Origin: Aureimonas frigidaquae
Lineage (GTDB): Bacteria; Pseudomonadota; Alphaproteobacteria; Rhizobiales; Rhizobiaceae
NCBI RefSeq assembly: GCF_001463905.1
Contig: NZ_BBWR01000018.1
Coordinates: 62,001 to 126,000, forward strand
Length of the DNA stretch: 64,000 nt
Direction of reading: 5' to 3'
Under the pieces are notes generated by a model. The model was not told where the DNA came from. It did not search any database and saw only the letters and a list, made by a program, of their open reading frames with translations. Within the stretch, counting starts at the first letter, position 1. Each line of letters opens with the position of its first letter. Made by a program: the position numbers and the translations under genes. Positions 1 to 64,000 of this stretch are shown piece by piece.

Positions 1-742
1 CCATATAGCGGTTGGCCATGCCGACCCGCGCCGTCATCAGGACGCCGGCCAGCGCCGCCAGCCCGCCCGACAGGACGAAGCACCAGAACTCCACCCGTGC
101 GGGGCGGATGCCTGTTGCGCTGGCAGCGCGCGGATTGCCGCCGAGGAACAGGAGCCCACGGCCCGGCGCCGTCAGGCGCAGGAAGGCTTCGAACAGGACA
201 CAGAGCAGGAGCGCGAAGAGGAACAAGCCGGACAGGTTGCCAAAGCTCCATTGGCCGAGCGCGCTGAAGCCGGGCGGGAAGGATGTGAAGCCGGCCAGAA
301 GCTGCCCGGACATGACCACCTCGATCACGCCGCGCGTCATGTACAGGACGCCGAGCGTGACGATGAGGTGGTTGATGCCCACATAGGCGACCATCAATCC
401 GTTGAAGGCGCCGATGGCGAGGCCGAGGGCAAGCCCGGCGGCAACGGCCACGATTACCGGCGCGCCGGCATCCAGCGCCATGGCCGAGGCGATGCCCGAC
501 ACGCCCATCACCGCACCGACCGACAGGTCGAAGCGGCCGATCATGAACAGCGTCATCATGCCGAGCGCCACGATCAGATTGGGCGCGATGGCCGTCTGGA
601 GAGAGGCCAGATTGTTGGCGTTCAGGAAGGCCGGTGACAGGACGGCCAGAACGAGCGCCAGGACGAGCGCGGCGCAGAAGGTCAGTGCCTCCTGTTCCAG
701 GCGGCCATGGCGCAGGAATGTGAGCTTGGAACGCTTGGCCAT
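1..742 (-). CDS. Sugar ABC transporter permease, C-terminus beyond window
   Basis: This is an inner-membrane permease of the ribose/xylose type (BPD_transp_2 family). Translation from the ATG at 742 gives a basic N-terminus (MAKRSKLTF), hydrophobic segments, and the motif GRFDLSVGAVMG, which matches the conserved GGIDLSVGS loop of the family. The frame stays open to base 1, so roughly the last 80 residues are outside the window. It starts only 4 bases after the stop of the neighbouring permease. The transporter therefore probably uses two different permease subunits with one double ATPase. The family call is firm; the substrate is unknown. Confidence 0.88.
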   Translation of the reverse strand, partial: MAKRSKLTFLRHGRLEQEALTFCAALVLALVLAVLSPAFLNANNLASLQTAIAPNLIVALGMMTLFMIGRFDLSVGAVMGVSGIASAMALDAGAPVIVAVAAGLALGLAIGAFNGLMVAYVGINHLIVTLGVLYMTRGVIEVVMSGQLLAGFTSFPPGFSALGQWSFGNLSGLFLFALLLCVLFEAFLRLTAPGRGLLFLGGNPRAASATGIRPARVEFWCFVLSGGLAALAGVLMTARVGMANRYM

Positions 743-746
743 GGTC

Positions 747-1739
747 CTACCGGCTCCGGCGGTTGAGGATGGTGTCGAAGGCTACCGTCAGGATCAGGAG
801 AAGGCCGATGACGAATTGCTGGAAGACCGGCTCGATATCGTACATGATCATGCCGTTCAGAACGAGCGCCAGCAGAAGAAGGCCGAGCGCCGAGCCGCGC
901 AGGTCCCCCCGCCCGCCATACAGGCTCGCCCCGCCGATGATGGCAGCCGTCACCAGCACGAATTCGAGGCCGAGCCCCATCCGCACATCGGCATGGGTGA
1001 TGCGCGAGGCGGTGAAGATGCCCGCCAGGCCCGCCGTGACCGCGCTCAGCATGAAGGCGAGGATCTTGATCCGCCCCACGCGAATGCCGTGAATGGCGGC
1101 CGAACGGGCATTCTCGCCGATGAAGCACATGCGACGGAACAGGCCGGACTTGCGCTGGAACAGCCAGGCGATGAGCAGGATCGCCACCATGGCCACGATC
1201 GTGATGCGGATGTCGAAGAGGTCGGTCCGCGCAAGGCTGCGGAAGGCCCGCGGATAAGTCCGCCCGCCCAGATCATTGGCAATGACATTCGACAGGCCGC
1301 GCACGAGCAGCATGGTGCCGATGGTGAGCATCAGCGAGTTGATGTTGAAGCGCACGACCAGGAAGCCGTTGAGAAAGCCGATTGCGGCCGCCGCCATGAG
1401 CGCCACCCCGGCGGCCGGCCAGAAGCCCCATCCGCCAACGAGCAACGCGCCGGTCAGCGTGCCCGTCAGCGCGAAGACCGAGCCGACTGACAGATCGATC
1501 TCCTTCATGACCATCACATAGGTGAAGCCGATGATGGCGAGGAAATCGATGGAAACGCCGAACAGGATGGAGTTGAGGTTCTGCGCTGTCGCGAAGTTGG
1601 GACGCGTCAGCGCCAGGAACAGGAGCACGGCCGCCACCACCAGCGCCAGCGCCAGGATGTTGGAGCCAAAGCCCGGGCTTGCCACGCGCCGTGTCGCGGC
1701 GGCGGCTGCCGGCTTGTCGATGCTGCGGGCCAAACCCAT
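747..1739 (-). CDS. Sugar ABC transporter permease
   Basis: This is an integral inner-membrane permease of the RbsC/XylH type, about 330 residues, with eight or more hydrophobic segments. The family motif KEIDLSVGSVFA lies near residue 85, and IIGGASLYGGRGDL near the C-terminus is the usual cytoplasmic loop. The ATG at 1739 follows a good ribosome site (AGAAGG, 5 bases upstream). An in-frame ATG at 1760 overlaps the ATPase stop as ATGA and is an alternative that adds seven residues. It lies between the ATPase gene and a second permease gene, so it forms the membrane channel of this importer. Confidence 0.9.
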   Translation of the reverse strand: MGLARSIDKPAAAAATRRVASPGFGSNILALALVVAAVLLFLALTRPNFATAQNLNSILFGVSIDFLAIIGFTYVMVMKEIDLSVGSVFALTGTLTGALLVGGWGFWPAAGVALMAAAAIGFLNGFLVVRFNINSLMLTIGTMLLVRGLSNVIANDLGGRTYPRAFRSLARTDLFDIRITIVAMVAILLIAWLFQRKSGLFRRMCFIGENARSAAIHGIRVGRIKILAFMLSAVTAGLAGIFTASRITHADVRMGLGLEFVLVTAAIIGGASLYGGRGDLRGSALGLLLLALVLNGMIMYDIEPVFQQFVIGLLLILTVAFDTILNRRSR

Positions 1740-1756
1740 GTCGTCCTTCTCCCCCG

Positions 1757-3253
1757 TCATCGTCCGCCCGCCGCAAGCGCCATGACCGACTCTTCGCCGA
1801 GCTCGGCGCCGCTGACCTCGCCGGCACGCCTTCGCCCGCGCATCACGACGATCCGGTGCGACAGGCGCAGAAGCTCCGGCAGGTCGGAGGAAAAGACGAG
1901 AACCGCCTTCCCCTCTCCGGCCTGCCGGCGGATGATGTCGTGCACCTCCGCCTTTGCGCCCACATCGACACCGCGCGTCGGCTCGTTCAACACGATCACC
2001 TCCGGCGCGCTGGCCAGACAGGCCGACAGCATGACCTTCTGCTGATTGCCGCCGGAGAGCTGCCTTGGCCGCACCTGCGGCCCGGCCGTACGGATGGCGA
2101 AACGCTTGATATCGGCATCTGCCAGCGCGGCGACGCCGCGCTCCCGGACCAGGCCGAAGCGCGAGAGACGGGTTAGGACCGGCGCGGCGATATTGTCGGC
2201 GATGCTGCGCTCCATATAGAGGCCGGCATCCTTGCGGTTGCCGTTCAGGTAGCTCATGCCCCGGTGCATCAGTTCCGCCGGCGAAAGGTCCCGCACATCG
2301 AGCCCGCATAGGCGAAGCTGACCGGCGACCGGCGGCACGATGCCGAACAGGCCATGCGAAAATTCCTCCGCGCCCGAGCCCTCCAGGCCGAAAACCCCGA
2401 CGATCTCCCCCCGCGCGACCGACAGGTCCATATCCTCATAGGCATCCGGCAAAGTGAGGCCACGGACCTCCAGCGCCGGCGCACCCAGCGTTCCGCCGCC
2501 CGCCGCCATGGGCGCGCCATCCAGCGCACGCCCCACCATCCGCCGGATGAGATCGTCCTCCGAGAGCCCGTCATTGACGAGGGTTTCCACGAAGCGCCCG
2601 TCGCGCAGGACGGTGACGTGATCGGCCAGGGCCAGAACTTCCGGCAGCCGGTGCGACACGTAGAGGATCGTGTGGCCGGCGGCGCGCAGCCGCCCGATCA
2701 GGCCGATCAGCGTTTCGGCCTCGCGGTTGTTGAGCCCGGATGTCGGCTCGTCCAGGATCAGAAGCCCGGCATCGCTTTCGACGGCGCGCAGGATCTCCAC
2801 GATTTGCTGCTGCCCCGGCGTCAGCTCGGACAAAAGGCGCCGCGTATCCATGTCGAGGCCGAAGAGTGCCAAAAGTTCGGCGGCTCGGGCATGCATGCGG
2901 CGGAAGTCGATCCGCAGGCCGCGTCGCGGGATGCGCCCGGCAAAGATGTTCTCGGCCACGGACATGTTGGGAAAGACGGCCAGTTCCTGATGGACCATGG
3001 CGATATCGCCCCGGCTGCGCTCGGCAGCGTCGGTCGGGCGCCCGGACAGGCGGACCTCTCCGGAATCGGGCTCGACCTCGCCGCTGATCACCTTCAGCGT
3101 GGTGCTCTTCCCGGCCCCGTTCTCGCCCAATATGGCGTGCACCTCGCCGCGCCGGACGTGGAAGGACACGTCCTGGAGCGCGCGCACGGCGCCGTAGGTC
3201 TTGCTGACCCCGGACAGGCTGAGAATGGGCGGTATGGTGGCGCCTTGCGTCAT
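1757..3253 (-). CDS. Sugar ABC transporter ATP-binding protein, two ABC domains
   Basis: This cytoplasmic ATPase of the RbsA/XylG/MglA type (498 residues) energises the adjacent permeases. The first domain has Walker A GENGAGKS, the signature-like LTPGQQQIVEI and Walker B LLILDEPTSGL. The second domain has a degenerate Walker A (GLEGSGAEEF), a canonical LSGGNQQKV signature and VIVLNEPTRGVDVG. This asymmetry is normal for the family. The start at 3253 follows AAAGGCGAG; the frame is open further upstream, but that part does not resemble the family. The stop overlaps a possible ATG of the permease gene, indicating translational coupling. Confidence 0.93.
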   Translation of the reverse strand: MTQGATIPPILSLSGVSKTYGAVRALQDVSFHVRRGEVHAILGENGAGKSTTLKVISGEVEPDSGEVRLSGRPTDAAERSRGDIAMVHQELAVFPNMSVAENIFAGRIPRRGLRIDFRRMHARAAELLALFGLDMDTRRLLSELTPGQQQIVEILRAVESDAGLLILDEPTSGLNNREAETLIGLIGRLRAAGHTILYVSHRLPEVLALADHVTVLRDGRFVETLVNDGLSEDDLIRRMVGRALDGAPMAAGGGTLGAPALEVRGLTLPDAYEDMDLSVARGEIVGVFGLEGSGAEEFSHGLFGIVPPVAGQLRLCGLDVRDLSPAELMHRGMSYLNGNRKDAGLYMERSIADNIAAPVLTRLSRFGLVRERGVAALADADIKRFAIRTAGPQVRPRQLSGGNQQKVMLSACLASAPEVIVLNEPTRGVDVGAKAEVHDIIRRQAGEGKAVLVFSSDLPELLRLSHRIVVMRGRRRAGEVSGAELGEESVMALAAGGR

Positions 3254-3329
3254 GGCTCGCCTTTCGCGGAAGCGATCGGTCCCGTTGGAACCGCGCCGCG
3301 TGCCGTGTGGCGGCGGCGCGGTCGTGCGG

Positions 3330-4352
3330 TCAGTAGGTCGGGAGGTTGGACCGCAGGAAGCCTTCGACATTGTCACCGTCGATCACTTCGGTGCCCATAT
3401 AGACCCGGTCGGGGAACGGGTTGACGCCGGCTGCCGCGTTGTCGGCCGAGATCGGCACCCCGGCAAGGCCTACGGCCTGATCGTTGTAGGCTTCCAGGAA
3501 CTGGACGGCCATGAAGGCCTGCAGGGCCGTCTTGTTGATGATCGAGGCATCGATCACACCGTCGGCGATGCATTCCAGAACCGGGTCCTCGCGGTCATGC
3601 ACGATCACCGTCAGATCCGTGATGTCCTTGTCCAGCTCTTCCGCCGCCAGGCAGATGCCGGTTCCGGACGAGCTGTCCAACCCGACCACCGCGGTAATGT
3701 CGGGATAGGTGTTGAACATGGTCTTGGCGGCGTCGATGGCGGTCGAGGTCGTCGCCTTGTCGTCGATGCGGCCGGCCAGCGTCCATTGGCTGTTGGCGTC
3801 CAGATAGTCCTTCAGGCCCTGGAACTTGGCGTCGGTGTTGGAAGCACCCCAGTTGCCGGACGCCACATAGCTGCCGCTGTTGCCGCCCCGTGCGATCAGC
3901 TCCTTGGCCGTGTCGACGCCGGCCTCGTAATTGTCGAGCCCGATGAAGGTGAGCGCACCGCCATTGTCCGGCGTCACCGCCTCGATGACGATGACCGGGA
4001 TACCCTGCTCCATCGCACGGCGGATGCCCGGCACGGCGCCCGGCTCCCAGAGCGTGGTGATGATGCCGTCGGGCTTGCGGGCGATGGCCTGTTCGACGGC
4101 CTCGGCGCCGGCGACAGGGTCCCAGCCCTGCGGGCCGAGCCGCTCGATCGTCACGCCGAACTGCTTCTGCGCATAATCCATGCCGAGCAGGCTGTCCAAG
4201 AGATAGGGGTGGCCCTGCAACTGCGACGCATAGACATAGGTCCGGCCGCCGCCCTCCTGCGCGGATGCGGCGGCGACGATGGACAGCGATGCCGCCGCAA
4301 CGAGCGCGGCGGAACGAATGGACGTAAGACGCCCGCTGGATCTGATGGACAT
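3330..4352 (-). CDS. Periplasmic sugar-binding protein (Peripla_BP_4 type)
   Basis: This 340-residue solute-binding protein captures the substrate in the periplasm for the ABC transporter encoded just downstream. It has a signal peptide with an alanine-rich core ending in an A-A-S-A-Q cleavage context near residue 32. It then shows the two-lobed ribose/rhamnose-binding fold: KPDGIITTLWEP, GIPVIVIEAVTP, and ITAVVGLDSSSG in the second lobe. It is the first gene of the leftward transporter operon and diverges from the RpiR regulator, sharing an AT-rich 184-base region. LsrB/RhaS-like proteins are the nearest group I recognise. The ligand is unknown, perhaps a polyol or deoxy sugar given the enzymes across the promoter. 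Confidence 0.9.
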   Translation of the reverse strand: MSIRSSGRLTSIRSAALVAAASLSIVAAASAQEGGGRTYVYASQLQGHPYLLDSLLGMDYAQKQFGVTIERLGPQGWDPVAGAEAVEQAIARKPDGIITTLWEPGAVPGIRRAMEQGIPVIVIEAVTPDNGGALTFIGLDNYEAGVDTAKELIARGGNSGSYVASGNWGASNTDAKFQGLKDYLDANSQWTLAGRIDDKATTSTAIDAAKTMFNTYPDITAVVGLDSSSGTGICLAAEELDKDITDLTVIVHDREDPVLECIADGVIDASIINKTALQAFMAVQFLEAYNDQAVGLAGVPISADNAAAGVNPFPDRVYMGTEVIDGDNVEGFLRSNLPTY

Positions 4353-4476
4353 GCAAGTTTCCTCCCGGCGATGAGCGGCCGACCCCGCGCGGCGATGAAG
4401 CGGCGCGTCTCCCGGATCGGCTTGACCGAAGAGAAGCTAACAACGTGAAATTTACATGTCCATAAAATATTTTTCT

Positions 4477-4491
4477 TGAAAGTTATTTTCA
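4477..4491. promoter_or_regulatory. Inverted repeat, candidate RpiR-family operator
   Basis: The sequence TGAAA-N5-TTTCA is a perfect 5-base inverted repeat in the AT-rich divergent region between the binding-protein gene and the RpiR regulator gene. It lies about 45 bases before the regulator's TTG start. RpiR-family proteins commonly bind short palindromes in such divergent promoters. Assignment to this regulator is inferred from position alone. Confidence 0.4.
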
Positions 4492-4536
4492 GCGGCGGTT
4501 AGTTTCAGCCGTCGTCGATGTCGGAGGTGGGGCGCC

Positions 4537-5451
4537 TTGAAAGGCCAGCTGGGCATATTGGAGCACATTCAAAGTGTGCGGGGCAGCCTTAAGCCGACGC
4601 TGCAGCAGGTGGCCGATGCGGTGCTGGCGCAGCCCGACACGACGCGGCGCATGAACATCCGTGAGCTCGCATCCACCTGCGGCGTGTCGGAAGCCTCGAT
4701 CAGCCGCTTCGTGCGGGATATCGGCTTTTCCAACTATCGCAGCTTCCAGATCCGCATGCTGGAGGATGCGTCCAACGGGGTCTCCATGCCCCGCGGCGCG
4801 CCGGAAGAAGGCCAGATCTACGAGAATATCGGCCGTCACGACACGGCCGACACCATTCTGACCAAGGTCGCCCACCGCAATGCTGATATTGCCAGGGCTT
4901 GCCTTTCCACACTCGATCCGAAGGCGCTCGAAGACGCGGCAGGCCGGATCGCGGAAGCGAACGTTTTGTATTTTTTCGCAGCAGGCCTCTCGGCGCTGGC
5001 GGCCGAGAATGCGCTTCTGCGCTTCGCGCGGATCGGCAAGCCGGCCATCTTCCACCGGGATCGCAACAACCAGCTTCTCATCGCCGGCTCCCTGCCGCCG
5101 GGCGGACTGGCCATCGGCATCAGCGATTCGGGCCGCACGCACCAGACCGTGCAGGCCCTGAATGCCGCGCGGCAGGCCGGCCTTGGCACGGTTGCGCTGA
5201 CGGCTTTCGCCGATTCGCCGCTCGCGCGGCTCGCCGATATCGCGCTGATCACACCCGCCGGCTATGCGCCGGCTGGCGACGAGCCCATCCATGAAAGCAT
5301 GGTCAGCAAGTTCGGGCAGCTCCTCGCCATCGACGTCCTCTATTCCCTGTCTGCCCTGCGCAACTTCGACGCGGCGGCGCAAGCCGTGCGCCGGGGCGAT
5401 GCCATCATCCGCCAAAGCCGAACCGCGAGGCGCCAGAATGACCCGGAGTGA
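4537..5451 (+). CDS. RpiR/MurR-family transcriptional regulator with SIS domain
   Basis: This 304-residue DNA-binding regulator has an N-terminal RpiR helix-turn-helix (CGVSEASISRFVRDIG near residue 50) and a C-terminal SIS sugar-phosphate-binding domain (residues about 125-260). The family senses phosphosugars made by the pathway it controls. The start is TTG, with GGAGG nine bases upstream. It diverges from the sugar ABC transporter genes and overlaps the next dehydrogenase gene by 14 bases. It therefore very likely controls uptake and the first catabolic steps. The effector is unknown. Confidence 0.9.
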   Translation: MKGQLGILEHIQSVRGSLKPTLQQVADAVLAQPDTTRRMNIRELASTCGVSEASISRFVRDIGFSNYRSFQIRMLEDASNGVSMPRGAPEEGQIYENIGRHDTADTILTKVAHRNADIARACLSTLDPKALEDAAGRIAEANVLYFFAAGLSALAAENALLRFARIGKPAIFHRDRNNQLLIAGSLPPGGLAIGISDSGRTHQTVQALNAARQAGLGTVALTAFADSPLARLADIALITPAGYAPAGDEPIHESMVSKFGQLLAIDVLYSLSALRNFDAAAQAVRRGDAIIRQSRTARRQNDPE

Positions 5452-7003
5452 CATGCTCGCCATCAACCGACGCTGGCCCCATCGTGGCGGCACACTGGAA
5501 GCGCTTCTGACCGCGACGCCGGAAGACCAGCCCTGCCCCGCACCGGCAGCCGACGAGATCGTCGCACGGGTCGAGGCGGTCTCCATCTGCTCGTCCGATA
5601 TCAAGATCGTCCGGATGGGCGCGTCCCATCCGCTCTTTGCCGATGCGGCGGCCGATATCGACACGGTGCTCGGACATGAAGTGTGCCTGCGCGTCGTTGC
5701 CGTGGGCGCGCAGCAGGCAGCCCGCTTTCACCCCGGCCAGCGGCTCGGCCTGCAACCGGCGTTGCGCGTGGCGGGCAAGCGGCGCATCATCGGCATGGAC
5801 CTGCCGGGCGGCTTCGCGCAGCTCTTGCGCCTCGGCCCGGATGCGCTCGACGGCTATGTCATGGACGTTCCCGATACCCTGCCAGCGGCCGCCATCGCAC
5901 TGCTGGAGCCCTATGGCTGCGTCGAGCGGGCCTGGCGGCCCAATGCGCGCACGGCCCTGCAACCGGGCGGCCGGGCCCTGATCGTCAGCGCCGAAGGCAG
6001 CGAGGGCTTCGACTTGGCCGACGTGCCGGACTGGGCCGAGATCACCTGTGTGGGGCCTGCCCCCGCCTGGCTCGCCGATCGGCCGGCACGCTTGGTCGAC
6101 ACGCTGGAACAGCTGGCGCTGGCCGGCGAAAGCTTCGACGATATCCTGGCCCTCGGCTCAGTGACGGCGCAGTGTCTGACACGGCTCTGCGCCCTCATGG
6201 CCAACGGCGCGCTGCTCCTGCAGGCGCGCAGCGATGCCGCGCAAGGGCTGTCGCAGCTCGATCCGGCGCGCATCCATTACGACCAGCTCGCCTTCCTCGG
6301 AACGCGTGAGCGCCGCATCGAAACGGCTTTCGAACCGGTCCGCCAGCGATACGACGCCCGCCCCGGTGGGGTCGTGCTCGTCCACGGCGCCGGCGGCGCG
6401 ATGGGGCGGATCCACGTCCACCGGCTGCTGCAACTTGAAGACGGTCCGGCCACGATCATCGCATCGTCCCGCAAGGGCAAGCGTCTTGCGGATCTGACGG
6501 CCGACTTTGGGGACCTCGCAGCGCGGGCGGGCAAGCGCCTGGTGGTGACCGATACCGACAGCCTCGCCGACACGGTGGCGCGGCTGGCGCCGCAGGGCCT
6601 TTCCGATGCCGTGGTGGTGGCCCCCGATCCGGGCGCCGTGCGTCAGGCGGCGGGCTGGCTCGGGCATGGCGGCCTTCTCGCCGTCTTTGCCGGCTTTCCC
6701 TATGGCGAGCGGCTTTCCATCGATCTGTCCCGCGTGGCGCTGGACGGGCTGCGGCTGACGGGTTCGACCGGCTGCTCGCTCGCCGACATGGAATATGTCC
6801 TGGCGCGCGTGTCGTCCGGGCAGCTCGACCTGTCCGCCAACATCGCGGCGGTCGGCGGGCTCGACGCCCTGCCGCAGGCGCTCAAAGCCGTCGCGGACGG
6901 CAGCGTTTCGGGAAAGATCGTCATCTATCCGCAACGGCCGGATCTGCCGCTCGCGCCTGCGGATGGCTGGACCGTGGCCCGGGAAGCCGGACTGACCGGC
7001 TGA
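5438..7003 (+). CDS. Zinc-type MDR dehydrogenase, SorE-like, unusually long
   Basis: This protein of the medium-chain dehydrogenase/reductase superfamily most resembles sorbose-1-phosphate reductase (SorE). The N-terminal catalytic domain shows SICSSD, LGHEV and FHPGQRLGLQPAL, and LLEPYGCVERAW supplies the further glutamate typical of this group. At 521 residues it is about 100 longer than SorE proteins I know. It has two consecutive Rossmann-like segments. The first, near residue 185 (ALIVSAEGSEG), lacks a clean glycine motif. The second, near residue 310 (VVLVHGAGGAMG), is intact. It probably oxidises or reduces a polyol or ketose phosphate. The ATG at 5438 overlaps the regulator gene; 5453 is an alternative start. 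Confidence 0.75.
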   Translation: MTRSDMLAINRRWPHRGGTLEALLTATPEDQPCPAPAADEIVARVEAVSICSSDIKIVRMGASHPLFADAAADIDTVLGHEVCLRVVAVGAQQAARFHPGQRLGLQPALRVAGKRRIIGMDLPGGFAQLLRLGPDALDGYVMDVPDTLPAAAIALLEPYGCVERAWRPNARTALQPGGRALIVSAEGSEGFDLADVPDWAEITCVGPAPAWLADRPARLVDTLEQLALAGESFDDILALGSVTAQCLTRLCALMANGALLLQARSDAAQGLSQLDPARIHYDQLAFLGTRERRIETAFEPVRQRYDARPGGVVLVHGAGGAMGRIHVHRLLQLEDGPATIIASSRKGKRLADLTADFGDLAARAGKRLVVTDTDSLADTVARLAPQGLSDAVVVAPDPGAVRQAAGWLGHGGLLAVFAGFPYGERLSIDLSRVALDGLRLTGSTGCSLADMEYVLARVSSGQLDLSANIAAVGGLDALPQALKAVADGSVSGKIVIYPQRPDLPLAPADGWTVAREAGLTG

Positions 7004-7081
7004 CCGCGCCCGGGCGGCTCTCGGGAGCGGGCCGCAGACGGGCAGCGGGTGGAAGAACATGAAATGGGAGGAGGACGCACC

Positions 7082-8647
7082 GTGGTAACCCATGTGATCG
7101 GCATCGATATCGGCACCACCGGCACCAAGACCGGGGTCTACGACAGCCAGGGGCGCTGCGTCGGCGAGGCTTTCGAGGAATCCGTCCTGCATTACCCCCA
7201 GCCCGGCGCCGTCGAGCAGGACCCGGACGAGATTTTCCGCTCCGTCCTGTCCACCGTGCGCCGCGCGGTCGGGGCCGCCGGCATAGCGCCTGGCGATGTC
7301 GCGGCCCTGGCGATCAGCGGGCAGATGGCCGGCATCATGGCTATCGACGCCGACTGGAACCCCGTCACCCATTACGACAGCTGGCTGGACACACGCTGCG
7401 CGCCCTACCTTGCGGAGCTTGCCCCGCACGAGGACGATATCATCCGCACCTGCGGCATGGCGCTGGCCTTCAACCACGCGCCCAAGCTTCTTTACTGGCG
7501 GGACCGGAAAGACATCTGGAACCGCATCTGCCGCTTCGTGCAGCCGGCGGGTTTCGTCGCGGGCCGCCTGGCCGGGCTTGCCGGCGCGGATGCCTTCATG
7601 GACCGCACCTATGTGGCCTTTTCCGGCTTTGCCAGCGGGGAAACATCGCGCTGGAACGAGGAACTCCTCGGCCGTTTCGGCCTCGATACATCCAAGCTCC
7701 CCCGCATCGTCGAGCCCTGGGACATCATCGGCAGGGTGCAGCCGCAATGGGCGGAGGCGCTCGGCGTTGCCGCCGGCACGCCCATCGCGGCCGGCTGCGG
7801 CGATCAGAGCGCCAATGTGCTGGGCGGCGGCCTGGTGGACGAAGGCACGGTGTTCGATACGTCCGGCACTGCTGCGGTCTTTGCCACCGTCATCGGCCAT
7901 TTCGGCACCGACACGCGATACAAGTGCCTGATCACCTGCGGCCATGTCATTCCCGGACTGTATTTCCCGATGGCCTATCTGGCCGGTGGCGGGCTCAATC
8001 TGCGCTGGTTCCGCGATGTCCTGTCCCCGCGCGAAAAGGCCGAGTGGGAAACCAACGGCATCAACCCCTACGAGGCGTTGGGCGCTGCGGCCGAAACGAT
8101 CGCGCCGGGGTCCGAAGAGCTCATCTTCATGCCGCATCTGTCCGGGCGCAACACGCCCAACGATCCCACCATGCGCGGCGCGTTCCTGGGCCTGACCTGG
8201 CGGCACGACAAGGCGCACATGGTCCGTGCGATCATGGAGAGCATCGCCTATGAATACGCCGTCTACCTGCGCGCCGTGCGCGAGATCGCGCCGGATTACG
8301 ACCCCACCTTTGCGGTGAACATCGGCGGCGGCGCGCGGTCGGCCGTGCTGCGCCAGATCAAGGCCGACGCGCTCGGGCTCGACTATCATGGCCTGCCAGG
8401 CGATGAATTCGGAACGCTCGGCGCGGCCATCGTGGCCGGCCATGCCGTCGGCATCTTCCCCTCTCTGCGGGAAACGGCCCGGCGCTTTGCCGGCCAGACA
8501 CGGCCGCTCGCCACCTGCCGGCCGGAGGTGACCGCGCTCTACGCACCCTATGTGGACGCCTATATCGAGGCGATGGAATGCCTCTCGCCCTTCTACCAGC
8601 GCCTGCAGACGCGCTTGCGTGAGGCCGCACCGAAATCACATCCGTGA
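7082..8647 (+). CDS. FGGY-family carbohydrate kinase (first copy)
   Basis: This ATP-dependent sugar kinase of about 521 residues has the two actin-like domains of the FGGY family. The N-terminal phosphate loop is GIDIGTTGTKTGVYD. A conserved aspartate lies in CGDQSANVLGGG, and a C-terminal ATP-binding motif is VNIGGGARSAVLRQI. I chose the GTG at 7082 because GGGAGGAGG lies 7 bases upstream; an in-frame ATG at 7049 would add 11 residues not typical of the family. It lies 78 bases after the SorE-like gene. FGGY members act on ribulose, xylulose, glycerol, erythritol and others; this sequence does not tell which. Confidence 0.88.
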   Translation: MVTHVIGIDIGTTGTKTGVYDSQGRCVGEAFEESVLHYPQPGAVEQDPDEIFRSVLSTVRRAVGAAGIAPGDVAALAISGQMAGIMAIDADWNPVTHYDSWLDTRCAPYLAELAPHEDDIIRTCGMALAFNHAPKLLYWRDRKDIWNRICRFVQPAGFVAGRLAGLAGADAFMDRTYVAFSGFASGETSRWNEELLGRFGLDTSKLPRIVEPWDIIGRVQPQWAEALGVAAGTPIAAGCGDQSANVLGGGLVDEGTVFDTSGTAAVFATVIGHFGTDTRYKCLITCGHVIPGLYFPMAYLAGGGLNLRWFRDVLSPREKAEWETNGINPYEALGAAAETIAPGSEELIFMPHLSGRNTPNDPTMRGAFLGLTWRHDKAHMVRAIMESIAYEYAVYLRAVREIAPDYDPTFAVNIGGGARSAVLRQIKADALGLDYHGLPGDEFGTLGAAIVAGHAVGIFPSLRETARRFAGQTRPLATCRPEVTALYAPYVDAYIEAMECLSPFYQRLQTRLREAAPKSHP

Positions 8648-8648
8648 T
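8635..8648. promoter_or_regulatory. Inverted repeat at the end of the first kinase gene
   Basis: ATCAC-N4-GTGAT is a perfect inverted repeat overlapping the stop codon of the first kinase. It lies about 40 bases before a second inverted repeat and the start of the second gene group. It could be an upstream half of the operator region for the SorC regulator encoded downstream. That link is inferred. Confidence 0.3.
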
Positions 8649-8686
8649 ACAATGACACGAATGTAGATTTCTGCTTGCGCGCTCGT

Positions 8687-8705
8687 TTGTGGCGTAATAT
8701 CACAA
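8687..8705 (+). promoter_or_regulatory. Candidate promoter with inverted repeat before the GatD-like gene
   Basis: A near-consensus -10 element, TAATAT, lies at 8695-8700 within the inverted repeat TTGTG-N9-CACAA. A weak -35 (TGCTTG, 17-base spacing) lies at 8672-8677. The position, 35 bases before the dehydrogenase start in an intergenic gap of 92 bases, suggests an internal promoter. It would drive the genes from the GatD-like dehydrogenase to the HAD protein. A repressor bound here would block the -10 element. Confidence 0.4.
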
Positions 8706-8739
8706 GCGTGACACAACATGCATGCCATGGGAGGCTTCA

Positions 8740-9759
8740 ATGCGCGCCATCGTTCTCCACGCCCCGAAGGACATCCGCCTGGAAGAGCGCGACAAGCCGG
8801 TCGCCGGCCCGGGCGAGGTGCTCGTGCGCGTCGCCTCCGTCGGCGTCTGCGGATCGGACCTTCCGCGCATGCTGGTCAAGGGCGCGTGGAAGATGCCGCT
8901 GATCACCGGCCACGAGTTCTCCGGCCATGTCGCCGAGCTCGGAACCGGCGTCTCCGGCTGGAGCGTCGGCGAGCTCGTCGCCATCGCCCCGCTCATCCCC
9001 TGCCATGAATGCGACCAGTGCAAGACGGGCAATTTCTCGCGCTGCAAGGATTACGACTATTTCGGCAGCCGCCGCGATGGCGCCTATGCCGAATATGTCG
9101 CGGTTCCGGTCGGTAATCTCCTGAAGTGCCCCCAGCATGTGGATCCACGCGCCATCGCCATGGTGGACCCGGCCTCCATCGCCCTGCATGCGCTCTGGAA
9201 GGCCGGCGGCATGACCGTCGGCCAGACGGGCGGCGTGGTCGGCTGCGGGCCGATCGGCCTTTACGCGATCCAGTGGATGCGCCTGATGGGTGCCTCCAAG
9301 GTGATTGCGGTGGACGTATCGGAAGAGAAGCTGGAACTCGCCCGCCAGGCCGGGGCGACGAACCTCGTTCTGTCGCGCGATCTTGCCGACAATCCGGAGC
9401 GTGCCGACGTGGTGATCGAGGCGGTGGGCCTCGATTCCACGATCAACGCCGCCGTGATGCTGGGCGCGCCCGGCGCGCATGTGACCTTCATCGGCATTCC
9501 GGTGCCGGACGTGAAGCTCGACAACAAGACGTTCCAGTACTTCCTGCGCCAGGAAATCTCGCTGCATGGCTCCTGGAACAGCTTCGGCGCGCCCTTCCCC
9601 GGCCCGCAATGGACGACGACGATCGAGAAGTTCGGCACCGGCGAGCTGAAGTGGGAGTTCATGATCTCCCACGATCTCGACCTTGCGGAACTGCCGGACA
9701 TCTTCCGCCGGTTCGATGCGCGGGATCTGCACTTCTCGAAGGTTCTGTTCCGTCCCTGA
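8740..9759 (+). CDS. Zinc-dependent polyol dehydrogenase, GatD-like
   Basis: This 339-residue MDR alcohol dehydrogenase resembles galactitol-1-phosphate 5-dehydrogenase and sorbitol dehydrogenases. Catalytic zinc ligands are seen in VCGSD and GHEFSGH. The structural zinc loop has four cysteines (CHECDQCKTGNFSRC, near residue 90). The Rossmann motif VVGCGPIGL is near residue 170, and the following VIAVDVSEEK has the aspartate that favours NAD. The ATG at 8740 has GGGAGG upstream. It probably oxidises a polyol, or polyol phosphate, to a ketose. It starts the second gene group of the locus, 39 bases before the second kinase. Confidence 0.88.
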   Translation: MRAIVLHAPKDIRLEERDKPVAGPGEVLVRVASVGVCGSDLPRMLVKGAWKMPLITGHEFSGHVAELGTGVSGWSVGELVAIAPLIPCHECDQCKTGNFSRCKDYDYFGSRRDGAYAEYVAVPVGNLLKCPQHVDPRAIAMVDPASIALHALWKAGGMTVGQTGGVVGCGPIGLYAIQWMRLMGASKVIAVDVSEEKLELARQAGATNLVLSRDLADNPERADVVIEAVGLDSTINAAVMLGAPGAHVTFIGIPVPDVKLDNKTFQYFLRQEISLHGSWNSFGAPFPGPQWTTTIEKFGTGELKWEFMISHDLDLAELPDIFRRFDARDLHFSKVLFRP

Positions 9760-9798
9760 TCGTACGGTACCGAACGCATCGTCGGGGAGGAGGCCCGG

Positions 9799-11322
9799 AT
9801 GACCCATGTCCTGACACTCGATCTCGGCACCAACGGTGTGCGCGCCGGCGTGTTCTGCCTGACGGAACGGCGTCTGTTGGCCAAGGGCGAAGCTCCCTAT
9901 GCCACCGTGCACCGCCCACCCAACCGCGCCGAGCAGGATCCGGAGGATTGGTGGCGCTCGCTCGGGCTCGTCGTGCCGCAGGTCCTGGCCGCGGCCGGCC
10001 ATCCGCAGATCGCGGCGGTGAGCGTGGCGACCTTCTCCTCCACCGTGGTCGTGGCGGATCGTGACGGCCGCCCGCTGGCCCCCGCCATCCTGTGGATGGA
10101 CGCCCGCGCCGCCGCCGAGGCCGCCGTTTCGGACGGCATCGAACACCCCGTCCTCGACTATGCCGGTGGTTCCAATGCCGTGGAATGGCTGGTTCCCAAA
10201 GCCATGTGGCTGGCCCGGAACATGCCCGAACTCTGGGCGCGGACCGAGGTCGTCTGCGAGGCGCTGGATTTCATCAATCACCGGCTGACGGGACACTGGG
10301 CCGGCTCCTTGATGAACGCCACCTGCAAGTGGAACTACGACAGCCGCGCCCGCGCCTTCTGCCCCGACCTTTATGAAGCCTTCGGCGTGCCGGAGCTGAT
10401 CGACAAGCTGCCGGCGCACATCGTCGATATCGGCCAGCCGATCGGCCCGCTCCTGCCACAGGTGGCACAGGCCTGGGGCATCGACGGCGCGCCGATCGTG
10501 GTGCAGGGCGGCATCGACGCGCATATGGGCACCTTTGGCGCGGATTGCGTAAGCCCCGGCCGGATGCTCCTGATCGGCGGCACCTCCAACGTTCACCTGA
10601 CGCAGGTTGCCGATGACGGCGCGAAGGTCGACGGCGTCTGGGGCCCCTATCCCCATGCGCTGACGCCCGGCCTGCGAATGATCGAAGGCGGCCAGGTCTC
10701 TGCCGGCTCAATCCTGAAGTGGCTTTCTCAGGATATTTTCGGCCTGTCCGACGACGCGCTGCCGCAGCTCTTGGCGGCGGCCGAGGCCATCGAGCCGGAG
10801 GATACGGGGCTTCTGGCGCTGGACTTCTGGATGGGCAACCGCACACCCTATCGCGATGCGCGGCTGCGCGGCGCGTTTCTGGGCCTGTCCCTTTCGCACG
10901 ACCGGGCCTCCATCTACCGCGCAGCGGTGACGGCGGTCGCTCTCGGGGCGGCCAATGTCATCGTGGACCTGGAACGCCAGGGTGTTGCGGTGGAGCATAT
11001 CGTCATTGCGGGCGGCATCATGCGCAACCCCTTGTGGCTTGCCGCCACCGTGGATGCGATCGGCAAGCCCGTGGCCCTGGCGCAGGACGATAACCTCTCC
11101 CTCTACGGCAATGCCGTGGCAGCTTCCGTCGGGCTGGGACTGTGGCCCGACCTGACGGCCGCCGCCGCCGAGCTGAAGGCGCCGGTGCGCATGATGCATC
11201 CGGACATGGCCCGGCACGCGCAGTACCGCCGCCTCCTCGCCGACTATCGCGACGCGGTGGAAACGCTGACGCCGATCCTGCATCGTCTGGCGGACGGAAC
11301 CGCACGCGGGGAACGCGCATGA
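9799..11322 (+). CDS. FGGY-family carbohydrate kinase (second copy)
   Basis: This 507-residue kinase is of the same superfamily as the one at 7082 but is clearly a separate lineage. The N-terminal loop is LDLGTNGVRAGVF, where the usual T/S-G-T/S is replaced by N-G-V. The substrate-site segment is VQGGIDAHMGTFG with the likely catalytic aspartate, followed by LIGGTSNVHL and a C-terminal VIAGGIMRNPLW. The start follows GGAGGAGG. Two kinases in one locus suggest two different hydroxylated substrates or two entry sugars. Its stop overlaps the SorC regulator start as ATGA. Confidence 0.87.
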   Translation: MTHVLTLDLGTNGVRAGVFCLTERRLLAKGEAPYATVHRPPNRAEQDPEDWWRSLGLVVPQVLAAAGHPQIAAVSVATFSSTVVVADRDGRPLAPAILWMDARAAAEAAVSDGIEHPVLDYAGGSNAVEWLVPKAMWLARNMPELWARTEVVCEALDFINHRLTGHWAGSLMNATCKWNYDSRARAFCPDLYEAFGVPELIDKLPAHIVDIGQPIGPLLPQVAQAWGIDGAPIVVQGGIDAHMGTFGADCVSPGRMLLIGGTSNVHLTQVADDGAKVDGVWGPYPHALTPGLRMIEGGQVSAGSILKWLSQDIFGLSDDALPQLLAAAEAIEPEDTGLLALDFWMGNRTPYRDARLRGAFLGLSLSHDRASIYRAAVTAVALGAANVIVDLERQGVAVEHIVIAGGIMRNPLWLAATVDAIGKPVALAQDDNLSLYGNAVAASVGLGLWPDLTAAAAELKAPVRMMHPDMARHAQYRRLLADYRDAVETLTPILHRLADGTARGERA

Positions 11323-12302
11323 GGGAAGAGCCCGAACGCACCGCCAACCGCCTGCCGGTGGACGAAAGCCGCGATCACCTCATGGTCCAGATCGCGCGCA
11401 TGACCTACCAGCAGGACAAGACGCTGACGGACATCGCCGCCGAAACCGGCCTGAACCGCTGGCAGGTCAGCCGCCTGCTTCAGGAAGCGCGGGATCTGGG
11501 CATCGTGCGGATCGAGATCGTGCCGCGCACGCTGCGCCACCCCGAGCTGGAAACCCGCCTTGCCCGTACCTTCGGCCTGCGCGATGCCATCATCGTTCCT
11601 GGTCCGGCGGAACAGGGGGTCGATGCGGTGGCGCAGGTCGCCGGCCAGTACCTGGCGCAGATCAAGCCACGGCCCAAGACGATCGGCGTTTCCTGGGGCC
11701 GTACCATGGGCGCCGTTGCCCATTGGCTGCCGCCGGACTGGGCCGACGGGGTCAGCGTCGTGCAGATCAACGGCACGGTGGCGCCGATCCCCGGCATTGC
11801 GCATCACAACGACGTGGCGGAAACCTTCGCGCGAAAAGGCAAGGGCCGCATGGTCCCCCTGCCGGTGCCGGCCATCGTGGGCGAGCGGCTGACGCGCGAA
11901 GTCCTGGAGAAGGACCGGATCGTGGCCGATGTCCTGCGCCTTGCGCGGTCGGCGGAGGTGCTGGCCTTTTCGCTCGGCATCGTGGGCGAGGGTTCGGTGC
12001 TCATGCGCTCGGGCAATATCCTCAAATCCGAGATGGCCGGACTCATGAAGGCCGGCGCCGTCGGCGACATGCTCGGACATTTCATCAACCGCCGGGGCGA
12101 GATCGTCGATGCGGAGCTGGATGCCCGCACGATCGGGCTGTCGCTCGGCGATCTGCGGCGGTGCGACCGGGTCATCGGGATCGCCGCCGGGCCGGAAAAG
12201 CACGACGTCTCCTTGGGTGCGCTCCGGACAGGCTTGATCAACGTTCTCATCGCCGACGAGGCAACGGCACTCTTTGCACTGGAGCACGCTCATGACCGCT
12301 GA
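11319..12302 (+). CDS. SorC/DeoR-type sugar-binding transcriptional regulator
   Basis: This 327-residue regulator has an N-terminal helix-turn-helix (TLTDIAAETGLNRWQVSRLL, near residues 35-55) and a C-terminal sugar-phosphate-binding domain related to phosphosugar isomerases (SorC, DeoR, LsrR, EryD). SVSWGRTM-like ISVSWGR is represented here as IGVSWGRTMG, the usual effector loop. It is translationally coupled to the kinase before it and overlaps the aldolase gene after it by 11 bases. It probably controls the second gene group, with a phosphorylated intermediate as effector; its operator may be the repeats at 8635-8705. Confidence 0.9.
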   Translation: MREEPERTANRLPVDESRDHLMVQIARMTYQQDKTLTDIAAETGLNRWQVSRLLQEARDLGIVRIEIVPRTLRHPELETRLARTFGLRDAIIVPGPAEQGVDAVAQVAGQYLAQIKPRPKTIGVSWGRTMGAVAHWLPPDWADGVSVVQINGTVAPIPGIAHHNDVAETFARKGKGRMVPLPVPAIVGERLTREVLEKDRIVADVLRLARSAEVLAFSLGIVGEGSVLMRSGNILKSEMAGLMKAGAVGDMLGHFINRRGEIVDAELDARTIGLSLGDLRRCDRVIGIAAGPEKHDVSLGALRTGLINVLIADEATALFALEHAHDR

Positions 12303-13302
12303 AACCATCCGTGCCGTGGCGGTACCGGGAACCGCTCTGGCCGACACGCGCAACGACCATCGCAACCCCGGCACGGCGCTGTCACCGGACATGTTCGCCG
12401 GCCACCCGGCCAATCGCAGCGCGGCCGAACGCCGTGCCGCCTCTCTCACCGCGCGGCGCAGTATCAAGAAGCAGTGGCAGGCCGCCTGGCTGATCAACGC
12501 GATCCGCTGCATCGATCTGACGACGCTTTCGGGCGACGATACGGCCGAGCGCGTCCGCCGGCTCTGCGCCAAAGCGCGCAACCCCGTTGCGCCCGCCATC
12601 CTGGAAGCGCTTGGCCTTGCCGATGCCGGGCTGACGACGGGCGCCGTCTGCGTCTATCCCACCATGGTTCCCCATGCCGTTCGGGCACTGGCCGGCAGCG
12701 GCATTCCCGTGGCCTCTGTGGCGACCGGCTTTCCCGCCGGGCTGATGCCCCTGCCCCTGCGGCTGGAGGAAATCCGCTACGCCGTGGCCGAGGGCGCGGA
12801 CGAAATCGACATCGTCATCACGCGCGAGCATGTTCTGAACGGCAACTGGCAGGCCCTCTACGACGAGGTCTGCGCCATGCGTGAGGCCTGCGGAGACGCG
12901 CATCTGAAGGCGATCCTCGCCACCGGGGACCTGCAGACGCTGCGCAACGTCTATGCCGCATCCATGGTGTCGATGCAGGCCGGGGCAGACTTCATCAAGA
13001 CGAGCACCGGCAAGGAAGGCGTCAACGCCACGCTTCCGGTCAGCCTGGTCATGCTGCGGGCACTGCGCGACTATCTCGACGCCACGGGCCACAGGGTCGG
13101 CTTCAAGCCGGCCGGCGGCATGAAGTCCGCCAAGGACGCCCTGTCCTGGCAGGTCCTGATGAAGGAAGAGCTCGGGCGCGACTGGCTGGAGCCCGACCTG
13201 TTCCGGCTCGGCGCATCCTCCATGCTCGGCGATATCGAACGCCAACTCGAACATTTCGTCACCGGCCGCTACGCATCGTCGTCGCGTCACGCCCTGGCGT
13301 AA
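12292..13302 (+). CDS. deoC: Deoxyribose-phosphate aldolase (DeoC family)
   Basis: This class I aldolase cleaves 2-deoxyribose 5-phosphate to acetaldehyde and glyceraldehyde 3-phosphate, or acts on a similar phosphosugar. The key residues are present: the Schiff-base lysine in DFIKTSTGK (K236), the second lysine in GFKPAGG (K272) and the aspartate in EIDIV (D173). It has about 336 residues, longer than the roughly 250-residue E. coli enzyme. The extra N-terminal segment of about 60 residues is typical of the longer DeoC group. The ATG at 12292 lies inside the end of the SorC gene. The aldehyde dehydrogenase gene follows 12 bases later, consistent with removal of the aldehyde product. Confidence 0.9.
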   Translation: MTAETIRAVAVPGTALADTRNDHRNPGTALSPDMFAGHPANRSAAERRAASLTARRSIKKQWQAAWLINAIRCIDLTTLSGDDTAERVRRLCAKARNPVAPAILEALGLADAGLTTGAVCVYPTMVPHAVRALAGSGIPVASVATGFPAGLMPLPLRLEEIRYAVAEGADEIDIVITREHVLNGNWQALYDEVCAMREACGDAHLKAILATGDLQTLRNVYAASMVSMQAGADFIKTSTGKEGVNATLPVSLVMLRALRDYLDATGHRVGFKPAGGMKSAKDALSWQVLMKEELGRDWLEPDLFRLGASSMLGDIERQLEHFVTGRYASSSRHALA

Positions 13303-13314
13303 GGAGCCATCACG

Positions 13315-15675
13315 ATGGATACGATCACGGACATCCTGAAGACCATGGAATACGGGCCGGCACCGGAAGACAAGAGCATCGTCACGCAGTGGCTGGCGCG
13401 CCACGAGGGCGGCTTCGGGCACTTCATCGACGGCACCTTCACGCCGGCCGCCGAAGGGTTCCAGGTGGACAACCCCGCCACGGGGGACAGGCTGGCGAGC
13501 GTCAGCCAGGGCACGGCGGCCGATGTGGACGCGGCGGTCAAGGCGGCGCGCGCCGCGCAGCCCGGCTGGGCCGCCCTGTCGGGCCATGAACGGGCCCGCC
13601 ACCTCTATGCCCTTGCCCGCCACATCCAGCAGCATGCGCGCTTTTTGGCGGTGCTCGAAACGCTCGACAATGGCAAGCCCATCCGCGAAAGCCGAGATAT
13701 CGACGTGCCGCTCGTCGTGCGGCACATCTACCACCATGCCGGCTGGGCCGAGATCCTGGCGGACGAGTTCCCGGCGGCACGCCCGCACGGCGTCTGCGGG
13801 CAGATCATTCCGTGGAATTTCCCGCTGCTCATGCTGGCCTGGAAGATCGCCCCGGCGCTCGCCGCCGGCAACACGGTGGTCCTCAAGCCAGCCGAATACA
13901 CGCCGCTGACGGCGCTCGCCCTGGCGCAGATCGCCGAGGAAATCGGCCTCCCGAAAGGCGTCCTCAACATCGTGACCGGCGATGGGGCGACGGGCGCCGC
14001 CCTGGTCGGCCATCCGGGCGTCGACAAGATCGCTTTCACCGGCTCGACCGAGGTCGGCAAATCCATCCGCCGCCAGCTTGCCGGAACGGGCAAGGCTTTG
14101 ACGCTGGAACTCGGCGGCAAATCACCCTTCATCGTCTTTGCCGATGCCGATCTGGACGCGGCCGTGGAAGGCGTTGTCGATTCGATCTGGTTCAACCAGG
14201 GCCAGGTCTGCTGCGCGGGCTCACGCATTCTGGTGGCGGAGGCCGTGGCCTCGCAGTTTGAAAGCCTGCTGCTGCGCCGCATGAAGACATTGACGGTCGG
14301 CGACCCGCTCGACAAGAACACCGATGTCGGGGCCATCGTGCATCCGGTGCAGCTCCAGCGCATCCGCGCGCTCGTGGCGGCCGGAGCGGCGGAAGGCGTC
14401 ACCCTGCATCAGGGCACGGCGCCGGAGGGCTGCTTCTTCCCGCCCACGCTGGCGACGGAGGTCCAGCCGGCCTCGATCCTGGCGAGCGAGGAGATTTTCG
14501 GCCCGGTCGTCACGCTGACATCCTTCCGCACGCCGGAAGACGCCATCGCGCTCGCCAACAACACGCGCTACGGCCTTGCCGCATCCATCTGGTCCGAGAA
14601 CATCAACCTGGCCGTGGACATGGCCGCACGAGTCAAGGCGGGCGTGGTGTGGATCAACGCCGCCAACATTTTCGATGCCGGCGCGGGCTTCGGTGGCTAC
14701 CGGGAAAGCGGCTTTGGCCGTGAGGGAGGCCGCGAGGGGATGGAAGCCTATCTGGCCCATCCCGCACCGCGTGGCCGCAAGGCGGAGGAAGCGCCCGCCA
14801 AGCTGGTGTCCACGCCCGTCGCCGGGCTCGGCTCGAGCGCGGTCGACCGCACGGCCAAGCTCTATATCGGCGGCAAGCAGGCGCGGCCCGACAGCGGCTA
14901 CTCCTATGCGGTCGGCGGTGCGGAGGCCCCGGTGGGCCTTGCCGGCCTCGGCAACCGCAAGGACATCCGAAATGCGGTGGAGGCCGCGCACAAGGCGAGC
15001 GGCTGGGGCGCGCAGACGGGGCACAACCGTGCGCAGGTCCTGTACTATCTGGCGGAAAACCTGTCGGCGCGCGCCTCCGAGTTCGAGGAACGGCTGAAGC
15101 GTTTCGGCCAGGCCGGGACCGTGGCCCGGGCCGAGGTCGACAGCGCGGTGCGCCGTATCTTCTGGTACGCGGCGCAGGCCGACAAATTCGACGGCGCCGT
15201 GCATCAGACCAAGACCTCGCATGTCACGCTCGCCATGCATGAGCCTCTGGGCGTCGTCGGCATCGCCTGCCCCAACGCCCTGCCGCTCCTGGGCTTCGTG
15301 TCGCTCGTCCTGCCCGCCATCGCCATGGGCAACCGCGTGGTCGTGGTGCCGTCCCAGGCCCATCCGCTGGCCGCCACAGATTTCTACCAGCTCCTCGACA
15401 CGTCCGACGTGCCGGGCGGTGTGATCAACATCGTCACCGGCGAACGGGACGGTCTCGCCCGCACGCTCGCCGAACATGACGATGTCGACGGGATCTGGTA
15501 TTTCGGCACTGCGGCCGGTGGCAAGATGGTCGAGGAACTCTCCGCCGGCAACCTGAAACAGACATGGGTGGAAGACGGCGCCGCGCGCGACTGGACCACG
15601 GCCCAGGGCCAAGGCCGCGCCTTCCTGCAGCGTGCCACCCAGGTCAAGAACATCTGGATCCCATACGGCGAATGA
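13315..15675 (+). CDS. ALDH16-like aldehyde dehydrogenase with degenerate second domain
   Basis: This 786-residue protein has a complete aldehyde dehydrogenase domain (residues about 40-480) followed by a partial second ALDH-like domain (about 515-786). The first has the general-base glutamate in LELGGKSP (E265) and the nucleophile in NQGQVCCAGSR (C299). The second keeps a GVVGIACPNALPLLG segment and FGTAAGGK but ends before any catalytic-cysteine region, so it is probably structural. This layout matches the ALDH16 family, whose bacterial members are active. It probably oxidises the aldehyde released by the neighbouring DeoC protein. It overlaps the HAD gene as ATGA. Confidence 0.88.
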   Translation: MDTITDILKTMEYGPAPEDKSIVTQWLARHEGGFGHFIDGTFTPAAEGFQVDNPATGDRLASVSQGTAADVDAAVKAARAAQPGWAALSGHERARHLYALARHIQQHARFLAVLETLDNGKPIRESRDIDVPLVVRHIYHHAGWAEILADEFPAARPHGVCGQIIPWNFPLLMLAWKIAPALAAGNTVVLKPAEYTPLTALALAQIAEEIGLPKGVLNIVTGDGATGAALVGHPGVDKIAFTGSTEVGKSIRRQLAGTGKALTLELGGKSPFIVFADADLDAAVEGVVDSIWFNQGQVCCAGSRILVAEAVASQFESLLLRRMKTLTVGDPLDKNTDVGAIVHPVQLQRIRALVAAGAAEGVTLHQGTAPEGCFFPPTLATEVQPASILASEEIFGPVVTLTSFRTPEDAIALANNTRYGLAASIWSENINLAVDMAARVKAGVVWINAANIFDAGAGFGGYRESGFGREGGREGMEAYLAHPAPRGRKAEEAPAKLVSTPVAGLGSSAVDRTAKLYIGGKQARPDSGYSYAVGGAEAPVGLAGLGNRKDIRNAVEAAHKASGWGAQTGHNRAQVLYYLAENLSARASEFEERLKRFGQAGTVARAEVDSAVRRIFWYAAQADKFDGAVHQTKTSHVTLAMHEPLGVVGIACPNALPLLGFVSLVLPAIAMGNRVVVVPSQAHPLAATDFYQLLDTSDVPGGVINIVTGERDGLARTLAEHDDVDGIWYFGTAAGGKMVEELSAGNLKQTWVEDGAARDWTTAQGQGRAFLQRATQVKNIWIPYGE

Positions 15676-16334
15676 TCATCTTCGACTGCGACGGCGTGCT
15701 GGTGGACAGCGAGATCCTGTCCAACGGAATCGATGCCGAACTGATGAGCCTGGCCGGCCACCCGATCACGGCCGCGGAGCTGATCCGCGGCTATATCGGC
15801 CGGCCCAAGGCCGATATCTGGCAGGCCGTCGCGCAGTTGCGCGGCGCGCCCTGGCCGGATGGGCTGCTGGAACAGGCCGACGCCCTGCTTCTGGAGCGCA
15901 TCGATACGGAGCTTCAGCCCGTCGCCGGCGTTGCCGCCGCGCTGGCCGAGCTGCCGGGGCGCAAGGCCGTGGCCTCGTCCTCTGCCCTGCCCAAGCTGCG
16001 GCGCTCGCTTGCCAAATGCGGGCTCCTGCGCATCTTCGACCCGGCCGTCTTTTCCGCCAGCCAGGTGGCGCGCGGCAAGCCGGCGCCCGACGTGTTTCTG
16101 TTCGCGGCCGAGCAATGCAACGTCGCGCCATCGGCCTGTATCGTGGTGGAAGACAGCGTAGCCGGGGTTCAGGCGGCTTTGGCTGCGGGCATGAAGGTCG
16201 TCGGCTTTACCGGCGGCCTACACACCTATGCCGAGCATGGGGAGCGCCTGCGGGAAGCCGGCGCCCTCGATGTCGTCAGCCATATGAGCGCGTTGCCGGC
16301 GCGCGTCCGGGAACTGGCGCCGGAAGCGGGCTGA
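15672..16334 (+). CDS. HAD-superfamily phosphatase/phosphomutase, beta-phosphoglucomutase-like
   Basis: This soluble 220-residue HAD hydrolase has motif I FDCDGVLVDSE at residues 4-14, an alpha-helical cap, motif II SSALPK near residue 103, and motif IV VVEDSVAGVQAA near residue 160. The second aspartate in DCD favours phosphatase or mutase chemistry. It is coupled to the ALDH gene by an ATGA overlap, so it is the last gene of the locus. Here it may dephosphorylate a side product or isomerise a sugar phosphate. Its last 59 bases overlap the convergent acyltransferase gene. Confidence 0.85.
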   Translation: MIIFDCDGVLVDSEILSNGIDAELMSLAGHPITAAELIRGYIGRPKADIWQAVAQLRGAPWPDGLLEQADALLLERIDTELQPVAGVAAALAELPGRKAVASSSALPKLRRSLAKCGLLRIFDPAVFSASQVARGKPAPDVFLFAAEQCNVAPSACIVVEDSVAGVQAALAAGMKVVGFTGGLHTYAEHGERLREAGALDVVSHMSALPARVRELAPEAG

Positions 16335-16866
16335 CGGCCCGCTGTTCGCGCGGCGGCAGGATCTTGGCCGGGATGCCGACCGCCGTGCAATAGGCCGGCA
16401 CATCCTGCAGGACCACCGCATTCGCGCCGATCCGCGCGTGATCGCCGATCGTGACGGCGCCGAGGATCTTGGCGCCGGCGCCGATATCCACATGACCGCC
16501 GATCACCGGCGAGCCGGTCTCACCCGCGGCCAGCGTGACCTGCTGGAAGATCATGCAGTTGGGGCCGATCCGGCTGTCGGGATGCAGGATGATGCCGTTG
16601 GGATGCGGCATGATCAGCCCGCCGCCGATCTCCGCCTCGATATAGATTTCGCACTGGGTGACGAGTGACCAGAGGCGGTGCTGGTTGGCCCACCAGCGGC
16701 GCGCCAGATAGGCCACCGGGCCGCGGCGTCCACGCCAGGACTGGTACTTACGGATCGCCCGCAGGAGGCGGCGGGACGGATCCCAAAGCCGCTGCGGCGC
16801 CTCGCGGCTCCAATCCGCGATGCGCGCCGACACCGTCTCCGCCTGATCCTGTACCATCGAACCCAT
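16276..16866 (-). CDS. Serine acetyltransferase-like hexapeptide-repeat acyltransferase
   Basis: This 196-residue protein of the left-handed beta-helix acyltransferase group resembles CysE/EpsC-type serine acetyltransferases. A helical N-terminal part (to about residue 75) is followed by hexapeptide repeats (GGGLIMPHPNGIILHP, PVIGGHVDIGAGAKILG, IGANAVVLQDVP), with the typical VGIPAKIL end. It is shorter than CysE (about 270 residues), so a role in polysaccharide O-acetylation is as likely as in cysteine synthesis. It is alone on this strand and overlaps the end of the HAD gene tail to tail. ATG 16857 is an alternative start. Confidence 0.78.
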   Translation of the reverse strand: MGSMVQDQAETVSARIADWSREAPQRLWDPSRRLLRAIRKYQSWRGRRGPVAYLARRWWANQHRLWSLVTQCEIYIEAEIGGGLIMPHPNGIILHPDSRIGPNCMIFQQVTLAAGETGSPVIGGHVDIGAGAKILGAVTIGDHARIGANAVVLQDVPAYCTAVGIPAKILPPREQRAVSPLPAPVPGRAPATRSYG

Positions 16867-16976
16867 CCTCGAACGCCGGCGCCGCTATGGCGCCGTCAGC
16901 TCCATTGTCGGTTCGCCGGCCCTCGTCCCGCAAGGTCGAAGGGCATCATCCTTTGGACGGATGGAGATCGCCCGGC

Positions 16977-17783
16977 TCAGAAGAGGTCGAGCGAGAAGGT
17001 CTTGGAAATGCCGATGCCGAAAAAGAACTGATCGCGGCTGCCGGTTTCGGCAATCGGGGAATCGGCCGCATCACCCACCAGCCGGTTGTAGCCGGCCTGC
17101 CCGTTCAGGAACCAGGTCGGCTTGAATTCCAGCCGTGTCTCGGCATTCACGCCGACCGACTTGAACCCGCCGGACGCTTCGAAAGCCTCCAGCCGCCCGC
17201 CGGTGGCAAGGCTCTCTTCCGGCGAAACCGAGAAATACGTGTCCGCATAGTCGCTCGAGGCGAGCGACGCCGTCGGGCCGAGCTTCAGCGTCAAAATTTC
17301 CGTCGGGCGGTAGATGGCATTGGCGCCGAACTCGCCCACGAAGCCCTCGGCCTCGCCGAAGGCGTAGCGTGCCTCACCATAGACTTCCGCGCCGTAGGCC
17401 GGGGCGAAGTCCCAACCATAGCCGAGGCGCAGGCCGAGTTCATAGGTTGCGTCGAGGTCCCGCAGGCCCGCCAGATCCGCATAGTCCGATGCCTTGCGCT
17501 CGCCGACATAGCCGAAAGACGGGCCGATGCTCAGCCCCGTATCCAGCCCACCGCCGAACTCGACCAGCCCCGGAATGTTCAGGTAATGCAGGCGGATGAC
17601 CGGGCTCGGCACGATCTCGTAAGTATCGGCGCCCTCATAGGCGGGCCGGACCAGCGGACCGACGCCCAGTTCCAGGACGATGTCGGCGCCGGCCTCCGGC
17701 GCGCCGCCCGTCGGCTCCTGCGCCATGGCCGGAGCATATGCAAACAGGCCTGCGGCGGCAGCGGACAAGAGACGGTAACGCAT
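16977..17783 (-). CDS. MipA/OmpV-family outer-membrane protein
   Basis: This 268-residue exported beta-barrel protein has a signal peptide (MRYRLLSAAAAGLFAYAPA, cleavage after AMA). Alternating aromatic/polar strands with glycine-rich turns follow, ending in ISKTFSLDLF with the C-terminal phenylalanine expected of outer-membrane proteins. The family includes the scaffold MipA and OmpV porin-like proteins. The start at 17783 is preferred because upstream in-frame sequence gives no signal peptide. It lies downstream of the MerR gene on the same strand, separated by 147 bases, and is probably transcribed alone. Confidence 0.8.
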   Translation of the reverse strand: MRYRLLSAAAAGLFAYAPAMAQEPTGGAPEAGADIVLELGVGPLVRPAYEGADTYEIVPSPVIRLHYLNIPGLVEFGGGLDTGLSIGPSFGYVGERKASDYADLAGLRDLDATYELGLRLGYGWDFAPAYGAEVYGEARYAFGEAEGFVGEFGANAIYRPTEILTLKLGPTASLASSDYADTYFSVSPEESLATGGRLEAFEASGGFKSVGVNAETRLEFKPTWFLNGQAGYNRLVGDAADSPIAETGSRDQFFFGIGISKTFSLDLF

Positions 17784-17930
17784 GGAACTGATCCCCCGAG
17801 CAAGCGGTGCGCCTGCATCGGGAAATTTGACCAGATTGCTTATGATATCAACCGGCGGTCGCATCTTCCCGCGCCCACTATGGCAGTTGCGCCACATGGA
17901 TGCCTTTGCGCAACAGAACGCTTCGGACTG

Positions 17931-18434
17931 TCAGCGAACCTGGTCGAGCAGACGCTTCAACTCAAGGAGTTCCAGGAGAACCTGGTTGAGCCGCGCGGCC
18001 GCATCCGGCGGCAGGGCGCTGGCGCCCGCGCCTGCGCGATCGCGCCGCAGAAGATTGGACAGGGCCCCCTTCTGCCGGTCGGCAGGCTCGGCCGGCGGCA
18101 GTGGCGCCTCCGGTACATGGCCCATTTGCGGCGTGGCCATGGCGTCCAACCCCTGCGTGTCCCCCGCCCCGATCGCGATGACGAAGCGGTTGCCGCTTTC
18201 CTTCAGGATCTTCTGGACACCCTTGATCGTGTAGCCCTTCACATAGAGCAGATAGCGGATGCCCTTGAGCAGATCGATATCGTCGGGCCGGTAGTAGCGC
18301 CGGCCGCCGCCGCGCTTCATCGGCTTGATCTGCGGAAACCGCGTCTCCCAGAAGCGCAGGACATGCTGCGGCAGGTCGAGGTCTTCCGCGACCTCGCTGA
18401 TCGTGCGGAAGGCGTCTGCGCTTTTGTCCACCAT
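17931..18434 (-). CDS. MerR-family transcriptional regulator
   Basis: This 167-residue protein has an N-terminal winged-helix MerR domain ([20 protein letters not shown], then [22 protein letters not shown]). After residue 90 comes a variable proline/alanine-rich linker. A short leucine-rich helix at the C-terminus ([19 protein letters not shown]) is probably for dimerisation. It has no metal-binding cysteines. The position 13 bases after ihfA is conserved in Hyphomicrobiales. The target genes are unknown. Confidence 0.88.
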
Positions 18435-18447
18435 TCCGGGTCCCCGC

Positions 18448-18780
18448 CTATTCGGCCGCCTTCAGCACCGATTGCGTCCGCTCCAGATGCGCAGCCAGGA
18501 TGCGCTCCTTCATGACGTTGGACGGCTTGAACACGGTGACGCGGCGGGGCGAAATGGGAACTTCCTCGCCCGTCTTCGGATTGCGGCCGACGCGCTCGTT
18601 CTTCTCACGCACCAGGAAAGAGCCGAAGGACGAAATCTTGACGCTTTCGCCCCGGGCGATGGTTGCGCAGATCTCTTCCAGAATGGACTCCACCAGATAG
18701 GCGGATTCCGTCCTGGAAAGCCCGATCTTGCGGAAAACAGCTTCTGCAAGATCGGCGCGCGTGACCGTCCTGTCGCCCAT
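18448..18780 (-). CDS. ihfA: Integration host factor subunit alpha
   Basis: This 110-residue nucleoid protein forms a heterodimer with IHF beta and bends DNA at specific sites. The HU/IHF fold is complete: N-terminal helices ([20 protein letters not shown]), GFGSF-type [11 protein letters not shown], and the DNA-intercalating arm [11 protein letters not shown] with its conserved proline. A short extension of about ten residues after the core ([12 protein letters not shown]) is common in alphaproteobacteria. It follows plsX-fabH and precedes merR on the same strand. Confidence 0.95.
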
Positions 18781-18882
18781 GTCTACCCCTCGAGATTAGA
18801 TGGCTTTGCGGCTGGCACCCCCTGCCAAGGCCGTGTCGCCTGTTGCCCACCATACCGAATAGGCAAATGAAATCAAGGCCGT

Positions 18883-19863
18883 TCAAGACCAGCGGACGAT
18901 GGTCGCGCCCCAGGTGAAACCACCACCCATAGCTTCCAGGAGCACCAGGTCGCCCTTGCCGATGCGGCCGTCGCGCACCGCGCGGTCCAGCGCCAGCGGG
19001 ATGGAGGCGGCCGATGTGTTGCCGTGATCTTCCACCGTCATCACGACTTTCTCCGGCGCGATGCCGAGCTTCTTGGCCGACGCTTCGATGATCCGCCGGT
19101 TCGCCTGGTGCGGCACGAACCAGTCGATATCCTCCGGCCCGATGCCCATGGCGGCGAAGGAATCATCGATGACATCGGTGATCATGCCCACCGCATGCTT
19201 GAAGACCTCGCGGCCCTCCATGCGCAGCTTGCCGACCGTCCCGGTGGTCGACGGGCCGCCATCCACATAGAGCTTTTCCTTGTGGCGTCCGTCGGAGCGC
19301 AGCTTGGACACGAGGATCCCCTCGTCCTCCAGCGTGCCCGCCCCCTCGGAAGCTTCCAGCACCACGGCGCCGGCACCATCGCCGAACAGGACGCAGGTCG
19401 TGCGGTCCGTCCAGTCCAGAATGCGCGAGAAGGTTTCCGATCCGATCACGAGCGCGCGGCGCGCCATGCCGTTGCGGATGTAGAGATCGGCCGTGGTGAG
19501 CGCATAGACAAAACCGCTGCACACCGCCTGCACGTCGAAGGCGAAGCCATGCTCGATGCCGAGCCGGCTCTGCACCTGGACGGACGAAGCGGGGAAGGTG
19601 TTGTCCGGCGTCGCCGTCGCCAGAATGATCAGGTCGATATCGTCCGGGACGAGCCCCGCAGCGTCCAGCGCCCGCCGTGCCGCTGCCTCGCCCATGGAGA
19701 CGGTCGTGTCCTCGGCCGCGGCCATGTGGCGCCGCGCAATGCCGGTGCGCTGCCGGATCCATTCGTCCGACGTGTCGATGATGCCCTCGAAGTCGAGGTT
19801 GCTCATCACGCGGGCGGGAAGATAGGAACCCGTGCCGCGGACGATGGAGCGGATCGTGGTCAT
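18883..19863 (-). CDS. fabH: 3-oxoacyl-ACP synthase III
   Basis: This thiolase-fold condensing enzyme starts fatty acid synthesis by joining acetyl-CoA with malonyl-ACP in the cytoplasm. At 326 residues it has normal length. The catalytic triad is visible: cysteine in QAVCSGF (C115), histidine in VPHQANRRI, and asparagine in DHGNTSAAS. The ATG at 19863 lies 1 base after the plsX stop, so the two are cotranscribed and probably coupled. An in-frame extension upstream would run into plsX and lacks family similarity. Confidence 0.96.
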
Positions 19864-19864
19864 G

Positions 19865-20941
19865 TCAGGCGCTCTCCGCCGCGGAACCGGCCGCGGGCTC
19901 ATGTGCGGTCAGGCCGGAATTGAAACTCTCCAGGTCGCGGCCGATCGTGTTCAGAAGATCGGCCGTGGCCATGGCATGGGCGATGTCGAAGGCGGCTGCC
20001 GTGCCTTCGGCGTCCGAGCCACCATGGCTCTTGATGACGATCCCATTGAGGCCCAGGAACACCCCGCCGTTCACTTTGCGGGGATCGAGCTTCTCGCGCA
20101 GCCGGGCAAAGGCGCCGCGTGCCAGAAGGTAGCCGAGCCGCGCCATGATGGTGCGCGTCATGGATGCGCGCAGATAGGACGCGACCTGCTTCACCGTCCC
20201 TTCGGCCGTCTTCAGCGCGACATTCCCGGTGAAGCCTTCCGTCACCACGACATCGACCGTCCCCTTGCCGAGATCGTCCCCTTCCACGAAGCCGTGATAG
20301 CGCATAGCCGCATCGGGGCTTTCACGCAGGAGCCGACCGGCTTCACGGATTTCGTCCTGGCCTTTGACCTCTTCGACGCCGATGTTCAACAGGCCGATGG
20401 TCGGCCGGTCGATCGCCAGGACGGCGCGGGCCATGGCCGCGCCCATGACGGAAAAGTCGACGAGCTGCTGGGCGTCCGCCCCGATCGTGGCGCCGACATC
20501 CAGGACGATGCTTTCGCCCTTCAGGGTCGGCCAGATGCAGGCGATGGCCGGGCGCTCCACATTGGCCATGGTGCGCAGGCAGAACTTGGCCATGGCCATC
20601 AAGGCGCCGGTGTTCCCGGCCGAAACGGCCACGTCCGCCTCGCCCGTCTTGACCGCGTCGATGGCACGCCACATGGACGATTTGTACCGCCCCTGCCGCA
20701 GCGCCTGGGAGGGCTTGTCCTCCATCCGCACGGCGACCTCGCAATGATGGAACACCGATGCCGCCTTGAGGCGCGGATATTTCTCCAGCTCCGGCAGCAC
20801 GTCGGCTTCGCGACCGAACAGGACGAAGCGTGTGCCGGGGTGGCGTTCCAGCGCGATGTCGGCACCCGGCAGGATCACCGAGGGGCCGTGGTCGCCGCCC
20901 ATGACATCCACCGCGATGCGGATTGCGGTATTGGAATTCAA
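19865..20941 (-). CDS. plsX: Phosphate acyltransferase PlsX
   Basis: This 358-residue enzyme converts acyl-ACP to acyl-phosphate, which PlsY uses to make lysophosphatidic acid for phospholipids. Signature segments are [12 protein letters not shown] at the N-terminus, [12 protein letters not shown] near residue 105, and [14 protein letters not shown] near residue 235. The start codon is TTG at 20941, with GGAAGG about 10 bases upstream; no in-frame ATG fits the family start. It leads the plsX-fabH-ihfA-merR run, 83 bases after the YceD-like gene. Confidence 0.95.
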
Positions 20942-21024
20942 CTCTTGTTACCTTCCATCGCGCCCCGGCATACACTGCGCCGGGCGCGCCAAAATAGCCA
21001 TTTGCACCGTGACGGCAACAGCAC

Positions 21025-21609
21025 TCAGGAGTTTTCCCGATCCGTGCCGCCGCGCAATGTGCCGAGCCCCGCAAAGGGCGACGGGGCCTTGGCATCGGGC
21101 TCCGGGTCGGTATCGAAAGCCTCGAATGCCGCGCCGTCCTCTCGCGGGTAGGGTTCCATTGCCAGCGCCAGTTGCTCCTCGAGCATGGCGCCGAGGTCGA
21201 TCCTGTCACCGCAATAGGTTTCCGGTATGTCATCCCCATCCGGATCGAGATGAATTTCTCCATCATCCGTGCTGCGGGGGCGGTGGAGCCGCGAGCCTTC
21301 CGGCAGGAAGACGAGGTCCAGCGGCTGCGCGATCGTCTCCTCGACGGGCTCCAGCGTCACGACGGAGGCTTGGCGCAGCACGGCATCGAGGGTTCCGCGC
21401 ACGCTGACCCCGTCGCGCCGCCAGGGCGCCACGGTCAGTTGCGCGGAAAGGCTGTCGAGCGACAGGATGCCCAGGAACGCGGCGAGCCCACGACGCTCGT
21501 CGTCCGACGCCTCGTAGGTCAGCTCCAGGCCGGTCTTCGGCAATCTGGAAACCACCACGTCGAAGTTCAGGAAATGCTCGTCGGCGGCCCGATCCTTCAT
21601 GTCGCTCAT
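21025..21609 (-). CDS. YceD/DUF177 family protein (23S rRNA accumulation protein family)
   Basis: This 194-residue acidic protein is of the DUF177/YceD family, which is linked to 23S rRNA accumulation in bacteria and plastids. Recognisable parts are LELTYEASDDERRGLAAFL near the N-terminus, the two beta-rich segments around VEETIAQPLDLVF, and the family hallmark DRIDLGAMLEEQLALAMEPYPR near residue 155. The ATG overlaps the stop of the preceding chaperone gene (ATGA). It precedes plsX, as in most proteobacteria, where rpmF often intervenes; rpmF is not here. Confidence 0.87.
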   Translation of the reverse strand: MSDMKDRAADEHFLNFDVVVSRLPKTGLELTYEASDDERRGLAAFLGILSLDSLSAQLTVAPWRRDGVSVRGTLDAVLRQASVVTLEPVEETIAQPLDLVFLPEGSRLHRPRSTDDGEIHLDPDGDDIPETYCGDRIDLGAMLEEQLALAMEPYPREDGAAFEAFDTDPEPDAKAPSPFAGLGTLRGGTDRENS

Positions 21610-22139
21610 CCCGTCCTTCCTGAGTGCCAGTGTCCGGCAAGTATCGTTTCCGTGTCCAAGGTGGCGTTGAGCTTCGCCTCGTCCAGCATATAGGTGCTCC
21701 AGAAGGCGATCGCCGCATCGTCGAGCGGGGCTTCCCCGCCAAGCTTCTGGTCCCGCACGGCGGAGCGCAGCGCCGCCGCGTCGTCGCCCTCCAACGGCCC
21801 GCGGAAGGCATTGACGCGCTGGTAGAAGAGCCCGGCCAGTTTGCGCATGCGCTTGGGCACCGCCATGTAGCCGATTCCCATTTCCCGCATCGTGTGGTCC
21901 ATGTCGGTCATGAAGCGGTCCACCAGATCCTGCGACAGGGCCGCCAGCTGCGGATCGGCGCGGCACCGGTGCAGGAACAGGAACACGCCGATGGCCAGCG
22001 CATCGAAGCGGCCCATCACCGTGTCTGGCAGCCCGCCCTCCACGAAGAAGCGCGGCTGGCGCGCATGGTCCACCACGCCGTCGTAAAGCCTTGCGACGAT
22101 CTCGCGGTTGCGCCGCCTGCGGCGAAAAGCTTGCAGCAT
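21606..22139 (-). CDS. Ubiquinol-cytochrome c chaperone family protein (CBP3/UQCC1-like)
   Basis: This protein of about 177 residues belongs to the family of mitochondrial CBP3, which helps assemble cytochrome b of the bc1 complex. It has an arginine-rich N-terminus, ARQPRFFVEGGLPDTVMGRFD near residue 25, and the helical core FLFLHRC, DHTMREMGIGYMAVPKRMRKLAGLFYQRV. The start at 22139 is preferred; the frame also opens at 22181. It diverges from bamE and overlaps the DUF177 gene by four bases, a conserved alphaproteobacterial arrangement. Confidence 0.85.
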   Translation of the reverse strand: MLQAFRRRRRNREIVARLYDGVVDHARQPRFFVEGGLPDTVMGRFDALAIGVFLFLHRCRADPQLAALSQDLVDRFMTDMDHTMREMGIGYMAVPKRMRKLAGLFYQRVNAFRGPLEGDDAAALRSAVRDQKLGGEAPLDDAAIAFWSTYMLDEAKLNATLDTETILAGHWHSGRTG

Positions 22140-22352
22140 TGTCGTTACCCGGCATGCATTCCCTGTGCCTGCCGTTCGCATGCGCCGGTCCCAATTGCAA
22201 TCTCGCCTTGGAAACGCCCTGTTCCAATTGAGGTACTGTTGCTCTAAAGGTTCCTGACCCGAGGGTTCGAGACGACACGCGCCAGGTTGAGTTGGCGTCC
22301 GGGTCTTCTCAGACAGGGCCTTTCGAGCGTCCTCAAGAGGGAGACATACCGC

Positions 22353-22838
22353 GTGACCAGAATTGCCACTCCCATCCGTCCTGTCCTGGCGGCATTTGGG
22401 CTTGCCTCCATGCTCGTCGTGTCGGGCTGCCAGACCGCGGAAGTGTACAATCAGGGTTACATTATCGACGAGCAGTCGCTGTCTCTCGTTCCGGTCGGAT
22501 CGAGCCGCGAGCAGGTTCTCCTGGCGCTCGGATCGCCCTCCACGACGGCGATCTTCGACAATGAAGTCTTCTACTACATTTCGCAGAAGCGCGTTCGCCA
22601 GTTCGCCTTCATGCAGCCCAAGCTGGTCGATCAGCGCATTCTGGCGATCTATTTCAACAAGGACAATCGCGTCCAGCAGATCGCCAATTACGGCCTGCAG
22701 AACGGCGAACTCTTCGATTTCGTCACGCAGACCACCCCGACCGGCGGGCGCGACCAGAGCTTCCTGGGCTCCATCCTGTCCGAACAGCCCGATCCGGCAT
22801 CCTCGGTGCGCCGCGCGCTCGAGCCTGGCTCGATGTAA
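22353..22838 (+). CDS. bamE: Outer-membrane assembly lipoprotein BamE (SmpA/OmlA)
   Basis: This 161-residue lipoprotein is a subunit of the BAM complex, which inserts beta-barrel proteins into the outer membrane. A lipobox (LVVSGC, cysteine near residue 27) follows a hydrophobic signal. The SmpA/OmlA domain shows VPVGSSREQVLLALGSPS and EVFYYISQKR. The GTG at 22353 has AGAGGGAG upstream and gives a normal lipoprotein signal; a TTG at 22287 would add 22 residues. It diverges from the bc1 chaperone gene across 213 bases. Confidence 0.9.
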   Translation: MTRIATPIRPVLAAFGLASMLVVSGCQTAEVYNQGYIIDEQSLSLVPVGSSREQVLLALGSPSTTAIFDNEVFYYISQKRVRQFAFMQPKLVDQRILAIYFNKDNRVQQIANYGLQNGELFDFVTQTTPTGGRDQSFLGSILSEQPDPASSVRRALEPGSM

Positions 22839-22864
22839 GGCTGCCCCGGCCCGTCCAGAACGCC

Positions 22865-22894
22865 AAACGGCGCGTCGTTCCCGGCGCGCCGTTT
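22865..22894. terminator. Hairpin between convergent bamE and nusB
   Basis: A perfect 10-base stem (AAACGGCGCG / CGCGCCGTTT) with a 10-base loop lies 27 bases after the bamE stop and 35 bases after the convergent nusB stop. The arms end in TTT on both strands, so it can act for both genes. The T-tract is short. Confidence 0.65.
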
Positions 22895-22928
22895 CTGCAT
22901 CCAGCCGCTCGGGGCGGATCGGATGGTA

Positions 22929-23429
22929 TCAGGCGTCCTTTTCCAGATCCCGTCCACGCCCTTCGCCGCGCGAGCGGCGCGACACACGGTCGAGCACCGC
23001 ATTGACAAGCCGCGGCTCGTCCTCGGTGTAGAAGGCCTTGGCGATGTCGACATACTCCGTCACGATCACCGCCACCGGCACATCCTTGCGGCTCGTGACC
23101 TCGTAGGCGCCGGCGCGCAGGATGGCGCGCAGCGTGGCGTCGAGGCGCGACAGCGGCCAGTCGGCCGTCAGCGAGGAATGGATCAGCGGGTCGATGCTCT
23201 TCTGGCCGCGCACAACGCCGGACACGACATCGCGGAACCAGGCGGCATCGGCCTCGCGGTACATGTCGCCGTCCAGTTCCTGGCCGAGCCGGAAGGACTC
23301 GTATTCCGCCACCGTCTCCAGAAGGCTCGTTCCGCCCACATCCATCTGGTAGAGGGCCTGCACGGCGGCCAGCCGGGCGGCCCCGCGTTTGTTGGCCGGG
23401 CGGAACGTGCGCGGGCTATCGTCGGACAT
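22929..23429 (-). CDS. nusB: Transcription antitermination factor NusB
   Basis: This 166-residue all-helical RNA-binding factor joins NusE (S10) at boxA in rRNA antitermination. Typical segments are [16 protein letters not shown] at the N-terminus, [16 protein letters not shown], and [19 protein letters not shown] near residue 130. The short C-terminal basic tail is common in the order. It lies 4 bases after ribH and is the last gene of the glyA-to-nusB run. Confidence 0.95.
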
Positions 23430-23433
23430 GGCG

Positions 23434-23880
23434 TCAGCCCCCGAGCTGCGTGCGCAGCGAGATCATCGTCAGTGCGGCGGCGGCGGCGTCGCCACCCTTG
23501 TTCTTGCGGTCGGGAATGGCCCGCTCCAGGGCCTGCGCCTCGTTCTCGACGGTGAGGATGCCGTTGCCGATGGCGACGCCCTCCATGGTCAGGTCCATGA
23601 TGGCGCGGCAGGATTCGTTGGAGACGATCTCGAAATGGTAGGTCTCGCCGCGGATGACGCAGCCGAGCGCGACGAAACCGTCATAAGCCTTGCCCCCCAC
23701 ATCCTCTCCCGCCAGGGCGAAGGTGATGGCGGCCGGAACTTCCAAAGCACCGGGAACGGTGACGACATCGTAGGTCGCCCCTGCCCGCTCGAGTTCCGCC
23801 TTGGCGCCGGCCAGGAGGTGATCGGCCAGGTGGTCGTAGAAGCGTGCCTCGACGATGAGGAGATGGGGTGCGGATGCCAT
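23434..23880 (-). CDS. ribH: 6,7-dimethyl-8-ribityllumazine synthase
   Basis: This 148-residue enzyme condenses the pyrimidine from the RibD branch with dihydroxybutanone phosphate to form lumazine, the substrate of RibE. Motifs are [29 protein letters not shown] and [12 protein letters not shown], where the histidine after TY is the conserved active-site base. Length is normal for the capsid- or pentamer-forming enzyme. It sits between ribE and nusB. Confidence 0.95.
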
Positions 23881-23945
23881 GGGGCGTACAAGACCTTTGA
23901 AACGGAGCCTGCGGCGCGGGGCGCACGCAAGTGTCCAATGCAGTG

Positions 23946-24569
23946 TCAGATGGCTTGGTTCGACGGATCTGCGCGAAACAGGCGTTCCGCATAGCGCGCA
24001 ATCTGATCGACCTCAAGATTGATGCGATCACCTTTCTGCCTTTCGCCCCAGGTCGTCACCTCCAGCGAATGGCGGATCAGAAGCACGTCGAAGACATCGT
24101 CCTCCACGCCGTTCACGGTCAGCGACGTTCCATCCAGGCAGACCGAACCCTTGACGGCGATGAAGCGCTTCAGCGCCTGCGGAGCCCGGATGCGGAAACG
24201 TACGGCCTCCCCCTCCTCCTGTACGTCCACGATCTCGGCCATGCCGTCGACATGGCCCGATACGAGATGGCCGCCCAGCTCGTCGCCCACGCGCAAAGCG
24301 CGTTCCAGGTTCAGGGCGGTTCCCTCGGCCCAGTCCTGCGCGGAGGTCAGGCGGAGCGCTTCCTCCCAGGCTTCCACCTCGAACCAGCGGTCGTTGGCGC
24401 CGGCATGCGGCAACGCGGTGACAGTCAGGCAGACCCCCGAGCAGGCGATGGACGCGCCGATATCGATGCCCGCGGGGTCATAGGCGGTGGCAATGCGAAA
24501 TCCGCGTCCCGCGTCGAGCGTGCGCACGGCCGTGACACGGCCGATATCGGTTACGATCCCGGTGAACAT
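23946..24569 (-). CDS. ribE: Riboflavin synthase, alpha subunit
   Basis: This 207-residue enzyme dismutates two lumazine molecules into riboflavin. It has two lumazine-binding repeats: [12 protein letters not shown] with [10 protein letters not shown] in the first half, and [12 protein letters not shown] with [13 protein letters not shown] in the second. Its start overlaps the end of ribD by 19 bases, indicating translational coupling. ribH follows after 65 bases. Confidence 0.95.
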
Positions 24570-25684
24570 ACTGGGTCAGTCCTCTCATATTCCTGCCAGC
24601 GGTCCGCACCCAGGATCATGTCCCGGCACAGGCGCATCTGTCTTAAGTGCGCTGCCGCCAGGGGGGATGCAACCCGTCCTTCGCCCAGCGGCCGCTCGCC
24701 CCGCACGCAAATGATGCGATCGGCAAGCCCCGCATCCAGCACCGTGCGGCCGAAACGCGCGCCGGCTTCGAAGAGGACGCTGGATACGCCGAGTGCATAG
24801 AGGGCGGTCAGGAGCCCGGCAGGCCCGCCCGCCCCATGCGGCACCCGGAGGATCCGGCAACCCATCCGCTCGAAGGGCACGGTGGCCTCCTGCGGCAGCG
24901 TCTGCGCAACGGCGATCACCGTCGGCACGTCCCGCGCCGTCAGAACGAGCCGCGCCCCTTGCGGCATATGGAGTGCCGGATCGTAGACGACCCGCATGGG
25001 CGAACGCCCCTCCAGGCCTGGCAGGCGGCAGGTCAGCGCCGGATCGTCGCTGCGCACCGTCCCGACGCCCACCAGGATCGCGTCCGCCCTGGCGCGTTCC
25101 AGATGCGTCTGGGCGTTGGCGACCGCGCCGGTGATGGCAGCCTGGACATAGCCGGCGGCGGCGATGCCGCCATCGGCGGAGTGGGCAAGCTTGACCGTCA
25201 GGAGCGGCCGTCCCAGCCTTTGCCGGGCCAGGAAGCCGGCCAGCGGCTGCGCGGCCTCTGCGGCCGCCACGCCGGTTCGTATGGTAATTCCCGCTGCCTC
25301 CAGCATGGCGAAGCCGCGGCCGTCGACACGCGGATCGGGATCCCGCAGCGCGGCGACGACCCGGGCCACGCCCGCCCGCACCAGCGCAGCCGAGCACGGC
25401 GGGGTGTGTCCGTGATGCGAGCACGGCTCCAGCGTCACATAGGCCGTGGCCCCCGCGGCCAGCGGCCCGGCCTCTGCCAGCGCCACGACCTCGGCATGCG
25501 GCCGCCCGCCCGGCGCCGTCACACCGCGGCCGACGATCCGCGCCTGCGGCGTGCCGGCACCCTGCACCAAAAGTGCCCCGACGGAGGGGTTCGTGCCTGT
25601 CAGCCCCACATGGCGCTGCGACAGGCGGATGGCCGCAGCCATGAACCGCGCATCGTCGAGAGCAAGTGAAGCCATGGTCTGCAT
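24551..25684 (-). CDS. ribD: Bifunctional riboflavin biosynthesis deaminase/reductase RibD
   Basis: This 377-residue enzyme has two activities. The N-terminal zinc deaminase (residues 1-145) shows the ligands in HAEVVAL and PCSHHGHTPPC. The C-terminal reductase (about 150-365) shows LTVKLAHSADGGIA and ILVGVGTVRSDDPALTCR. It turns the GTP-derived diaminopyrimidine into the ribitylamino-uracil phosphate precursor. ATG 25675 is a possible alternative start that removes three residues. It lies 11 bases after nrdR. Confidence 0.94.
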   Translation of the reverse strand: MQTMASLALDDARFMAAAIRLSQRHVGLTGTNPSVGALLVQGAGTPQARIVGRGVTAPGGRPHAEVVALAEAGPLAAGATAYVTLEPCSHHGHTPPCSAALVRAGVARVVAALRDPDPRVDGRGFAMLEAAGITIRTGVAAAEAAQPLAGFLARQRLGRPLLTVKLAHSADGGIAAAGYVQAAITGAVANAQTHLERARADAILVGVGTVRSDDPALTCRLPGLEGRSPMRVVYDPALHMPQGARLVLTARDVPTVIAVAQTLPQEATVPFERMGCRILRVPHGAGGPAGLLTALYALGVSSVLFEAGARFGRTVLDAGLADRIICVRGERPLGEGRVASPLAAAHLRQMRLCRDMILGADRWQEYERTDPVCSPGS

Positions 25685-25695
25685 GGCGGCGCGGC

Positions 25696-26181
25696 TCAGT
25701 CCGCTTCGCCCGGTACGCGTCCTGCCAAAGGCGGCGCGGCAAGTTCGCGGATCAGGGCTTCGAAATCCCCTGCCTCGCGGAAATCGCGATAGACGGAGGC
25801 GAAGCGCACATAGGCGACGTCGTCGATCCCGCGCAGAGCCTCCATCACGTGGCGGCCGATCTCTTCGGACGAGACCTCCCCGTCGCCGCTCGACTCGAGC
25901 TGGCGCACGATGCCGGAAATCATCCGCTCGACGCGCTCGGCTTCCACCGCGCGCTTGCGCAGGGCAACTTCCACCGAGCGGGCCAGCTTGTCACGATCGA
26001 AGGGGACCCGGCGGCCGGACCGCTTCACCACCGTCAGATCGCGCAACTGCACGCGCTCGAAGGTGGTGAAACGTCCGTTGCAATCGGGGCAGACGCGGCG
26101 CCGCCGGATGGCGGCACCGTCTTCGGCCGGACGTGAATCCTTGACCTGCGTCTCCTGCGATCCGCAGAAAGGACAACGCAT
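25696..26181 (-). CDS. nrdR: Transcriptional repressor NrdR
   Basis: This 161-residue ATP/dATP-sensing repressor controls ribonucleotide reductase genes. The zinc ribbon is complete ([17 protein letters not shown], then [12 protein letters not shown]), followed by an ATP-cone domain ([20 protein letters not shown], near residue 50). It lies 3 bases after glyA and before ribD, the usual order in alphaproteobacteria. Confidence 0.96.
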
Positions 26182-26184
26182 CGG

Positions 26185-27504
26185 TCAGCCGAGCGTGGGG
26201 TAGATCGGGAAGCGCTCGGTCAGCGCCATCACCTTGGACTTGACCCGCGCCTCGACCTCGGCGTTGCCGTCCGGATCGTTGGAACGCTTCAGCCCGTCCA
26301 GCACCTCGACGATGAGCTGCCCGACCTCGCGGAACTCCTGCGTGCCGAAGCCGCGCGTCGTGGCGGCCGGCGTTCCGAGCCGCACGCCGGAGGTGATGGT
26401 CGGCTTTTCCGGATCGTTCGGCACGCCGTTCTTGTTGCAGGTGATCCCCGCCCGGCCGAGCGCACCTTCCGATGCCTTGCCGGTCAGAAGCTTGGGACGC
26501 AGGTCCACCAGCATCAGGTGCGTGTCGGTGCCGCCGGACACGATGTCGAGCCCGCCATCGCGCAGCACTTCGGCCAGGACGCGGGCATTGTCCACGACGG
26601 CCTTCATGTAGCTCTTATATTGCGGCGTCAGCGCTTCCTTGAAGGCCACGGCCTTGCCGGCGATGACATGCATCAGCGGCCCGCCCTGCAGGCCCGGGAA
26701 GATCGCCGAATTGATCTTCTTGGCGATATCCTCGTCATTGGTCAGCACGAGGCCGCCACGCGGGCCACGCAAGGTCTTGTGCGTGGTGGAGGTGACGATA
26801 TGGGCATGCGGGAACGGGCTCGGATGCTCGCCGGCCGCCACGAGGCCCGCGAAATGCGCCATGTCCACCCACAGGAAGGCGCCGACCGCGTCGGCGATGG
26901 CCCGGAAGCGGGCGAAGTCAATCCGGCGGGAATAGGCCGAGCCGCCGGCCACGATGATGCGCGGCTTGTTGTCTTCCGCCAGTCGGGCAACCTGATCGTA
27001 GTCGATCAGCCCGGTTTCCACATCCAGCCCGTACTGAATGGCGTTGAACCAACGGCCCGACAGATTCGGCCGGGCGCCGTGGGTCAGATGGCCGCCGGCA
27101 TCCAGGCTCATGCCCAGTATCGTCTCTCCCGGGGCAGACAGCGCCATCAGGACGGCCTGGTTGGCCTGGCTGCCGGAATTGGCCTGCACATTGGCGAAGT
27201 TGCAGCCGAAGAGCTGCTTTGCCCGCTCGATCGCCAGCGTTTCGGCCACGTCCACATATTCGCAGCCACCATAATAGCGGCGGCCGGGATAGCCCTCGGC
27301 ATATTTGTTGGTCAGGACGGAGCCCTGCGCTTCCAGCACGGCGCGCGAGACGATGTTTTCCGAAGCGATCAGCTCCACCTCGTGCTGCTGGCGGTGCAAC
27401 TCGCCCCGCATCGCGTCGAAGAGTTCCGGATCGCCCGCGGCGATACCGTCGGTGAAGAAGCTGTCGTGACGGTGGGACTGTTCCTGCGCGATAGCCTGCG
27501 ACAT
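26185..27504 (-). CDS. glyA: Serine hydroxymethyltransferase
   Basis: This 439-residue PLP enzyme interconverts serine and glycine, producing methylene-tetrahydrofolate. The PLP lysine is in [15 protein letters not shown] (near residue 240). [16 protein letters not shown] and [12 protein letters not shown] are further family motifs. The ATG at 27504 has GGAGC upstream and gives the expected length; a longer reading frame upstream is not conserved in type. It begins the run glyA-nrdR-ribD-ribE-ribH-nusB. Confidence 0.96.
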
Positions 27505-27610
27505 GCTGGATGCTCCGTTGTGACGCCGTTTCCCTGTAGGGGAAGCCGACCTTGGGCTGCCTCTATCATGGAACCCTAGCCAGTGCCACACTTGCCGCAC
27601 CCGTGCACAA

Positions 27611-27650
27611 ACGACAAAAGCCGGCAGCATCGCGCCACCGGCTTTCGTTT
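27611..27650 (-). terminator. Rho-independent terminator after the L,D-transpeptidase gene
   Basis: An 8-base stem (AAAGCCGG / CCGGCTTT) around a 13-base loop lies about 46 bases after the ldt stop. On the minus strand it is followed by TTTTGTCGTTT. It separates ldt from the glyA run. The stem could also work on the other strand. Confidence 0.65.
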
Positions 27651-27690
27651 CGATCCTTGGGTGGAAGGCTCCGCCCGGGACGGTTTGCCG

Positions 27691-29022
27691 TCAGTAGGTG
27701 ATGCCCGTCGCCACCTGCTCGCCGGGCTGGTAGGCCACCGGACGCAGGTCCGACATGACGAGGTCGGACGAGCCGTCGCGAGCGTAGATATCGTCGCGGA
27801 ACTGCACGACCGTCGGGTCCGTCGCCCAGGCGGTGAGGTAGGTGAAGTGCAGCGGCACCGGATCGGAGATGTCCACGTCCTTGCGCTCGCGCCGGGCGAT
27901 GATCTGCTCCATGGTCGCGCGGTCCCAGCCTGGCGTGTTCTTGGCCAGCCAGACGATCAGGTCGCGCACGTTCTGGACGCGCACGCAGCCCGAAGACTCG
28001 AAGCGCATCAGCTGCGAGAAGACGCTCTGCTGCGGCGTGTCGTGCATGTAGACCGAATGCGGGTTCGGGAAGTTGATCTTCACCGACGACATGGCGTTGT
28101 TCTTGCCCGGGTTCTGGCGGAACAGGTAGCGGGTCGCTTCCTCGGTGTTCCAGTCGATGCGCGAGGGCGGGATGACACTGCCGTCGCTGGCATAGATAAA
28201 GATGTCGTTCCGCTCGAGATAGGTCGGATCCTTGCGCATCAACGGGATGATGTCCTTGCGCACGATCGAGGTCGGGGCATGCCAGTACGGATTGAGGTTC
28301 AGGTTGGTAATGCGCGACTTCAGGATCGGCGTCTGGCGGTCGATCTTGCCGACAACGGCCGTATGCCGCTGCACCACGCGACCGCCTTCGACGGCCTCGA
28401 TGCTGGCCGCCGGGATGTTGACCATCACGAAGCGCGGCGCATCGTAGGTTTCCGACTGCAGGCGCTGCAGGTTCACTTGAAGCTGGCCGAGCCGCACATT
28501 GGCCGGCACGTTCATGGCCTTGTAGGTATTTTCGGCGACGACGCCGTCGGCCGGTATGCCGTGGCGGGACTGGAACCGCTTCACCGCCGCGTCGACATAG
28601 GTATCGAAGGATGCCGACTGACCCGCGCTGCGCGGCAGATCGCCCGAAATGGCGAGGCGCTCGCGCAGGGCCATGACGGACGGATGCTCGACGCCCAGGC
28701 GCAGCTTCTGGCCTTCCGGCACCATCGGCCAGCCGCCGGCCATGGTGATCTGGTTGTAATGGCCGATCGCCTGCTGCATCGCGCCCGCGGTGGAGGGCGA
28801 GAAGACGGGCTGGTTGGAGCGCACCGGGGCCACATTGGCCGAACGCGTGTCGAACTGGTCGTTCCAACCGCCGCGGTTCGGCGACATCAGGACATCCTGC
28901 AGCGCCTGCTGCGCGAAAGCCGAACCCGGCAGCGCGGCCAGCCCTGCGGCGGTTGCTGCACCAGCGACGACCGCCCGGCGCGTAACCCTTGCCTGCGTCA
29001 GGCGCGAAACCTTGTCGACCAT
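27691..29022 (-). CDS. L,D-transpeptidase (YkuD family) with peptidoglycan-binding domain
   Basis: This exported enzyme (443 residues) forms 3-3 cross-links in peptidoglycan or attaches proteins to it. After a signal with a twin-arginine-like start (TRRAVVAGAATAAGLAAL, cleavage near A-F-A-Q), a PG_binding_1 repeat covers about residues 150-200 (AVKRFQSRHGIPADGVV). The YkuD catalytic domain follows, with histidine in MHDTPQQ (H327) and nucleophile in SSGCVR (C346). The start at 29022 follows GGGGG. The gene lies downstream of an LdtR-like regulator, matching the ldtP/ldtR pair known from Liberibacter and rhizobia. Confidence 0.92.
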   Translation of the reverse strand: MVDKVSRLTQARVTRRAVVAGAATAAGLAALPGSAFAQQALQDVLMSPNRGGWNDQFDTRSANVAPVRSNQPVFSPSTAGAMQQAIGHYNQITMAGGWPMVPEGQKLRLGVEHPSVMALRERLAISGDLPRSAGQSASFDTYVDAAVKRFQSRHGIPADGVVAENTYKAMNVPANVRLGQLQVNLQRLQSETYDAPRFVMVNIPAASIEAVEGGRVVQRHTAVVGKIDRQTPILKSRITNLNLNPYWHAPTSIVRKDIIPLMRKDPTYLERNDIFIYASDGSVIPPSRIDWNTEEATRYLFRQNPGKNNAMSSVKINFPNPHSVYMHDTPQQSVFSQLMRFESSGCVRVQNVRDLIVWLAKNTPGWDRATMEQIIARRERKDVDISDPVPLHFTYLTAWATDPTVVQFRDDIYARDGSSDLVMSDLRPVAYQPGEQVATGITY

Positions 29023-29201
29023 TTGAACCCCCTGCACATTGCCGGCTGAGACGAAGGGTCTAGCACAGGCTTGGTAAATCAAAAGAAAACCGGCAGGCGC
29101 AAAAACCCAGCCACATCCATCCGGCAAGCCATGTCAATATGGCCAAAGCGTGGAAATTGCGCGGCAAATCCTCTTGAGCGGTATGGACCGGTACAGACAG
29201 C

Positions 29202-29236
29202 AAGGGCGCTGCGGCCGATCGGCCACAGCGCCCTTT
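29202..29236. terminator. Strong hairpin downstream of the LdtR-like gene
   Basis: A long imperfect stem, AAGGGCGCTG/CAGCGCCCTT extended by GGCC-GATC-GGCC with one mismatch, lies 26 bases after the ldtR stop and about 180 bases before the ldt start. The T-tract is poor on either strand. It may be an attenuating or Rho-independent signal separating ldtR from ldt. Confidence 0.5.
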
Positions 29237-29261
29237 ATGCTTGCGCCGCCGCCGCCACCGT

Positions 29262-29783
29262 TCAGAGGCGATACATGATCGAGTCGTTCCAGAAGCGATC
29301 CAGCCTCTGGAGGGCGCGGTTCATCTTCTGGAACTCGAGTTCGCCGAGGCCGCCGACCTTGTCGATGGACACGATGTGACGATCGTAGAGATCGGCCACC
29401 ATCTCGGCGACGGCAAGGCCTTCGGCGGTCAGCGAAATGCGCACCGCCCGCTTGTCGGCGGCCGACTTCTGGTGGTCGATGAAGCCGAGTTCGACCAGCT
29501 TCTTGAGATTGTAGGACACGTTGGAGCCCAGGTAGAAGCCGCGCGTGCGCAGCTCACCAGCCGTCAGGATGCTGTCGCCGATGTTGAACAGGAGCAGCGC
29601 CTGGACGGCGTTAATATCGGTCCGGCCGTTGCGGTCGAACTCATCCTTGACCACATCGAGCAAGCGCCGGTGCAGCCGCTCGACGAGTTGCAGCGTCTCC
29701 AGATAGAGCGACTTCAGCGGCGCGCGATCGTCGCTCGCCTCTTCCCTTTGGGCCGCCGTATGGGCGTTCCGCTGGATCGTCAT
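29262..29783 (-). CDS. ldtR: MarR-family regulator, LdtR-like
   Basis: This 173-residue winged-helix regulator has a recognition region LRTRGFYLGSNVSYNLKKLVELGFI near residue 95 and the wing HQKSAADKRAVRISLT. The phrase NVSYNLKKLVE and the position beside an L,D-transpeptidase match LdtR, which activates ldtP and stress genes in Liberibacter and Sinorhizobium. The ATG at 29783 follows AGGA; further upstream in-frame residues are not needed. A perfect palindrome and a CtrA-type box lie 85-120 bases before its start. Confidence 0.85.
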   Translation of the reverse strand: MTIQRNAHTAAQREEASDDRAPLKSLYLETLQLVERLHRRLLDVVKDEFDRNGRTDINAVQALLLFNIGDSILTAGELRTRGFYLGSNVSYNLKKLVELGFIDHQKSAADKRAVRISLTAEGLAVAEMVADLYDRHIVSIDKVGGLGELEFQKMNRALQRLDRFWNDSIMYRL

Positions 29784-29867
29784 GCGTTCCTCGCTCCGGT
29801 TCAATTCCAAGGTCGCCGCCGAGAAGACGGCAGTCGGACCCGAGCTTCCCCTCCAGGTGTTGAACGC

Positions 29868-29879
29868 CACCTTAAGGTG
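29868..29879. promoter_or_regulatory. 12-base palindrome upstream of the LdtR-like gene
   Basis: CACCTTAAGGTG is a perfect palindrome 85 bases before the ldtR start. MarR-type dimers bind palindromes of this size. Self-regulation by the LdtR-like protein is a reasonable inference. Confidence 0.45.
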
Positions 29880-29884
29880 TAGCG

Positions 29885-29899
29885 TTAACGAAGGGTTAA
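29885..29899 (-). promoter_or_regulatory. CtrA-type box upstream of the LdtR-like gene
   Basis: On the minus strand the sequence reads TTAA-CCCTTCG-TTAAC, a full match to the TTAA-N7-TTAAC consensus of the alphaproteobacterial cell-cycle regulator CtrA. A GANTC site for the CcrM methylase lies at 29920-29924, about 20 bases further upstream. The pair suggests cell-cycle control of ldtR. Confidence 0.5.
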
Positions 29900-29933
29900 G
29901 GGGGGTCTGGCTGCGATCGGAGTCAAGGAACGG

Positions 29934-30383
29934 TTAAGACCTTGCCACTGCCTGCCGGCGGGCGAGCGTTGCGCCGCGCCACCGCGACAGAATGTCGGCA
30001 ATGCGCAGGAGCAAAACGAGGCCCAGCCCCACGCCATGGCCGAGCACGATCCAGTCGGCGCCGGGAAAGCTGAGCTGCGAGAACGCCAGAAGCCCCGCTT
30101 CGATCAGGGCGACCATGGCCCACAGGACCGCGCCCCAGGAACCGGCCAGCCACAGGCCCAGCCCGGCAACCGGATACAGGACCGCGAAGGTGCAGGCAGC
30201 GGCGCGCAGGCTCAGCGGCATCAGGTCGAATCGCCAGAGCGGGGCTTCGTACAGGCCGGCGAGCCGCGCCCAGTACAGCGCCCCCATCGCAAAGAAGCAC
30301 AAGGCCGCCAGGCGGTAGATGGCGGAACTGATCCGTCGGGTGATGGGCTTTGCGGATGCGGTCGTGTCGGTCTTGCGGATCAT
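29934..30383 (-). CDS. DUF6163 family membrane protein
   Basis: This 149-residue protein of unknown function has four predicted membrane helices: IYRLAALCFFAMGALYWARL, LRAAACTFAVLYPVAGLGLWLA, GAVLWAMVALIEAGLLAF, and WIVLGHGVGLGLVLLLRIADIL. Both ends are basic, suggesting they face the cytoplasm. The gene commonly neighbours ldtR in Hyphomicrobiales, hence the DUF6163 assignment. The start at 30383 fits the membrane topology. It diverges from hemB across 221 bases in which I see no other gene. Confidence 0.75.
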   Translation of the reverse strand: MIRKTDTTASAKPITRRISSAIYRLAALCFFAMGALYWARLAGLYEAPLWRFDLMPLSLRAAACTFAVLYPVAGLGLWLAGSWGAVLWAMVALIEAGLLAFSQLSFPGADWIVLGHGVGLGLVLLLRIADILSRWRGATLARRQAVARS

Positions 30384-30604
30384 GGCGCGAGTGTACCGGT
30401 GCCCCCGCCCGCTTGTGAAGTGCCAAGCTGGCGCCGGACGGTGCCGAGAACGGTTCCAATCGGGGACAAATCTCAGTAGAAGTCGGCGCGGACGGTGGGT
30501 CCGCGGGAGCGCGCCTTTCGTCCACGCATCCGTGCGGCGGGCCGACCTGTCGCCAATGGCGGCGGCAAAGGCTTCCGCGCACGACACTGGAAGGCACTGT
30601 TGCA

Positions 30605-31639
30605 ATGAGCGGCCACGATTACAGCGACGTTTCCCGCGCGATCGACATGGCGACGGGCGGACGCCGCCACCGGCGCCTTCGCCGAACCGCATGGTCGCGC
30701 GAGCTGGTCCGTGAAACGCGCCTGTCGGGCTCCGACCTCATCTGGCCCATCTTCGTGCGCGATGGCGGCGGCGAGGCCGAGCCGGTCCCCTCCATGCCGG
30801 GCGTCTTCCGGCACAGCGTGAACGGCTGCGTCGAGGCGGCACGAAAGGCGGACGATCTCGGCATACCGGTCATCGCGCTGTTCCCCTTCAACGACACCAC
30901 CCGGCGGGACGAAAACGGCACCGAGGCGCTTAACCCGAACAACCTCGTCTGCCGGGCCGTCCGCGCCATCAAGGCGGCCGTGCCGCAGATCGGCATTCTG
31001 TGCGACGTCGCGCTCGATCCCTATACGAGCCACGGGCATGACGGCATCCTGCGCGATGGCCATGTCGATAACGACCTGTCGGTGGAGGCCCTGTGCCAGC
31101 AGGCCATCGTTCAGGCCGATGCCGGCTGCGACATCATCGGCCCGTCCGACATGATGGACGGCCGGGTCGCGCTGATCCGCGCCGCCCTGGACGGCCAGGG
31201 CCTGCGCGATACGATGATCATGTCCTATGCGGCTAAATACGCATCGGTCTTCTACTCGACCTTCCGCGACGCGGTGGGCTCGAGCGGTGTCCTGAAGGGT
31301 GACAAGCGGACCTACCAGATGGATATGGGCAATGGCGACGAGGCGCTGCGCGAAGCGGCCCAGGACATTGCCGAAGGGGCGGACATGATCATGGTCAAGC
31401 CCGGCCTGCCCTATCTGGACATACTGGTGCGGCTGACGCAGGAGTTCAACATTCCCTGCTTCGCCTACCAGACCTCCGGCGAATATTCGATGATGATGGC
31501 GGCTGCCGAGCGCGGCTGGCTGGACGGCGATGCCGCCATGATGGAAGTGCTGACAGCCTACAAGCGGGCGGGCGCTGCCGGGGTGCTCACCTACTTCGCC
31601 CCCCGCGCGGCCGAGGCGCTGCGCCAACGCGGCGTCTGA
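30605..31639 (+). CDS. hemB: Delta-aminolevulinic acid dehydratase (porphobilinogen synthase)
   Basis: This 344-residue enzyme joins two aminolevulinate molecules into porphobilinogen for haem and other tetrapyrroles. The Schiff-base lysines are in SYAAKYASVFY and MVKPGLPYLD. The metal region reads DVALDPYTSHGHDG, where the zinc-binding cysteines are replaced by alanine and aspartates, so this is the magnesium-type enzyme usual in alphaproteobacteria. GGAAGG precedes the ATG. It diverges from the DUF6163 gene. Confidence 0.96.
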   Translation: MSGHDYSDVSRAIDMATGGRRHRRLRRTAWSRELVRETRLSGSDLIWPIFVRDGGGEAEPVPSMPGVFRHSVNGCVEAARKADDLGIPVIALFPFNDTTRRDENGTEALNPNNLVCRAVRAIKAAVPQIGILCDVALDPYTSHGHDGILRDGHVDNDLSVEALCQQAIVQADAGCDIIGPSDMMDGRVALIRAALDGQGLRDTMIMSYAAKYASVFYSTFRDAVGSSGVLKGDKRTYQMDMGNGDEALREAAQDIAEGADMIMVKPGLPYLDILVRLTQEFNIPCFAYQTSGEYSMMMAAAERGWLDGDAAMMEVLTAYKRAGAAGVLTYFAPRAAEALRQRGV

Positions 31640-31731
31640 CCGGCATTGCGCGGCCCGCACTTGCGATGGGGGGTGTGCGCCCCCATTATCTTGCGGCAGG
31701 ATTCCCCTGCCTCAAGGAGCCCAAAGCCATT

Positions 31732-32196
31732 ATGAGCCGTACCGTCGAGCTGACCCCGGACAACGCCCTCGTGAACGACGTTCGCGCCTATCGCGGTGTG
31801 CGGACGCGGCGCATCCTCGCCTTCCTGGTCGACTATACGCTCGTTCTGACGCTGTCGGTTCCCGTGGCCATCGTGATCGCCGTCTTCGGCCTTCTGACGC
31901 TCGGCCTCGGCTGGATGCTCTATGCGGTGATGCTGCCGCTCGTGGCCATCTTCTACATCGGCTACACGATGGGCGGGCGCAGCCAGGCAACCCCCGGCAT
32001 GCGACTCTTCGATGTCAAGGTGGCCCGGCTGGACGGGCAGAGTGTCGATCCGGTCCTGGCCGTCCTGCACGGCGTCCTGTTCTGGGCCAGTGTATCGCTG
32101 CTCACGCCGCTCGTGCTTCTGGTGACGCTCTTTACCCGTCGCAAGGAGCTTTTGCACGACTATCTCCTCGGCACCGTCGTCGTGCGGCGCTCCTGA
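31732..32196 (+). CDS. RDD family membrane protein
   Basis: This 154-residue protein has three membrane segments (ILAFLVDYTLVLTLSVPVAIVIAVFG, LYAVMLPLVAIFYIGYTMG, and VLHGVLFWASVSLLTPLVLLVTLF). The RDD signature residues appear as RRILAFLVD near the N-terminus. TPGMRLFDVKV is the conserved loop, and LLHDYLLGTVVV the typical end. RDD proteins are of uncertain function; some have been linked to ion transport. ATG 31732 follows AAGGAG; an in-frame frame upstream is open. It lies between hemB and bpt, as in many relatives. Confidence 0.85.
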   Translation: MSRTVELTPDNALVNDVRAYRGVRTRRILAFLVDYTLVLTLSVPVAIVIAVFGLLTLGLGWMLYAVMLPLVAIFYIGYTMGGRSQATPGMRLFDVKVARLDGQSVDPVLAVLHGVLFWASVSLLTPLVLLVTLFTRRKELLHDYLLGTVVVRRS

Positions 32197-32299
32197 CCGG
32201 CACGCTGCGACAAGCGGGTCGTTTGCGGCCGCGCCGGTTTGGCGTAGAGTTGGGTGGTAGGCCGGGCGCTGGCACAGCGTCATATGGGTGGCACGATCG

Positions 32300-33061
32300 A
32301 TGACAGCGCATCCGCAGACGCCGCAATTCTTCCTGACGTCGCCCTCGGTGTGCCCCTACCTCCCCAACCAGTTCGAGCGGAAGGTCTTCACCCATCTCGT
32401 CGGCAACCGGGCCGGCGAGCTTCTGGACCTCCTGACGCAAGGGGGTTTCAGGCGCAGCCAGAACATCGCCTACCGTCCGGCCTGCGAACATTGCCGCGCC
32501 TGCATTTCCGTGCGCATCCGCGTGGACGAATTCCAGCCCAACGGCTCCATGCGCCGGGTCATGAAGCGCAACCGCGATCTGATCGGCCGGATGGACCCGG
32601 CCGGCGCGACGAGCGAACAATATGCCCTCTTCCGGCGCTACCTGGACCGTCGGCATGCCTCGGGCGGCATGGCCGAAATGTCGGTGCTGGACTACTCCAT
32701 GATGGTGGAGGACAGCCAGGTCGAGACGCGGCTGATCCAGTATCGCCGCCGTGGCCCTGATTCGGGGTTTGCGCGCACATCCGATGGCGCGCTCGTCGCC
32801 GTTGCGCTGACCGACATCATGGCCGACGGCCTGTCGATGGTCTATTCCTTCTACGATCCGGACGAAGTCAGTCGAAGCCTCGGCACATACATGATCGTCG
32901 ATCATGTCGAACGCGCTCGCGCGCTCGGCCTTCCCTACCTGTATCTGGGCTATTGGGTCGAAGGGTCCGACAAGATGGACTACAAGATCCGCTTCCAGCC
33001 GCAGGAGCATCTCGGCCCCACGGGCTGGGCGCTCTACGAAGGCTCCGACCGGCGGGGCTGA
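32300..33061 (+). CDS. bpt: Aspartate/glutamate leucyltransferase (ATE/Bpt family)
   Basis: This 253-residue aminoacyl-tRNA-protein transferase adds leucine to proteins with N-terminal Asp or Glu, marking them for ClpS/ClpAP degradation. N-terminal cysteine motifs CPYLP and [16 protein letters not shown], plus [17 protein letters not shown] and [15 protein letters not shown] near residue 215, are diagnostic. The start at 32300 is chosen over a GTG 12 bases upstream. It is convergent with parC, 30 bases away. Confidence 0.93.
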
Positions 33062-33091
33062 TGGGGGCCGCGCCCGCCAGCCGGACCCGTC

Positions 33092-35341
33092 TCAGGCGTT
33101 GAACTTGCCGCTCTTGGGAAAGCCCTTCGGCACCAGCTTGCCGGCCTGGGCCCTGTCGCCCCGCCACTCGACCAGCTCTTCCGCGCTGCGCAAGAACTGC
33201 CGCCCGCCGGAATCCTGCCAGCTCAGCCCCTCCGCCAGGCGGAAGACGCGCAGGTCCGAGAGTTCGCCATCCTTGTAGCGCTGCAGCCGCACGCCCTTGC
33301 CGCGGGTCATCTCCGGCACCTGCGCCATGGGGAACACGATGAGCTTGCGGTTCTGGCCGACCACGGCGACCATGTCGCCATCGGCCGGCACGGCAAGGGC
33401 CAGGCGCCCCGTACCGCTGACGTTCAGGATCTGCTTGCCGCGCCGCATCCCGGACAGAAGGTCCCCCTCGCCCACGATGAAGCCGTTGCCGTCGCTCGAC
33501 GCGATGAGGCGCTTAACGGTCGGGTTGGCGACGAAGCCGGTCACGATGTCCTGGTCGTCCTCCAGCTCGATGGCCAATCGGATAGGATCACCATGCCCGC
33601 GGCCGCCGGGCAGGCGATCCGCCCCCAGGGTGAAGGCGCGGCCATTGGTGGACAGGAAGATGAGCTTGTCCGTCGTATGGGCGGGGAATGCGAGCTTGAG
33701 CGTGTCGCCTTCCCGGAAGGTCAACGTCGACGTATCGCTCAAATGGCCGCGCATGGCCCGCAGGAAGCCCTTCTGCGACAGGACGATGGTCACCGGCTCG
33801 CGCTCGATCATCGCCTCGGCGATGCTGTCGGCATCGTGGTTCGGCGCTTCCGCAAAAAGGGTCCGCCGCCGGCCGAGCTTGGTCTTCTTGGAGAAGGTCT
33901 CGCGTACCTCGCGCACTTCGTCGGCGACGGCCGTCCATTGCAGCGTGTCGGAGGCCATCAGGGCCTCTTTCTCCTGCTTCTCGGCCGTCAGGGCGTCGAA
34001 CTCGCGGCGCAGCTCCATTTCCTCGAGCTTGCGCAGGGAGCGCAGTCGAAGGTTCAGCACCGCCTCGGCCTGCGTGTCGGTCAGGACGAAGACGCGCATC
34101 AGCTCGGCCTTCGGATCGTCCTCCTCGCGGATGATGCGGATGACCTCGTCGATGTTCAGGAACACGATGAGGTAGCCGCCAAGGATTTCCAGGCGGCGTT
34201 CGATCTGCCCCAGCCGGAAGGCGGTGCGGCGCTGCAGGACGGTGCGCCGGTGGTCCAGCCACTCCACGAGCACGTCGCGCAGCGACATGACCTTGGGCAC
34301 CTTGCCGCCGGACAGGACGTTCATGTTCAAGGGAATGCGGCTTTCCAGATCGGTCAGCCGGAACAGGGATTCCATCAGGAGTTCCGGATCCACCGTGCGG
34401 GCACGCGGCTCCAGCACGATGCGCACGTCTTCGGTCGACTCGTCGCGAATGTCGGCCAGGAGCGGCAGCTTGCGCGCCTGCAGCAGATCGGCGATCTTTT
34501 CGATCAGCCGGGATTTCTGGACGAGATAGGGGATCTCCGTCACCACCACGACATAGCCGCCGCGGCCGGCCTCTTCCTTTTCCCAGCGGGCGCGCACGCG
34601 GAAGGAGCCGCGGCCGGTCGCATAGGATTCACGCAAGGAGGCGGCATCCTCCACCACGACGCCGCCGGTCGGAAAATCCGGCCCCTGGACGAAGCGCAGG
34701 AGCGTGTCGATCCCGGCGTCGGGCGTTTCGATCAGCTTGAGCGCTGCGTCGCAGATCTCGGCCGCATTGTGCGGGGGGATGGACGTGGCCATGCCGACGG
34801 CGATGCCGGACGATCCGTTGGCCAGAAGATTGGGGAAGGCGCCGGGGAGCACAACCGGCTCCTCGTCTTCCTCGTTGTAGGTCAGGCGGAAGTCGACGGC
34901 GTTTTCGTCGATGCCGCGCAACAGGAGCGTGGTGACGTCCGTCATCCGCGCCTCGGTGTAGCGCATGGCCGCCGCACTATCGCCGTCGATATTGCCGAAA
35001 TTGCCCTGGCCGTCGACCAGCGGGTAGCGGATCGCGAAATCCTGCGACAGGCGCACCAGCGCATCGTAGATCGAGGCGTCCCCGTGCGGGTGGAACTTGC
35101 CCATCACGTCGCCCACGATGCGGGCGCATTTCTTGTAGGCCTGGCCGGGATCCAGCCGCAGGACACGCATGGCATGGACGATGCGCCGATGGACGGGCTT
35201 CAGCCCGTCGCGCACATCGGGCAAGGCCCGGCCCATGATGGTCGACAGGGCATAGGCAAGGTACCGCTCTTCCAGAGCGGCCTTCAGGTCCACCGGTTCG
35301 ATGTCGCCGCCCCCGGCGGGCGGTTCGGCGCTTTTCCCCAT
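33092..35341 (-). CDS. parC: DNA topoisomerase IV subunit A
   Basis: This 749-residue type II topoisomerase subunit cuts and rejoins DNA to unlink daughter chromosomes. The N-terminal segment [27 protein letters not shown] and the catalytic tyrosine in [10 protein letters not shown] (near residue 118) are clear. [19 protein letters not shown] contains the quinolone-region serine. The C-terminal part has beta-propeller blades with a shorter repertoire than GyrA and no GyrA box (QRRGGKG), supporting ParC. Confidence 0.94.
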
Positions 35342-35559
35342 ATGTTTCGCCTAGCCGACAGGCGGAAAAAGAACAAGCAAGGAACACAGCTTTTCCAACG
35401 CTTTGAGTCGCGATCTTCCTTTTCGCAACCATGACGGATTGCTTTCCAGGCGCGGAGCGCCATAAACCCGGCATAGAAATCGGATCTAAGGGCCCAGGTT
35501 TCCGGCCGCCGCCAGATGGGGCGGCTTTAAGGCAACGACGACGAAGAGGTTGCATTCTC

Positions 35560-36738
35560 ATGATGGTTAAGCGCTCCCGCGGCCTTCTGGCCGGCCTGGC
35601 AATCGCCCTGGCAAGCTCCACGGCCGCCTATGCAGCGGACGGGCAGGCCTTTGCCGAGCGGCTGAAGACGCTCCTGGAGCCGCAGGGCGTCGTGCTCACC
35701 TATGCCGGCGTGGAGAATTCCGGCGACGACGTGGTGATCAAGGGCGCCAAGGTGGCGACCGACAAGGAAGCGCTGGACCTCGGCGACCTGACCTTCGAAA
35801 CCGTGGCCGGGACGGCGGAGCAGGGCTTCACCGCTGCCCGCCTGGACCTGCAGGATGTCGACAAGACCGAGAATGAGAACCGGCTGTCCATCAAGGGCAT
35901 GGAGATCGAAGGCCTGCAACTGGCCGGAACGGCCCAGGCGAGCGATCCTGCCATGCCGACCAGCGTGAAGTTCGACCGGGCCGGCCTCGACTCCATGACC
36001 ATCCAGCAGAACGGCAAGGACGTCGTCACGCTCGGCACGACGGAGATGACGAGCACCGGCGAAGGCGCCGGCGGCATTTCCGGCACGTTCAACGTCAGCG
36101 AGTTCATGGTCGACACGACTGCGGATCCGGAGTCCGAGGGCTCCAAGACCATGGCTGCCATCGGCTATCCGCAGGTGCGCGGCAGCATTGACGGCACCGG
36201 CGCCTGGACGCCGGCCGACGGCAAGCTGACCCTCGATCCGCTCAAGATCGTCTGGCAGGATGCCGGGGAACTGGATTTCGCCTACACAATAACCGGTTAC
36301 ACCCCGGCCTTCATCCAGCAGCTCAGCCAGCTTCAGGCGCAGATGGCCGCCAATCCGGAGGCGAGCGACTCGACGGGCATGGCGGTTCTGGGGCTGATCT
36401 CGCAGCTCTACCTGAACAATGCGCGCCTGTCCTTCACCGACAATTCGCTGACCGACAAGCTGCTCGAATACTACGCCCAGCGCAACGGACAGACCCGGGA
36501 CGAACTCGTAACAAACCTCAAGGCGTCGCTTCCTCCGATCCTGAACTACCTGCAGAACCAGGCCTTCCAGGAACGCGTTCAGGCGGCAGTGGACGCCTAT
36601 CTGGACAATCCGGAAAACATGACCATCACCATCGCCCCGCAGACGCCGGTTCCCGCCACGCAGGTAATGGGCGCGGCCATGGGCGCACCGCAGACCCTGC
36701 CGCAGGTCCTGAACCTCGAGGTCACCTCCAACCAGTAA
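35560..36738 (+). CDS. Conserved exported protein of unknown function
   Basis: I do not recognise the family of this 392-residue protein. It has a clear signal peptide (RGLLAGLAIALASSTAAYAAD, cleavage near residue 26). The mature part is acidic, with repeating beta-rich units of the pattern 'EGLQLAGTAQ', 'GLDSMTIQQNGKDVVTLG', 'RGSIDGTGAWTPADGKL'. A helical segment follows (residues about 290-365, QLSQLQAQMAAN ... LEYYAQRN). Two ATGs adjoin at 35560 and 35563, after AAGAGG. The repeated design resembles periplasmic AsmA/YdgA-type proteins, but that is only an impression. It stands alone between parC and aspS and ends in a strong terminator. Confidence 0.75.
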   Translation: MMVKRSRGLLAGLAIALASSTAAYAADGQAFAERLKTLLEPQGVVLTYAGVENSGDDVVIKGAKVATDKEALDLGDLTFETVAGTAEQGFTAARLDLQDVDKTENENRLSIKGMEIEGLQLAGTAQASDPAMPTSVKFDRAGLDSMTIQQNGKDVVTLGTTEMTSTGEGAGGISGTFNVSEFMVDTTADPESEGSKTMAAIGYPQVRGSIDGTGAWTPADGKLTLDPLKIVWQDAGELDFAYTITGYTPAFIQQLSQLQAQMAANPEASDSTGMAVLGLISQLYLNNARLSFTDNSLTDKLLEYYAQRNGQTRDELVTNLKASLPPILNYLQNQAFQERVQAAVDAYLDNPENMTITIAPQTPVPATQVMGAAMGAPQTLPQVLNLEVTSNQ

Positions 36739-36759
36739 GCCGCCACTCGCGGCACAAAG

Positions 36760-36796
36760 AAAACCCCGGGGCCCTGTTCGGACCCCGGGGTTTTTT
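36760..36796 (+). terminator. Strong Rho-independent terminator
   Basis: A perfect stem (AAAACCCCGGGG / CCCCGGGGTTTT) with an 11-base loop is followed by six T residues, 22 bases after the stop of the exported protein. Because the left arm starts with A residues, it may also stop transcripts of the convergent aspS gene, whose stop lies 25 bases away. Confidence 0.92.
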
Positions 36797-36820
36797 CGTG
36801 GCCACAAGCCGGCGCGCGGA

Positions 36821-38611
36821 TCAGGCCTTGGGCGCCACCGGCGCCGTGCGGATCCCCAGTTCGCGCAGCTGCGCGGGCATGGCTTCCGAAGGCGCGTTCA
36901 TCAGAAGGTCGAAGGCCTGCTGGTTCATCGGGAACATGGTGATTTCCCGCAGGTTGCGCACGCCGCACAGGAGCATGACGATGCGGTCCACGCCGGCGGC
37001 CATGCCGCCATGCGGGGGCGCCCCGTACTGGAAAGCACGGTAGAGACCGCCGAACCGGTCCTCGACATCCTGGCGGCTGTAGCCGGCGATCTCGAAGGCC
37101 TTCACCATGGTTTCGGGAACGTGGTTGCGGATGCCGCCGGAAGCGATCTCGTAGCCGTTGCACACGATATCGTACTGGAACGCCTTGATCGACAGGGGGT
37201 CCTGCCCTTCCAGCGCCTCGATCCCGCCCTGCGGCATGGAGAAGGGATTGTGCGAGAAGTCGACCTTCTGTTCTTCCTCCTGCCACTCGTAGAAGGGGAA
37301 GTCGATGATCCAGGCCAGTTCGAACCGCTCGCGATCGACAAGGTTCAGCTCCTCGCCCACGCGGGTGCGCGCGGCGCCGGCGAAGTCGACGAACTTCCTG
37401 GGCTGCCCGGCCACGAAGAAGCAGGCGTCGCCCGCCTCCAGCCCCAGGGCCTGGCGGACGGCCTCGGTCCGCTCATCGCCGATGTTCTTGGCCAGCGGGC
37501 CGGCACCGGCGATGCGGCCTTCTTCCTCGCGCCAGAAGATATAGCCGAGGCCGGGCTGCCCTTCGCCCTGCGCCCAGGCGTTCATGCGGTCGCAGAAGGC
37601 GCGCGAGCCACCCGTCCGTGCCGGAATGGCCCAAACCTCCACCGTCGGATCGGCCGCGATCATGTTGGCGAAAACCTTGAAGCCCGAACCTGCGAAATGC
37701 TCGGTCACCGCCTGCATCTCGATCGGGTTGCGCAGGTCCGGCTTGTCGCTGCCATAGGTGCGCATGGCCGTGTCGTAGGGGATGCGCCGGAAGGTCTGGC
37801 TGACGGGCTTGCCGTCCGCGAAATCCTCGAACACGCCGCGAATGACGGGCTCCATCGTCTGGAAGATGTCTTCCTGCGTCACGAAGCTCATTTCGAGGTC
37901 GAGCTGGTAGAACTCGCCCGGCAGGCGGTCCGCGCGGGGGTCCTCGTCGCGGAAGCAGGGCGCGATCTGGAAGTAGCGGTCGAAGCCGCTCATCATGATG
38001 AGCTGCTTGTACTGCTGCGGCGCCTGCGGCAGCGCGTAGAACTTGCCCTGGTGAATGCGCGAGGGCACCAGGAAGTCGCGTGCGCCCTCGGGCGAGGATG
38101 CGGTCAGGATCGGCGTCGAGAATTCCGTGAACGCCGCCTCCGTCATGCGACGGCGCATGGCGGCGATGATCTGCGTGCGGCGCATGATGTTGCGATGGAG
38201 CGTCTCGCGGCGCAGATCCAGGAAGCGGAACTTCAGGCGCGTATCTTCCGGGTAGTCAGGCTCCCCGAAGACCGGCAGCGGCAGTTCGCGCGCCTTGCCG
38301 AGAACCTCGATCTCGCTTGCAAACAGTTCGACCTCGCCGGTCGGCAGCTTGGCGTTGATCGTCTCGGGCGACCGCGCCTTCACCGCGCCATCGACGCGGA
38401 TGACCCACTCGCTGCGCACGGTCTCGGCCGCCGAGAAGGCCGGGGAGTCCGGGTCGACGACGATCTGGGTGATTCCATAATGGTCGCGCAGATCGATGAA
38501 GAGCAGTCCGCCATGGTCGCGAACCCGATGGACCCATCCGGACAGGCGCGCGGTGGTTCCGACGTCCGCAGCCCTCAGGGCCGCGCAGGTATGGCTGCGA
38601 TAGCGATGCAT
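36821..38611 (-). CDS. aspS: Aspartyl-tRNA synthetase
   Basis: This 596-residue class II synthetase charges tRNA-Asp. It has an N-terminal OB-fold anticodon domain ([23 protein letters not shown]), motif 2 in [15 protein letters not shown], a GAD insertion (residues about 290-430), and motif 3 in [11 protein letters not shown] near the C-terminus. The long bacterial form may be non-discriminating (also charging tRNA-Asn), which sequence reading alone cannot settle. The start at 38611 gives the normal length, though the frame remains open far upstream opposite rnd. Confidence 0.95.
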
Positions 38612-38797
38612 GGTCTCTTTCTTCCCGGCGCCCCGCAGGGCGCCCTTCGCGGTCCCGGATCGGGATTTTGGTTGGGCTTTCTGTTTGGCGCGGAAAAGCG
38701 CATGCCATGCCCCTCCTGTCAAGATTTTCGGGCCTGTGCGCGCCGCAGCGCCGCCTCGGCGCTTCAACACCGGGCCAAATCGCAATAAGAAGACACC

Positions 38798-39967
38798 ATG
38801 AAGCTGATCACGACCACCGCCGCCCTCCGCGAAACCTGCGATGCGCTTGCCCGCTCCGCCTTCATAACCGTCGATACCGAGTTCATCCGCGAGACGACCT
38901 TCTGGCCGGAGCTCTGCCTGATCCAGATGGCGGGCGAGGACCTGGCCGTGCTTGTGGACCCGCTGGCGGAGGGGATCGATCTGCAACCCTTTTTCGACCT
39001 GATGGTCGATCCGGGGGTGATCAAGGTCTTCCATGCCGCGCGCCAGGACATCGAGATCATCTACAAGGAAGGCGGCGTCATCCCCGCCCCGCTCTTCGAC
39101 ACGCAGGTCGCGGCCATGGTGTGCGGCTTCGGCGAATCCATCGCCTATGACCAGCTCGTGGCACGCACCACGGAGGGGCGGATCGACAAGACCTCCCGCT
39201 TCACGGATTGGCGCGCCCGCCCGCTGACGCCGAGCCAGCTCCAATATGCGCTGGCCGACGTGACCTATCTGCGCGAGGCCTATGAGGTCCTGATCAAGAT
39301 GATCGACGATCAGGACCGGCGAAGCTGGCTCGATGGCGAACTCGCCACGCTCGCCGCGCCGGAAACCTACGATCTCCACCCCGATCTTGCGCATACGCGG
39401 CTGAAGATGCGCGTCAAGAAGCCGATCGAGCTGGCAGTGCTCCGGGAGATCGCCGCCTGGCGGGAGCGCGAGGCGCGCCACCGCAACATCCCACGCGGCC
39501 GCGTCATCAAGGATGACGCGCTCTTCGAGGTGGCACAGCAGCAGCCGCGCACCGAAGAGGCGCTCGGCAAGCTGCGCACCATCCCGCGCGGCTACGAGCG
39601 CTCGGCGTCCGGGCGGGAACTCCTGGCCGCCGTCGCCCGGGCGCTGGCCATCCCCAAGAACGAGCTGCCGCCGGTCGGCCGGCCGCCGGCCGTTCCCGAA
39701 GGTACGGCGCCGGCCGTCGAGTTCCTGCGCGTCCTGTTGAAGATCGTCACCGAGGAAGAAGGCGTCGCCGCCCGGATGATCGCATCCAGCGACGACCTGG
39801 AGAAGATCGCCGTGCATGGCGCGGCGGCGCAGGTTCCGGCCATGTCGGGCTGGCGCCGGACGCTCTTCGGCGAGCGCGCCCTGGAACTCCTGTCCGGACA
39901 GGCGGCGCTCGTCTACCGCAACCGCAGGGTAGAGGTGATCAGCGCACCGGTGGCGGATCCGGCCTGA
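38798..39967 (+). CDS. rnd: Ribonuclease D
   Basis: This 389-residue 3'-5' exoribonuclease of the DEDDy class trims tRNA precursors. Exonuclease motifs are [10 protein letters not shown] (residues about 24-33), [11 protein letters not shown], and [15 protein letters not shown] with the catalytic tyrosine. An HRDC domain follows (residues about 210-290). It diverges from aspS, an arrangement common in this order. The 186-base gap contains a TTGACA on the aspS strand at 38718-38723. Confidence 0.94.
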
Positions 39968-40034
39968 CGGCCTGCCTTACGCCATTCGAGGTCGCTTGAC
40001 AGGACGCCGCAGTCGTATTTCTCTGCACTGGTCT

Positions 40035-40049
40035 ACTGGTCCAACCAGT
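40035..40049. promoter_or_regulatory. Palindromic operator of the GntR/FCD regulator
   Basis: ACTGGT-CCA-ACCAGT is a perfect inverted repeat matching the TGGT-N3-ACCA pattern bound by many FadR/FCD regulators. A third half-site, ACTGGT, stands 8 bases upstream at 40027-40032. A TTGACA at 39996-40001 may be the -35 element. The operator lies 14 bases before the regulator start, so bound protein would block transcription. Autorepression and control of the downstream transporter are inferred. Confidence 0.75.
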
Positions 40050-40063
40050 CTATCAGAGGGTCT

Positions 40064-40870
40064 ATGAGCCTGTCAGTCGGCTCCGTGTCGCTGTCCGAAC
40101 TGTCGACGATCCGCGAGGGGATCGTCCGGCAGCCGATCCGCGATGCCATTGCCGACAAGCTCTCGCTCCTGATCGCCAGCGGCATTCTCGAAGTCGGGGA
40201 CCAGCTCCCCGGCGAGCGGGAACTTGCCCAAGCGCTCGGCGTCAGCCGCGAAGCCGTGCGCGGCGCCATCCAGACCCTGTCGCAGCGTGGCATCCTGGCC
40301 GTCTCGCAGGGCGCGCGCACGCGGGTCGTCAGCGCCGATACGGGCCCGGTCACGGTCGGCCTTGCCATGGCCCGGGCGGTGGATTCCTACCGCATCGAGC
40401 ATGTGAACGAAGCGCGGCTCCTGGTCGAGCGCCGGCTGATCCAGGAAGCATGCGGGCGGGCCACGGCGCGCCTCATGCGCAAGCTGCACGATCTCGTCGA
40501 CGCGCAGGCGATGATGCTGGACGATCCGGTCCGCTTCCTGATCTGCGACCGGGAGTTCCACGTCACGCTCTATCGCGCATCGGGCAACGCGCTGCTCGCC
40601 GATTTCGCGACCGACCTTTACACCTACATGATGGAGCATCGCCGCCGCGCGGTCCGGCTGACCGACGCGATTGCGCGCAGCGTGCGCGAACACGCAGCCA
40701 TCGTCGCGGCCCTGGATGCCCGCGATGGCGCGGCGGCCGTGGCGGCCTTCGCCCTGCATACGGGGCGCATCCGCGAAACGACGCTCCAAATGATGCACGG
40801 GCGCGATCCGCCCGCGGCACACCCGGCGCAAAGACCGCGACAGACCGGTCGACGCCACAACCCGTCCTGA
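40064..40870 (+). CDS. GntR-family regulator, FadR/FCD subgroup
   Basis: This 268-residue regulator has an N-terminal winged helix (LPGERELAQALGVSREAVRGAIQTL near residues 50-75) and a helical FCD ligand-binding domain (residues about 105-240). The FCD metal-type residues are seen as D-REFH (CDREFHVTLYRASGN) and REHAAIVAAL. The C-terminal tail is basic and proline-rich. Its AGAGGG ribosome site is only 3 bases from the ATG, closer than usual. It leads the binding protein/ATPase/permease/ApnL-like run, with 29 bases to the next gene, and probably senses a sugar acid or lactone. Confidence 0.9.
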   Translation: MSLSVGSVSLSELSTIREGIVRQPIRDAIADKLSLLIASGILEVGDQLPGERELAQALGVSREAVRGAIQTLSQRGILAVSQGARTRVVSADTGPVTVGLAMARAVDSYRIEHVNEARLLVERRLIQEACGRATARLMRKLHDLVDAQAMMLDDPVRFLICDREFHVTLYRASGNALLADFATDLYTYMMEHRRRAVRLTDAIARSVREHAAIVAALDARDGAAAVAAFALHTGRIRETTLQMMHGRDPPAAHPAQRPRQTGRRHNPS

Positions 40871-40899
40871 GAACCAAGAAGGACCCATCGGGAGGAACC

Positions 40900-41883
40900 A
40901 TGGAACGCAGAACACTTCTCAAACTGACGGTCGGCGGCGCTGTGACGGCCGGGGCCGGCTTCGGGGCCCTGTCGCGGGCGTTCGCCGCGGGCAAGGACAT
41001 CGTCTACCTGACGCCCGGCCTCGACCTGCCCTTCTGGCGCTACCTGTCCAAGGGGATCGAGAAGGCCGTGACCGACAAGGGGCACGGCTTCCAGGCGCTG
41101 GACAGCCACAACAGCGCCCAGACGCAATTGCAGAACGCGCAGGATTCCATCACCCGGGGCGTCGGCGGCATCATCATCTCGCCGACCGACTCCTCCACTG
41201 CGCCGAGCGTGCTCAGCCTGGCGGAAAAAGCCGGCATCCCGGTCGTCATCGCCGATATCGGCACCAATAGCGGCGACTATGCCTCCTTCGTCATCTCGGA
41301 CAATTACCGCGGCGCGCACGATGTGGGCGTGGCGCTGGCCGAGGCGTTGAAGGCCAAGGGCTGGCAGGACGGCGGCGTTGCCATCGTGGCCATTTCCCAG
41401 GCCCGCAAGAACGGGCAGGCCCGCACGCAAGGCTTCCTGGACGGGCTCAAGGAAGGCGGCTTCTCCGGCCGCGAGGCCGGCATGCAACAGATGCAGAGCT
41501 ACACGACGGACGAGACCTTCAAGTTCACGCAGGACATCCTGACCGCTAATCCGGACCTGCGTGGCCTGTTCATCCAGACCGACCAGCCGGCCATGGGCGC
41601 ACTGCGGGCGATCAAGGCCGCCCGCCGCAACGGCGAGGTCCTGGTGGCGGCCTTCGACGGCATTCCGGATTTCGTGCCACTTCTGGAATCGGGGGAACTC
41701 GTTGTGTCCGGCATGCAGCAGCCCTATCTGATGGGCGTGCGCTCGGGCGAGGCTATGCTGCAGGTGCTGGATGGGCAGACGCCGGAGAAGGAGATCACCG
41801 TCCCGATCCTGGCCATCACCAGCACGAACATCGCGCAGGAGCTTCCGACCGTCAAGGAAACCGTCTTCGCCAACGAAGTCTGA
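40900..41883 (+). CDS. Periplasmic sugar-binding protein (Peripla_BP_4 type)
   Basis: This 327-residue substrate-binding protein serves the ABC transporter that follows. A twin-arginine-free signal (ERRTLLKLTVGGAVTAGAGFGAL) precedes the mature domain near residue 29. Motifs are DLPFWRYLSKGIEKAV, GVGGIIISPTDSS, GIPVVIADIGTNSGDYASFVISDN and, in the hinge, VLVAAFDGIPDFV. A strong GGAGG lies 6 bases before the ATG. The D-apiose-binding proteins belong to the same broad family, which fits the ApnL-like gene downstream, but the ligand is unproven. Confidence 0.9.
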   Translation: MERRTLLKLTVGGAVTAGAGFGALSRAFAAGKDIVYLTPGLDLPFWRYLSKGIEKAVTDKGHGFQALDSHNSAQTQLQNAQDSITRGVGGIIISPTDSSTAPSVLSLAEKAGIPVVIADIGTNSGDYASFVISDNYRGAHDVGVALAEALKAKGWQDGGVAIVAISQARKNGQARTQGFLDGLKEGGFSGREAGMQQMQSYTTDETFKFTQDILTANPDLRGLFIQTDQPAMGALRAIKAARRNGEVLVAAFDGIPDFVPLLESGELVVSGMQQPYLMGVRSGEAMLQVLDGQTPEKEITVPILAITSTNIAQELPTVKETVFANEV

Positions 41884-41950
41884 CGTGCCGAGCGGGGCGG
41901 CGTTCTGCCGCCCCGATCCACCATGGCCGTTTCGAGGAGGCGAAACACCG

Positions 41951-43870
41951 GTGTCGATTCATGCGGAGCCGCGGGCGCAGGAGGATCGTATCCTCCTGAC
42001 AGCGCGGAGCATTACCAAAACCTTCGATCGGACGCGCGCCCTGTCGGGCGCGGAGTTCGAGCTTGTCGAGGGCGAAGTCCACGGACTCCTGGGCGCCAAC
42101 GGCGCCGGCAAGTCCACCCTGTCCAAGGTGATCGCCGGTCACTATCTGGCCGATTCCGGCGAGATCACCTATCGCGGCCACGATATCCAGATGCGCTCCA
42201 CGCGTGATGCGCTGAAGGCGGGCATCGCCATCGTGATGCAGGAAACGAGCCTCGTGCCCGATCTCACGGTGCTCGAGAACATGTTCCTGCCCGAACTCGG
42301 GCGGCCCGGCCGGCTCGACTACCACCGTCTCCGGCGCCAGGGCGAGGAAATCCTGGAAGCGCTCGGCCAAAGCGAGGGCCTGCCCTTCGACCGGGAAGTG
42401 CGCAGCCTGTCCTCCGCACAGAAGCAGCTGGTGGAAATCGCCAAGGCGCTGGGCGTGCGCGCCAAGCTGATCATCTTCGACGAGCCCACCGCCGCCCTGA
42501 GCCCGGGAGAGGTCGACCGGCTCTTCGAGGTGATGGCGCGCCTGCGGCAGTCCGGGCGCGGCCTGATCTTCGTATCGCACCGGCTGGAAGAGGTCTTCGC
42601 CATCACCGACCGCGTCAGCGTCCTGCGCGAAGGCCGCACGGTCATGGCCGCCCGGCCGACCGCGAGCTTCGCCCAGTCGGAACTGATCCGCGCCATGGTG
42701 GGTGCGGAGCTGCAATCCATCTACCACCGGGAGCCGGCGGCAGCGCAGCCCGCCTCGCAAGAGGCCCCTTCGGCGCCGCCGATCCTGTCGGTACGCAACC
42801 TCGCCTCCGCACCCATGGTGCGCGACGTATCCTTCGACCTCGCCCCGGGCGAGATCGTCGGCCTTGGCGGGCTTGTCGGCGCCGGCCGGTCCGAAACGAT
42901 CGAGGCCATTTTCGGCCTGCGCCGCCGCGATGCGGGCACCGTGACGCTGCAAGGGCGCCCGCTTCCGGCCGACAGGCCGGACAAGGCCATCCGGGCCGGG
43001 ATCGGCTTCGTGGCAGAGGATCGGCGCACGCAGAACATCGTTCCCGACTTCTCCGTGCGGGAAAACCTCCTTCTGGCGCATCTGGGTGCACATCGCGGCT
43101 TCTTCTGCAATTACCGCCAAAGCGAACGCCAGGTGTCCGAACTCCTGGACGGGCTCGGCCTGCCGGCCGAGCGGCTCATGGACGCGTCCATGCTGAATTT
43201 TTCGGGCGGCATGCAGCAAAAGGTCATCATGGCGCGTTGGCTGCTGCTCAATCCGCGCGTCCTGATCCTGGACGAGCCGACCAAGGGCGTCGATATCGGC
43301 ACACGCGCCAGCATCTACGCCATGCTGCGAAAGGTGGCCGCGGCCGGCACGGCGCTGCTGGTCGTCTCGTCCGACTTCGAGGAACTGCTCGGCCTGTGCG
43401 ACAGGGTCGTCGTCATGAGCGACGGCCGGTCCACCGCGACCCTGCCGAGCGCGGCCCTGGACGAAGAAAAGCTCACGCTTTTGGCCGCGCCGCGCACCTC
43501 GATGGAGCGCAACACGCAGCTTCTGGAGCGCCTGGCGGCGGAATTCAAGGGCGCCGGCTTCTGGGCGCTCCTGGAAGAGGACAGCCTCATCTGCCTGAAC
43601 AGCGTGACGGCCAACGCCGCCGCCGATCCCGGCTTCTCCAGCGGCGAGGCGCGGCGCTTCGACGAGACGCGGATCGGCGCGGCACTCGCCCGGCGCGCCG
43701 GACATTTCGTGGACGATCCGCACCATGGGCGGCAAACGCTTCTCGTGCCGCTGCGCAGCCCGCGCGGGCACGATTTCGGCTGGATCGGGCTGACGGTGCC
43801 GCAAGGGGTCGAAACGCCTTTGGCCGATGCCATCCGCGCCCGCGTCGATGCCATGGCACAAAATCTTTGA
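41951..43870 (+). CDS. Sugar ABC transporter ATPase with extra C-terminal domain
   Basis: The first 505 residues or so are a normal double ATPase of the RbsA type. Domain 1 has Walker A GANGAGKS, signature LSSAQKQLVEI and LIIFDEPTAALS. Domain 2 has GLVGAGRSE, FSGGMQQKVIMA and VLILDEPTKGVDIG. A further stretch of about 130 residues follows (from MERNTQLLERLAAEF to the end). It contains GFWALLEEDSLICLN and GHDFGWIGLTV, reading like a small alpha/beta sensory fold of GAF or PAS type. Family members normally end near residue 510. The GTG start has GAGGAGG 10 bases upstream. Confidence 0.88.
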   Translation: MSIHAEPRAQEDRILLTARSITKTFDRTRALSGAEFELVEGEVHGLLGANGAGKSTLSKVIAGHYLADSGEITYRGHDIQMRSTRDALKAGIAIVMQETSLVPDLTVLENMFLPELGRPGRLDYHRLRRQGEEILEALGQSEGLPFDREVRSLSSAQKQLVEIAKALGVRAKLIIFDEPTAALSPGEVDRLFEVMARLRQSGRGLIFVSHRLEEVFAITDRVSVLREGRTVMAARPTASFAQSELIRAMVGAELQSIYHREPAAAQPASQEAPSAPPILSVRNLASAPMVRDVSFDLAPGEIVGLGGLVGAGRSETIEAIFGLRRRDAGTVTLQGRPLPADRPDKAIRAGIGFVAEDRRTQNIVPDFSVRENLLLAHLGAHRGFFCNYRQSERQVSELLDGLGLPAERLMDASMLNFSGGMQQKVIMARWLLLNPRVLILDEPTKGVDIGTRASIYAMLRKVAAAGTALLVVSSDFEELLGLCDRVVVMSDGRSTATLPSAALDEEKLTLLAAPRTSMERNTQLLERLAAEFKGAGFWALLEEDSLICLNSVTANAAADPGFSSGEARRFDETRIGAALARRAGHFVDDPHHGRQTLLVPLRSPRGHDFGWIGLTVPQGVETPLADAIRARVDAMAQNL

Positions 43871-43883
43871 TGGGAACGCCGCA

Positions 43884-44867
43884 ATGACCTCTGACACGAT
43901 CTCAACGGCCCCGCGCAGCCAAAGGGGGCTGGCCGAACGCCTGATCCGGCGGCTGGAAGTGCGCATGACGCTGCTGGCGCTCTTCATCGCGATCTGCCTG
44001 TCTTTCCTGTCGCCCTATTTCCTGACGCAGTCCAACATCTTCAACATGCTGGACCAATCGGTGGTGATCGGCATCGTCGCCGTGGGCATGACCTTCGTGA
44101 TCCTGACCGGCGGCATCGATCTATCGGTCGGCTCGGTGGCGGGCCTGACGGGCATCGTCCTCGGTCTTGCCTTGCGGGAGATGCCCATCGTGCCGGCCAT
44201 CGCCGTCGCGGTGGTGGCGGGTGGGCTCATCGGCCTGCTGTCCGGCCTTCTCATCAATGTCTTCGGGCTCGCGGCCTTCGTCGTGACGCTCGGCATGATG
44301 GCGATCGGCCGCAGCCTCGCCTACATCCTGTCCGGGCAGACGGCGATCTCCACCATACCCGATGCCATGCAAGCCATCGTCTACACCACGGTGCTGGGCG
44401 TTCCGACCAACGTCTTGTTCCTGCTCGGCCTCTATCTCGTCGCCTTCCTGTACCTGACCTATACGAAGGGCGGCCGCACCATCTACGCCGTCGGCTCCAA
44501 CAAGGAGGCCGCCCGCGCGGCCGGGCTGTCGACCGGCTTCTATGCCGTGCTTCCCTATGTCATCTCCGGGGCGCTGGCCGCCGTCGCCATCACCTTCTCC
44601 ATCGCGCAGCTTCTGTCGGCCGACCCGCTGATGGGCAACGCCATGGAACTCGACGCCATCGCGGCGGTGGTGATCGGTGGTGCGAGCCTTTACGGCGGGC
44701 GCGGCTCCATCATCGGCACGCTGTTCGGCGTCTTCATCATGGTGATGATCCGCAACGGGCTGAACCTGATGGGCGTCTCGCCCTTCTGGCAGGGCACCGC
44801 CATCGGCACGATCATCATTGTGGCCCTGCTCGCCGAACGCCTCGTCAGCGCGAAGGTGAACCGATGA
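43884..44867 (+). CDS. Sugar ABC transporter permease
   Basis: This 327-residue inner-membrane permease of the RbsC type has about nine hydrophobic segments. Motifs are LTGGIDLSVGSVAG near residue 75, the loop KGGRTIYAVGSNKEAARAAGL near residue 200, and VIGGASLYGGRGSI near residue 270. It is the only permease in this module and so should act as a homodimer. Its stop overlaps the ApnL-like gene start by four bases (ATGA), tying uptake to that enzyme. Confidence 0.92.
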   Translation: MTSDTISTAPRSQRGLAERLIRRLEVRMTLLALFIAICLSFLSPYFLTQSNIFNMLDQSVVIGIVAVGMTFVILTGGIDLSVGSVAGLTGIVLGLALREMPIVPAIAVAVVAGGLIGLLSGLLINVFGLAAFVVTLGMMAIGRSLAYILSGQTAISTIPDAMQAIVYTTVLGVPTNVLFLLGLYLVAFLYLTYTKGGRTIYAVGSNKEAARAAGLSTGFYAVLPYVISGALAAVAITFSIAQLLSADPLMGNAMELDAIAAVVIGGASLYGGRGSIIGTLFGVFIMVMIRNGLNLMGVSPFWQGTAIGTIIIVALLAERLVSAKVNR

Positions 44868-46789
44868 GCGACGCTCCTGCCCTCCCCATCCGGCTGTTCG
44901 GCACGCTCGAGGCGGCACCACCGCCGCGCATCCTGCGGGCCGGCGCGCTGACCGCCGAACTCGATGCTGGCAATCTGCGCCACATCCGCCTTGCGGGCGT
45001 GGAGTTGATCCGGGCCATCTCCTTCATCGTGCGCGATCGAAACTGGGGGACGTATAACCCGGTCATTCGTGACCTGACCGTGCAGGAGGAAGAAGACGGC
45101 TTCCTTCTGACCTACGAGGCGACGGCCGGCGACGCTGCGCAAAGCCTGACCTACAGCGCCCGCATCGCGGGGAAATCCGACGGCTCGGTCAGCTTCGAGG
45201 TGACGGCGCAGGCGCAGACGGCCTTCCTGACCAACCGCACGGGCTTCGTGGTGCTGCACCCGATCATCGGCGTCTCCGGCCGTCCGGTGCGGGTGGAGCA
45301 TGCCGACGGCACGCTGGAGGACACGCATTTTCCCGACCGGATCGATCCCGTCCAGCCGATGATGAACCTGCGCGCCCTCACGCACGAGGCAGCCCCCGGA
45401 CTGAGCGTCACCTGCCGCATGGAAGGCGATGTCTTCGAGATGGAGGATCAGCGCAACTGGACGGATGCCTCCTACAAGACCTATGTGCGCCCGCTCAGCC
45501 TGCCCTGGCCCTACACCCTGGCCGAGGGCGAAAGGCTGGAACAGGCCGTGCGGCTGAGCGTGGACGGCACCGCGCCGGCCGCCGCGGCGCAGGCCGAGCC
45601 CGTCGTATCATTGGGCGATGCGCCCGTGGGCACCGTCCCGCCGCTCGGTGCAGGGCTCGATCCCGCAGAAGTGCCGGCGCTGACCGGCGTCCCCGCGCCG
45701 GGGCTTGCCTATGTGATCTGCCACTACAACCCGGCACAGGGCCATGGCTTTGAGGATCTGCGGCGCATGGCGGAGGCGGCGTCATCCATCGGGGCCGAGC
45801 CCTGGCTGGAAGCCGTGATCGTCTCCGTCACCGATTATGGGGCCGAAATCGCCGCTTTGGGACATGCGGTCCGGGCGATCGGCACGCCCTTCCGCACCGT
45901 GGCCCTTTCGCCCGCGCCGGACCTCAAATGTACCCTTCCCGGCAGCCCCTGGCCGCCGGCTCCACCGCCTGAGGCGTTCTTCGAGGCGGCGCGGAAGGCC
46001 TTTCCCGGCGTCCGGCTTGCCGGCGGCATGTTCAGCACCTTCACCGAGCTCAACCGCAAGAACCCACCGACCGCGCTTCTGGACCTCATCACCTTTACCA
46101 CCACGGCGACTCTGCATGCGGGCGACGATCACTCGATCATGGAAGGGCTGGAATCTCTGCCTTCCATGGCCGCAAGTGCGGCGCACATCGCCGGCGGCAA
46201 ACCCTTCGTGGTGGGCCCCAGCGCCATCGGCATGCGGATGAATCCCTATGGGGAAGCGCCCATGTCCAATCCGGGCAATATCCGACAGGCCATGAACTAC
46301 AATGACCCACGGCATCGCGGCCTTCTGGGTGCAGCCTGGACGCTGGGCTTCATCTCCCGCTTTGCAGATGGCGGGGCGGCGGCCATCGCCATGGGTGACC
46401 TGGCCGGTCCGGCCGGGCTTTTTGCCCGCCCGCAGAACTGGCCGCAGCCCTTCTTCGACGAGGGTGGCGGCCTGTTCCCGGTCTTCCATGTCATGCGTGG
46501 GCTCAGCTCGCTGAACGCCCTGCCGCGCCTGCCCGTGTCCCATCCCGATACGGTGGAGGCTTTGGCCGCCCGCCGCGGATCGGGGGTGGAGCTGTGGCTC
46601 GCCAATCGAACGGGCGCGCACCAGGCCATCCGCGTCCCGGCGGTGCTGGACCGAATGTCGACGCTCGACGCCGACAGTTTCCGCCAGGCGGCCGGAGATG
46701 CCGACCATATGGACCATGCCGAAGGCGCGCTGACCACCGGCCGTGTGGAGATGGGCCCCTATGCCGTGCTGCGGCTACGCGGCGGGTGA
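44864..46789 (+). CDS. D-apionate lactonase-like protein (ApnL family)
   Basis: This 641-residue protein looks most like D-apionate lactonase, which opens D-apionolactone to D-apionate in bacterial D-apiose catabolism. Supporting features are the N-terminal beta-rich segment (RAGALTAELDAGNLRHIRLAG), SFIVRDRNWGTYNP, and a central TIM-barrel-like part with LITFTTTATLHAGDD and GPSAIGMRMNPYG. A C-terminal beta domain follows. It lacks a signal peptide, so it is cytoplasmic. It is coupled to the permease. The other apiose genes (dehydrogenase, oxidoisomerase, RuBisCO-like protein) are not in this window. I recognise the family from memory of short motifs; a different lactonase or glycosidase is possible. 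Confidence 0.55.
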   Translation: MSDAPALPIRLFGTLEAAPPPRILRAGALTAELDAGNLRHIRLAGVELIRAISFIVRDRNWGTYNPVIRDLTVQEEEDGFLLTYEATAGDAAQSLTYSARIAGKSDGSVSFEVTAQAQTAFLTNRTGFVVLHPIIGVSGRPVRVEHADGTLEDTHFPDRIDPVQPMMNLRALTHEAAPGLSVTCRMEGDVFEMEDQRNWTDASYKTYVRPLSLPWPYTLAEGERLEQAVRLSVDGTAPAAAAQAEPVVSLGDAPVGTVPPLGAGLDPAEVPALTGVPAPGLAYVICHYNPAQGHGFEDLRRMAEAASSIGAEPWLEAVIVSVTDYGAEIAALGHAVRAIGTPFRTVALSPAPDLKCTLPGSPWPPAPPPEAFFEAARKAFPGVRLAGGMFSTFTELNRKNPPTALLDLITFTTTATLHAGDDHSIMEGLESLPSMAASAAHIAGGKPFVVGPSAIGMRMNPYGEAPMSNPGNIRQAMNYNDPRHRGLLGAAWTLGFISRFADGGAAAIAMGDLAGPAGLFARPQNWPQPFFDEGGGLFPVFHVMRGLSSLNALPRLPVSHPDTVEALAARRGSGVELWLANRTGAHQAIRVPAVLDRMSTLDADSFRQAAGDADHMDHAEGALTTGRVEMGPYAVLRLRGG

Positions 46790-47692
46790 CATTGGAACCA
46801 GGCTGCCATGCGCGGCGGCCAGTATGTCCTGTGTCAGCCCCTCCAGCGCCGCGCCCGCCAGGCGGTTGATCTGCCAGTGAAGCGGCACGTCGAGCGGCGT
46901 GTCCGCCTGCAGCTCGACCAGGCGGCCGGCATCTAGATGCGCGCGCACGAGCGGCTCCGGGTTCATGCCCCAGCCCATACCGGCAAGGCATGCATCCACG
47001 AAGCCCCGGCTGGAGGGCAGCCAATGCGTCGGCCCGATGACGGGCCGCCCGAAGACCTGCCGCGCCCAGCGCTCCTGCAGCCGGTCCTTTTCGTTGAAGG
47101 TCAGGCTCGGCGTATCGGCTAGGGCCTGCGCATCGAGCCCACGTGGCAGATGCCGCGCGACGAAATCGGGGCTGGCCGTCGCCAGGTAGCGCAGCGCGCC
47201 AAGCGGCACAACGCGGCAGCCCTGGACCGGACTGACCGAGGCGGTCACGGCGGCCACCACGCGCCCCTGTTCGAGCCATTCTGCCGTGTGATCCTGATCG
47301 TCCACCGCAAACTTGATCAAATGCCCCGTGCGCACCGCAAAGGCAGCGGCGGGCGCCAGAAACCAGGTCGCCAGACTGTCGGCGTTGATGCCGATATGCA
47401 GGACGGTTCGGGGCTGCTGGCCGGATGACCAAGTGGGCGGCGCTGGCAGGCGCTGCAGGAGCTCGGCTTCGAGCAGTCCGACATGTTCGACATGCCGGCA
47501 CAGCCAGCTACCGGTCTCGGTCGCCAGGCAGGGGGTACCGCGCACGATCAGGACGGCGCCGAGCCGCTCCTCCAGCCGGCGCACGCGCTGCGATACGGCG
47601 GACGGCGTCACCCCCAGAAACTCGGCCGCCTTCTCGAAGCTTCCGGTTTCCGCGACGGCCGATACGGCACGCAAGGCGGCATAGTCCAGCAT
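46775..47692 (-). CDS. argP: LysR-family regulator, ArgP/LysG type
   Basis: This 305-residue regulator has an N-terminal winged helix (FEKAAEFLGVTPSAVSQRVRRLEERLGAVLIVR) of the ArgP group and a periplasmic-binding-like effector domain (LHIGINADSLATWFLAP near residue 85). ArgP/LysG activates amino-acid exporters when lysine or arginine is plentiful. It diverges from a LysE/ArgO exporter gene, the classic pairing. Its end overlaps the ApnL-like gene by 15 bases. An in-frame ATG at 47710 is an alternative start. Confidence 0.88.
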   Translation of the reverse strand: MLDYAALRAVSAVAETGSFEKAAEFLGVTPSAVSQRVRRLEERLGAVLIVRGTPCLATETGSWLCRHVEHVGLLEAELLQRLPAPPTWSSGQQPRTVLHIGINADSLATWFLAPAAAFAVRTGHLIKFAVDDQDHTAEWLEQGRVVAAVTASVSPVQGCRVVPLGALRYLATASPDFVARHLPRGLDAQALADTPSLTFNEKDRLQERWARQVFGRPVIGPTHWLPSSRGFVDACLAGMGWGMNPEPLVRAHLDAGRLVELQADTPLDVPLHWQINRLAGAALEGLTQDILAAAHGSLVPMSPAA

Positions 47693-47790
47693 GATGAAGC
47701 GCTCCTTCATCGGGATTAGGAGATTTAACTGGCCTGCATCACTCACAGGCGGTAGCAGCCCCATCGACACGCCGCAACGGGGCCGACGCC

Positions 47791-48402
47791 ATGCTGCATC
47801 TACCGACCTATCTGACGGGCTTTTCCATGGGGCTCGGCCTGATCCTCGCCATCGGGGCGCAAAACGCCTTCGTGCTGCGGCAGGGGCTACGCGGGGAGCA
47901 TGTCCTGGCCGTGTGCCTGGCCTGTGCGCTGAGCGATGCGCTGCTGATCGCCATCGGTGTTGCAGGCTTCGGCCACATGGTCGCCCTGCTGCCGCAGCTC
48001 GAGCCGGTCATGCGCTATGCGGGTGCGGCCTTCCTGGCCTGGTACGGGCTGCGCAGCCTGCGCTCGGCGCTGGCGTCCACGGAGGCGCTGGCGGCGGCGC
48101 AGGGCGGGAGCCTGTCACTCAAGGCTGCGCTCGGCACGACGCTCGCCCTCACCTTCCTCAACCCGCATGTCTATCTGGATACGGTCGTGCTGCTGGGCAG
48201 CGTGTCCACCCAGTTCGAAGGGGCGCGGGCAAGCTTTGCAGCCGGGGCCATGACGGCGAGCGTCCTGTTCTTCTTTTCCCTTGGCTTCGGTGCGGCCTTT
48301 GCGCGGCCGCTCTTTGCGCGGCCCGGCGCATGGCGCCTTCTGGAAGGGGCCATCGCCATCGTCATGTGGACCATCGCGCTGCGGCTGGTCTTCGGCGCCT
48401 AG
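47791..48402 (+). CDS. LysE/ArgO-type amino-acid exporter
   Basis: This 203-residue inner-membrane exporter of the LysE family has about six helices. The N-terminus, GLGLILAIGAQNAFVLRQGL, is the highly conserved ArgO/LysE signature, and LTFLNPHVYLDTVVLLG in the middle is the second. It probably exports arginine or lysine. The 98-base gap to argP should hold the regulator's binding site. Its stop overlaps the convergent ppx gene by four bases. Confidence 0.92.
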   Translation: MLHLPTYLTGFSMGLGLILAIGAQNAFVLRQGLRGEHVLAVCLACALSDALLIAIGVAGFGHMVALLPQLEPVMRYAGAAFLAWYGLRSLRSALASTEALAAAQGGSLSLKAALGTTLALTFLNPHVYLDTVVLLGSVSTQFEGARASFAAGAMTASVLFFFSLGFGAAFARPLFARPGAWRLLEGAIAIVMWTIALRLVFGA

Positions 48403-49934
48403 CGGACTTCCAGCCGCAGGGTCCGGTCGATCACCTTGGCGAATTGCTGGAAGCGCGCGCGCGGGCGCTCGCCCACCAGTTCGGCCAGGTCCTTGGGCAC
48501 CACGAGCGTAAAGCCGCCGCGCGGATCCTGGATCCAGCGCAGCCGTTCCAGAACGCCCGGCATGGCCGCCGTCAGAAGGAAGGCCACCCGGAACAGAGAC
48601 GCCAGGACGCGGGCCCGCTCCAGCATCCGCTCGGGGATCAGACGGTCGAGGTCGGGCACCATGCCCTGTTCGAAGTGGCCCTCGTAGCGGAAGTAGTTCG
48701 TCAGCCCGAGAAAGGTCCGGCCGGCATGGTCGAGCGCCGGGAAAGAGGCGTGCACGGTGAAGGACAAGGCCTGCCCGCCGCGATAGTCCGGATGCGCGCG
48801 CCAGCTTGCATCCGCCAGCAGGCACGCAGCGTCACGCAGGCGCTCTTCCTCCGGCGTCTCATCGATGCCGAGCACATGGAACGTATCGCGGGCAAAGGCG
48901 ACGAGCTCTTCATTGTGCTGGGGCGAGCGCGCTCGCAACATGGACAGCTCGCGCGCCGTTTCGATCAGCGCGTCCCGCGCTGTCTCCGATTCGGGGAGCA
49001 GCGAGTGAAGGTAGCCCTCGCGCACCCCATAGGCAGAGACGACGACCTGCGCGGGCGACAGTTTCTCGATGACCGCCTGCAGCGTGACCGCGCCATAGGC
49101 CAGGAGCGGCCGGCGGCTGCGCGAGACGACGTCGATGCAGGGCAGCTTGTCCGGATCGCTCGATGCCACCTGGGCCAGGAAGGCAGTCAGGTTTTCCGCC
49201 GGCACGCTGTAGCCGTGCATCACCTGCAACGGGTATTTGACCTGTTCCATGTGCAGCTTGGCAAGGTTGCGCCAGGTCCCACCGACGGCATAGAAGCGCC
49301 GCCCGGAACAGGCGCCCGCCAGGGCACTGGTGCCGACAGCCTCGTCCGCGATGGCGCGGGCCCGGGCGATATCGCCGCCCGCCATGTCCCGCAGGCGCAG
49401 CCCGCCGAGCGGCAGGGTCAGCCCCTGCCCGATTTTAAAATCGGCCACGTCCACCAGTTCGAGGCTGCCGCCGCCGAGATCGCCGACGATGCCGTCGGGA
49501 TTGAAGAAGCCGGCCAGGACGCCTTCCGCCGCATAGCGCGCTTCATCGGCGCCGGACAGGATGGTGATGGGGCAGCCGATGGCGGCTTCCGCCGCTGCAA
49601 TGAAATCCGGGCCGTTCGAAGCTTCGCGCGCGGCGGCCGTTGCCAGCGGGTAGACGGCCTCGCAATCCGCCAGGCGCGCCAGCGCCCGGAAGCGCGTCAA
49701 CGCCGCCAACGCGCTGTCGACGGCATCGCTGTCCAGCCTGCCCGTTCGCGCCAGGCCCTTCCCCAGACCGGACAGCACCTTTTCGTTGAAGAGCTGGGTC
49801 GGCGAACGGCTGTTGCCCTCGTAGATGACCAGGCGCACCGAGTTGGAGCCGATGTCGACGACGGCCACCGGACGGCGGCCGAAGATACGACCCTGCCCCT
49901 TGCGGGGATCAATCAAAGCGGGAGTGTTCGGCAC
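48399..49934 (-). CDS. ppx: Exopolyphosphatase / guanosine pentaphosphatase (Ppx/GppA)
   Basis: This 511-residue ASKHA-fold phosphatase releases phosphate from polyphosphate chains or hydrolyses pppGpp. The N-terminal phosphate loop is [16 protein letters not shown], the second is [14 protein letters not shown], and [10 protein letters not shown] carries the general-base glutamate. A helical HD-like C-terminal part follows (residues about 320-511). It overlaps the end of ppk by 26 bases; the two form the polyphosphate-making and -breaking pair. Confidence 0.93.
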
Positions 49935-52362
49935 GTTGCCTTGCTATCAGTTTGGGCGCGTTGGACTTCAGGGCCTTGCCGCGGCCGGACAGGCTCGGAT
50001 TGGTCATGAAGTAGCGTTGCGCGTTGAAAGGTTGCTCGCCCCCGGAGGGAGAGATCCGCCGGGAGGTGCCGTCGGGCAGGACGGTCCAGCTCTGCTGATT
50101 GTCCAGAATGTTGCCGAGCATGATCTGTGAAAGAACCTGGCTGTGCACCGTGGGTGTCGTTATCGGAATCATGGTTTCGACGCGCCGGTCAAGGTTGCGG
50201 GGCATCAGGTCGGCCGAGCTCATGTAGACGAGCGCCTTTTCCGAAGGCAAGCCGTAACCGTTGCCGAAGCAATAGATACGACTGTGTTCCAGGAAGCGCC
50301 CGACGATGGATTTGACGCGGATATTCTCCGACAGGCCGGGAACGCGTGGACGCAGGCAACAAATGCCGCGCACCACCAGATCGATCTCCACCCCGGCCTG
50401 GCTGGCGCGATACAGGGCATCGATGATCTGCGGATCGACGAGCGAGTTCATCTTCATCCAGATCTGGCCGCCGCGTCCGGCCTTCTGGTGCTCGACCTCT
50501 TCCTCGATATGCTGGAGGATGCGCTTGCGCAGGTTGAGCGGCGAAACGGCGAGCTTGCGCAGCTCGTTCGGCTCGGCATAGCCGGTGATGTAGTTGAAGA
50601 TCATCGCCACATCGTGGGCGATGTCGGGATCGGCCGTGAAGTAGGACAGGTCCGTATAGATGCGCGCGGTGATCGGGTGGTAGTTGCCCGTCCCCACATG
50701 CACGAAGGACACGATCTTTCCCTCCTCGCGCCGCACGACGAGCGACAGCTTGGAGTGCGTCTTCTTTTCGATGAAGCCGAACACGACCTGCACGCCGGCG
50801 CGCTCCAGGTCGCGCGCCCATTTGATGTTGGCTTCCTCGTCGAAGCGGGCCTTCAGCTCGACCAGCGCCGTCACCGACTTGCCGGCCTCTGCCGCGTCGA
50901 TCAAGGCGCGTACGATCGGCGAATCGTTCGACGTGCGGTAGAGCGTCTGCTTGATCGCGACCACATTGGGGTCCAACGCGGCCTGGCGCAGGAACTGCAC
51001 CACCACGTCGAAGGATTCGTACGGATGGTGGACGACGATGTCCTTCTCGCGGATCGCGGCGAAGCAATCGCCGTTATGCTCGCGGATGCGTTCGGGGAAA
51101 CGGGGGATGTAGGGCTCGAACTTCAGGTCATCGCGCGGGAGCTTGACGATCTGCGATACGGCGTCAAGCGCCAGCATCCCGTCCATGACCGAAATCCGGC
51201 TCTCACTGACCGCCAATTCGCTCGTCACGAAGTTGCGGAGCGATTCCGGCATGACCTGGTCGAACTCGATGCGGATCACCGATCCGCGCCTTCTCCGCTT
51301 CAACGCCGACTCGAACAGGCGGACCAGATCCTCCGCCTCCTCCTCCACCTCGATGTCGGAATCGCGGATCAGCCGGAACGTCCCCTGTCCGCGCACGCGG
51401 TAGCCGGGGAACAGCCGCGTGATGAACAGGGCCACCACGCTTTCCAGCGGCACGAAACGATAGGTCCCGTCCTCCGTCACCGGCATTTCCACGAAGCGCT
51501 GCAGCGCGACGGGCAGGCGCAGAAGCGCGTTCATGCGGTGTGAGTCCCGCTCCCGCACGAGCGACAGCGCCATGGAGAAGCCGAGATTGGGAATGAAGGG
51601 GAACGGATGCGCCGGGTCGATGGACAGGGGCGTCAGGACGGGGAAGATCGTCTCGTCGAAATGGCGCTCCAGCCATTCGTGCTCGGCCTTCTTCAGATCA
51701 CCCGCGGCGACGATCTGGATCCGCTCGGTCTTGAGCGCCTTGACGAGTTCGGCCAACGTCGCCTGCTGCGCCTCCTGAAGGAGCTCCACCTCGTCGAGCA
51801 CGCGGTCGAGCTGCTCCTGCGGCAGGAGGCCGTCGGCGCTGCGCACGGGGATCTTCTCACGCACCTGGCCGGCAAGCCCGGCCACCCGCACCATGAAGAA
51901 CTCGTCCAGATTGCCGGCCGAGATGGACAGGAAGCGCAGGCGCTCCAGAAGCGGGTGGTTGGTGTTGCCCGCCTCTTCCAGGACGCGCCGGTTGAATTGA
52001 AGCCAGGAGAACTCGCGGTTGACGAAACGGTCGGCCGGCAGCTCGTCGACACGCGGCGCCAGCTCGGCGGCGGGCGCTGCGGCAATCACGCCGATGGCCT
52101 CCATCAGCGGCCGGTCCGGCATGGCCGAAAGGGGAACGCCTTCCTCGCCCGCGCGGGCGGCGGCCATCACGGCAGAGGCGGCGCCATTGCCGACCAGCCC
52201 GTCCACCAAAGCGGCGGCGGCCTCTTCCGCTTTCTCGATTTCGACCGGTGGGAGCGGCGCGGGCTTGCGGGCGCGGGTGGCAGGCCGCGGCTTTGCGGCA
52301 GCGCCGGCGCGTGGGGAAGCGCTCTTGGTGGCGCGGGTGCTCTTGCCGGACATCTCGTTCAC
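49909..52362 (-). CDS. ppk: Polyphosphate kinase 1
   Basis: This membrane-associated enzyme makes polyphosphate from ATP. The core begins near residue 105 ([17 protein letters not shown]). Catalytic-domain motifs are [18 protein letters not shown] (with the phospho-accepting histidine) and HVGTGNYHP. At 817 residues it is about 100 longer than typical because of an alanine/lysine/proline-rich N-terminus that looks disordered. The start is GTG at 52362 with GGGAG upstream; ATG 52353 is close by. It is translationally coupled to ppx. Confidence 0.95.
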
Positions 52363-52392
52363 GCGATTCTCCCATACTGCCCGAATGTAAAC

Positions 52393-52406
52393 CTAAGCGC
52401 GCTTAG
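52393..52406. promoter_or_regulatory. 14-base perfect palindrome upstream of ppk
   Basis: CTAAGCGCGCTTAG lies in the 74-base gap between the hda-like gene and ppk, 31 bases before the ppk start. It may be an operator or a weak hairpin for the upstream transcript. No regulator can be named. Confidence 0.4.
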
Positions 52407-52436
52407 CCCGCCCGAGCAACGTTTTGATGACGGGAA

Positions 52437-53099
52437 TCAGGCGGCGTTCAGATCGTCCAGAACCGCGCTGACCAAAGCGCGTGTCACGCGCCGGCCGGCC
52501 GCCAGGCTTTCGCGGTCCAGCCTGTCGACCAGCGTCTGCGCTGCAACCACGGAGCGCTCCATCCGCGGCACGACATAGCTGAGAAGCCGGGGATCCACAT
52601 CCATCTGCCGATCGGCGAAAAGCTTGAAGAGCACGCCCTCCAGGAGCGCATCGTCCGGCGCCCCGATGGCGACCTGCGTCGCCGCCCGCAGGCGGGATGC
52701 AAGGTCGGGCAAGGCGACCTTCAAAGCGGGGGCCGACACGCGGCTGGTGATGAGCACCGTGCCAAGCCCCGTCCGCGCGGCGTTGACCACGGCGAAGATT
52801 TCCGGCTCCGTCAGGTCGGTGCGGTCGATATCGTCGATCACCGCGACGAAGCCGGGCTCCTGCGCAAAACCTTGGCCATGCGCGGGAACCACCGCCCCGT
52901 GTTCGAGCGCGAAGGCCGATGCCAGATGCGTCTTGCCGCTGCCGGCGGGCCCGCTCAGGAACAGGACGGGGTGCGGCCAGGCCGGCCAGGCATCGACGGC
53001 ATCGACCGCGAGCCGGTTCGATTCCGTTTCGATGAAGTCCGCCCGCGCAAAGGAGGCGCGGTGCGGCAGTTCGAAGGGGAGCTGGCGGGGTTTGGTCAT
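52437..53099 (-). CDS. hdaA: DnaA-related protein, HdaA-like
   Basis: This 220-residue AAA+ protein resembles the ATPase part of DnaA and the regulator Hda/HdaA, which stimulates ATP hydrolysis on DnaA to prevent over-initiation. The start [22 protein letters not shown] matches the Hda N-terminus, where the QLPFEL peptide fits the clamp-binding motif. Walker A is GPAGSGKTH, and FVAVIDDIDR acts as Walker B. No DNA-binding domain IV is present. It overlaps the permease gene upstream (ATGA), a conserved pairing. Confidence 0.88.
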   Translation of the reverse strand: MTKPRQLPFELPHRASFARADFIETESNRLAVDAVDAWPAWPHPVLFLSGPAGSGKTHLASAFALEHGAVVPAHGQGFAQEPGFVAVIDDIDRTDLTEPEIFAVVNAARTGLGTVLITSRVSAPALKVALPDLASRLRAATQVAIGAPDDALLEGVLFKLFADRQMDVDPRLLSYVVPRMERSVVAAQTLVDRLDRESLAAGRRVTRALVSAVLDDLNAA

Positions 53100-54274
53100 G
53101 ACCCGTCTCCTCTGGCGCCGTCGCGGGGCGAAAATTCGTTGCGGATCGCGGCCGACAGATCAAGGCTCTCCAGCTTGGACGGCGGCTGTGTTTCGATCGT
53201 GCGGCCGTAATAGACGTCGCTTTCCAGGTATTTTCCGAGCGCGAAGCGGACGAGCACGCCGACTGCCGCCGCGGCCGGCACGGCAATGAGCAACCCGACG
53301 AAGCCGAACATGGCGCCGAAGGCAAAAAGGGCGAACATCAGCCAGACCGGATGCAGCCCGACCGAAGCGCCCACCAGCTTGGGCTGGAGGATATAGCCCT
53401 CGATGAACTGCCCGGTGAAGAAGACGCCGGCCGTCGCCGCCACCCACATCCAGTCGGGTGAGAACTGGACGAGCGCGATCCCCACCGCCACGATCAGTCC
53501 GAGGGCCGAGCCGACATAGGGAATGAAGGAGATCATCCCCGCAAAGAAGCCGATCAACAGGCCGAAATTCAGCCCCACCAGCGTCAGGCCGACCGCATAA
53601 TAGGTGCCGAGGATCAGGCACAGGCTGCCCTGCCCGCGCACGAAGCCGGCGACCGAGCGGTCCACCTCACGCGCAAGGCGGCGCACCGTGGCCAGATGCT
53701 GCCGCGGCACCCAGGAATCGATGCGATCGATCATCCTGTCCCAGTCAAGCAAAAGGTAGAAGGCGACCACCGGCGTGACCACGAAGAGCGACAGGAAGTT
53801 CACCAGCGCCAGGCTGGATGTCCAGAGCTGCCCGACAAAGCTCGTGAAGAAGGCCGTGCTCTGGCGCACGATGTCCGAGAAATCCTGGCTGAGGCTCTGC
53901 TCCTGATCCTGGAACATCCAGGACAGGGGGCCGGCGCGGGCCTCGATAGCCAGTTCCTGCAAGCGTTGCAGGTAATGCGGAAGATTGGCGACGAAGGATG
54001 CGATCTGGCTGGAGATCACCGGCACGATGACCAGAATCATCGCCACGATCAGGACGACGAAGACGACCAGGATGACGAAGGATGCCATCAGCCGCGACAA
54101 GCCGCGGCGCGACAGCCAGTCGGCGACCGGATCGAGGAAATAGGCCAGCACCATGCCCAGCACGAACGGCAGAAGGATCGAGCTGAAAACCCAGATGAAG
54201 GCCAGCACGAGAGCCCCCGCCCCGCCCCAGAACAAGGCCTGTCGCCGGAGGAGCCGGCTGCGATCCTTCACCAT
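53096..54274 (-). CDS. AI-2E/PerM family permease-like membrane protein
   Basis: This 392-residue inner-membrane protein has about eight hydrophobic segments. The family blocks are [24 protein letters not shown] near residue 35, [20 protein letters not shown] near residue 175, and [23 protein letters not shown] near residue 240. Members are described as AI-2 exporters or sodium/proton exchangers. Its link with hdaA is conserved but functionally unexplained. It diverges from purM across 172 bases. Confidence 0.88.
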
Positions 54275-54446
54275 CTTCGCCGTGTCGCGCTCCGCTCAGC
54301 CTGTGCCTTTACCTGTCGAGATAGGCAGCCCCGACCGGGTGGGTCAAGGGATGGCGCGCCGCATTATCCCGGCTTTCCCTGTCGTTTTTGCACTTGTCTC
54401 CGCCATCCGCTCATGTCAACCGAACGGCAGGAACGGGGCGAGACAG

Positions 54447-55520
54447 ATGAGCGACCAGACAAAGACCGGTTTGACCTATCGCGACGCGGGCGTCGATATC
54501 GATGCGGGCAATGCGATGGTGGACCGTATCAAGCCCCTGGTGCGCTCCACCCGCCGCCCCGGCGCCGACGGTGAGATCGGCGGCTTCGGCGGGTTGTTCG
54601 ACCTGAAGGCGGCCGGCTTCACCGACCCGGTCCTCGTCGCCGCCAATGACGGCGTCGGCACCAAGCTGAAAATCGCCATCGATACCGGCCTGCACGATAC
54701 GATCGGCATCGACCTCGTCGCCATGTGCGTGAACGACCTCGTCGTGCAGGGCGCCGAGCCGCTCTTCTTCCTGGATTATTTCGCCACCGGCCGTCTGGAC
54801 CCCGCCCAGGGAGAGGCGATCGTCTCTGGCATCGCGCAAGGCTGCCGCCAGGCCGGCTGCGCGCTGATCGGCGGCGAAACCGCCGAGATGCCGGGCCTCT
54901 ACGCGGAAAAGGATTACGACCTGGCGGGCTTTGCCGTCGGCGCGGCCGAGCGCGGGCGCCTGCTGCCGAGCGCTGAGCTCGCGCAAGGCGACATGATCCT
55001 CGGCCTTGCCTCGTCGGGCGTCCATTCGAACGGCTATTCGCTGGTTCGCCGCATCGTGGAGCGCAGCGGCGCCGCCTACGATGCGCCCGCCCCCTTCGAC
55101 GCCACGCGCAGCCTGGCGCAGGCCCTGATGGAGCCGACGCGTATCTATGTCCGCCCGCTCCTGGCCACGCTCGCGCAGGGGCAAGGCATCAAGGCGCTGG
55201 CGCACATCACCGGCGGCGGTTTCCCGGAAAACATCCCCCGGGTCCTGCCGGCGCATCTGCGCGCGGATATCGACCTCGACGCCATCGACGTGCCCAAGGT
55301 CTTCGGCTGGCTGTCGCGCGAGGGCGGCGTCGGTGAGGCAGAGATGCTGCGCACCTTCAATTGCGGCGTCGGCATGATCGTCGTCGTCTCGGCGGCCGAT
55401 GCAGCCACAGTCAGCGCCCTTCTGCAGGAAGCGGGCGAAGGCGTCACGCCGCTGGGCCGCATCCTGGCGCGTGAGGACCAGCCCGCCGTCACCTTCAACG
55501 GATCGTTGAACCTGTCATGA
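54447..55520 (+). CDS. purM: Phosphoribosylformylglycinamidine cyclo-ligase
   Basis: This 357-residue ATP-dependent enzyme closes the imidazole ring in purine synthesis to give aminoimidazole ribotide. Motifs are [13 protein letters not shown] at the N-terminus, [30 protein letters not shown] and [16 protein letters not shown]. The ATG at 54447 gives the standard start; the frame opens further upstream opposite the permease gene. Its stop overlaps purN by four bases. Confidence 0.96.
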
Positions 55521-56182
55521 CGACGCCGCGCAAGCGCATCGCCGTTCTGATTTCCGGCCGGGGCTCCAATATGGAAGCCCTGATCGAAGCCTGCCGCGCG
55601 CCCGATTTCCCGGGCGAGATCGTGCTCGTCCTGTCCAACCGGCCGGATGCGGGCGGGCTGGAGACCGCCCGGCGCGCCGGCATCCTGACGCTCGCGCTCG
55701 ACCACCGGGCCTATGCGAACCGCACCGCGCACGAGGATGCCGTCGCCGCCGCCCTCGACGAGGCCGCGCCCGATGTCGTCTGCCTTGCCGGCTACATGCG
55801 GCTCCTCGGCGCACCCTTCGTGGAGCGCTATGCCGGCCGGATGATCAACATCCACCCGTCCCTATTGCCGTTGTTTCCAGGGCTCCACACCCATGAACGG
55901 GCGCTGGCCGCCGGCATGCGCCTGCATGGCTGCACAGTGCATTACGTCACGGCCGGCATGGACGAAGGCCCGATCATCGCGCAGGCGGCCATCCCCGTCC
56001 ATGCGGGCGATGACGCGCAAAGCCTGTCCGCGCGCCTTCTAACCGCCGAGCACCGCCTCTACCCGCATGCGCTCCGCCTGGTCCTGTCGGGCCGCGTGCG
56101 CTGGCAGGATGGCGCGGCCGTGCCCGCGGCCACCGATGGAACGCCAGGCGGCGCGGGGGATATGCTGATCAGCCCGGCCTGA
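55517..56182 (+). CDS. purN: Phosphoribosylglycinamide formyltransferase
   Basis: This 221-residue enzyme transfers a formyl group from formyl-tetrahydrofolate to glycinamide ribotide. Key segments are [33 protein letters not shown] with the catalytic histidine, and [15 protein letters not shown] with the catalytic aspartate. It is coupled to purM by ATGA. It is convergent with the molybdopterin gene, 43 bases apart. Confidence 0.96.
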
Positions 56183-56225
56183 CGCCCGGCCTTTCCGGGC
56201 ATCGAACACGCCAAGCAGGCGCGGC

Positions 56226-58361
56226 TCAGGCCGCCTCTGCCGCCGCCAGCGGCGGCGCGGGCCGCACCCAGACGCGATTGTCGTGGAAGGCCGCGCCACC
56301 GAAGGGCGCGGGCGCATCTGCCCCCGTCAGCACGTTGATGCCCTCGCCCCGTTCGAAGGCGCTGTTCGGCCACAGACCTTCATGGATGAGCACGCCGGGC
56401 CGGACCGTTTCGCTGGCACGCAGTGGCAGGATCACATCGCCGCGCCGGTTGCCGACGATCACCCTTGCGCCATCCTGCAGGCCGAGCCGGGCGATATCCT
56501 GCGGATGGATCAGGAGTTCGGGGCGAACCTCCTTGGCCACCGAGGATGTGGTTTCGGCAAAGCTGGAATTCAGGAACTGGCGCGCGGGCGATGTTGCCAG
56601 CCGGAAAGGATGATCACCATCCGCCTCCTCGATCACGTCGACATGGTCCGGGAACTCCGGCAGCCGCTCGACCGGTCCGAGCAGGCCCATGCTTTCCGGC
56701 GGGCGCGTATTGGGGCGCATGCCCGTCCAGTCGGGGCGGAAGCGGAAACGCCCGTCCGCCCAGCCGAAGCCATCCAGGAAATGGGCTTTGCGAAAATCGG
56801 GCTGAACGTCCAGCCACCGCTTCTCTTCCAGTTCGGCAAGGCCGCCCGCATAGCCGCTGGTCTTCAGCATGCGGTCGATATGGTCGCGCTCGGTCAGGCC
56901 GAAGCCGGGGCGGTCGGCGACGCCGAGCCGCCTGGCGAGTTCCTCGATGACGAAATGGTTGCTGCGCACCCCCTCTGGCCCGTCGATCAGCTTGGGGCCG
57001 AGCAGGATGTGGCTCTGGCCGCCGCCGCGGTAGATGTCGTCATGTTCCAGGAACATGGTTGCCGGCAGGACGAGGTCGGCCATCATGGCCGTGTCGGTCA
57101 TGAATTGCTCATGCACGGCCATGAACAGGTCTTCGCGTCGCAGACCCTCCATCACAAGCCGCTGCTCGGGGCAGACATTGGCCGGGTTGGTGTTCTGCAC
57201 CAGGAGCGCCGCAACGGGCGGGCCACCCTGCAGGGCCGCCCGATCCCCGGTCAGGACGCGGCCGAACTGGGACTGGTCGAGGTGCCGAACGGAAGGGTTC
57301 ATCAGGGCGTCGCCTTCGACGAAGCTCTTGTCCAGGCCGAAGATTCCGCCATTGGTGTGGAACGCGCCACCGCCTTCGTGCTGCCAATGGCCGTAGACGG
57401 CGGGAACGCAGGAGGCCGCATGCATGGCGACCGTCCCGTTGCGCTGGCGCGTAAACCCGTAACCCAGCCGGAAATAGCTGCGCGGCGTATGGCCCAGAAG
57501 CGCGGCCAGGGCCTCGATCTCCGACACGTCGAGCCCCGTGATCTGCGCGGCCCATTCGGGCGTACGGGACGCGACATGCGCCTCCAGCCCGGCGGGATCG
57601 TCCGTGTGCCGGGACATGTAGCCACGGTCGGCCGTTCCGTCGCGGAAGGCGATGTGCATGAGCGCGCAGGCCAGCGCCGCATCCGTGCCCGGCCGCAGCT
57701 TGAGCGCCATGTCGGCCTGTTTCATCGTGGCGTTGTCATAGATGTCGATGACGACGATCCGCGCGCCGCGCTCCTTGCGGGCACGGATCGCGTGGGTCAT
57801 CACGTTGACCTGGGTGGCGACGGCATTGGTGCCCCAGATCACGATGCAGTCCGACTGGGCCATTTCCCGTGGATCGACGCCCGACAGGGCGCCCGTGCCG
57901 GCATACCAACCCGTCCACGCCGTGTTGACGCAGATCGATCCGAACTCGCCGGAATAGTCTTTCGCATGCCGCAGTCGGTTGATGCCATCGCGCTGCACCA
58001 GGCCCATGGTGCCGGCATAGTAGAAGGGCCAGACGCTTTCCGCACCCAACCGCGCCTCGGCCTTGATGAAGGCCTCGGCCACCAGGTCCAGCGCATCGTC
58101 CCAGGTAATGGGCCGCCAGGCGCCGTCGCCCTTGGCGCCGACGCGCTGCTGCGGCTGCAGGAGGCGGCCGGGGTGGTGCACCCGTTCGGCATAACGGGCG
58201 ACCTTCGCGCAGATGACGCCGGCCGTGTAGCTGTTGGCTTCCGCGCCCCGGACGCGGCCGATGGTGCGCTGATCGATCAGGTCCACCTCCAGCGCGCAGG
58301 TGGAGGGGCAATCATGCGGGCACGCCGTGGCGCCCTTGCGGAACGGAAGCGGCTTGTTCAT
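56226..58361 (-). CDS. Molybdopterin-dependent oxidoreductase with Fe4S4 cluster
   Basis: This 711-residue enzyme of the DMSO-reductase superfamily has an N-terminal iron-sulfur cysteine set (CPHDCPSTC near residue 14, fourth cysteine in GVICAK). The molybdopterin-binding domains continue to about residue 560, followed by the dinucleotide-binding barrel (about 590-700, NRRGDVILPL, GVLIHEGLWPN). It has no signal peptide, so it is cytoplasmic. No partner subunits or cofactor genes are adjacent, so its substrate is open; related proteins are annotated as biotin- or formate-dehydrogenase-like. Confidence 0.9.
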   Translation of the reverse strand: MNKPLPFRKGATACPHDCPSTCALEVDLIDQRTIGRVRGAEANSYTAGVICAKVARYAERVHHPGRLLQPQQRVGAKGDGAWRPITWDDALDLVAEAFIKAEARLGAESVWPFYYAGTMGLVQRDGINRLRHAKDYSGEFGSICVNTAWTGWYAGTGALSGVDPREMAQSDCIVIWGTNAVATQVNVMTHAIRARKERGARIVVIDIYDNATMKQADMALKLRPGTDAALACALMHIAFRDGTADRGYMSRHTDDPAGLEAHVASRTPEWAAQITGLDVSEIEALAALLGHTPRSYFRLGYGFTRQRNGTVAMHAASCVPAVYGHWQHEGGGAFHTNGGIFGLDKSFVEGDALMNPSVRHLDQSQFGRVLTGDRAALQGGPPVAALLVQNTNPANVCPEQRLVMEGLRREDLFMAVHEQFMTDTAMMADLVLPATMFLEHDDIYRGGGQSHILLGPKLIDGPEGVRSNHFVIEELARRLGVADRPGFGLTERDHIDRMLKTSGYAGGLAELEEKRWLDVQPDFRKAHFLDGFGWADGRFRFRPDWTGMRPNTRPPESMGLLGPVERLPEFPDHVDVIEEADGDHPFRLATSPARQFLNSSFAETTSSVAKEVRPELLIHPQDIARLGLQDGARVIVGNRRGDVILPLRASETVRPGVLIHEGLWPNSAFERGEGINVLTGADAPAPFGGAAFHDNRVWVRPAPPLAAAEAA

Positions 58362-58435
58362 CCCTAGGTCATACCAGATGCACAGGCCGCTTCCTCATTC
58401 ATTTTGCGCATGCGCGCCATTGGCCGCGCAGATGC

Positions 58436-58475
58436 TGGCCGCTCAGGCCGCTCAGATATTGGCCGCTCAGGCGGC
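58436..58475. repeat. Short direct repeats of GGCCGCTCAG
   Basis: Three near-copies of GGCCGCTCAG (58437, 58447 and 58461) lie in the gap between the molybdopterin gene and the Old Yellow Enzyme gene, the last running into the end of the latter's coding region. A fourth, diverged copy (TGGCCGCGCAG) precedes them. The repeat looks like slippage of a simple unit. Confidence 0.5.
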
Positions 58476-59579
58476 CTTGCCGGAACGGGCCACCTCTTCC
58501 GGCGTCATGGGCGGGTAGTCGGTGTAGCCGCGCTCGTCGCCGCCGTAGAAGGTCGCCGTGTCCCACGGCGCCAGCGGCGCGCCGAGCGCGATCCGCCGGA
58601 CGAGGTCCGGGTTGGAGATGAAGGGCCGGCCGAAACAGGCAAGATCGATCGCACCGGAGGCCACGCGCTCGGCGGCGAGCTGCGGCGAGTAGTCGTTATT
58701 GCCCATATAGAGCCCGGAAAAGCTCTGCCGCAGGATGGACAGATCGAAGCCACCCACCTCGCGCGGGCCGCCGGTGGCACCTTCGACGACGTGGAGATAG
58801 GCCAGCCTACGTTCGGACAGGGCCTCCACATAGGGCAGGAAGACGGATTTGGGGTCACTGTCGGTCAGGTCGTTGGCCGGGCTGACCGGCGAAATGCGGA
58901 TGCCGGTGCGCTCCGGGCCCCACACATCCACCACGGCGTCCACCACCTGCAAGGGGAAGCGCATCCGGTTTTCCACCGAGCCCCCGAAGGCGTCGTCACG
59001 CTTGTTGGCGCCGTCCCGCAGGAACTGGTCCAGAAGATAGCCATTGGCCGAATGGATCTCGACCCCGTCGAAGCCGGCCGCCTTGGCTTGGCGCGCGGCA
59101 TGGCGGTAATCCTCCACCACGCGGGGCAGTTCGTCCGCGCTCAAGGCCCGCGGGGTCACCATGTCCTTCATGCCCTCTTCGGTGAAGGACTGCCCCTTGG
59201 CGGCAATGGCGGACGGTGCCACCGGCAGCGCGTTGCCGGGTTGAAGATCGGGATGGGACACTCGGCCGACATGCCAGAGCTGGAGGTAGATGTGCCCGCC
59301 CTCGGCATGGACCGCGTCCGTCACCTTCCGCCAGCCCTCAACTTGCGCATCGGTCCAGATGCCCGGCGTCCAGGCATAGCCGCGCCCTTCGCCCGAAATG
59401 TTCGTGGCCTCGGTGATGATCAGTCCGGCCGTTGCGCGCTGTCGGTAATATTCGACATGCATCTCCCTTGGCACGCCGTCGGGCGTGGCGCGCGAACGCG
59501 TCAGCGGCGCCATGACGATTCGGTTCTGGATCTGGATAGGGCCGAGATCGACCGGCTGGAACAAAGTCCTCTCGCTCAC
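58467..59579 (-). CDS. Old Yellow Enzyme family flavin oxidoreductase (NemA-like)
   Basis: This FMN-containing ene-reductase of about 370 residues uses NADPH to reduce electrophilic alkenes and nitro compounds. The TIM barrel begins with LFQPVDLGPIQIQNRIVMAPLTRSRA. The active-site pair appears in FDGVEIHSANGYLLDQFLRD (His and Asn), and YLHVVEG, FGRPFISNPDLV support FMN binding. The GTG at 59579 is 8 bases after AAAGG and gives the usual family length; the frame extends to 59630. It diverges from rlmJ across nested palindromes that may be a stress-regulator operator. Confidence 0.9.
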   Translation of the reverse strand: MSERTLFQPVDLGPIQIQNRIVMAPLTRSRATPDGVPREMHVEYYRQRATAGLIITEATNISGEGRGYAWTPGIWTDAQVEGWRKVTDAVHAEGGHIYLQLWHVGRVSHPDLQPGNALPVAPSAIAAKGQSFTEEGMKDMVTPRALSADELPRVVEDYRHAARQAKAAGFDGVEIHSANGYLLDQFLRDGANKRDDAFGGSVENRMRFPLQVVDAVVDVWGPERTGIRISPVSPANDLTDSDPKSVFLPYVEALSERRLAYLHVVEGATGGPREVGGFDLSILRQSFSGLYMGNNDYSPQLAAERVASGAIDLACFGRPFISNPDLVRRIALGAPLAPWDTATFYGGDERGYTDYPPMTPEEVARSGKAA

Positions 59580-59680
59580 GGGTAACACCTTTCGCTTTCG
59601 CGCCCCTCGCGCTGCACTTTCGACGGGCAATCGAAGCGGATATGGCTATGCACAAGCGAACCCGCCGCCACGATTTGCAT

Positions 59681-59693
59681 GAACGGAGCGTTC
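59681..59693. promoter_or_regulatory. Inverted repeat upstream of rlmJ
   Basis: GAACG-GAG-CGTTC is a perfect inverted repeat that overlaps the larger palindrome immediately downstream. It lies in the divergent region between the Old Yellow Enzyme and rlmJ genes. Function is inferred from position. Confidence 0.4.
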
Positions 59694-59704
59694 GCAATTG
59701 CGAA
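59691..59704. promoter_or_regulatory. 14-base perfect palindrome, candidate operator
   Basis: TTCGCAATTGCGAA is perfectly symmetric. It lies 112 bases before the Old Yellow Enzyme start and 17 bases before the proposed rlmJ TTG start. TetR-type repressors such as NemR bind palindromes near ene-reductase genes, but no such regulator is encoded nearby. Confidence 0.5.
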
Positions 59705-59720
59705 ACAAGGCCGTAACACG

Positions 59721-60572
59721 TTGAATTACCGACACGCTTTCCATGCCGGCAACTTCGCCGATGTTCACAAGCATGCCTTGCTGGCGCGGCTGGTGCTGGC
59801 CTTCCAGCGCAAGGACAAGGCCTTCCGCGTCTATGACACGCATGCCGGGATCGGCCGTTACGACCTGTCGGCCGACGCATCCACCCGCACCGGGGAATAC
59901 CGGACCGGCATCGCCCGGCTGCTGGAAAGCGATGCCGCCAACGATCTACTCCTGGCGCCCTATGTCGGCTGCGTCCTGGCCGAGGGTTCGACCGATGGGG
60001 CCTTGCGCTTCTATCCCGGCTCGCCGGTCCTGATCCGGCAGCTCCTGCGTCCGCAGGACCGCCTCTCCGCCTATGAGCTGCACCCGCAGGACGCGCGCAG
60101 CCTTGCCGAGCTTTTTGCGGGCGATGTGCAGACCAAGGCGATCCACCTGGATGGCTGGCTTGCCCTGAACGCCCACCTGCCCCCGAAGGAGCGGCGCGGG
60201 CTCGTGCTGATCGACCCGCCCTACGAGGAGCCGGGCGAGTTCGAGCGCATAGTGGACCGGCTGGTGCGGGCGCACCGGCGCTGGCCGGGCGGCACCTATG
60301 CGGTCTGGTACCCGATCAAGAAGCGCGAGGCGGTGGCCGCATTCCATGCGTCCCTGTCCGACAGCGGCATCGCAGACATCATCGCCTGCGATCTTCGCCG
60401 GCAGGCGGCCGGCGCGGTGGAAACGCTGATCGGTTCGGGGCTGGTGGTCGTCAACCCGCCCTACGGCTTCCAGGAGGAGGCCCGGCAGGTCATGGAACGC
60501 CTGCTTCCGGTCCTTGCGCTCGATACAAAAGCCGATTGTGGCATCAATGTGCTGGCACCCGAGCGTTCCTGA
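59721..60572 (+). CDS. rlmJ: 23S rRNA (adenine2030-N6)-methyltransferase RlmJ
   Basis: This methyltransferase of about 283 residues modifies A2030 of 23S rRNA. The N-terminus NYRHAFHAGNFADVHKH is the family signature and normally follows the first methionine by one residue. I therefore take TTG at 59721 as the start rather than ATG at 59679; the latter would also make the palindrome at 59691 coding. The methyltransferase motif is LVLIDPPYEEPGEF (DPPY, near residue 165). Confidence 0.92.
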   Translation: MNYRHAFHAGNFADVHKHALLARLVLAFQRKDKAFRVYDTHAGIGRYDLSADASTRTGEYRTGIARLLESDAANDLLLAPYVGCVLAEGSTDGALRFYPGSPVLIRQLLRPQDRLSAYELHPQDARSLAELFAGDVQTKAIHLDGWLALNAHLPPKERRGLVLIDPPYEEPGEFERIVDRLVRAHRRWPGGTYAVWYPIKKREAVAAFHASLSDSGIADIIACDLRRQAAGAVETLIGSGLVVVNPPYGFQEEARQVMERLLPVLALDTKADCGINVLAPERS

Positions 60573-60632
60573 GCTATGATAGTGCAGGTATGCAACGAAC
60601 ACCCTGCCATAATCGCAGGTTTCGGAGGGATC

Positions 60633-61115
60633 ATGACATTCGGCAAGCGCGCGGTAGCGAGCCTTATTCTCTGTGCGGCGGCCAGTGCCACGACGGCCGC
60701 TTCGGCGGCGGACTATTTCCGTGCCGTTCCCCAGACCGCGGAGGTGATCGTCGTTCAGTCCCGCACGCCCGCCTGTAACGATCCGCGCGTCCTGGCGCAG
60801 ATCGAGGACCAGTTCGAGTATGGCGCCCCCAACACGCTCGGCGCGCCGCGCAGCGTGATGGAGTTTTCCGCGCTCCAGGAAAAGGCTTGGTTTCCGGCGG
60901 CTGGCCTGCGCAAGGTGGAGCGGCGCTACTGCCAGGGGCGGGCAACCGTGACGGGCGGCGACTACAAGGGCATGACGACGAACGATTACGTCTACTACGT
61001 GATCGAGCATCCGATGGGCTATGCGGGCGTGAGCTGGCGTGCGGAAGGCTGTTTCCTGGGCTATGACGTCTGGCGCGTCTATGGCGCGAACTGCCAGTCG
61101 CTCCGTCGTTTCTGA
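60633..61115 (+). CDS. Small exported protein of unknown function
   Basis: This 160-residue protein has a signal peptide (FGKRAVASLILCAAASATTAASAA, cleavage near residue 26). The mature part of about 135 residues has four cysteines and several tyrosines (NDYVYYVIEHPMGYAGVSWRAEGCFLGYDVWRVYGANC). Two disulfides in the periplasm are possible. GGAGGG lies just before the ATG. I do not recognise a functional family. It stands between rlmJ and a glutathione-transferase gene on the same strand. Confidence 0.8.
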   Translation: MTFGKRAVASLILCAAASATTAASAADYFRAVPQTAEVIVVQSRTPACNDPRVLAQIEDQFEYGAPNTLGAPRSVMEFSALQEKAWFPAAGLRKVERRYCQGRATVTGGDYKGMTTNDYVYYVIEHPMGYAGVSWRAEGCFLGYDVWRVYGANCQSLRRF

Positions 61116-61143
61116 AAACCCTGCCCGAAGTGTCCTGATCACC

Positions 61144-61740
61144 ATGCGTCTTCTGTATTCCAAGCCGTCACCCTACGCGTCCAAGGTGCGGCTCTGCGCC
61201 CATCATTGCGACATCGCGCTCGAGCTCGTCTCCACCGATACGTCGCAGAACCCGCCGGAGCTGATCGCGGCCAATGCGCTGGGGAAAATCCCGGTCCTGC
61301 TCCTCGACGATGGGTCCACCGTCCATGACAGCAAGGTCATCTGCGAATATCTGGACCGTCTCAGCGGCAACCAGCTCATTCCGCAGACGACGGAAGCCTG
61401 GCTCCAGACCAAGCGGACCGAATCACTGATCGACGGGGCGACGGAATGCGCCCAGGCCCGCCTCTACGAGGTGCGGTACCGGCCGGAAGAGATGCGCTAC
61501 CAGCCGATGATGGACAAGCAATGGGGGCGTGCCATGCGCGCCCTGAAGGTGCTGGACGGAGAAGTGGCCGCGCTGCCGGAGGCGCCCAATCTGGCGCATT
61601 TTGCGCTGGCGGCCGATCTTGGCTGGCTCGGCCTGCGCTTTGCCGGCGAGTGGGAGGACCAGAACCCCAACCTCGTCCGCTGGCTCGAAGACTTCGCCCG
61701 CACCTACCCGGCCTTCAACGACTTGCGGCCCATGGCCTGA
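61144..61740 (+). CDS. Glutathione S-transferase family protein
   Basis: This 198-residue cytoplasmic protein has a thioredoxin-like N-terminal domain (LLYSKPSPYASKVRLCAH, with serine/tyrosine instead of cysteine at the redox site; NALGKIPVLLLDDG; VHDSKVICEYLD, the glutathione-binding strand). An all-helical C-terminal domain follows (ALAADLGWLGLRF). It may conjugate or reduce small electrophiles. It lies 28 bases after the small exported protein and is convergent with the hydrolase gene. Confidence 0.88.
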   Translation: MRLLYSKPSPYASKVRLCAHHCDIALELVSTDTSQNPPELIAANALGKIPVLLLDDGSTVHDSKVICEYLDRLSGNQLIPQTTEAWLQTKRTESLIDGATECAQARLYEVRYRPEEMRYQPMMDKQWGRAMRALKVLDGEVAALPEAPNLAHFALAADLGWLGLRFAGEWEDQNPNLVRWLEDFARTYPAFNDLRPMA

Positions 61741-61746
61741 TACGGC

Positions 61747-61769
61747 GCGCCGCCCGATAAGGGCGGCGC
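61747..61769. terminator. Hairpin between convergent GST and hydrolase genes
   Basis: A perfect 9-base stem (GCGCCGCCC / GGGCGGCGC) with a 5-base loop lies in the 36-base gap between the two stops. There is no T-tract, so it may stabilise ends of transcripts rather than terminate alone. Confidence 0.55.
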
Positions 61770-61776
61770 CCCTTCG

Positions 61777-62412
61777 TCAGATGGCGCCGATGCCGCTGCC
61801 ATGGGCCTGCACGGCACGCGGGTTGATTTCCGTGAACCAGCTTCGGCCCTGTGTGCGCTCCGCTTCGGCGATTGGCTGGCGCCCACGCAGACCATTGGCA
61901 AGCGTGATCGCATCCGGCCATGGGCCGAAGCCGCTGGCGATGTTGACGTGGCCGGCCTGGCCGAGATCCCAGAGCGCGGAGCCCCAGATGGCCGCCTGCC
62001 GTTCGGCCCCGCGGTAGGACAGGTAAGGATCGTTGCGGCTCGCCGCGACGATGGAGGCGAAAGGAAGGCTCTGCGACTGTTTGCCCAGGAACGTCTCGGC
62101 ACCCGGCGTCGTCGATGCCAGCGTGATCAGATCGACCGGGGCCACCAGCAGCGCGCCGCCGACATGCTCGGCCGACGGGCGGCCGACGAGGGCCGAGACC
62201 AGAGCGCAGCCCAGGCTGTGCGCCACCAGGATGACTCCGGGCGCCGAGGCCGCGATCCGCGCCTCGAGCGCGGCCAGCCAGTGCGGCAGATGCGGATAGG
62301 TCCAGTTTTCCTGTTCCACCAGTTCGGCGGTTGCCTCAGTCGAGGCCCAATGATGCTGCCAGTGACCGGCCGGAGAGCCGTTGAGGCCCGGAACAAGCAA
62401 TGTCTTGATCAT
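61777..62412 (-). CDS. RBBP9/YdeN-type alpha/beta hydrolase
   Basis: This 211-residue serine hydrolase of the RBBP9/YdeN family has the N-terminal segment TLLVPGLNGSPAGHWQHHW, the nucleophile in VAHSLGCALV (near residue 70) and the histidine in GHVNIASGFGPWPD (near residue 165). These are the family's usual landmarks. Substrate is unknown; relatives act as esterases or serine hydrolases. No signal peptide is present. The start at 62412 fits the family; the frame extends upstream. Confidence 0.88.
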   Translation of the reverse strand: MIKTLLVPGLNGSPAGHWQHHWASTEATAELVEQENWTYPHLPHWLAALEARIAASAPGVILVAHSLGCALVSALVGRPSAEHVGGALLVAPVDLITLASTTPGAETFLGKQSQSLPFASIVAASRNDPYLSYRGAERQAAIWGSALWDLGQAGHVNIASGFGPWPDAITLANGLRGRQPIAEAERTQGRSWFTEINPRAVQAHGSGIGAI

Positions 62413-62573
62413 CGCCGCACATCCCTTCCTGCTTCCTATGAACAGAAAGCTAGAGGAAAGCCCGGACCGGCGGAAAACATAATATACCAAATGAGTCGAC
62501 TATCGCAGGATGGCCGTTCCAAATGACTGGACGCCGCCGTGCGATGCGCGCAAGCTCCGCTTGAGGTGGCCCC

Positions 62574-63071
62574 ATGACAGACGATGATCCGCACAGTCAG
62601 GCAGACCACGCGCCCGCGCGTTGGAAGCACGATGGCGTGCGGGTGATCCGCGGCGACGCGCTCGATAGCAACACGCCCCAGACGCCCGGCATGTTCCGCC
62701 AGGCCGCCATCGACCATGCGCGCGTGGGCGCCCAGCGGATCTGGGCCGGTACCGTCACCATCGCGCCGGATGCCAGGACGGGCGTCCATCACCACGGCGC
62801 CCTGGAAAGCGTGATCTATGTCGTGTCAGGGCGTGCCCGCATGCGATGGGGCGAGGCGCTGGAATTCGTCGCCGAGGCCGGCCCGGGAGATTTCATCTTC
62901 GTGCCACCCTATGTGCCGCATCAGGAAATCAACGCCGATCCGGGCGAAGTGCTGCAATGCGTGCTCGTGCGCTCCGACAATGAGGCGGTGGTGGTGAACC
63001 TGCCCGATATCGAGCCTGTCGAAGCGCCTGAAGCCGTCTACTGGCAGGACCCGATCCATCGCCGGCCCTAG
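62574..63071 (+). CDS. Cupin-domain protein
   Basis: This 165-residue single-domain cupin has the metal motif GVHHHGALESVIYVVSGRARMRWG (two histidines and a glutamate, near residues 62-85). The second motif is PPYVPHQEINA with the fourth ligand histidine. It may be a dioxygenase, isomerase or binding protein; sequence alone does not say. It overlaps the convergent DoxX-like gene by four bases. Confidence 0.85.
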   Translation: MTDDDPHSQADHAPARWKHDGVRVIRGDALDSNTPQTPGMFRQAAIDHARVGAQRIWAGTVTIAPDARTGVHHHGALESVIYVVSGRARMRWGEALEFVAEAGPGDFIFVPPYVPHQEINADPGEVLQCVLVRSDNEAVVVNLPDIEPVEAPEAVYWQDPIHRRP

Positions 63072-63478
63072 CGCCTGCGGCCGACACGCAAGATGCCGGT
63101 CGCCCACAGGGTCCAGGCGATGATGACGATCTGCAGCGGCAGCCGGACGGCATGGTAGGCCATCGGCAACCCCGTGCCGCTGCGCCAGTCCAGAAGCGCG
63201 TGGTACATGTTGGCAGGCCAGACGCAGAGCGCATAGGCCGCGAAGGCCCATCCGGCAGCACGCCGAAACCGTGGGATCAACAGACCGGCGGCACCGGCCA
63301 GTTCACACAGGCCGGTCACGAGGACGACGCCTGCCGGCTCCGGAACGAAGGGCGGCACGATCCTGGCAAGTGCAGGAGCGTAGGCCAGATGCGCAAGCCC
63401 GGCCAGGCCATAGGCGAGCGCCAGAAGGTACAGGGCCGCGACGCGCCAACGGCTTTCCGGGGCGCGCCTGTCGGGCAT
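63068..63478 (-). CDS. DoxX-like membrane protein
   Basis: This 136-residue protein has four hydrophobic segments (VAALYLLALAYGLAGLAHLAY, GVVLVTGLCELAGAAGLLI, WAFAAYALCVWPANMYHAL, LPLQIVIIAWTLWATGIL) and the DoxX-type ELAGAAGLL and PANMYHAL motifs. Its role is unknown; relatives affect redox or quinol metabolism. It lies two bases after the stop of the DUF2155 gene on the same strand. Confidence 0.82.
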   Translation of the reverse strand: MPDRRAPESRWRVAALYLLALAYGLAGLAHLAYAPALARIVPPFVPEPAGVVLVTGLCELAGAAGLLIPRFRRAAGWAFAAYALCVWPANMYHALLDWRSGTGLPMAYHAVRLPLQIVIIAWTLWATGILRVGRRR

Positions 63479-63479
63479 A

Positions 63480-63965
63480 TCAACCCTCGGGCGGCGGTGG
63501 AACGCTGGAATCGGCGCTGCAATCCTTCAACCACACGTCGTAGACCGGGTGCTCGACGGCGTTCAGGCCCGGCGAATCGGCGAACATCCATCCGGTGAAG
63601 ATGCGGCGAATCTCCCGATCCAGGGTGATCTCGTCGACCTCCACGAAGCTGTCCGTCTTGGGCGCTTCATCCGGGGAGCGGCTGTAGCAGACGCGCGGCG
63701 TCACCTGCAGTGTGCCGAACTGGACCGTCTCGTTCACATAGGCGTCGAAGGTGGTGATGCGGCCGGTGATCTTGTCGAGGCCGGAAAAGACCGCGACGCG
63801 GTTCTCCAGCCGCGCGGCATCCGCCGGCACCAGGCCGAACAGGCCCGTCGCCGCAATGGCAAGACCCGCCACCACCGCACCCGACCGCATGGCGCGGCGG
63901 CGTGTGGCGCGTAGCCTCGAGGGGCTCGGCTTCAGCGTGCGAAGTATCACGGAGCCGAGAATCAC
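63480..63965 (-). CDS. DUF2155 family exported protein
   Basis: This alphaproteobacterial protein is of unknown function. The mature part contains the family core AVFSGLDKITGRITTFDAYVNETVQFGTL, CYSRSPDE, and FTGWMFADSPGLNAVEHPVYDVWLKDC. Two conserved cysteines are visible. The start is uncertain: GTG 63965 overlaps the previous stop as GTGA but gives a long signal region, while ATG 63890 gives a conventional signal peptide (RSGAVVAGLAIAATGLFGL). It follows an NDUFA12-like gene, the standard order. Confidence 0.85.
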   Translation of the reverse strand: MILGSVILRTLKPSPSRLRATRRRAMRSGAVVAGLAIAATGLFGLVPADAARLENRVAVFSGLDKITGRITTFDAYVNETVQFGTLQVTPRVCYSRSPDEAPKTDSFVEVDEITLDREIRRIFTGWMFADSPGLNAVEHPVYDVWLKDCSADSSVPPPPEG

Positions 63966-64000
63966 GGGGCCCAGGCGTCGTAATCGCCCGTCACGCGCGG
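63962..64000 (-). CDS. NDUFA12-like complex I subunit, C-terminal end only
   Basis: The last 12 residues before a TGA read PRVTGDYDAWAP. Complex I accessory subunits of the NDUFA12/B17.2 family end in a VTGDYxxWxP pattern. The gene's start lies outside the window. The position before DUF2155 supports the call. Confidence 0.7.
   Translation of the reverse strand, partial: PRVTGDYDAWAP

Follow-up and report, generated by a model that had tools for sequence, protein, structure and literature searches.

A conserved C-terminal extension with a predicted GAF/IclR-type fold on an RbsA-type importer ATPase

The ATPase operon and the C-terminal extension

The window, a 64,000-nt stretch of an Aureimonas frigidaquae contig (NZ_BBWR01000018.1, positions 62,001 to 126,000), contains an operon for an ABC importer (Table 1). 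In addition to the ATPase studied here, the operon includes a Peripla_BP_4 binding protein and a BPD_transp_2 permease, both identified by Pfam, and the end of the permease gene shares a 4-base overlap with the gene for an ApnL-like protein. The ATPase has two ABC_tran stretches in one polypeptide (Pfam, E 2.6e-60). The top whole-protein profiles were AraG (460 bits), the xylose ATPase and YtfR, with every equivalog profile shown for the protein scoring under its curated cut-off. The second Walker A of the ATPase has an R in place of the K (GLVGAGRSE, from residue 307) and D475 is found in the second switch region; this combination is usual for RbsA-type proteins.

Table 1. Features of the importer operon and of its tailed ATPase (positions in the window)
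Feature	Position	Strand	Evidence or remark
GntR/FCD-family transcriptional regulator, heads the gene set	40064..40870	+	Pfam FCD 1e-20, GntR 3.9e-16
Periplasmic sugar-type binding protein (Peripla_BP_4)	40900..41883	+	Pfam 8e-46 for 40909-41880; start codon picked by eye
RbsA-type (CUT2) double ABC ATPase with C-terminal sensor-like tail	41951..43870	+	639 aa, GTG start
Linker motif EEKLTLLAAPR[TS]S, ATPase residues 505-517	43463..43501	+	Column counts, 63 tails
Predicted IclR-effector/GAF-like domain, ATPase residues 516-639	43496..43867	+	AlphaFold2, fold search, profile comparison, column counts
CUT2 permease (BPD_transp_2)	43884..44867	+	Pfam 2.1e-37
ApnL-like lactonase, probable paralogue	44864..46789	+	NF049900 603 bits, cut-off 750

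RbsA-type (CUT2) ATPases end at ~500-520 aa, soon after the second ABC domain, whereas the ATPase in the window is 639 aa long. The ten top-ranked sugar-type ATPase equivalog profiles (AraG to ABC_ATP_B6) stop at residues 498-518, which leaves 121-141 residues as a tail and agrees with the ~130 residues that the original prediction placed beyond the second ABC domain. The two strings quoted in that prediction, FWALLEEDSLICLN and FGWIGLTV, are both found in the translated ATPase. The prediction also located the region correctly, although the start given for it, 43465, is out of the coding frame and the in-frame start of the tail is 43460/43463. When searched alone, the window's tail matched no family at E <= 1 in Pfam and NCBIfam, so that neither of these libraries recognizes it as a known regulatory tail, and a search of PHROGs gave no match.

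The extension had been described as irregular for RbsA-type ATPases, and the window's own genome bears this out. The 27 best-scoring other double-ABC ATPases encoded there, which are the top of a longer list with weaker matches, are 31-42% identical to the studied ATPase and all are without the tail (for one of them, L129, the match is interrupted by a stop). With matching to the core only, 26 of the 27 end no more than 36 residues past the core match; the remaining paralogue, L134, continues for 343 hydrophobic residues that appear permease-like by eye. The tail profile matches a single place in the genome, the window's tail. We also noted a large set of CUT2-type importers, in that at least 28 long double ATPases of the RbsA-like type, the studied one among them, are encoded in this 4.1-Mb genome.

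Conservation, predicted fold and kinship of the tail

To describe the tail at the sequence level, homologues from the loci reported below were aligned. Five broken or partial copies (L034, L041, L084, L088 and L096) were left out, after which 92 tails collapsed to 74 distinct sequences, 63 of which are in the alignment; of the other 11, ten were thinned as near relatives and one, L092, was omitted for an ambiguous residue. Identity to the window's tail is 26-66%. Residues identical in 63/63 tails include A513, P514, R515, S517, L525, W538, C548, G565, R605 and G610, while residue 596 is T in 57/63 and S in 5/63 tails and residue 615 is T in 36/63 and S in 17/63. For 19 pairs of near relatives, dN/dS was 0.10-0.28 in the tail vs 0.04-0.22 in the core, with the tail value exceeding the core value in 16/19; these pairs come from four Kaistia, three Labrys, four Mesorhizobium and three Jiella loci, are non-independent and include one pair titled Mesorhizobium sp. 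BR1-1-16/Kaistia soli. The tail is under purifying selection, which is looser than that on the core in most pairs. Poor conservation, which the original prediction had named as grounds for abandoning it, was not seen.

AlphaFold2 modeling of the tail alone, using the 63-tail alignment, gave a pLDDT of 88.4 and a pTM of 0.84. The predicted elements are in the order H-E-E-(E-h-E)-E-E-H, with a short middle part between strand pairs and helices at the ends. The PDB chains matched by Foldseek with this model at E <= 1e-3 numbered 19. IclR-family regulators account for 16 (untitled chains were given the IclR family by a separate lookup), and the other three are DevS GAF-B (2vks) and a Geobacter domain represented twice (3e0y). 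Using VIA-align 2, we obtained Z 12.0 to the IclR-type domains 3bjn and 1td5_C, with an rmsd of 2.9 over 123 residues between 1td5_C and the predicted model, Z 11.3 to PcaR (8ejv_A), Z 9.5-11 to phytochrome-type, cyanobacteriochrome-type and DevS GAF domains (9.9 for 2vks) and Z 9.6 to fRMsr (4mn7). Since rows within one Z unit are tied, the fold alone does not separate IclR-type from GAF domains. This structure prediction and fold search, both of which had been proposed as checks, give a confident prediction of a GAF/IclR-type fold for the tail. In a model of the full-length ATPase, the elements of the tail were unchanged and the overall pTM was 0.64, which leaves the placement of the tail on the NBDs unsure.

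Searches with single profiles assigned the tail to no family: none of the 63 tails had a Pfam family over the cut-off. None reached the gathering score for the GAF families (PF01590, PF13185 and PF13492), with the best sub-threshold matches being to GAF_2 (E 0.019, 1/63 tails) and GAF_3 (E 0.084, 2/63), and IclR_C (PF01614) was listed for 0/63 tails at E <= 10, in a search where the HMMER filters drop most matches above ~0.1. A PDB sequence search with eight tails gave chance-level matches only (best E 0.044). Comparison of the tails with 25 IclR_C domains using hhalign, however, gave a probability of 89, P 2.3e-6 and a score of 42.6 for tail positions 21-76, above all of the controls run against the same 25 domains. 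These were 100 column shuffles (<= 19.4), the reversed profile (14.7), blocks of the core without tail columns (<= 21.7) and known GAF_2 domains (29.5); a block overlapping the start of the tail scored 25.3 and a block with most of the tail 41.4. With domains taken from the window's genome, P was 4.8e-4 for five IclR_C domains, where 60 column shuffles scored <= 20.4, and 0.071 for eight GAF_2 domains, two sets that differ in size.

In the alignment of the tail with the five IclR_C domains, TLLVP aligns with CIAAP and GLTVP with GVSGP, stretches that we take to be the site of the glyoxylate-binding cysteine and serines in E. coli IclR. Residues 596 and 615 of the tail, which are aligned with these stretches, are mostly hydroxyl residues across the 63 tails. 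The profile comparison and the model together place the tail within the GAF fold as an IclR-effector-like domain, shorter than IclR_C. Of the GAF/PAS-like character originally ascribed to the tail, the GAF-like part is supported by the predicted model, Foldseek and VIA-align 2, while the PAS part is not, with profile and fold favoring the IclR effector-binding branch. Taking the prediction and the column counts together, what follows the second ABC domain is a conserved extra domain that is predicted to be folded.

Recurrence, origin and gene neighborhood

Homologues of the tail were found in 8/101 relatives, in 28/397 genomes of the order (where the match in G291 is short and weak) and in 5/398 genomes of the phylum, with the window's genome included each time. 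The tail was also found at 61 loci of the genome_contigs set, the titles of which are mostly alphaproteobacterial with one Castellaniella MAG; this number is a minimum as the scan used two peptide patterns only. The four sets overlap and the counts are not additive. Among plasmids, 3/72,556 records carry the tail, each at <60% identity. Recurrence of the tail is beyond chance. For 59/61 loci, the tail is the C-terminal part of a single open frame (>= 629 codons) with the ABC core, the two exceptions, both MAGs, being L034 (stop within the tail) and L041 (truncated frame). In the MAG copy of the tailed ATPase that appears as L034, L084 and L147 (G388:C43), a TAG interrupts the frame near the start of the tail, which may be a sequencing error or a genuine truncation.

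Among 249 genomes of the order, 16 contain a total of 17 cores that were matched at E <= 1e-122 in a core-only search, with 52-100% identity, and the tail is directly behind all 17 of these near-orthologous cores. When 60 cores were placed in a tree, all 29 with a tail grouped as one clade with support 100/100; the 31 tailless rows are the 27 paralogues and four ApnL neighbors, so that a single origin is tested against those only. The single tailed clade and the 17/17 tailed near-orthologues fit one gain followed by stable retention. One lineage within the RbsA-type importer ATPases thus apparently acquired the tail a single time and has kept it.

The window's gene order (GntR regulator, binding protein, ATPase, permease and ApnL-like gene) is seen again at other tailed loci. 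We counted neighbors by tblastn, given that long antisense ORFs in GC-rich DNA confuse ORF clustering, with identity floors of 35% for ApnL, 38% for OtnI and 40% for DenD, OtnK and OtnC; all counts are minima, as flanks extend at most 8 kb and some contigs are shorter. An ApnL-like gene is present at 48/61 tailed loci (two of the matches, at L014 and L027, are cut off by the contig end), and the suggestion that the extension might recur beside such genes therefore held. The tetronate genes detected were those for the D-erythronate dehydrogenase DenD (31 loci), the 3-oxo-tetronate kinase OtnK (17), the 4-phosphate decarboxylase OtnC (15) and the isomerase OtnI (12), with any of the four at 32 of the 61 loci. 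NCBIfam naming of representatives placed DenD, OtnK and OtnC over the cut-off, and OtnI at 272.6 vs 325. There is no DenD/Otn gene in the window and none in the available flank at 29/61 loci, which include those of Labrys, Mesorhizobium and some others. The ApnL-like gene is missing at 13/61 loci, at one of which, L018, the next annotated neighbor is HSP90.

For the diverged tails L137-L139, all from one genus, DenD is nearby with no ApnL match. We noted that L138 has an SMP-30-type lactonase gene after the permease, as well as a xylose-isomerase-like neighbor; the lactonase step of a similar pathway may here fall to an enzyme of a different type. L140 and L141, which have the most divergent tails, have neighbor families in common, unlike the other loci. 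Those of L141 include genes for a MaoC-like dehydratase and an amidohydrolase, and the acid sensed by the tail may be a different one at these loci.

The lactonase neighbor is a clear homologue of ApnL, but the label is approximate, given a score under the cut-off and a wider context of tetronate rather than apionate genes. In the order sample, an ApnL-like gene is found <= 2 kb behind the tail in 17/28 tail genomes. The link in the opposite direction is loose: of the order genomes, 66 have an ApnL-family match, which is located behind a tailed ATPase in 17 of them, and 45 of the 66 are without any tail match. No tail was found in four stretches of 15 kb around ApnL genes over the cut-off (L150-L153), the ATPases of which are 35-38% identical in the core. 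ApnL genes under the cut-off are likewise common without a tail, and three stretches around such genes (L154-L156) have no tail and no core match as long as 400 residues. We considered reading the operon as one for apionate, which is weakened by the lack of a tail match in the 12 order genomes with ApnL over the cut-off and by the 563-655 bits (cut-off 750) of the tail-adjacent ApnL-like genes.

The region C11:1-5262 of the window's genome contains another ApnL-like gene (747 bits), which is truncated by the contig start, together with a GntR homologue and, ~2 kb downstream of the ApnL-like gene, a gene for an OiaK-like kinase (441 bits, cut-off 700). This set is the likelier D-apionate cluster of the genome, and the window's ApnL-like gene is thus probably a paralogue acting on another substrate. 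Elsewhere in the genome there is an OtnK over the cut-off, and homologues of OtnK, OtnI and OtnC are on contig C7. A tailless RbsA paralogue (C11:89402-90871) is located ~3 kb from an OtnK-family gene (C11:93990) on the opposite strand, so tetronate-linked transporters may also be without a tail. Our reading of the gene context is that the importer takes up a C4 sugar acid or lactone, or a larger compound yielding one.

Proposed function and comparison with known systems

We infer ligand binding by the tail, the identity of the ligand, the direction of its effect and the presence of a single tail per transporter, as follows. The tail would have a GAF fold, with the IclR effector-binding domain as its nearest counterpart, and would serve as a small module for ligand binding. 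Its ligand is most likely an intermediate, present in the cytoplasm, of the pathway supplied by the importer. Candidate ligands from the gene context are D-erythronate, L-threonate and oxo-tetronate, that is, a C4 sugar acid or its lactone. By analogy with other importers, binding would alter the rate at which the two attached NBDs hydrolyze ATP, with the most likely outcome being slower uptake as the intermediate accumulates (feedback or trans-inhibition), though activation is possible. RbsA-type transporters use one double-NBD ATPase, and one tail per transporter would be expected because both NBDs are on one polypeptide, unlike for MetN or ModC. With the R in the Walker A and D475 in the second NBD, the tail would hang on the weaker site. 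The presence of this domain suggests, as a predicted function, that uptake is adjusted directly by an intracellular chemical. We give somewhat better than an even chance to the tail being a GAF-fold ligand sensor, gained once in an RbsA lineage, through which a cytoplasmic pathway intermediate tunes the attached ATPase. It seems plausible to us, at slightly less than an even chance, that the whole lineage adopted the IclR ligand-sensing fold and uses it, as part of the ATPase, for allosteric sensing of a C4 sugar-acid intermediate.

Other roles can be imagined for a domain of this fold. Ligand binding could have been lost and the tail could now serve structure or assembly, dimerizing ATPases, linking two transporters or recruiting a partner such as the lactonase, a rather unlikely reading for which the invariant linker APR[TS]S together with R605 and G610 would offer an interface and which would fit the stable gene order beside the lactonase (48/61). 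However, the nearest fold and profile matches are effector-binding domains, and the residues aligned with the Cys and Ser of the IclR pocket are small and polar, with T or S at position 596 in 62/63 tails and at position 615 in 53/63, positions that presumably are those of the pocket. We think it improbable that the tail is a redox or thiol sensor acting through C548. GAF-fold enzymes such as fRMsr, which is among the fold matches (4mn7, Z 9.6), use cysteines, and C548 is in 63/63 tails, 41/63 of which have one cysteine only. Yet fRMsr uses several cysteines vs the one invariant cysteine here, and the context is sugar-acid catabolism, not redox defense.

The matches to phytochrome- and cyanobacteriochrome-type GAF domains (Z 9.5-11) would also allow a cyclic-nucleotide or chromophore GAF domain. 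This is very improbable, as NKXnFX3DE, the motif of cyclic-nucleotide GAFs, is found in 0/63 tails and, with domains from the same genome, the profile comparison gave P 0.071 for the eight GAF_2 domains vs 4.8e-4 for the five IclR_C domains. Finally, an unstructured or decaying extension with no function might be suspected from the 26-66% identity to the window's tail, the tail dN/dS above that of the core in 16/19 pairs and the one MAG copy with an in-frame stop in the tail. The confident predicted fold, the dN/dS of 0.10-0.28 and the retention in 17/17 near-orthologues already contradict this explanation, which we find hardly credible.

If the tail is a ligand sensor, as we propose, feedback control of RbsA-type transporters would be directly testable, and the effector fold of a transcription factor would have been reused on a transport motor. 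The tail also is a sequence marker for an apparent uptake system tied to lactone/tetronate catabolism. In predicted fold and profile similarity, it resembles the IclR effector-binding domain (PF01614; E. coli IclR, AllR, KdgR and PcaR), and solved members of the IclR family bind small organic acids, with glyoxylate, succinate and 4-hydroxybenzoate named in PDB entry titles. Unlike IclR, the tail is fused to an ABC ATPase with no winged-helix DNA-binding domain in the same protein, and it has ~120 residues compared to ~170 for IclR_C, with ~40 IclR columns skipped in the alignment. The studied ATPase has the two ABC domains, the R in the second Walker A and the D475 expected of RbsA/AraG/XylG-type (CUT2) proteins but differs from them in scoring under the equivalog cut-offs shown and in the extra C-terminal domain. 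Compared to the D-apionate lactonase ApnL clusters (NF049900), the window's neighbor is homologous but under 750 bits, and the over-cut-off stretches are without the tail.

MetN, ModC and OpuA, the last of which we take to be the CBS-bearing importer of the literature, likewise have a C-terminal domain, though folds and importer classes differ from those of the ATPase studied here. In a review (PMC10710835), this domain on the NBD protein of MetN (C2), ModC and the CBS-bearing importer is described as sensing a cytoplasmic ligand and changing activity, with ModC's domain acting at the dimer interface, and many transporters are said to have fused domains of undefined role; the terms GAF and RbsA have no occurrence in that review. 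Unlike ModC, the studied ATPase has both NBDs and one tail on a single polypeptide, and we consider its tail to be analogous to those of MetN and ModC, not homologous. For several ABC importers, it is established that C-terminal domains exert post-translational control; among the matches listed in the open-licence literature, covered as titles and abstract openings and with most subscription journals outside it, we found no case for an RbsA-type sugar importer and no report of such a domain on an RbsA-type ATPase. C-terminal regulatory domains on ABC importers are known, and the IclR/GAF-like tail on an RbsA-type ATPase appears to be new by this literature. If our reading is true, flux would be controlled on the motor itself, by one sensor per transporter vs the symmetric pair of MetN and ModC.
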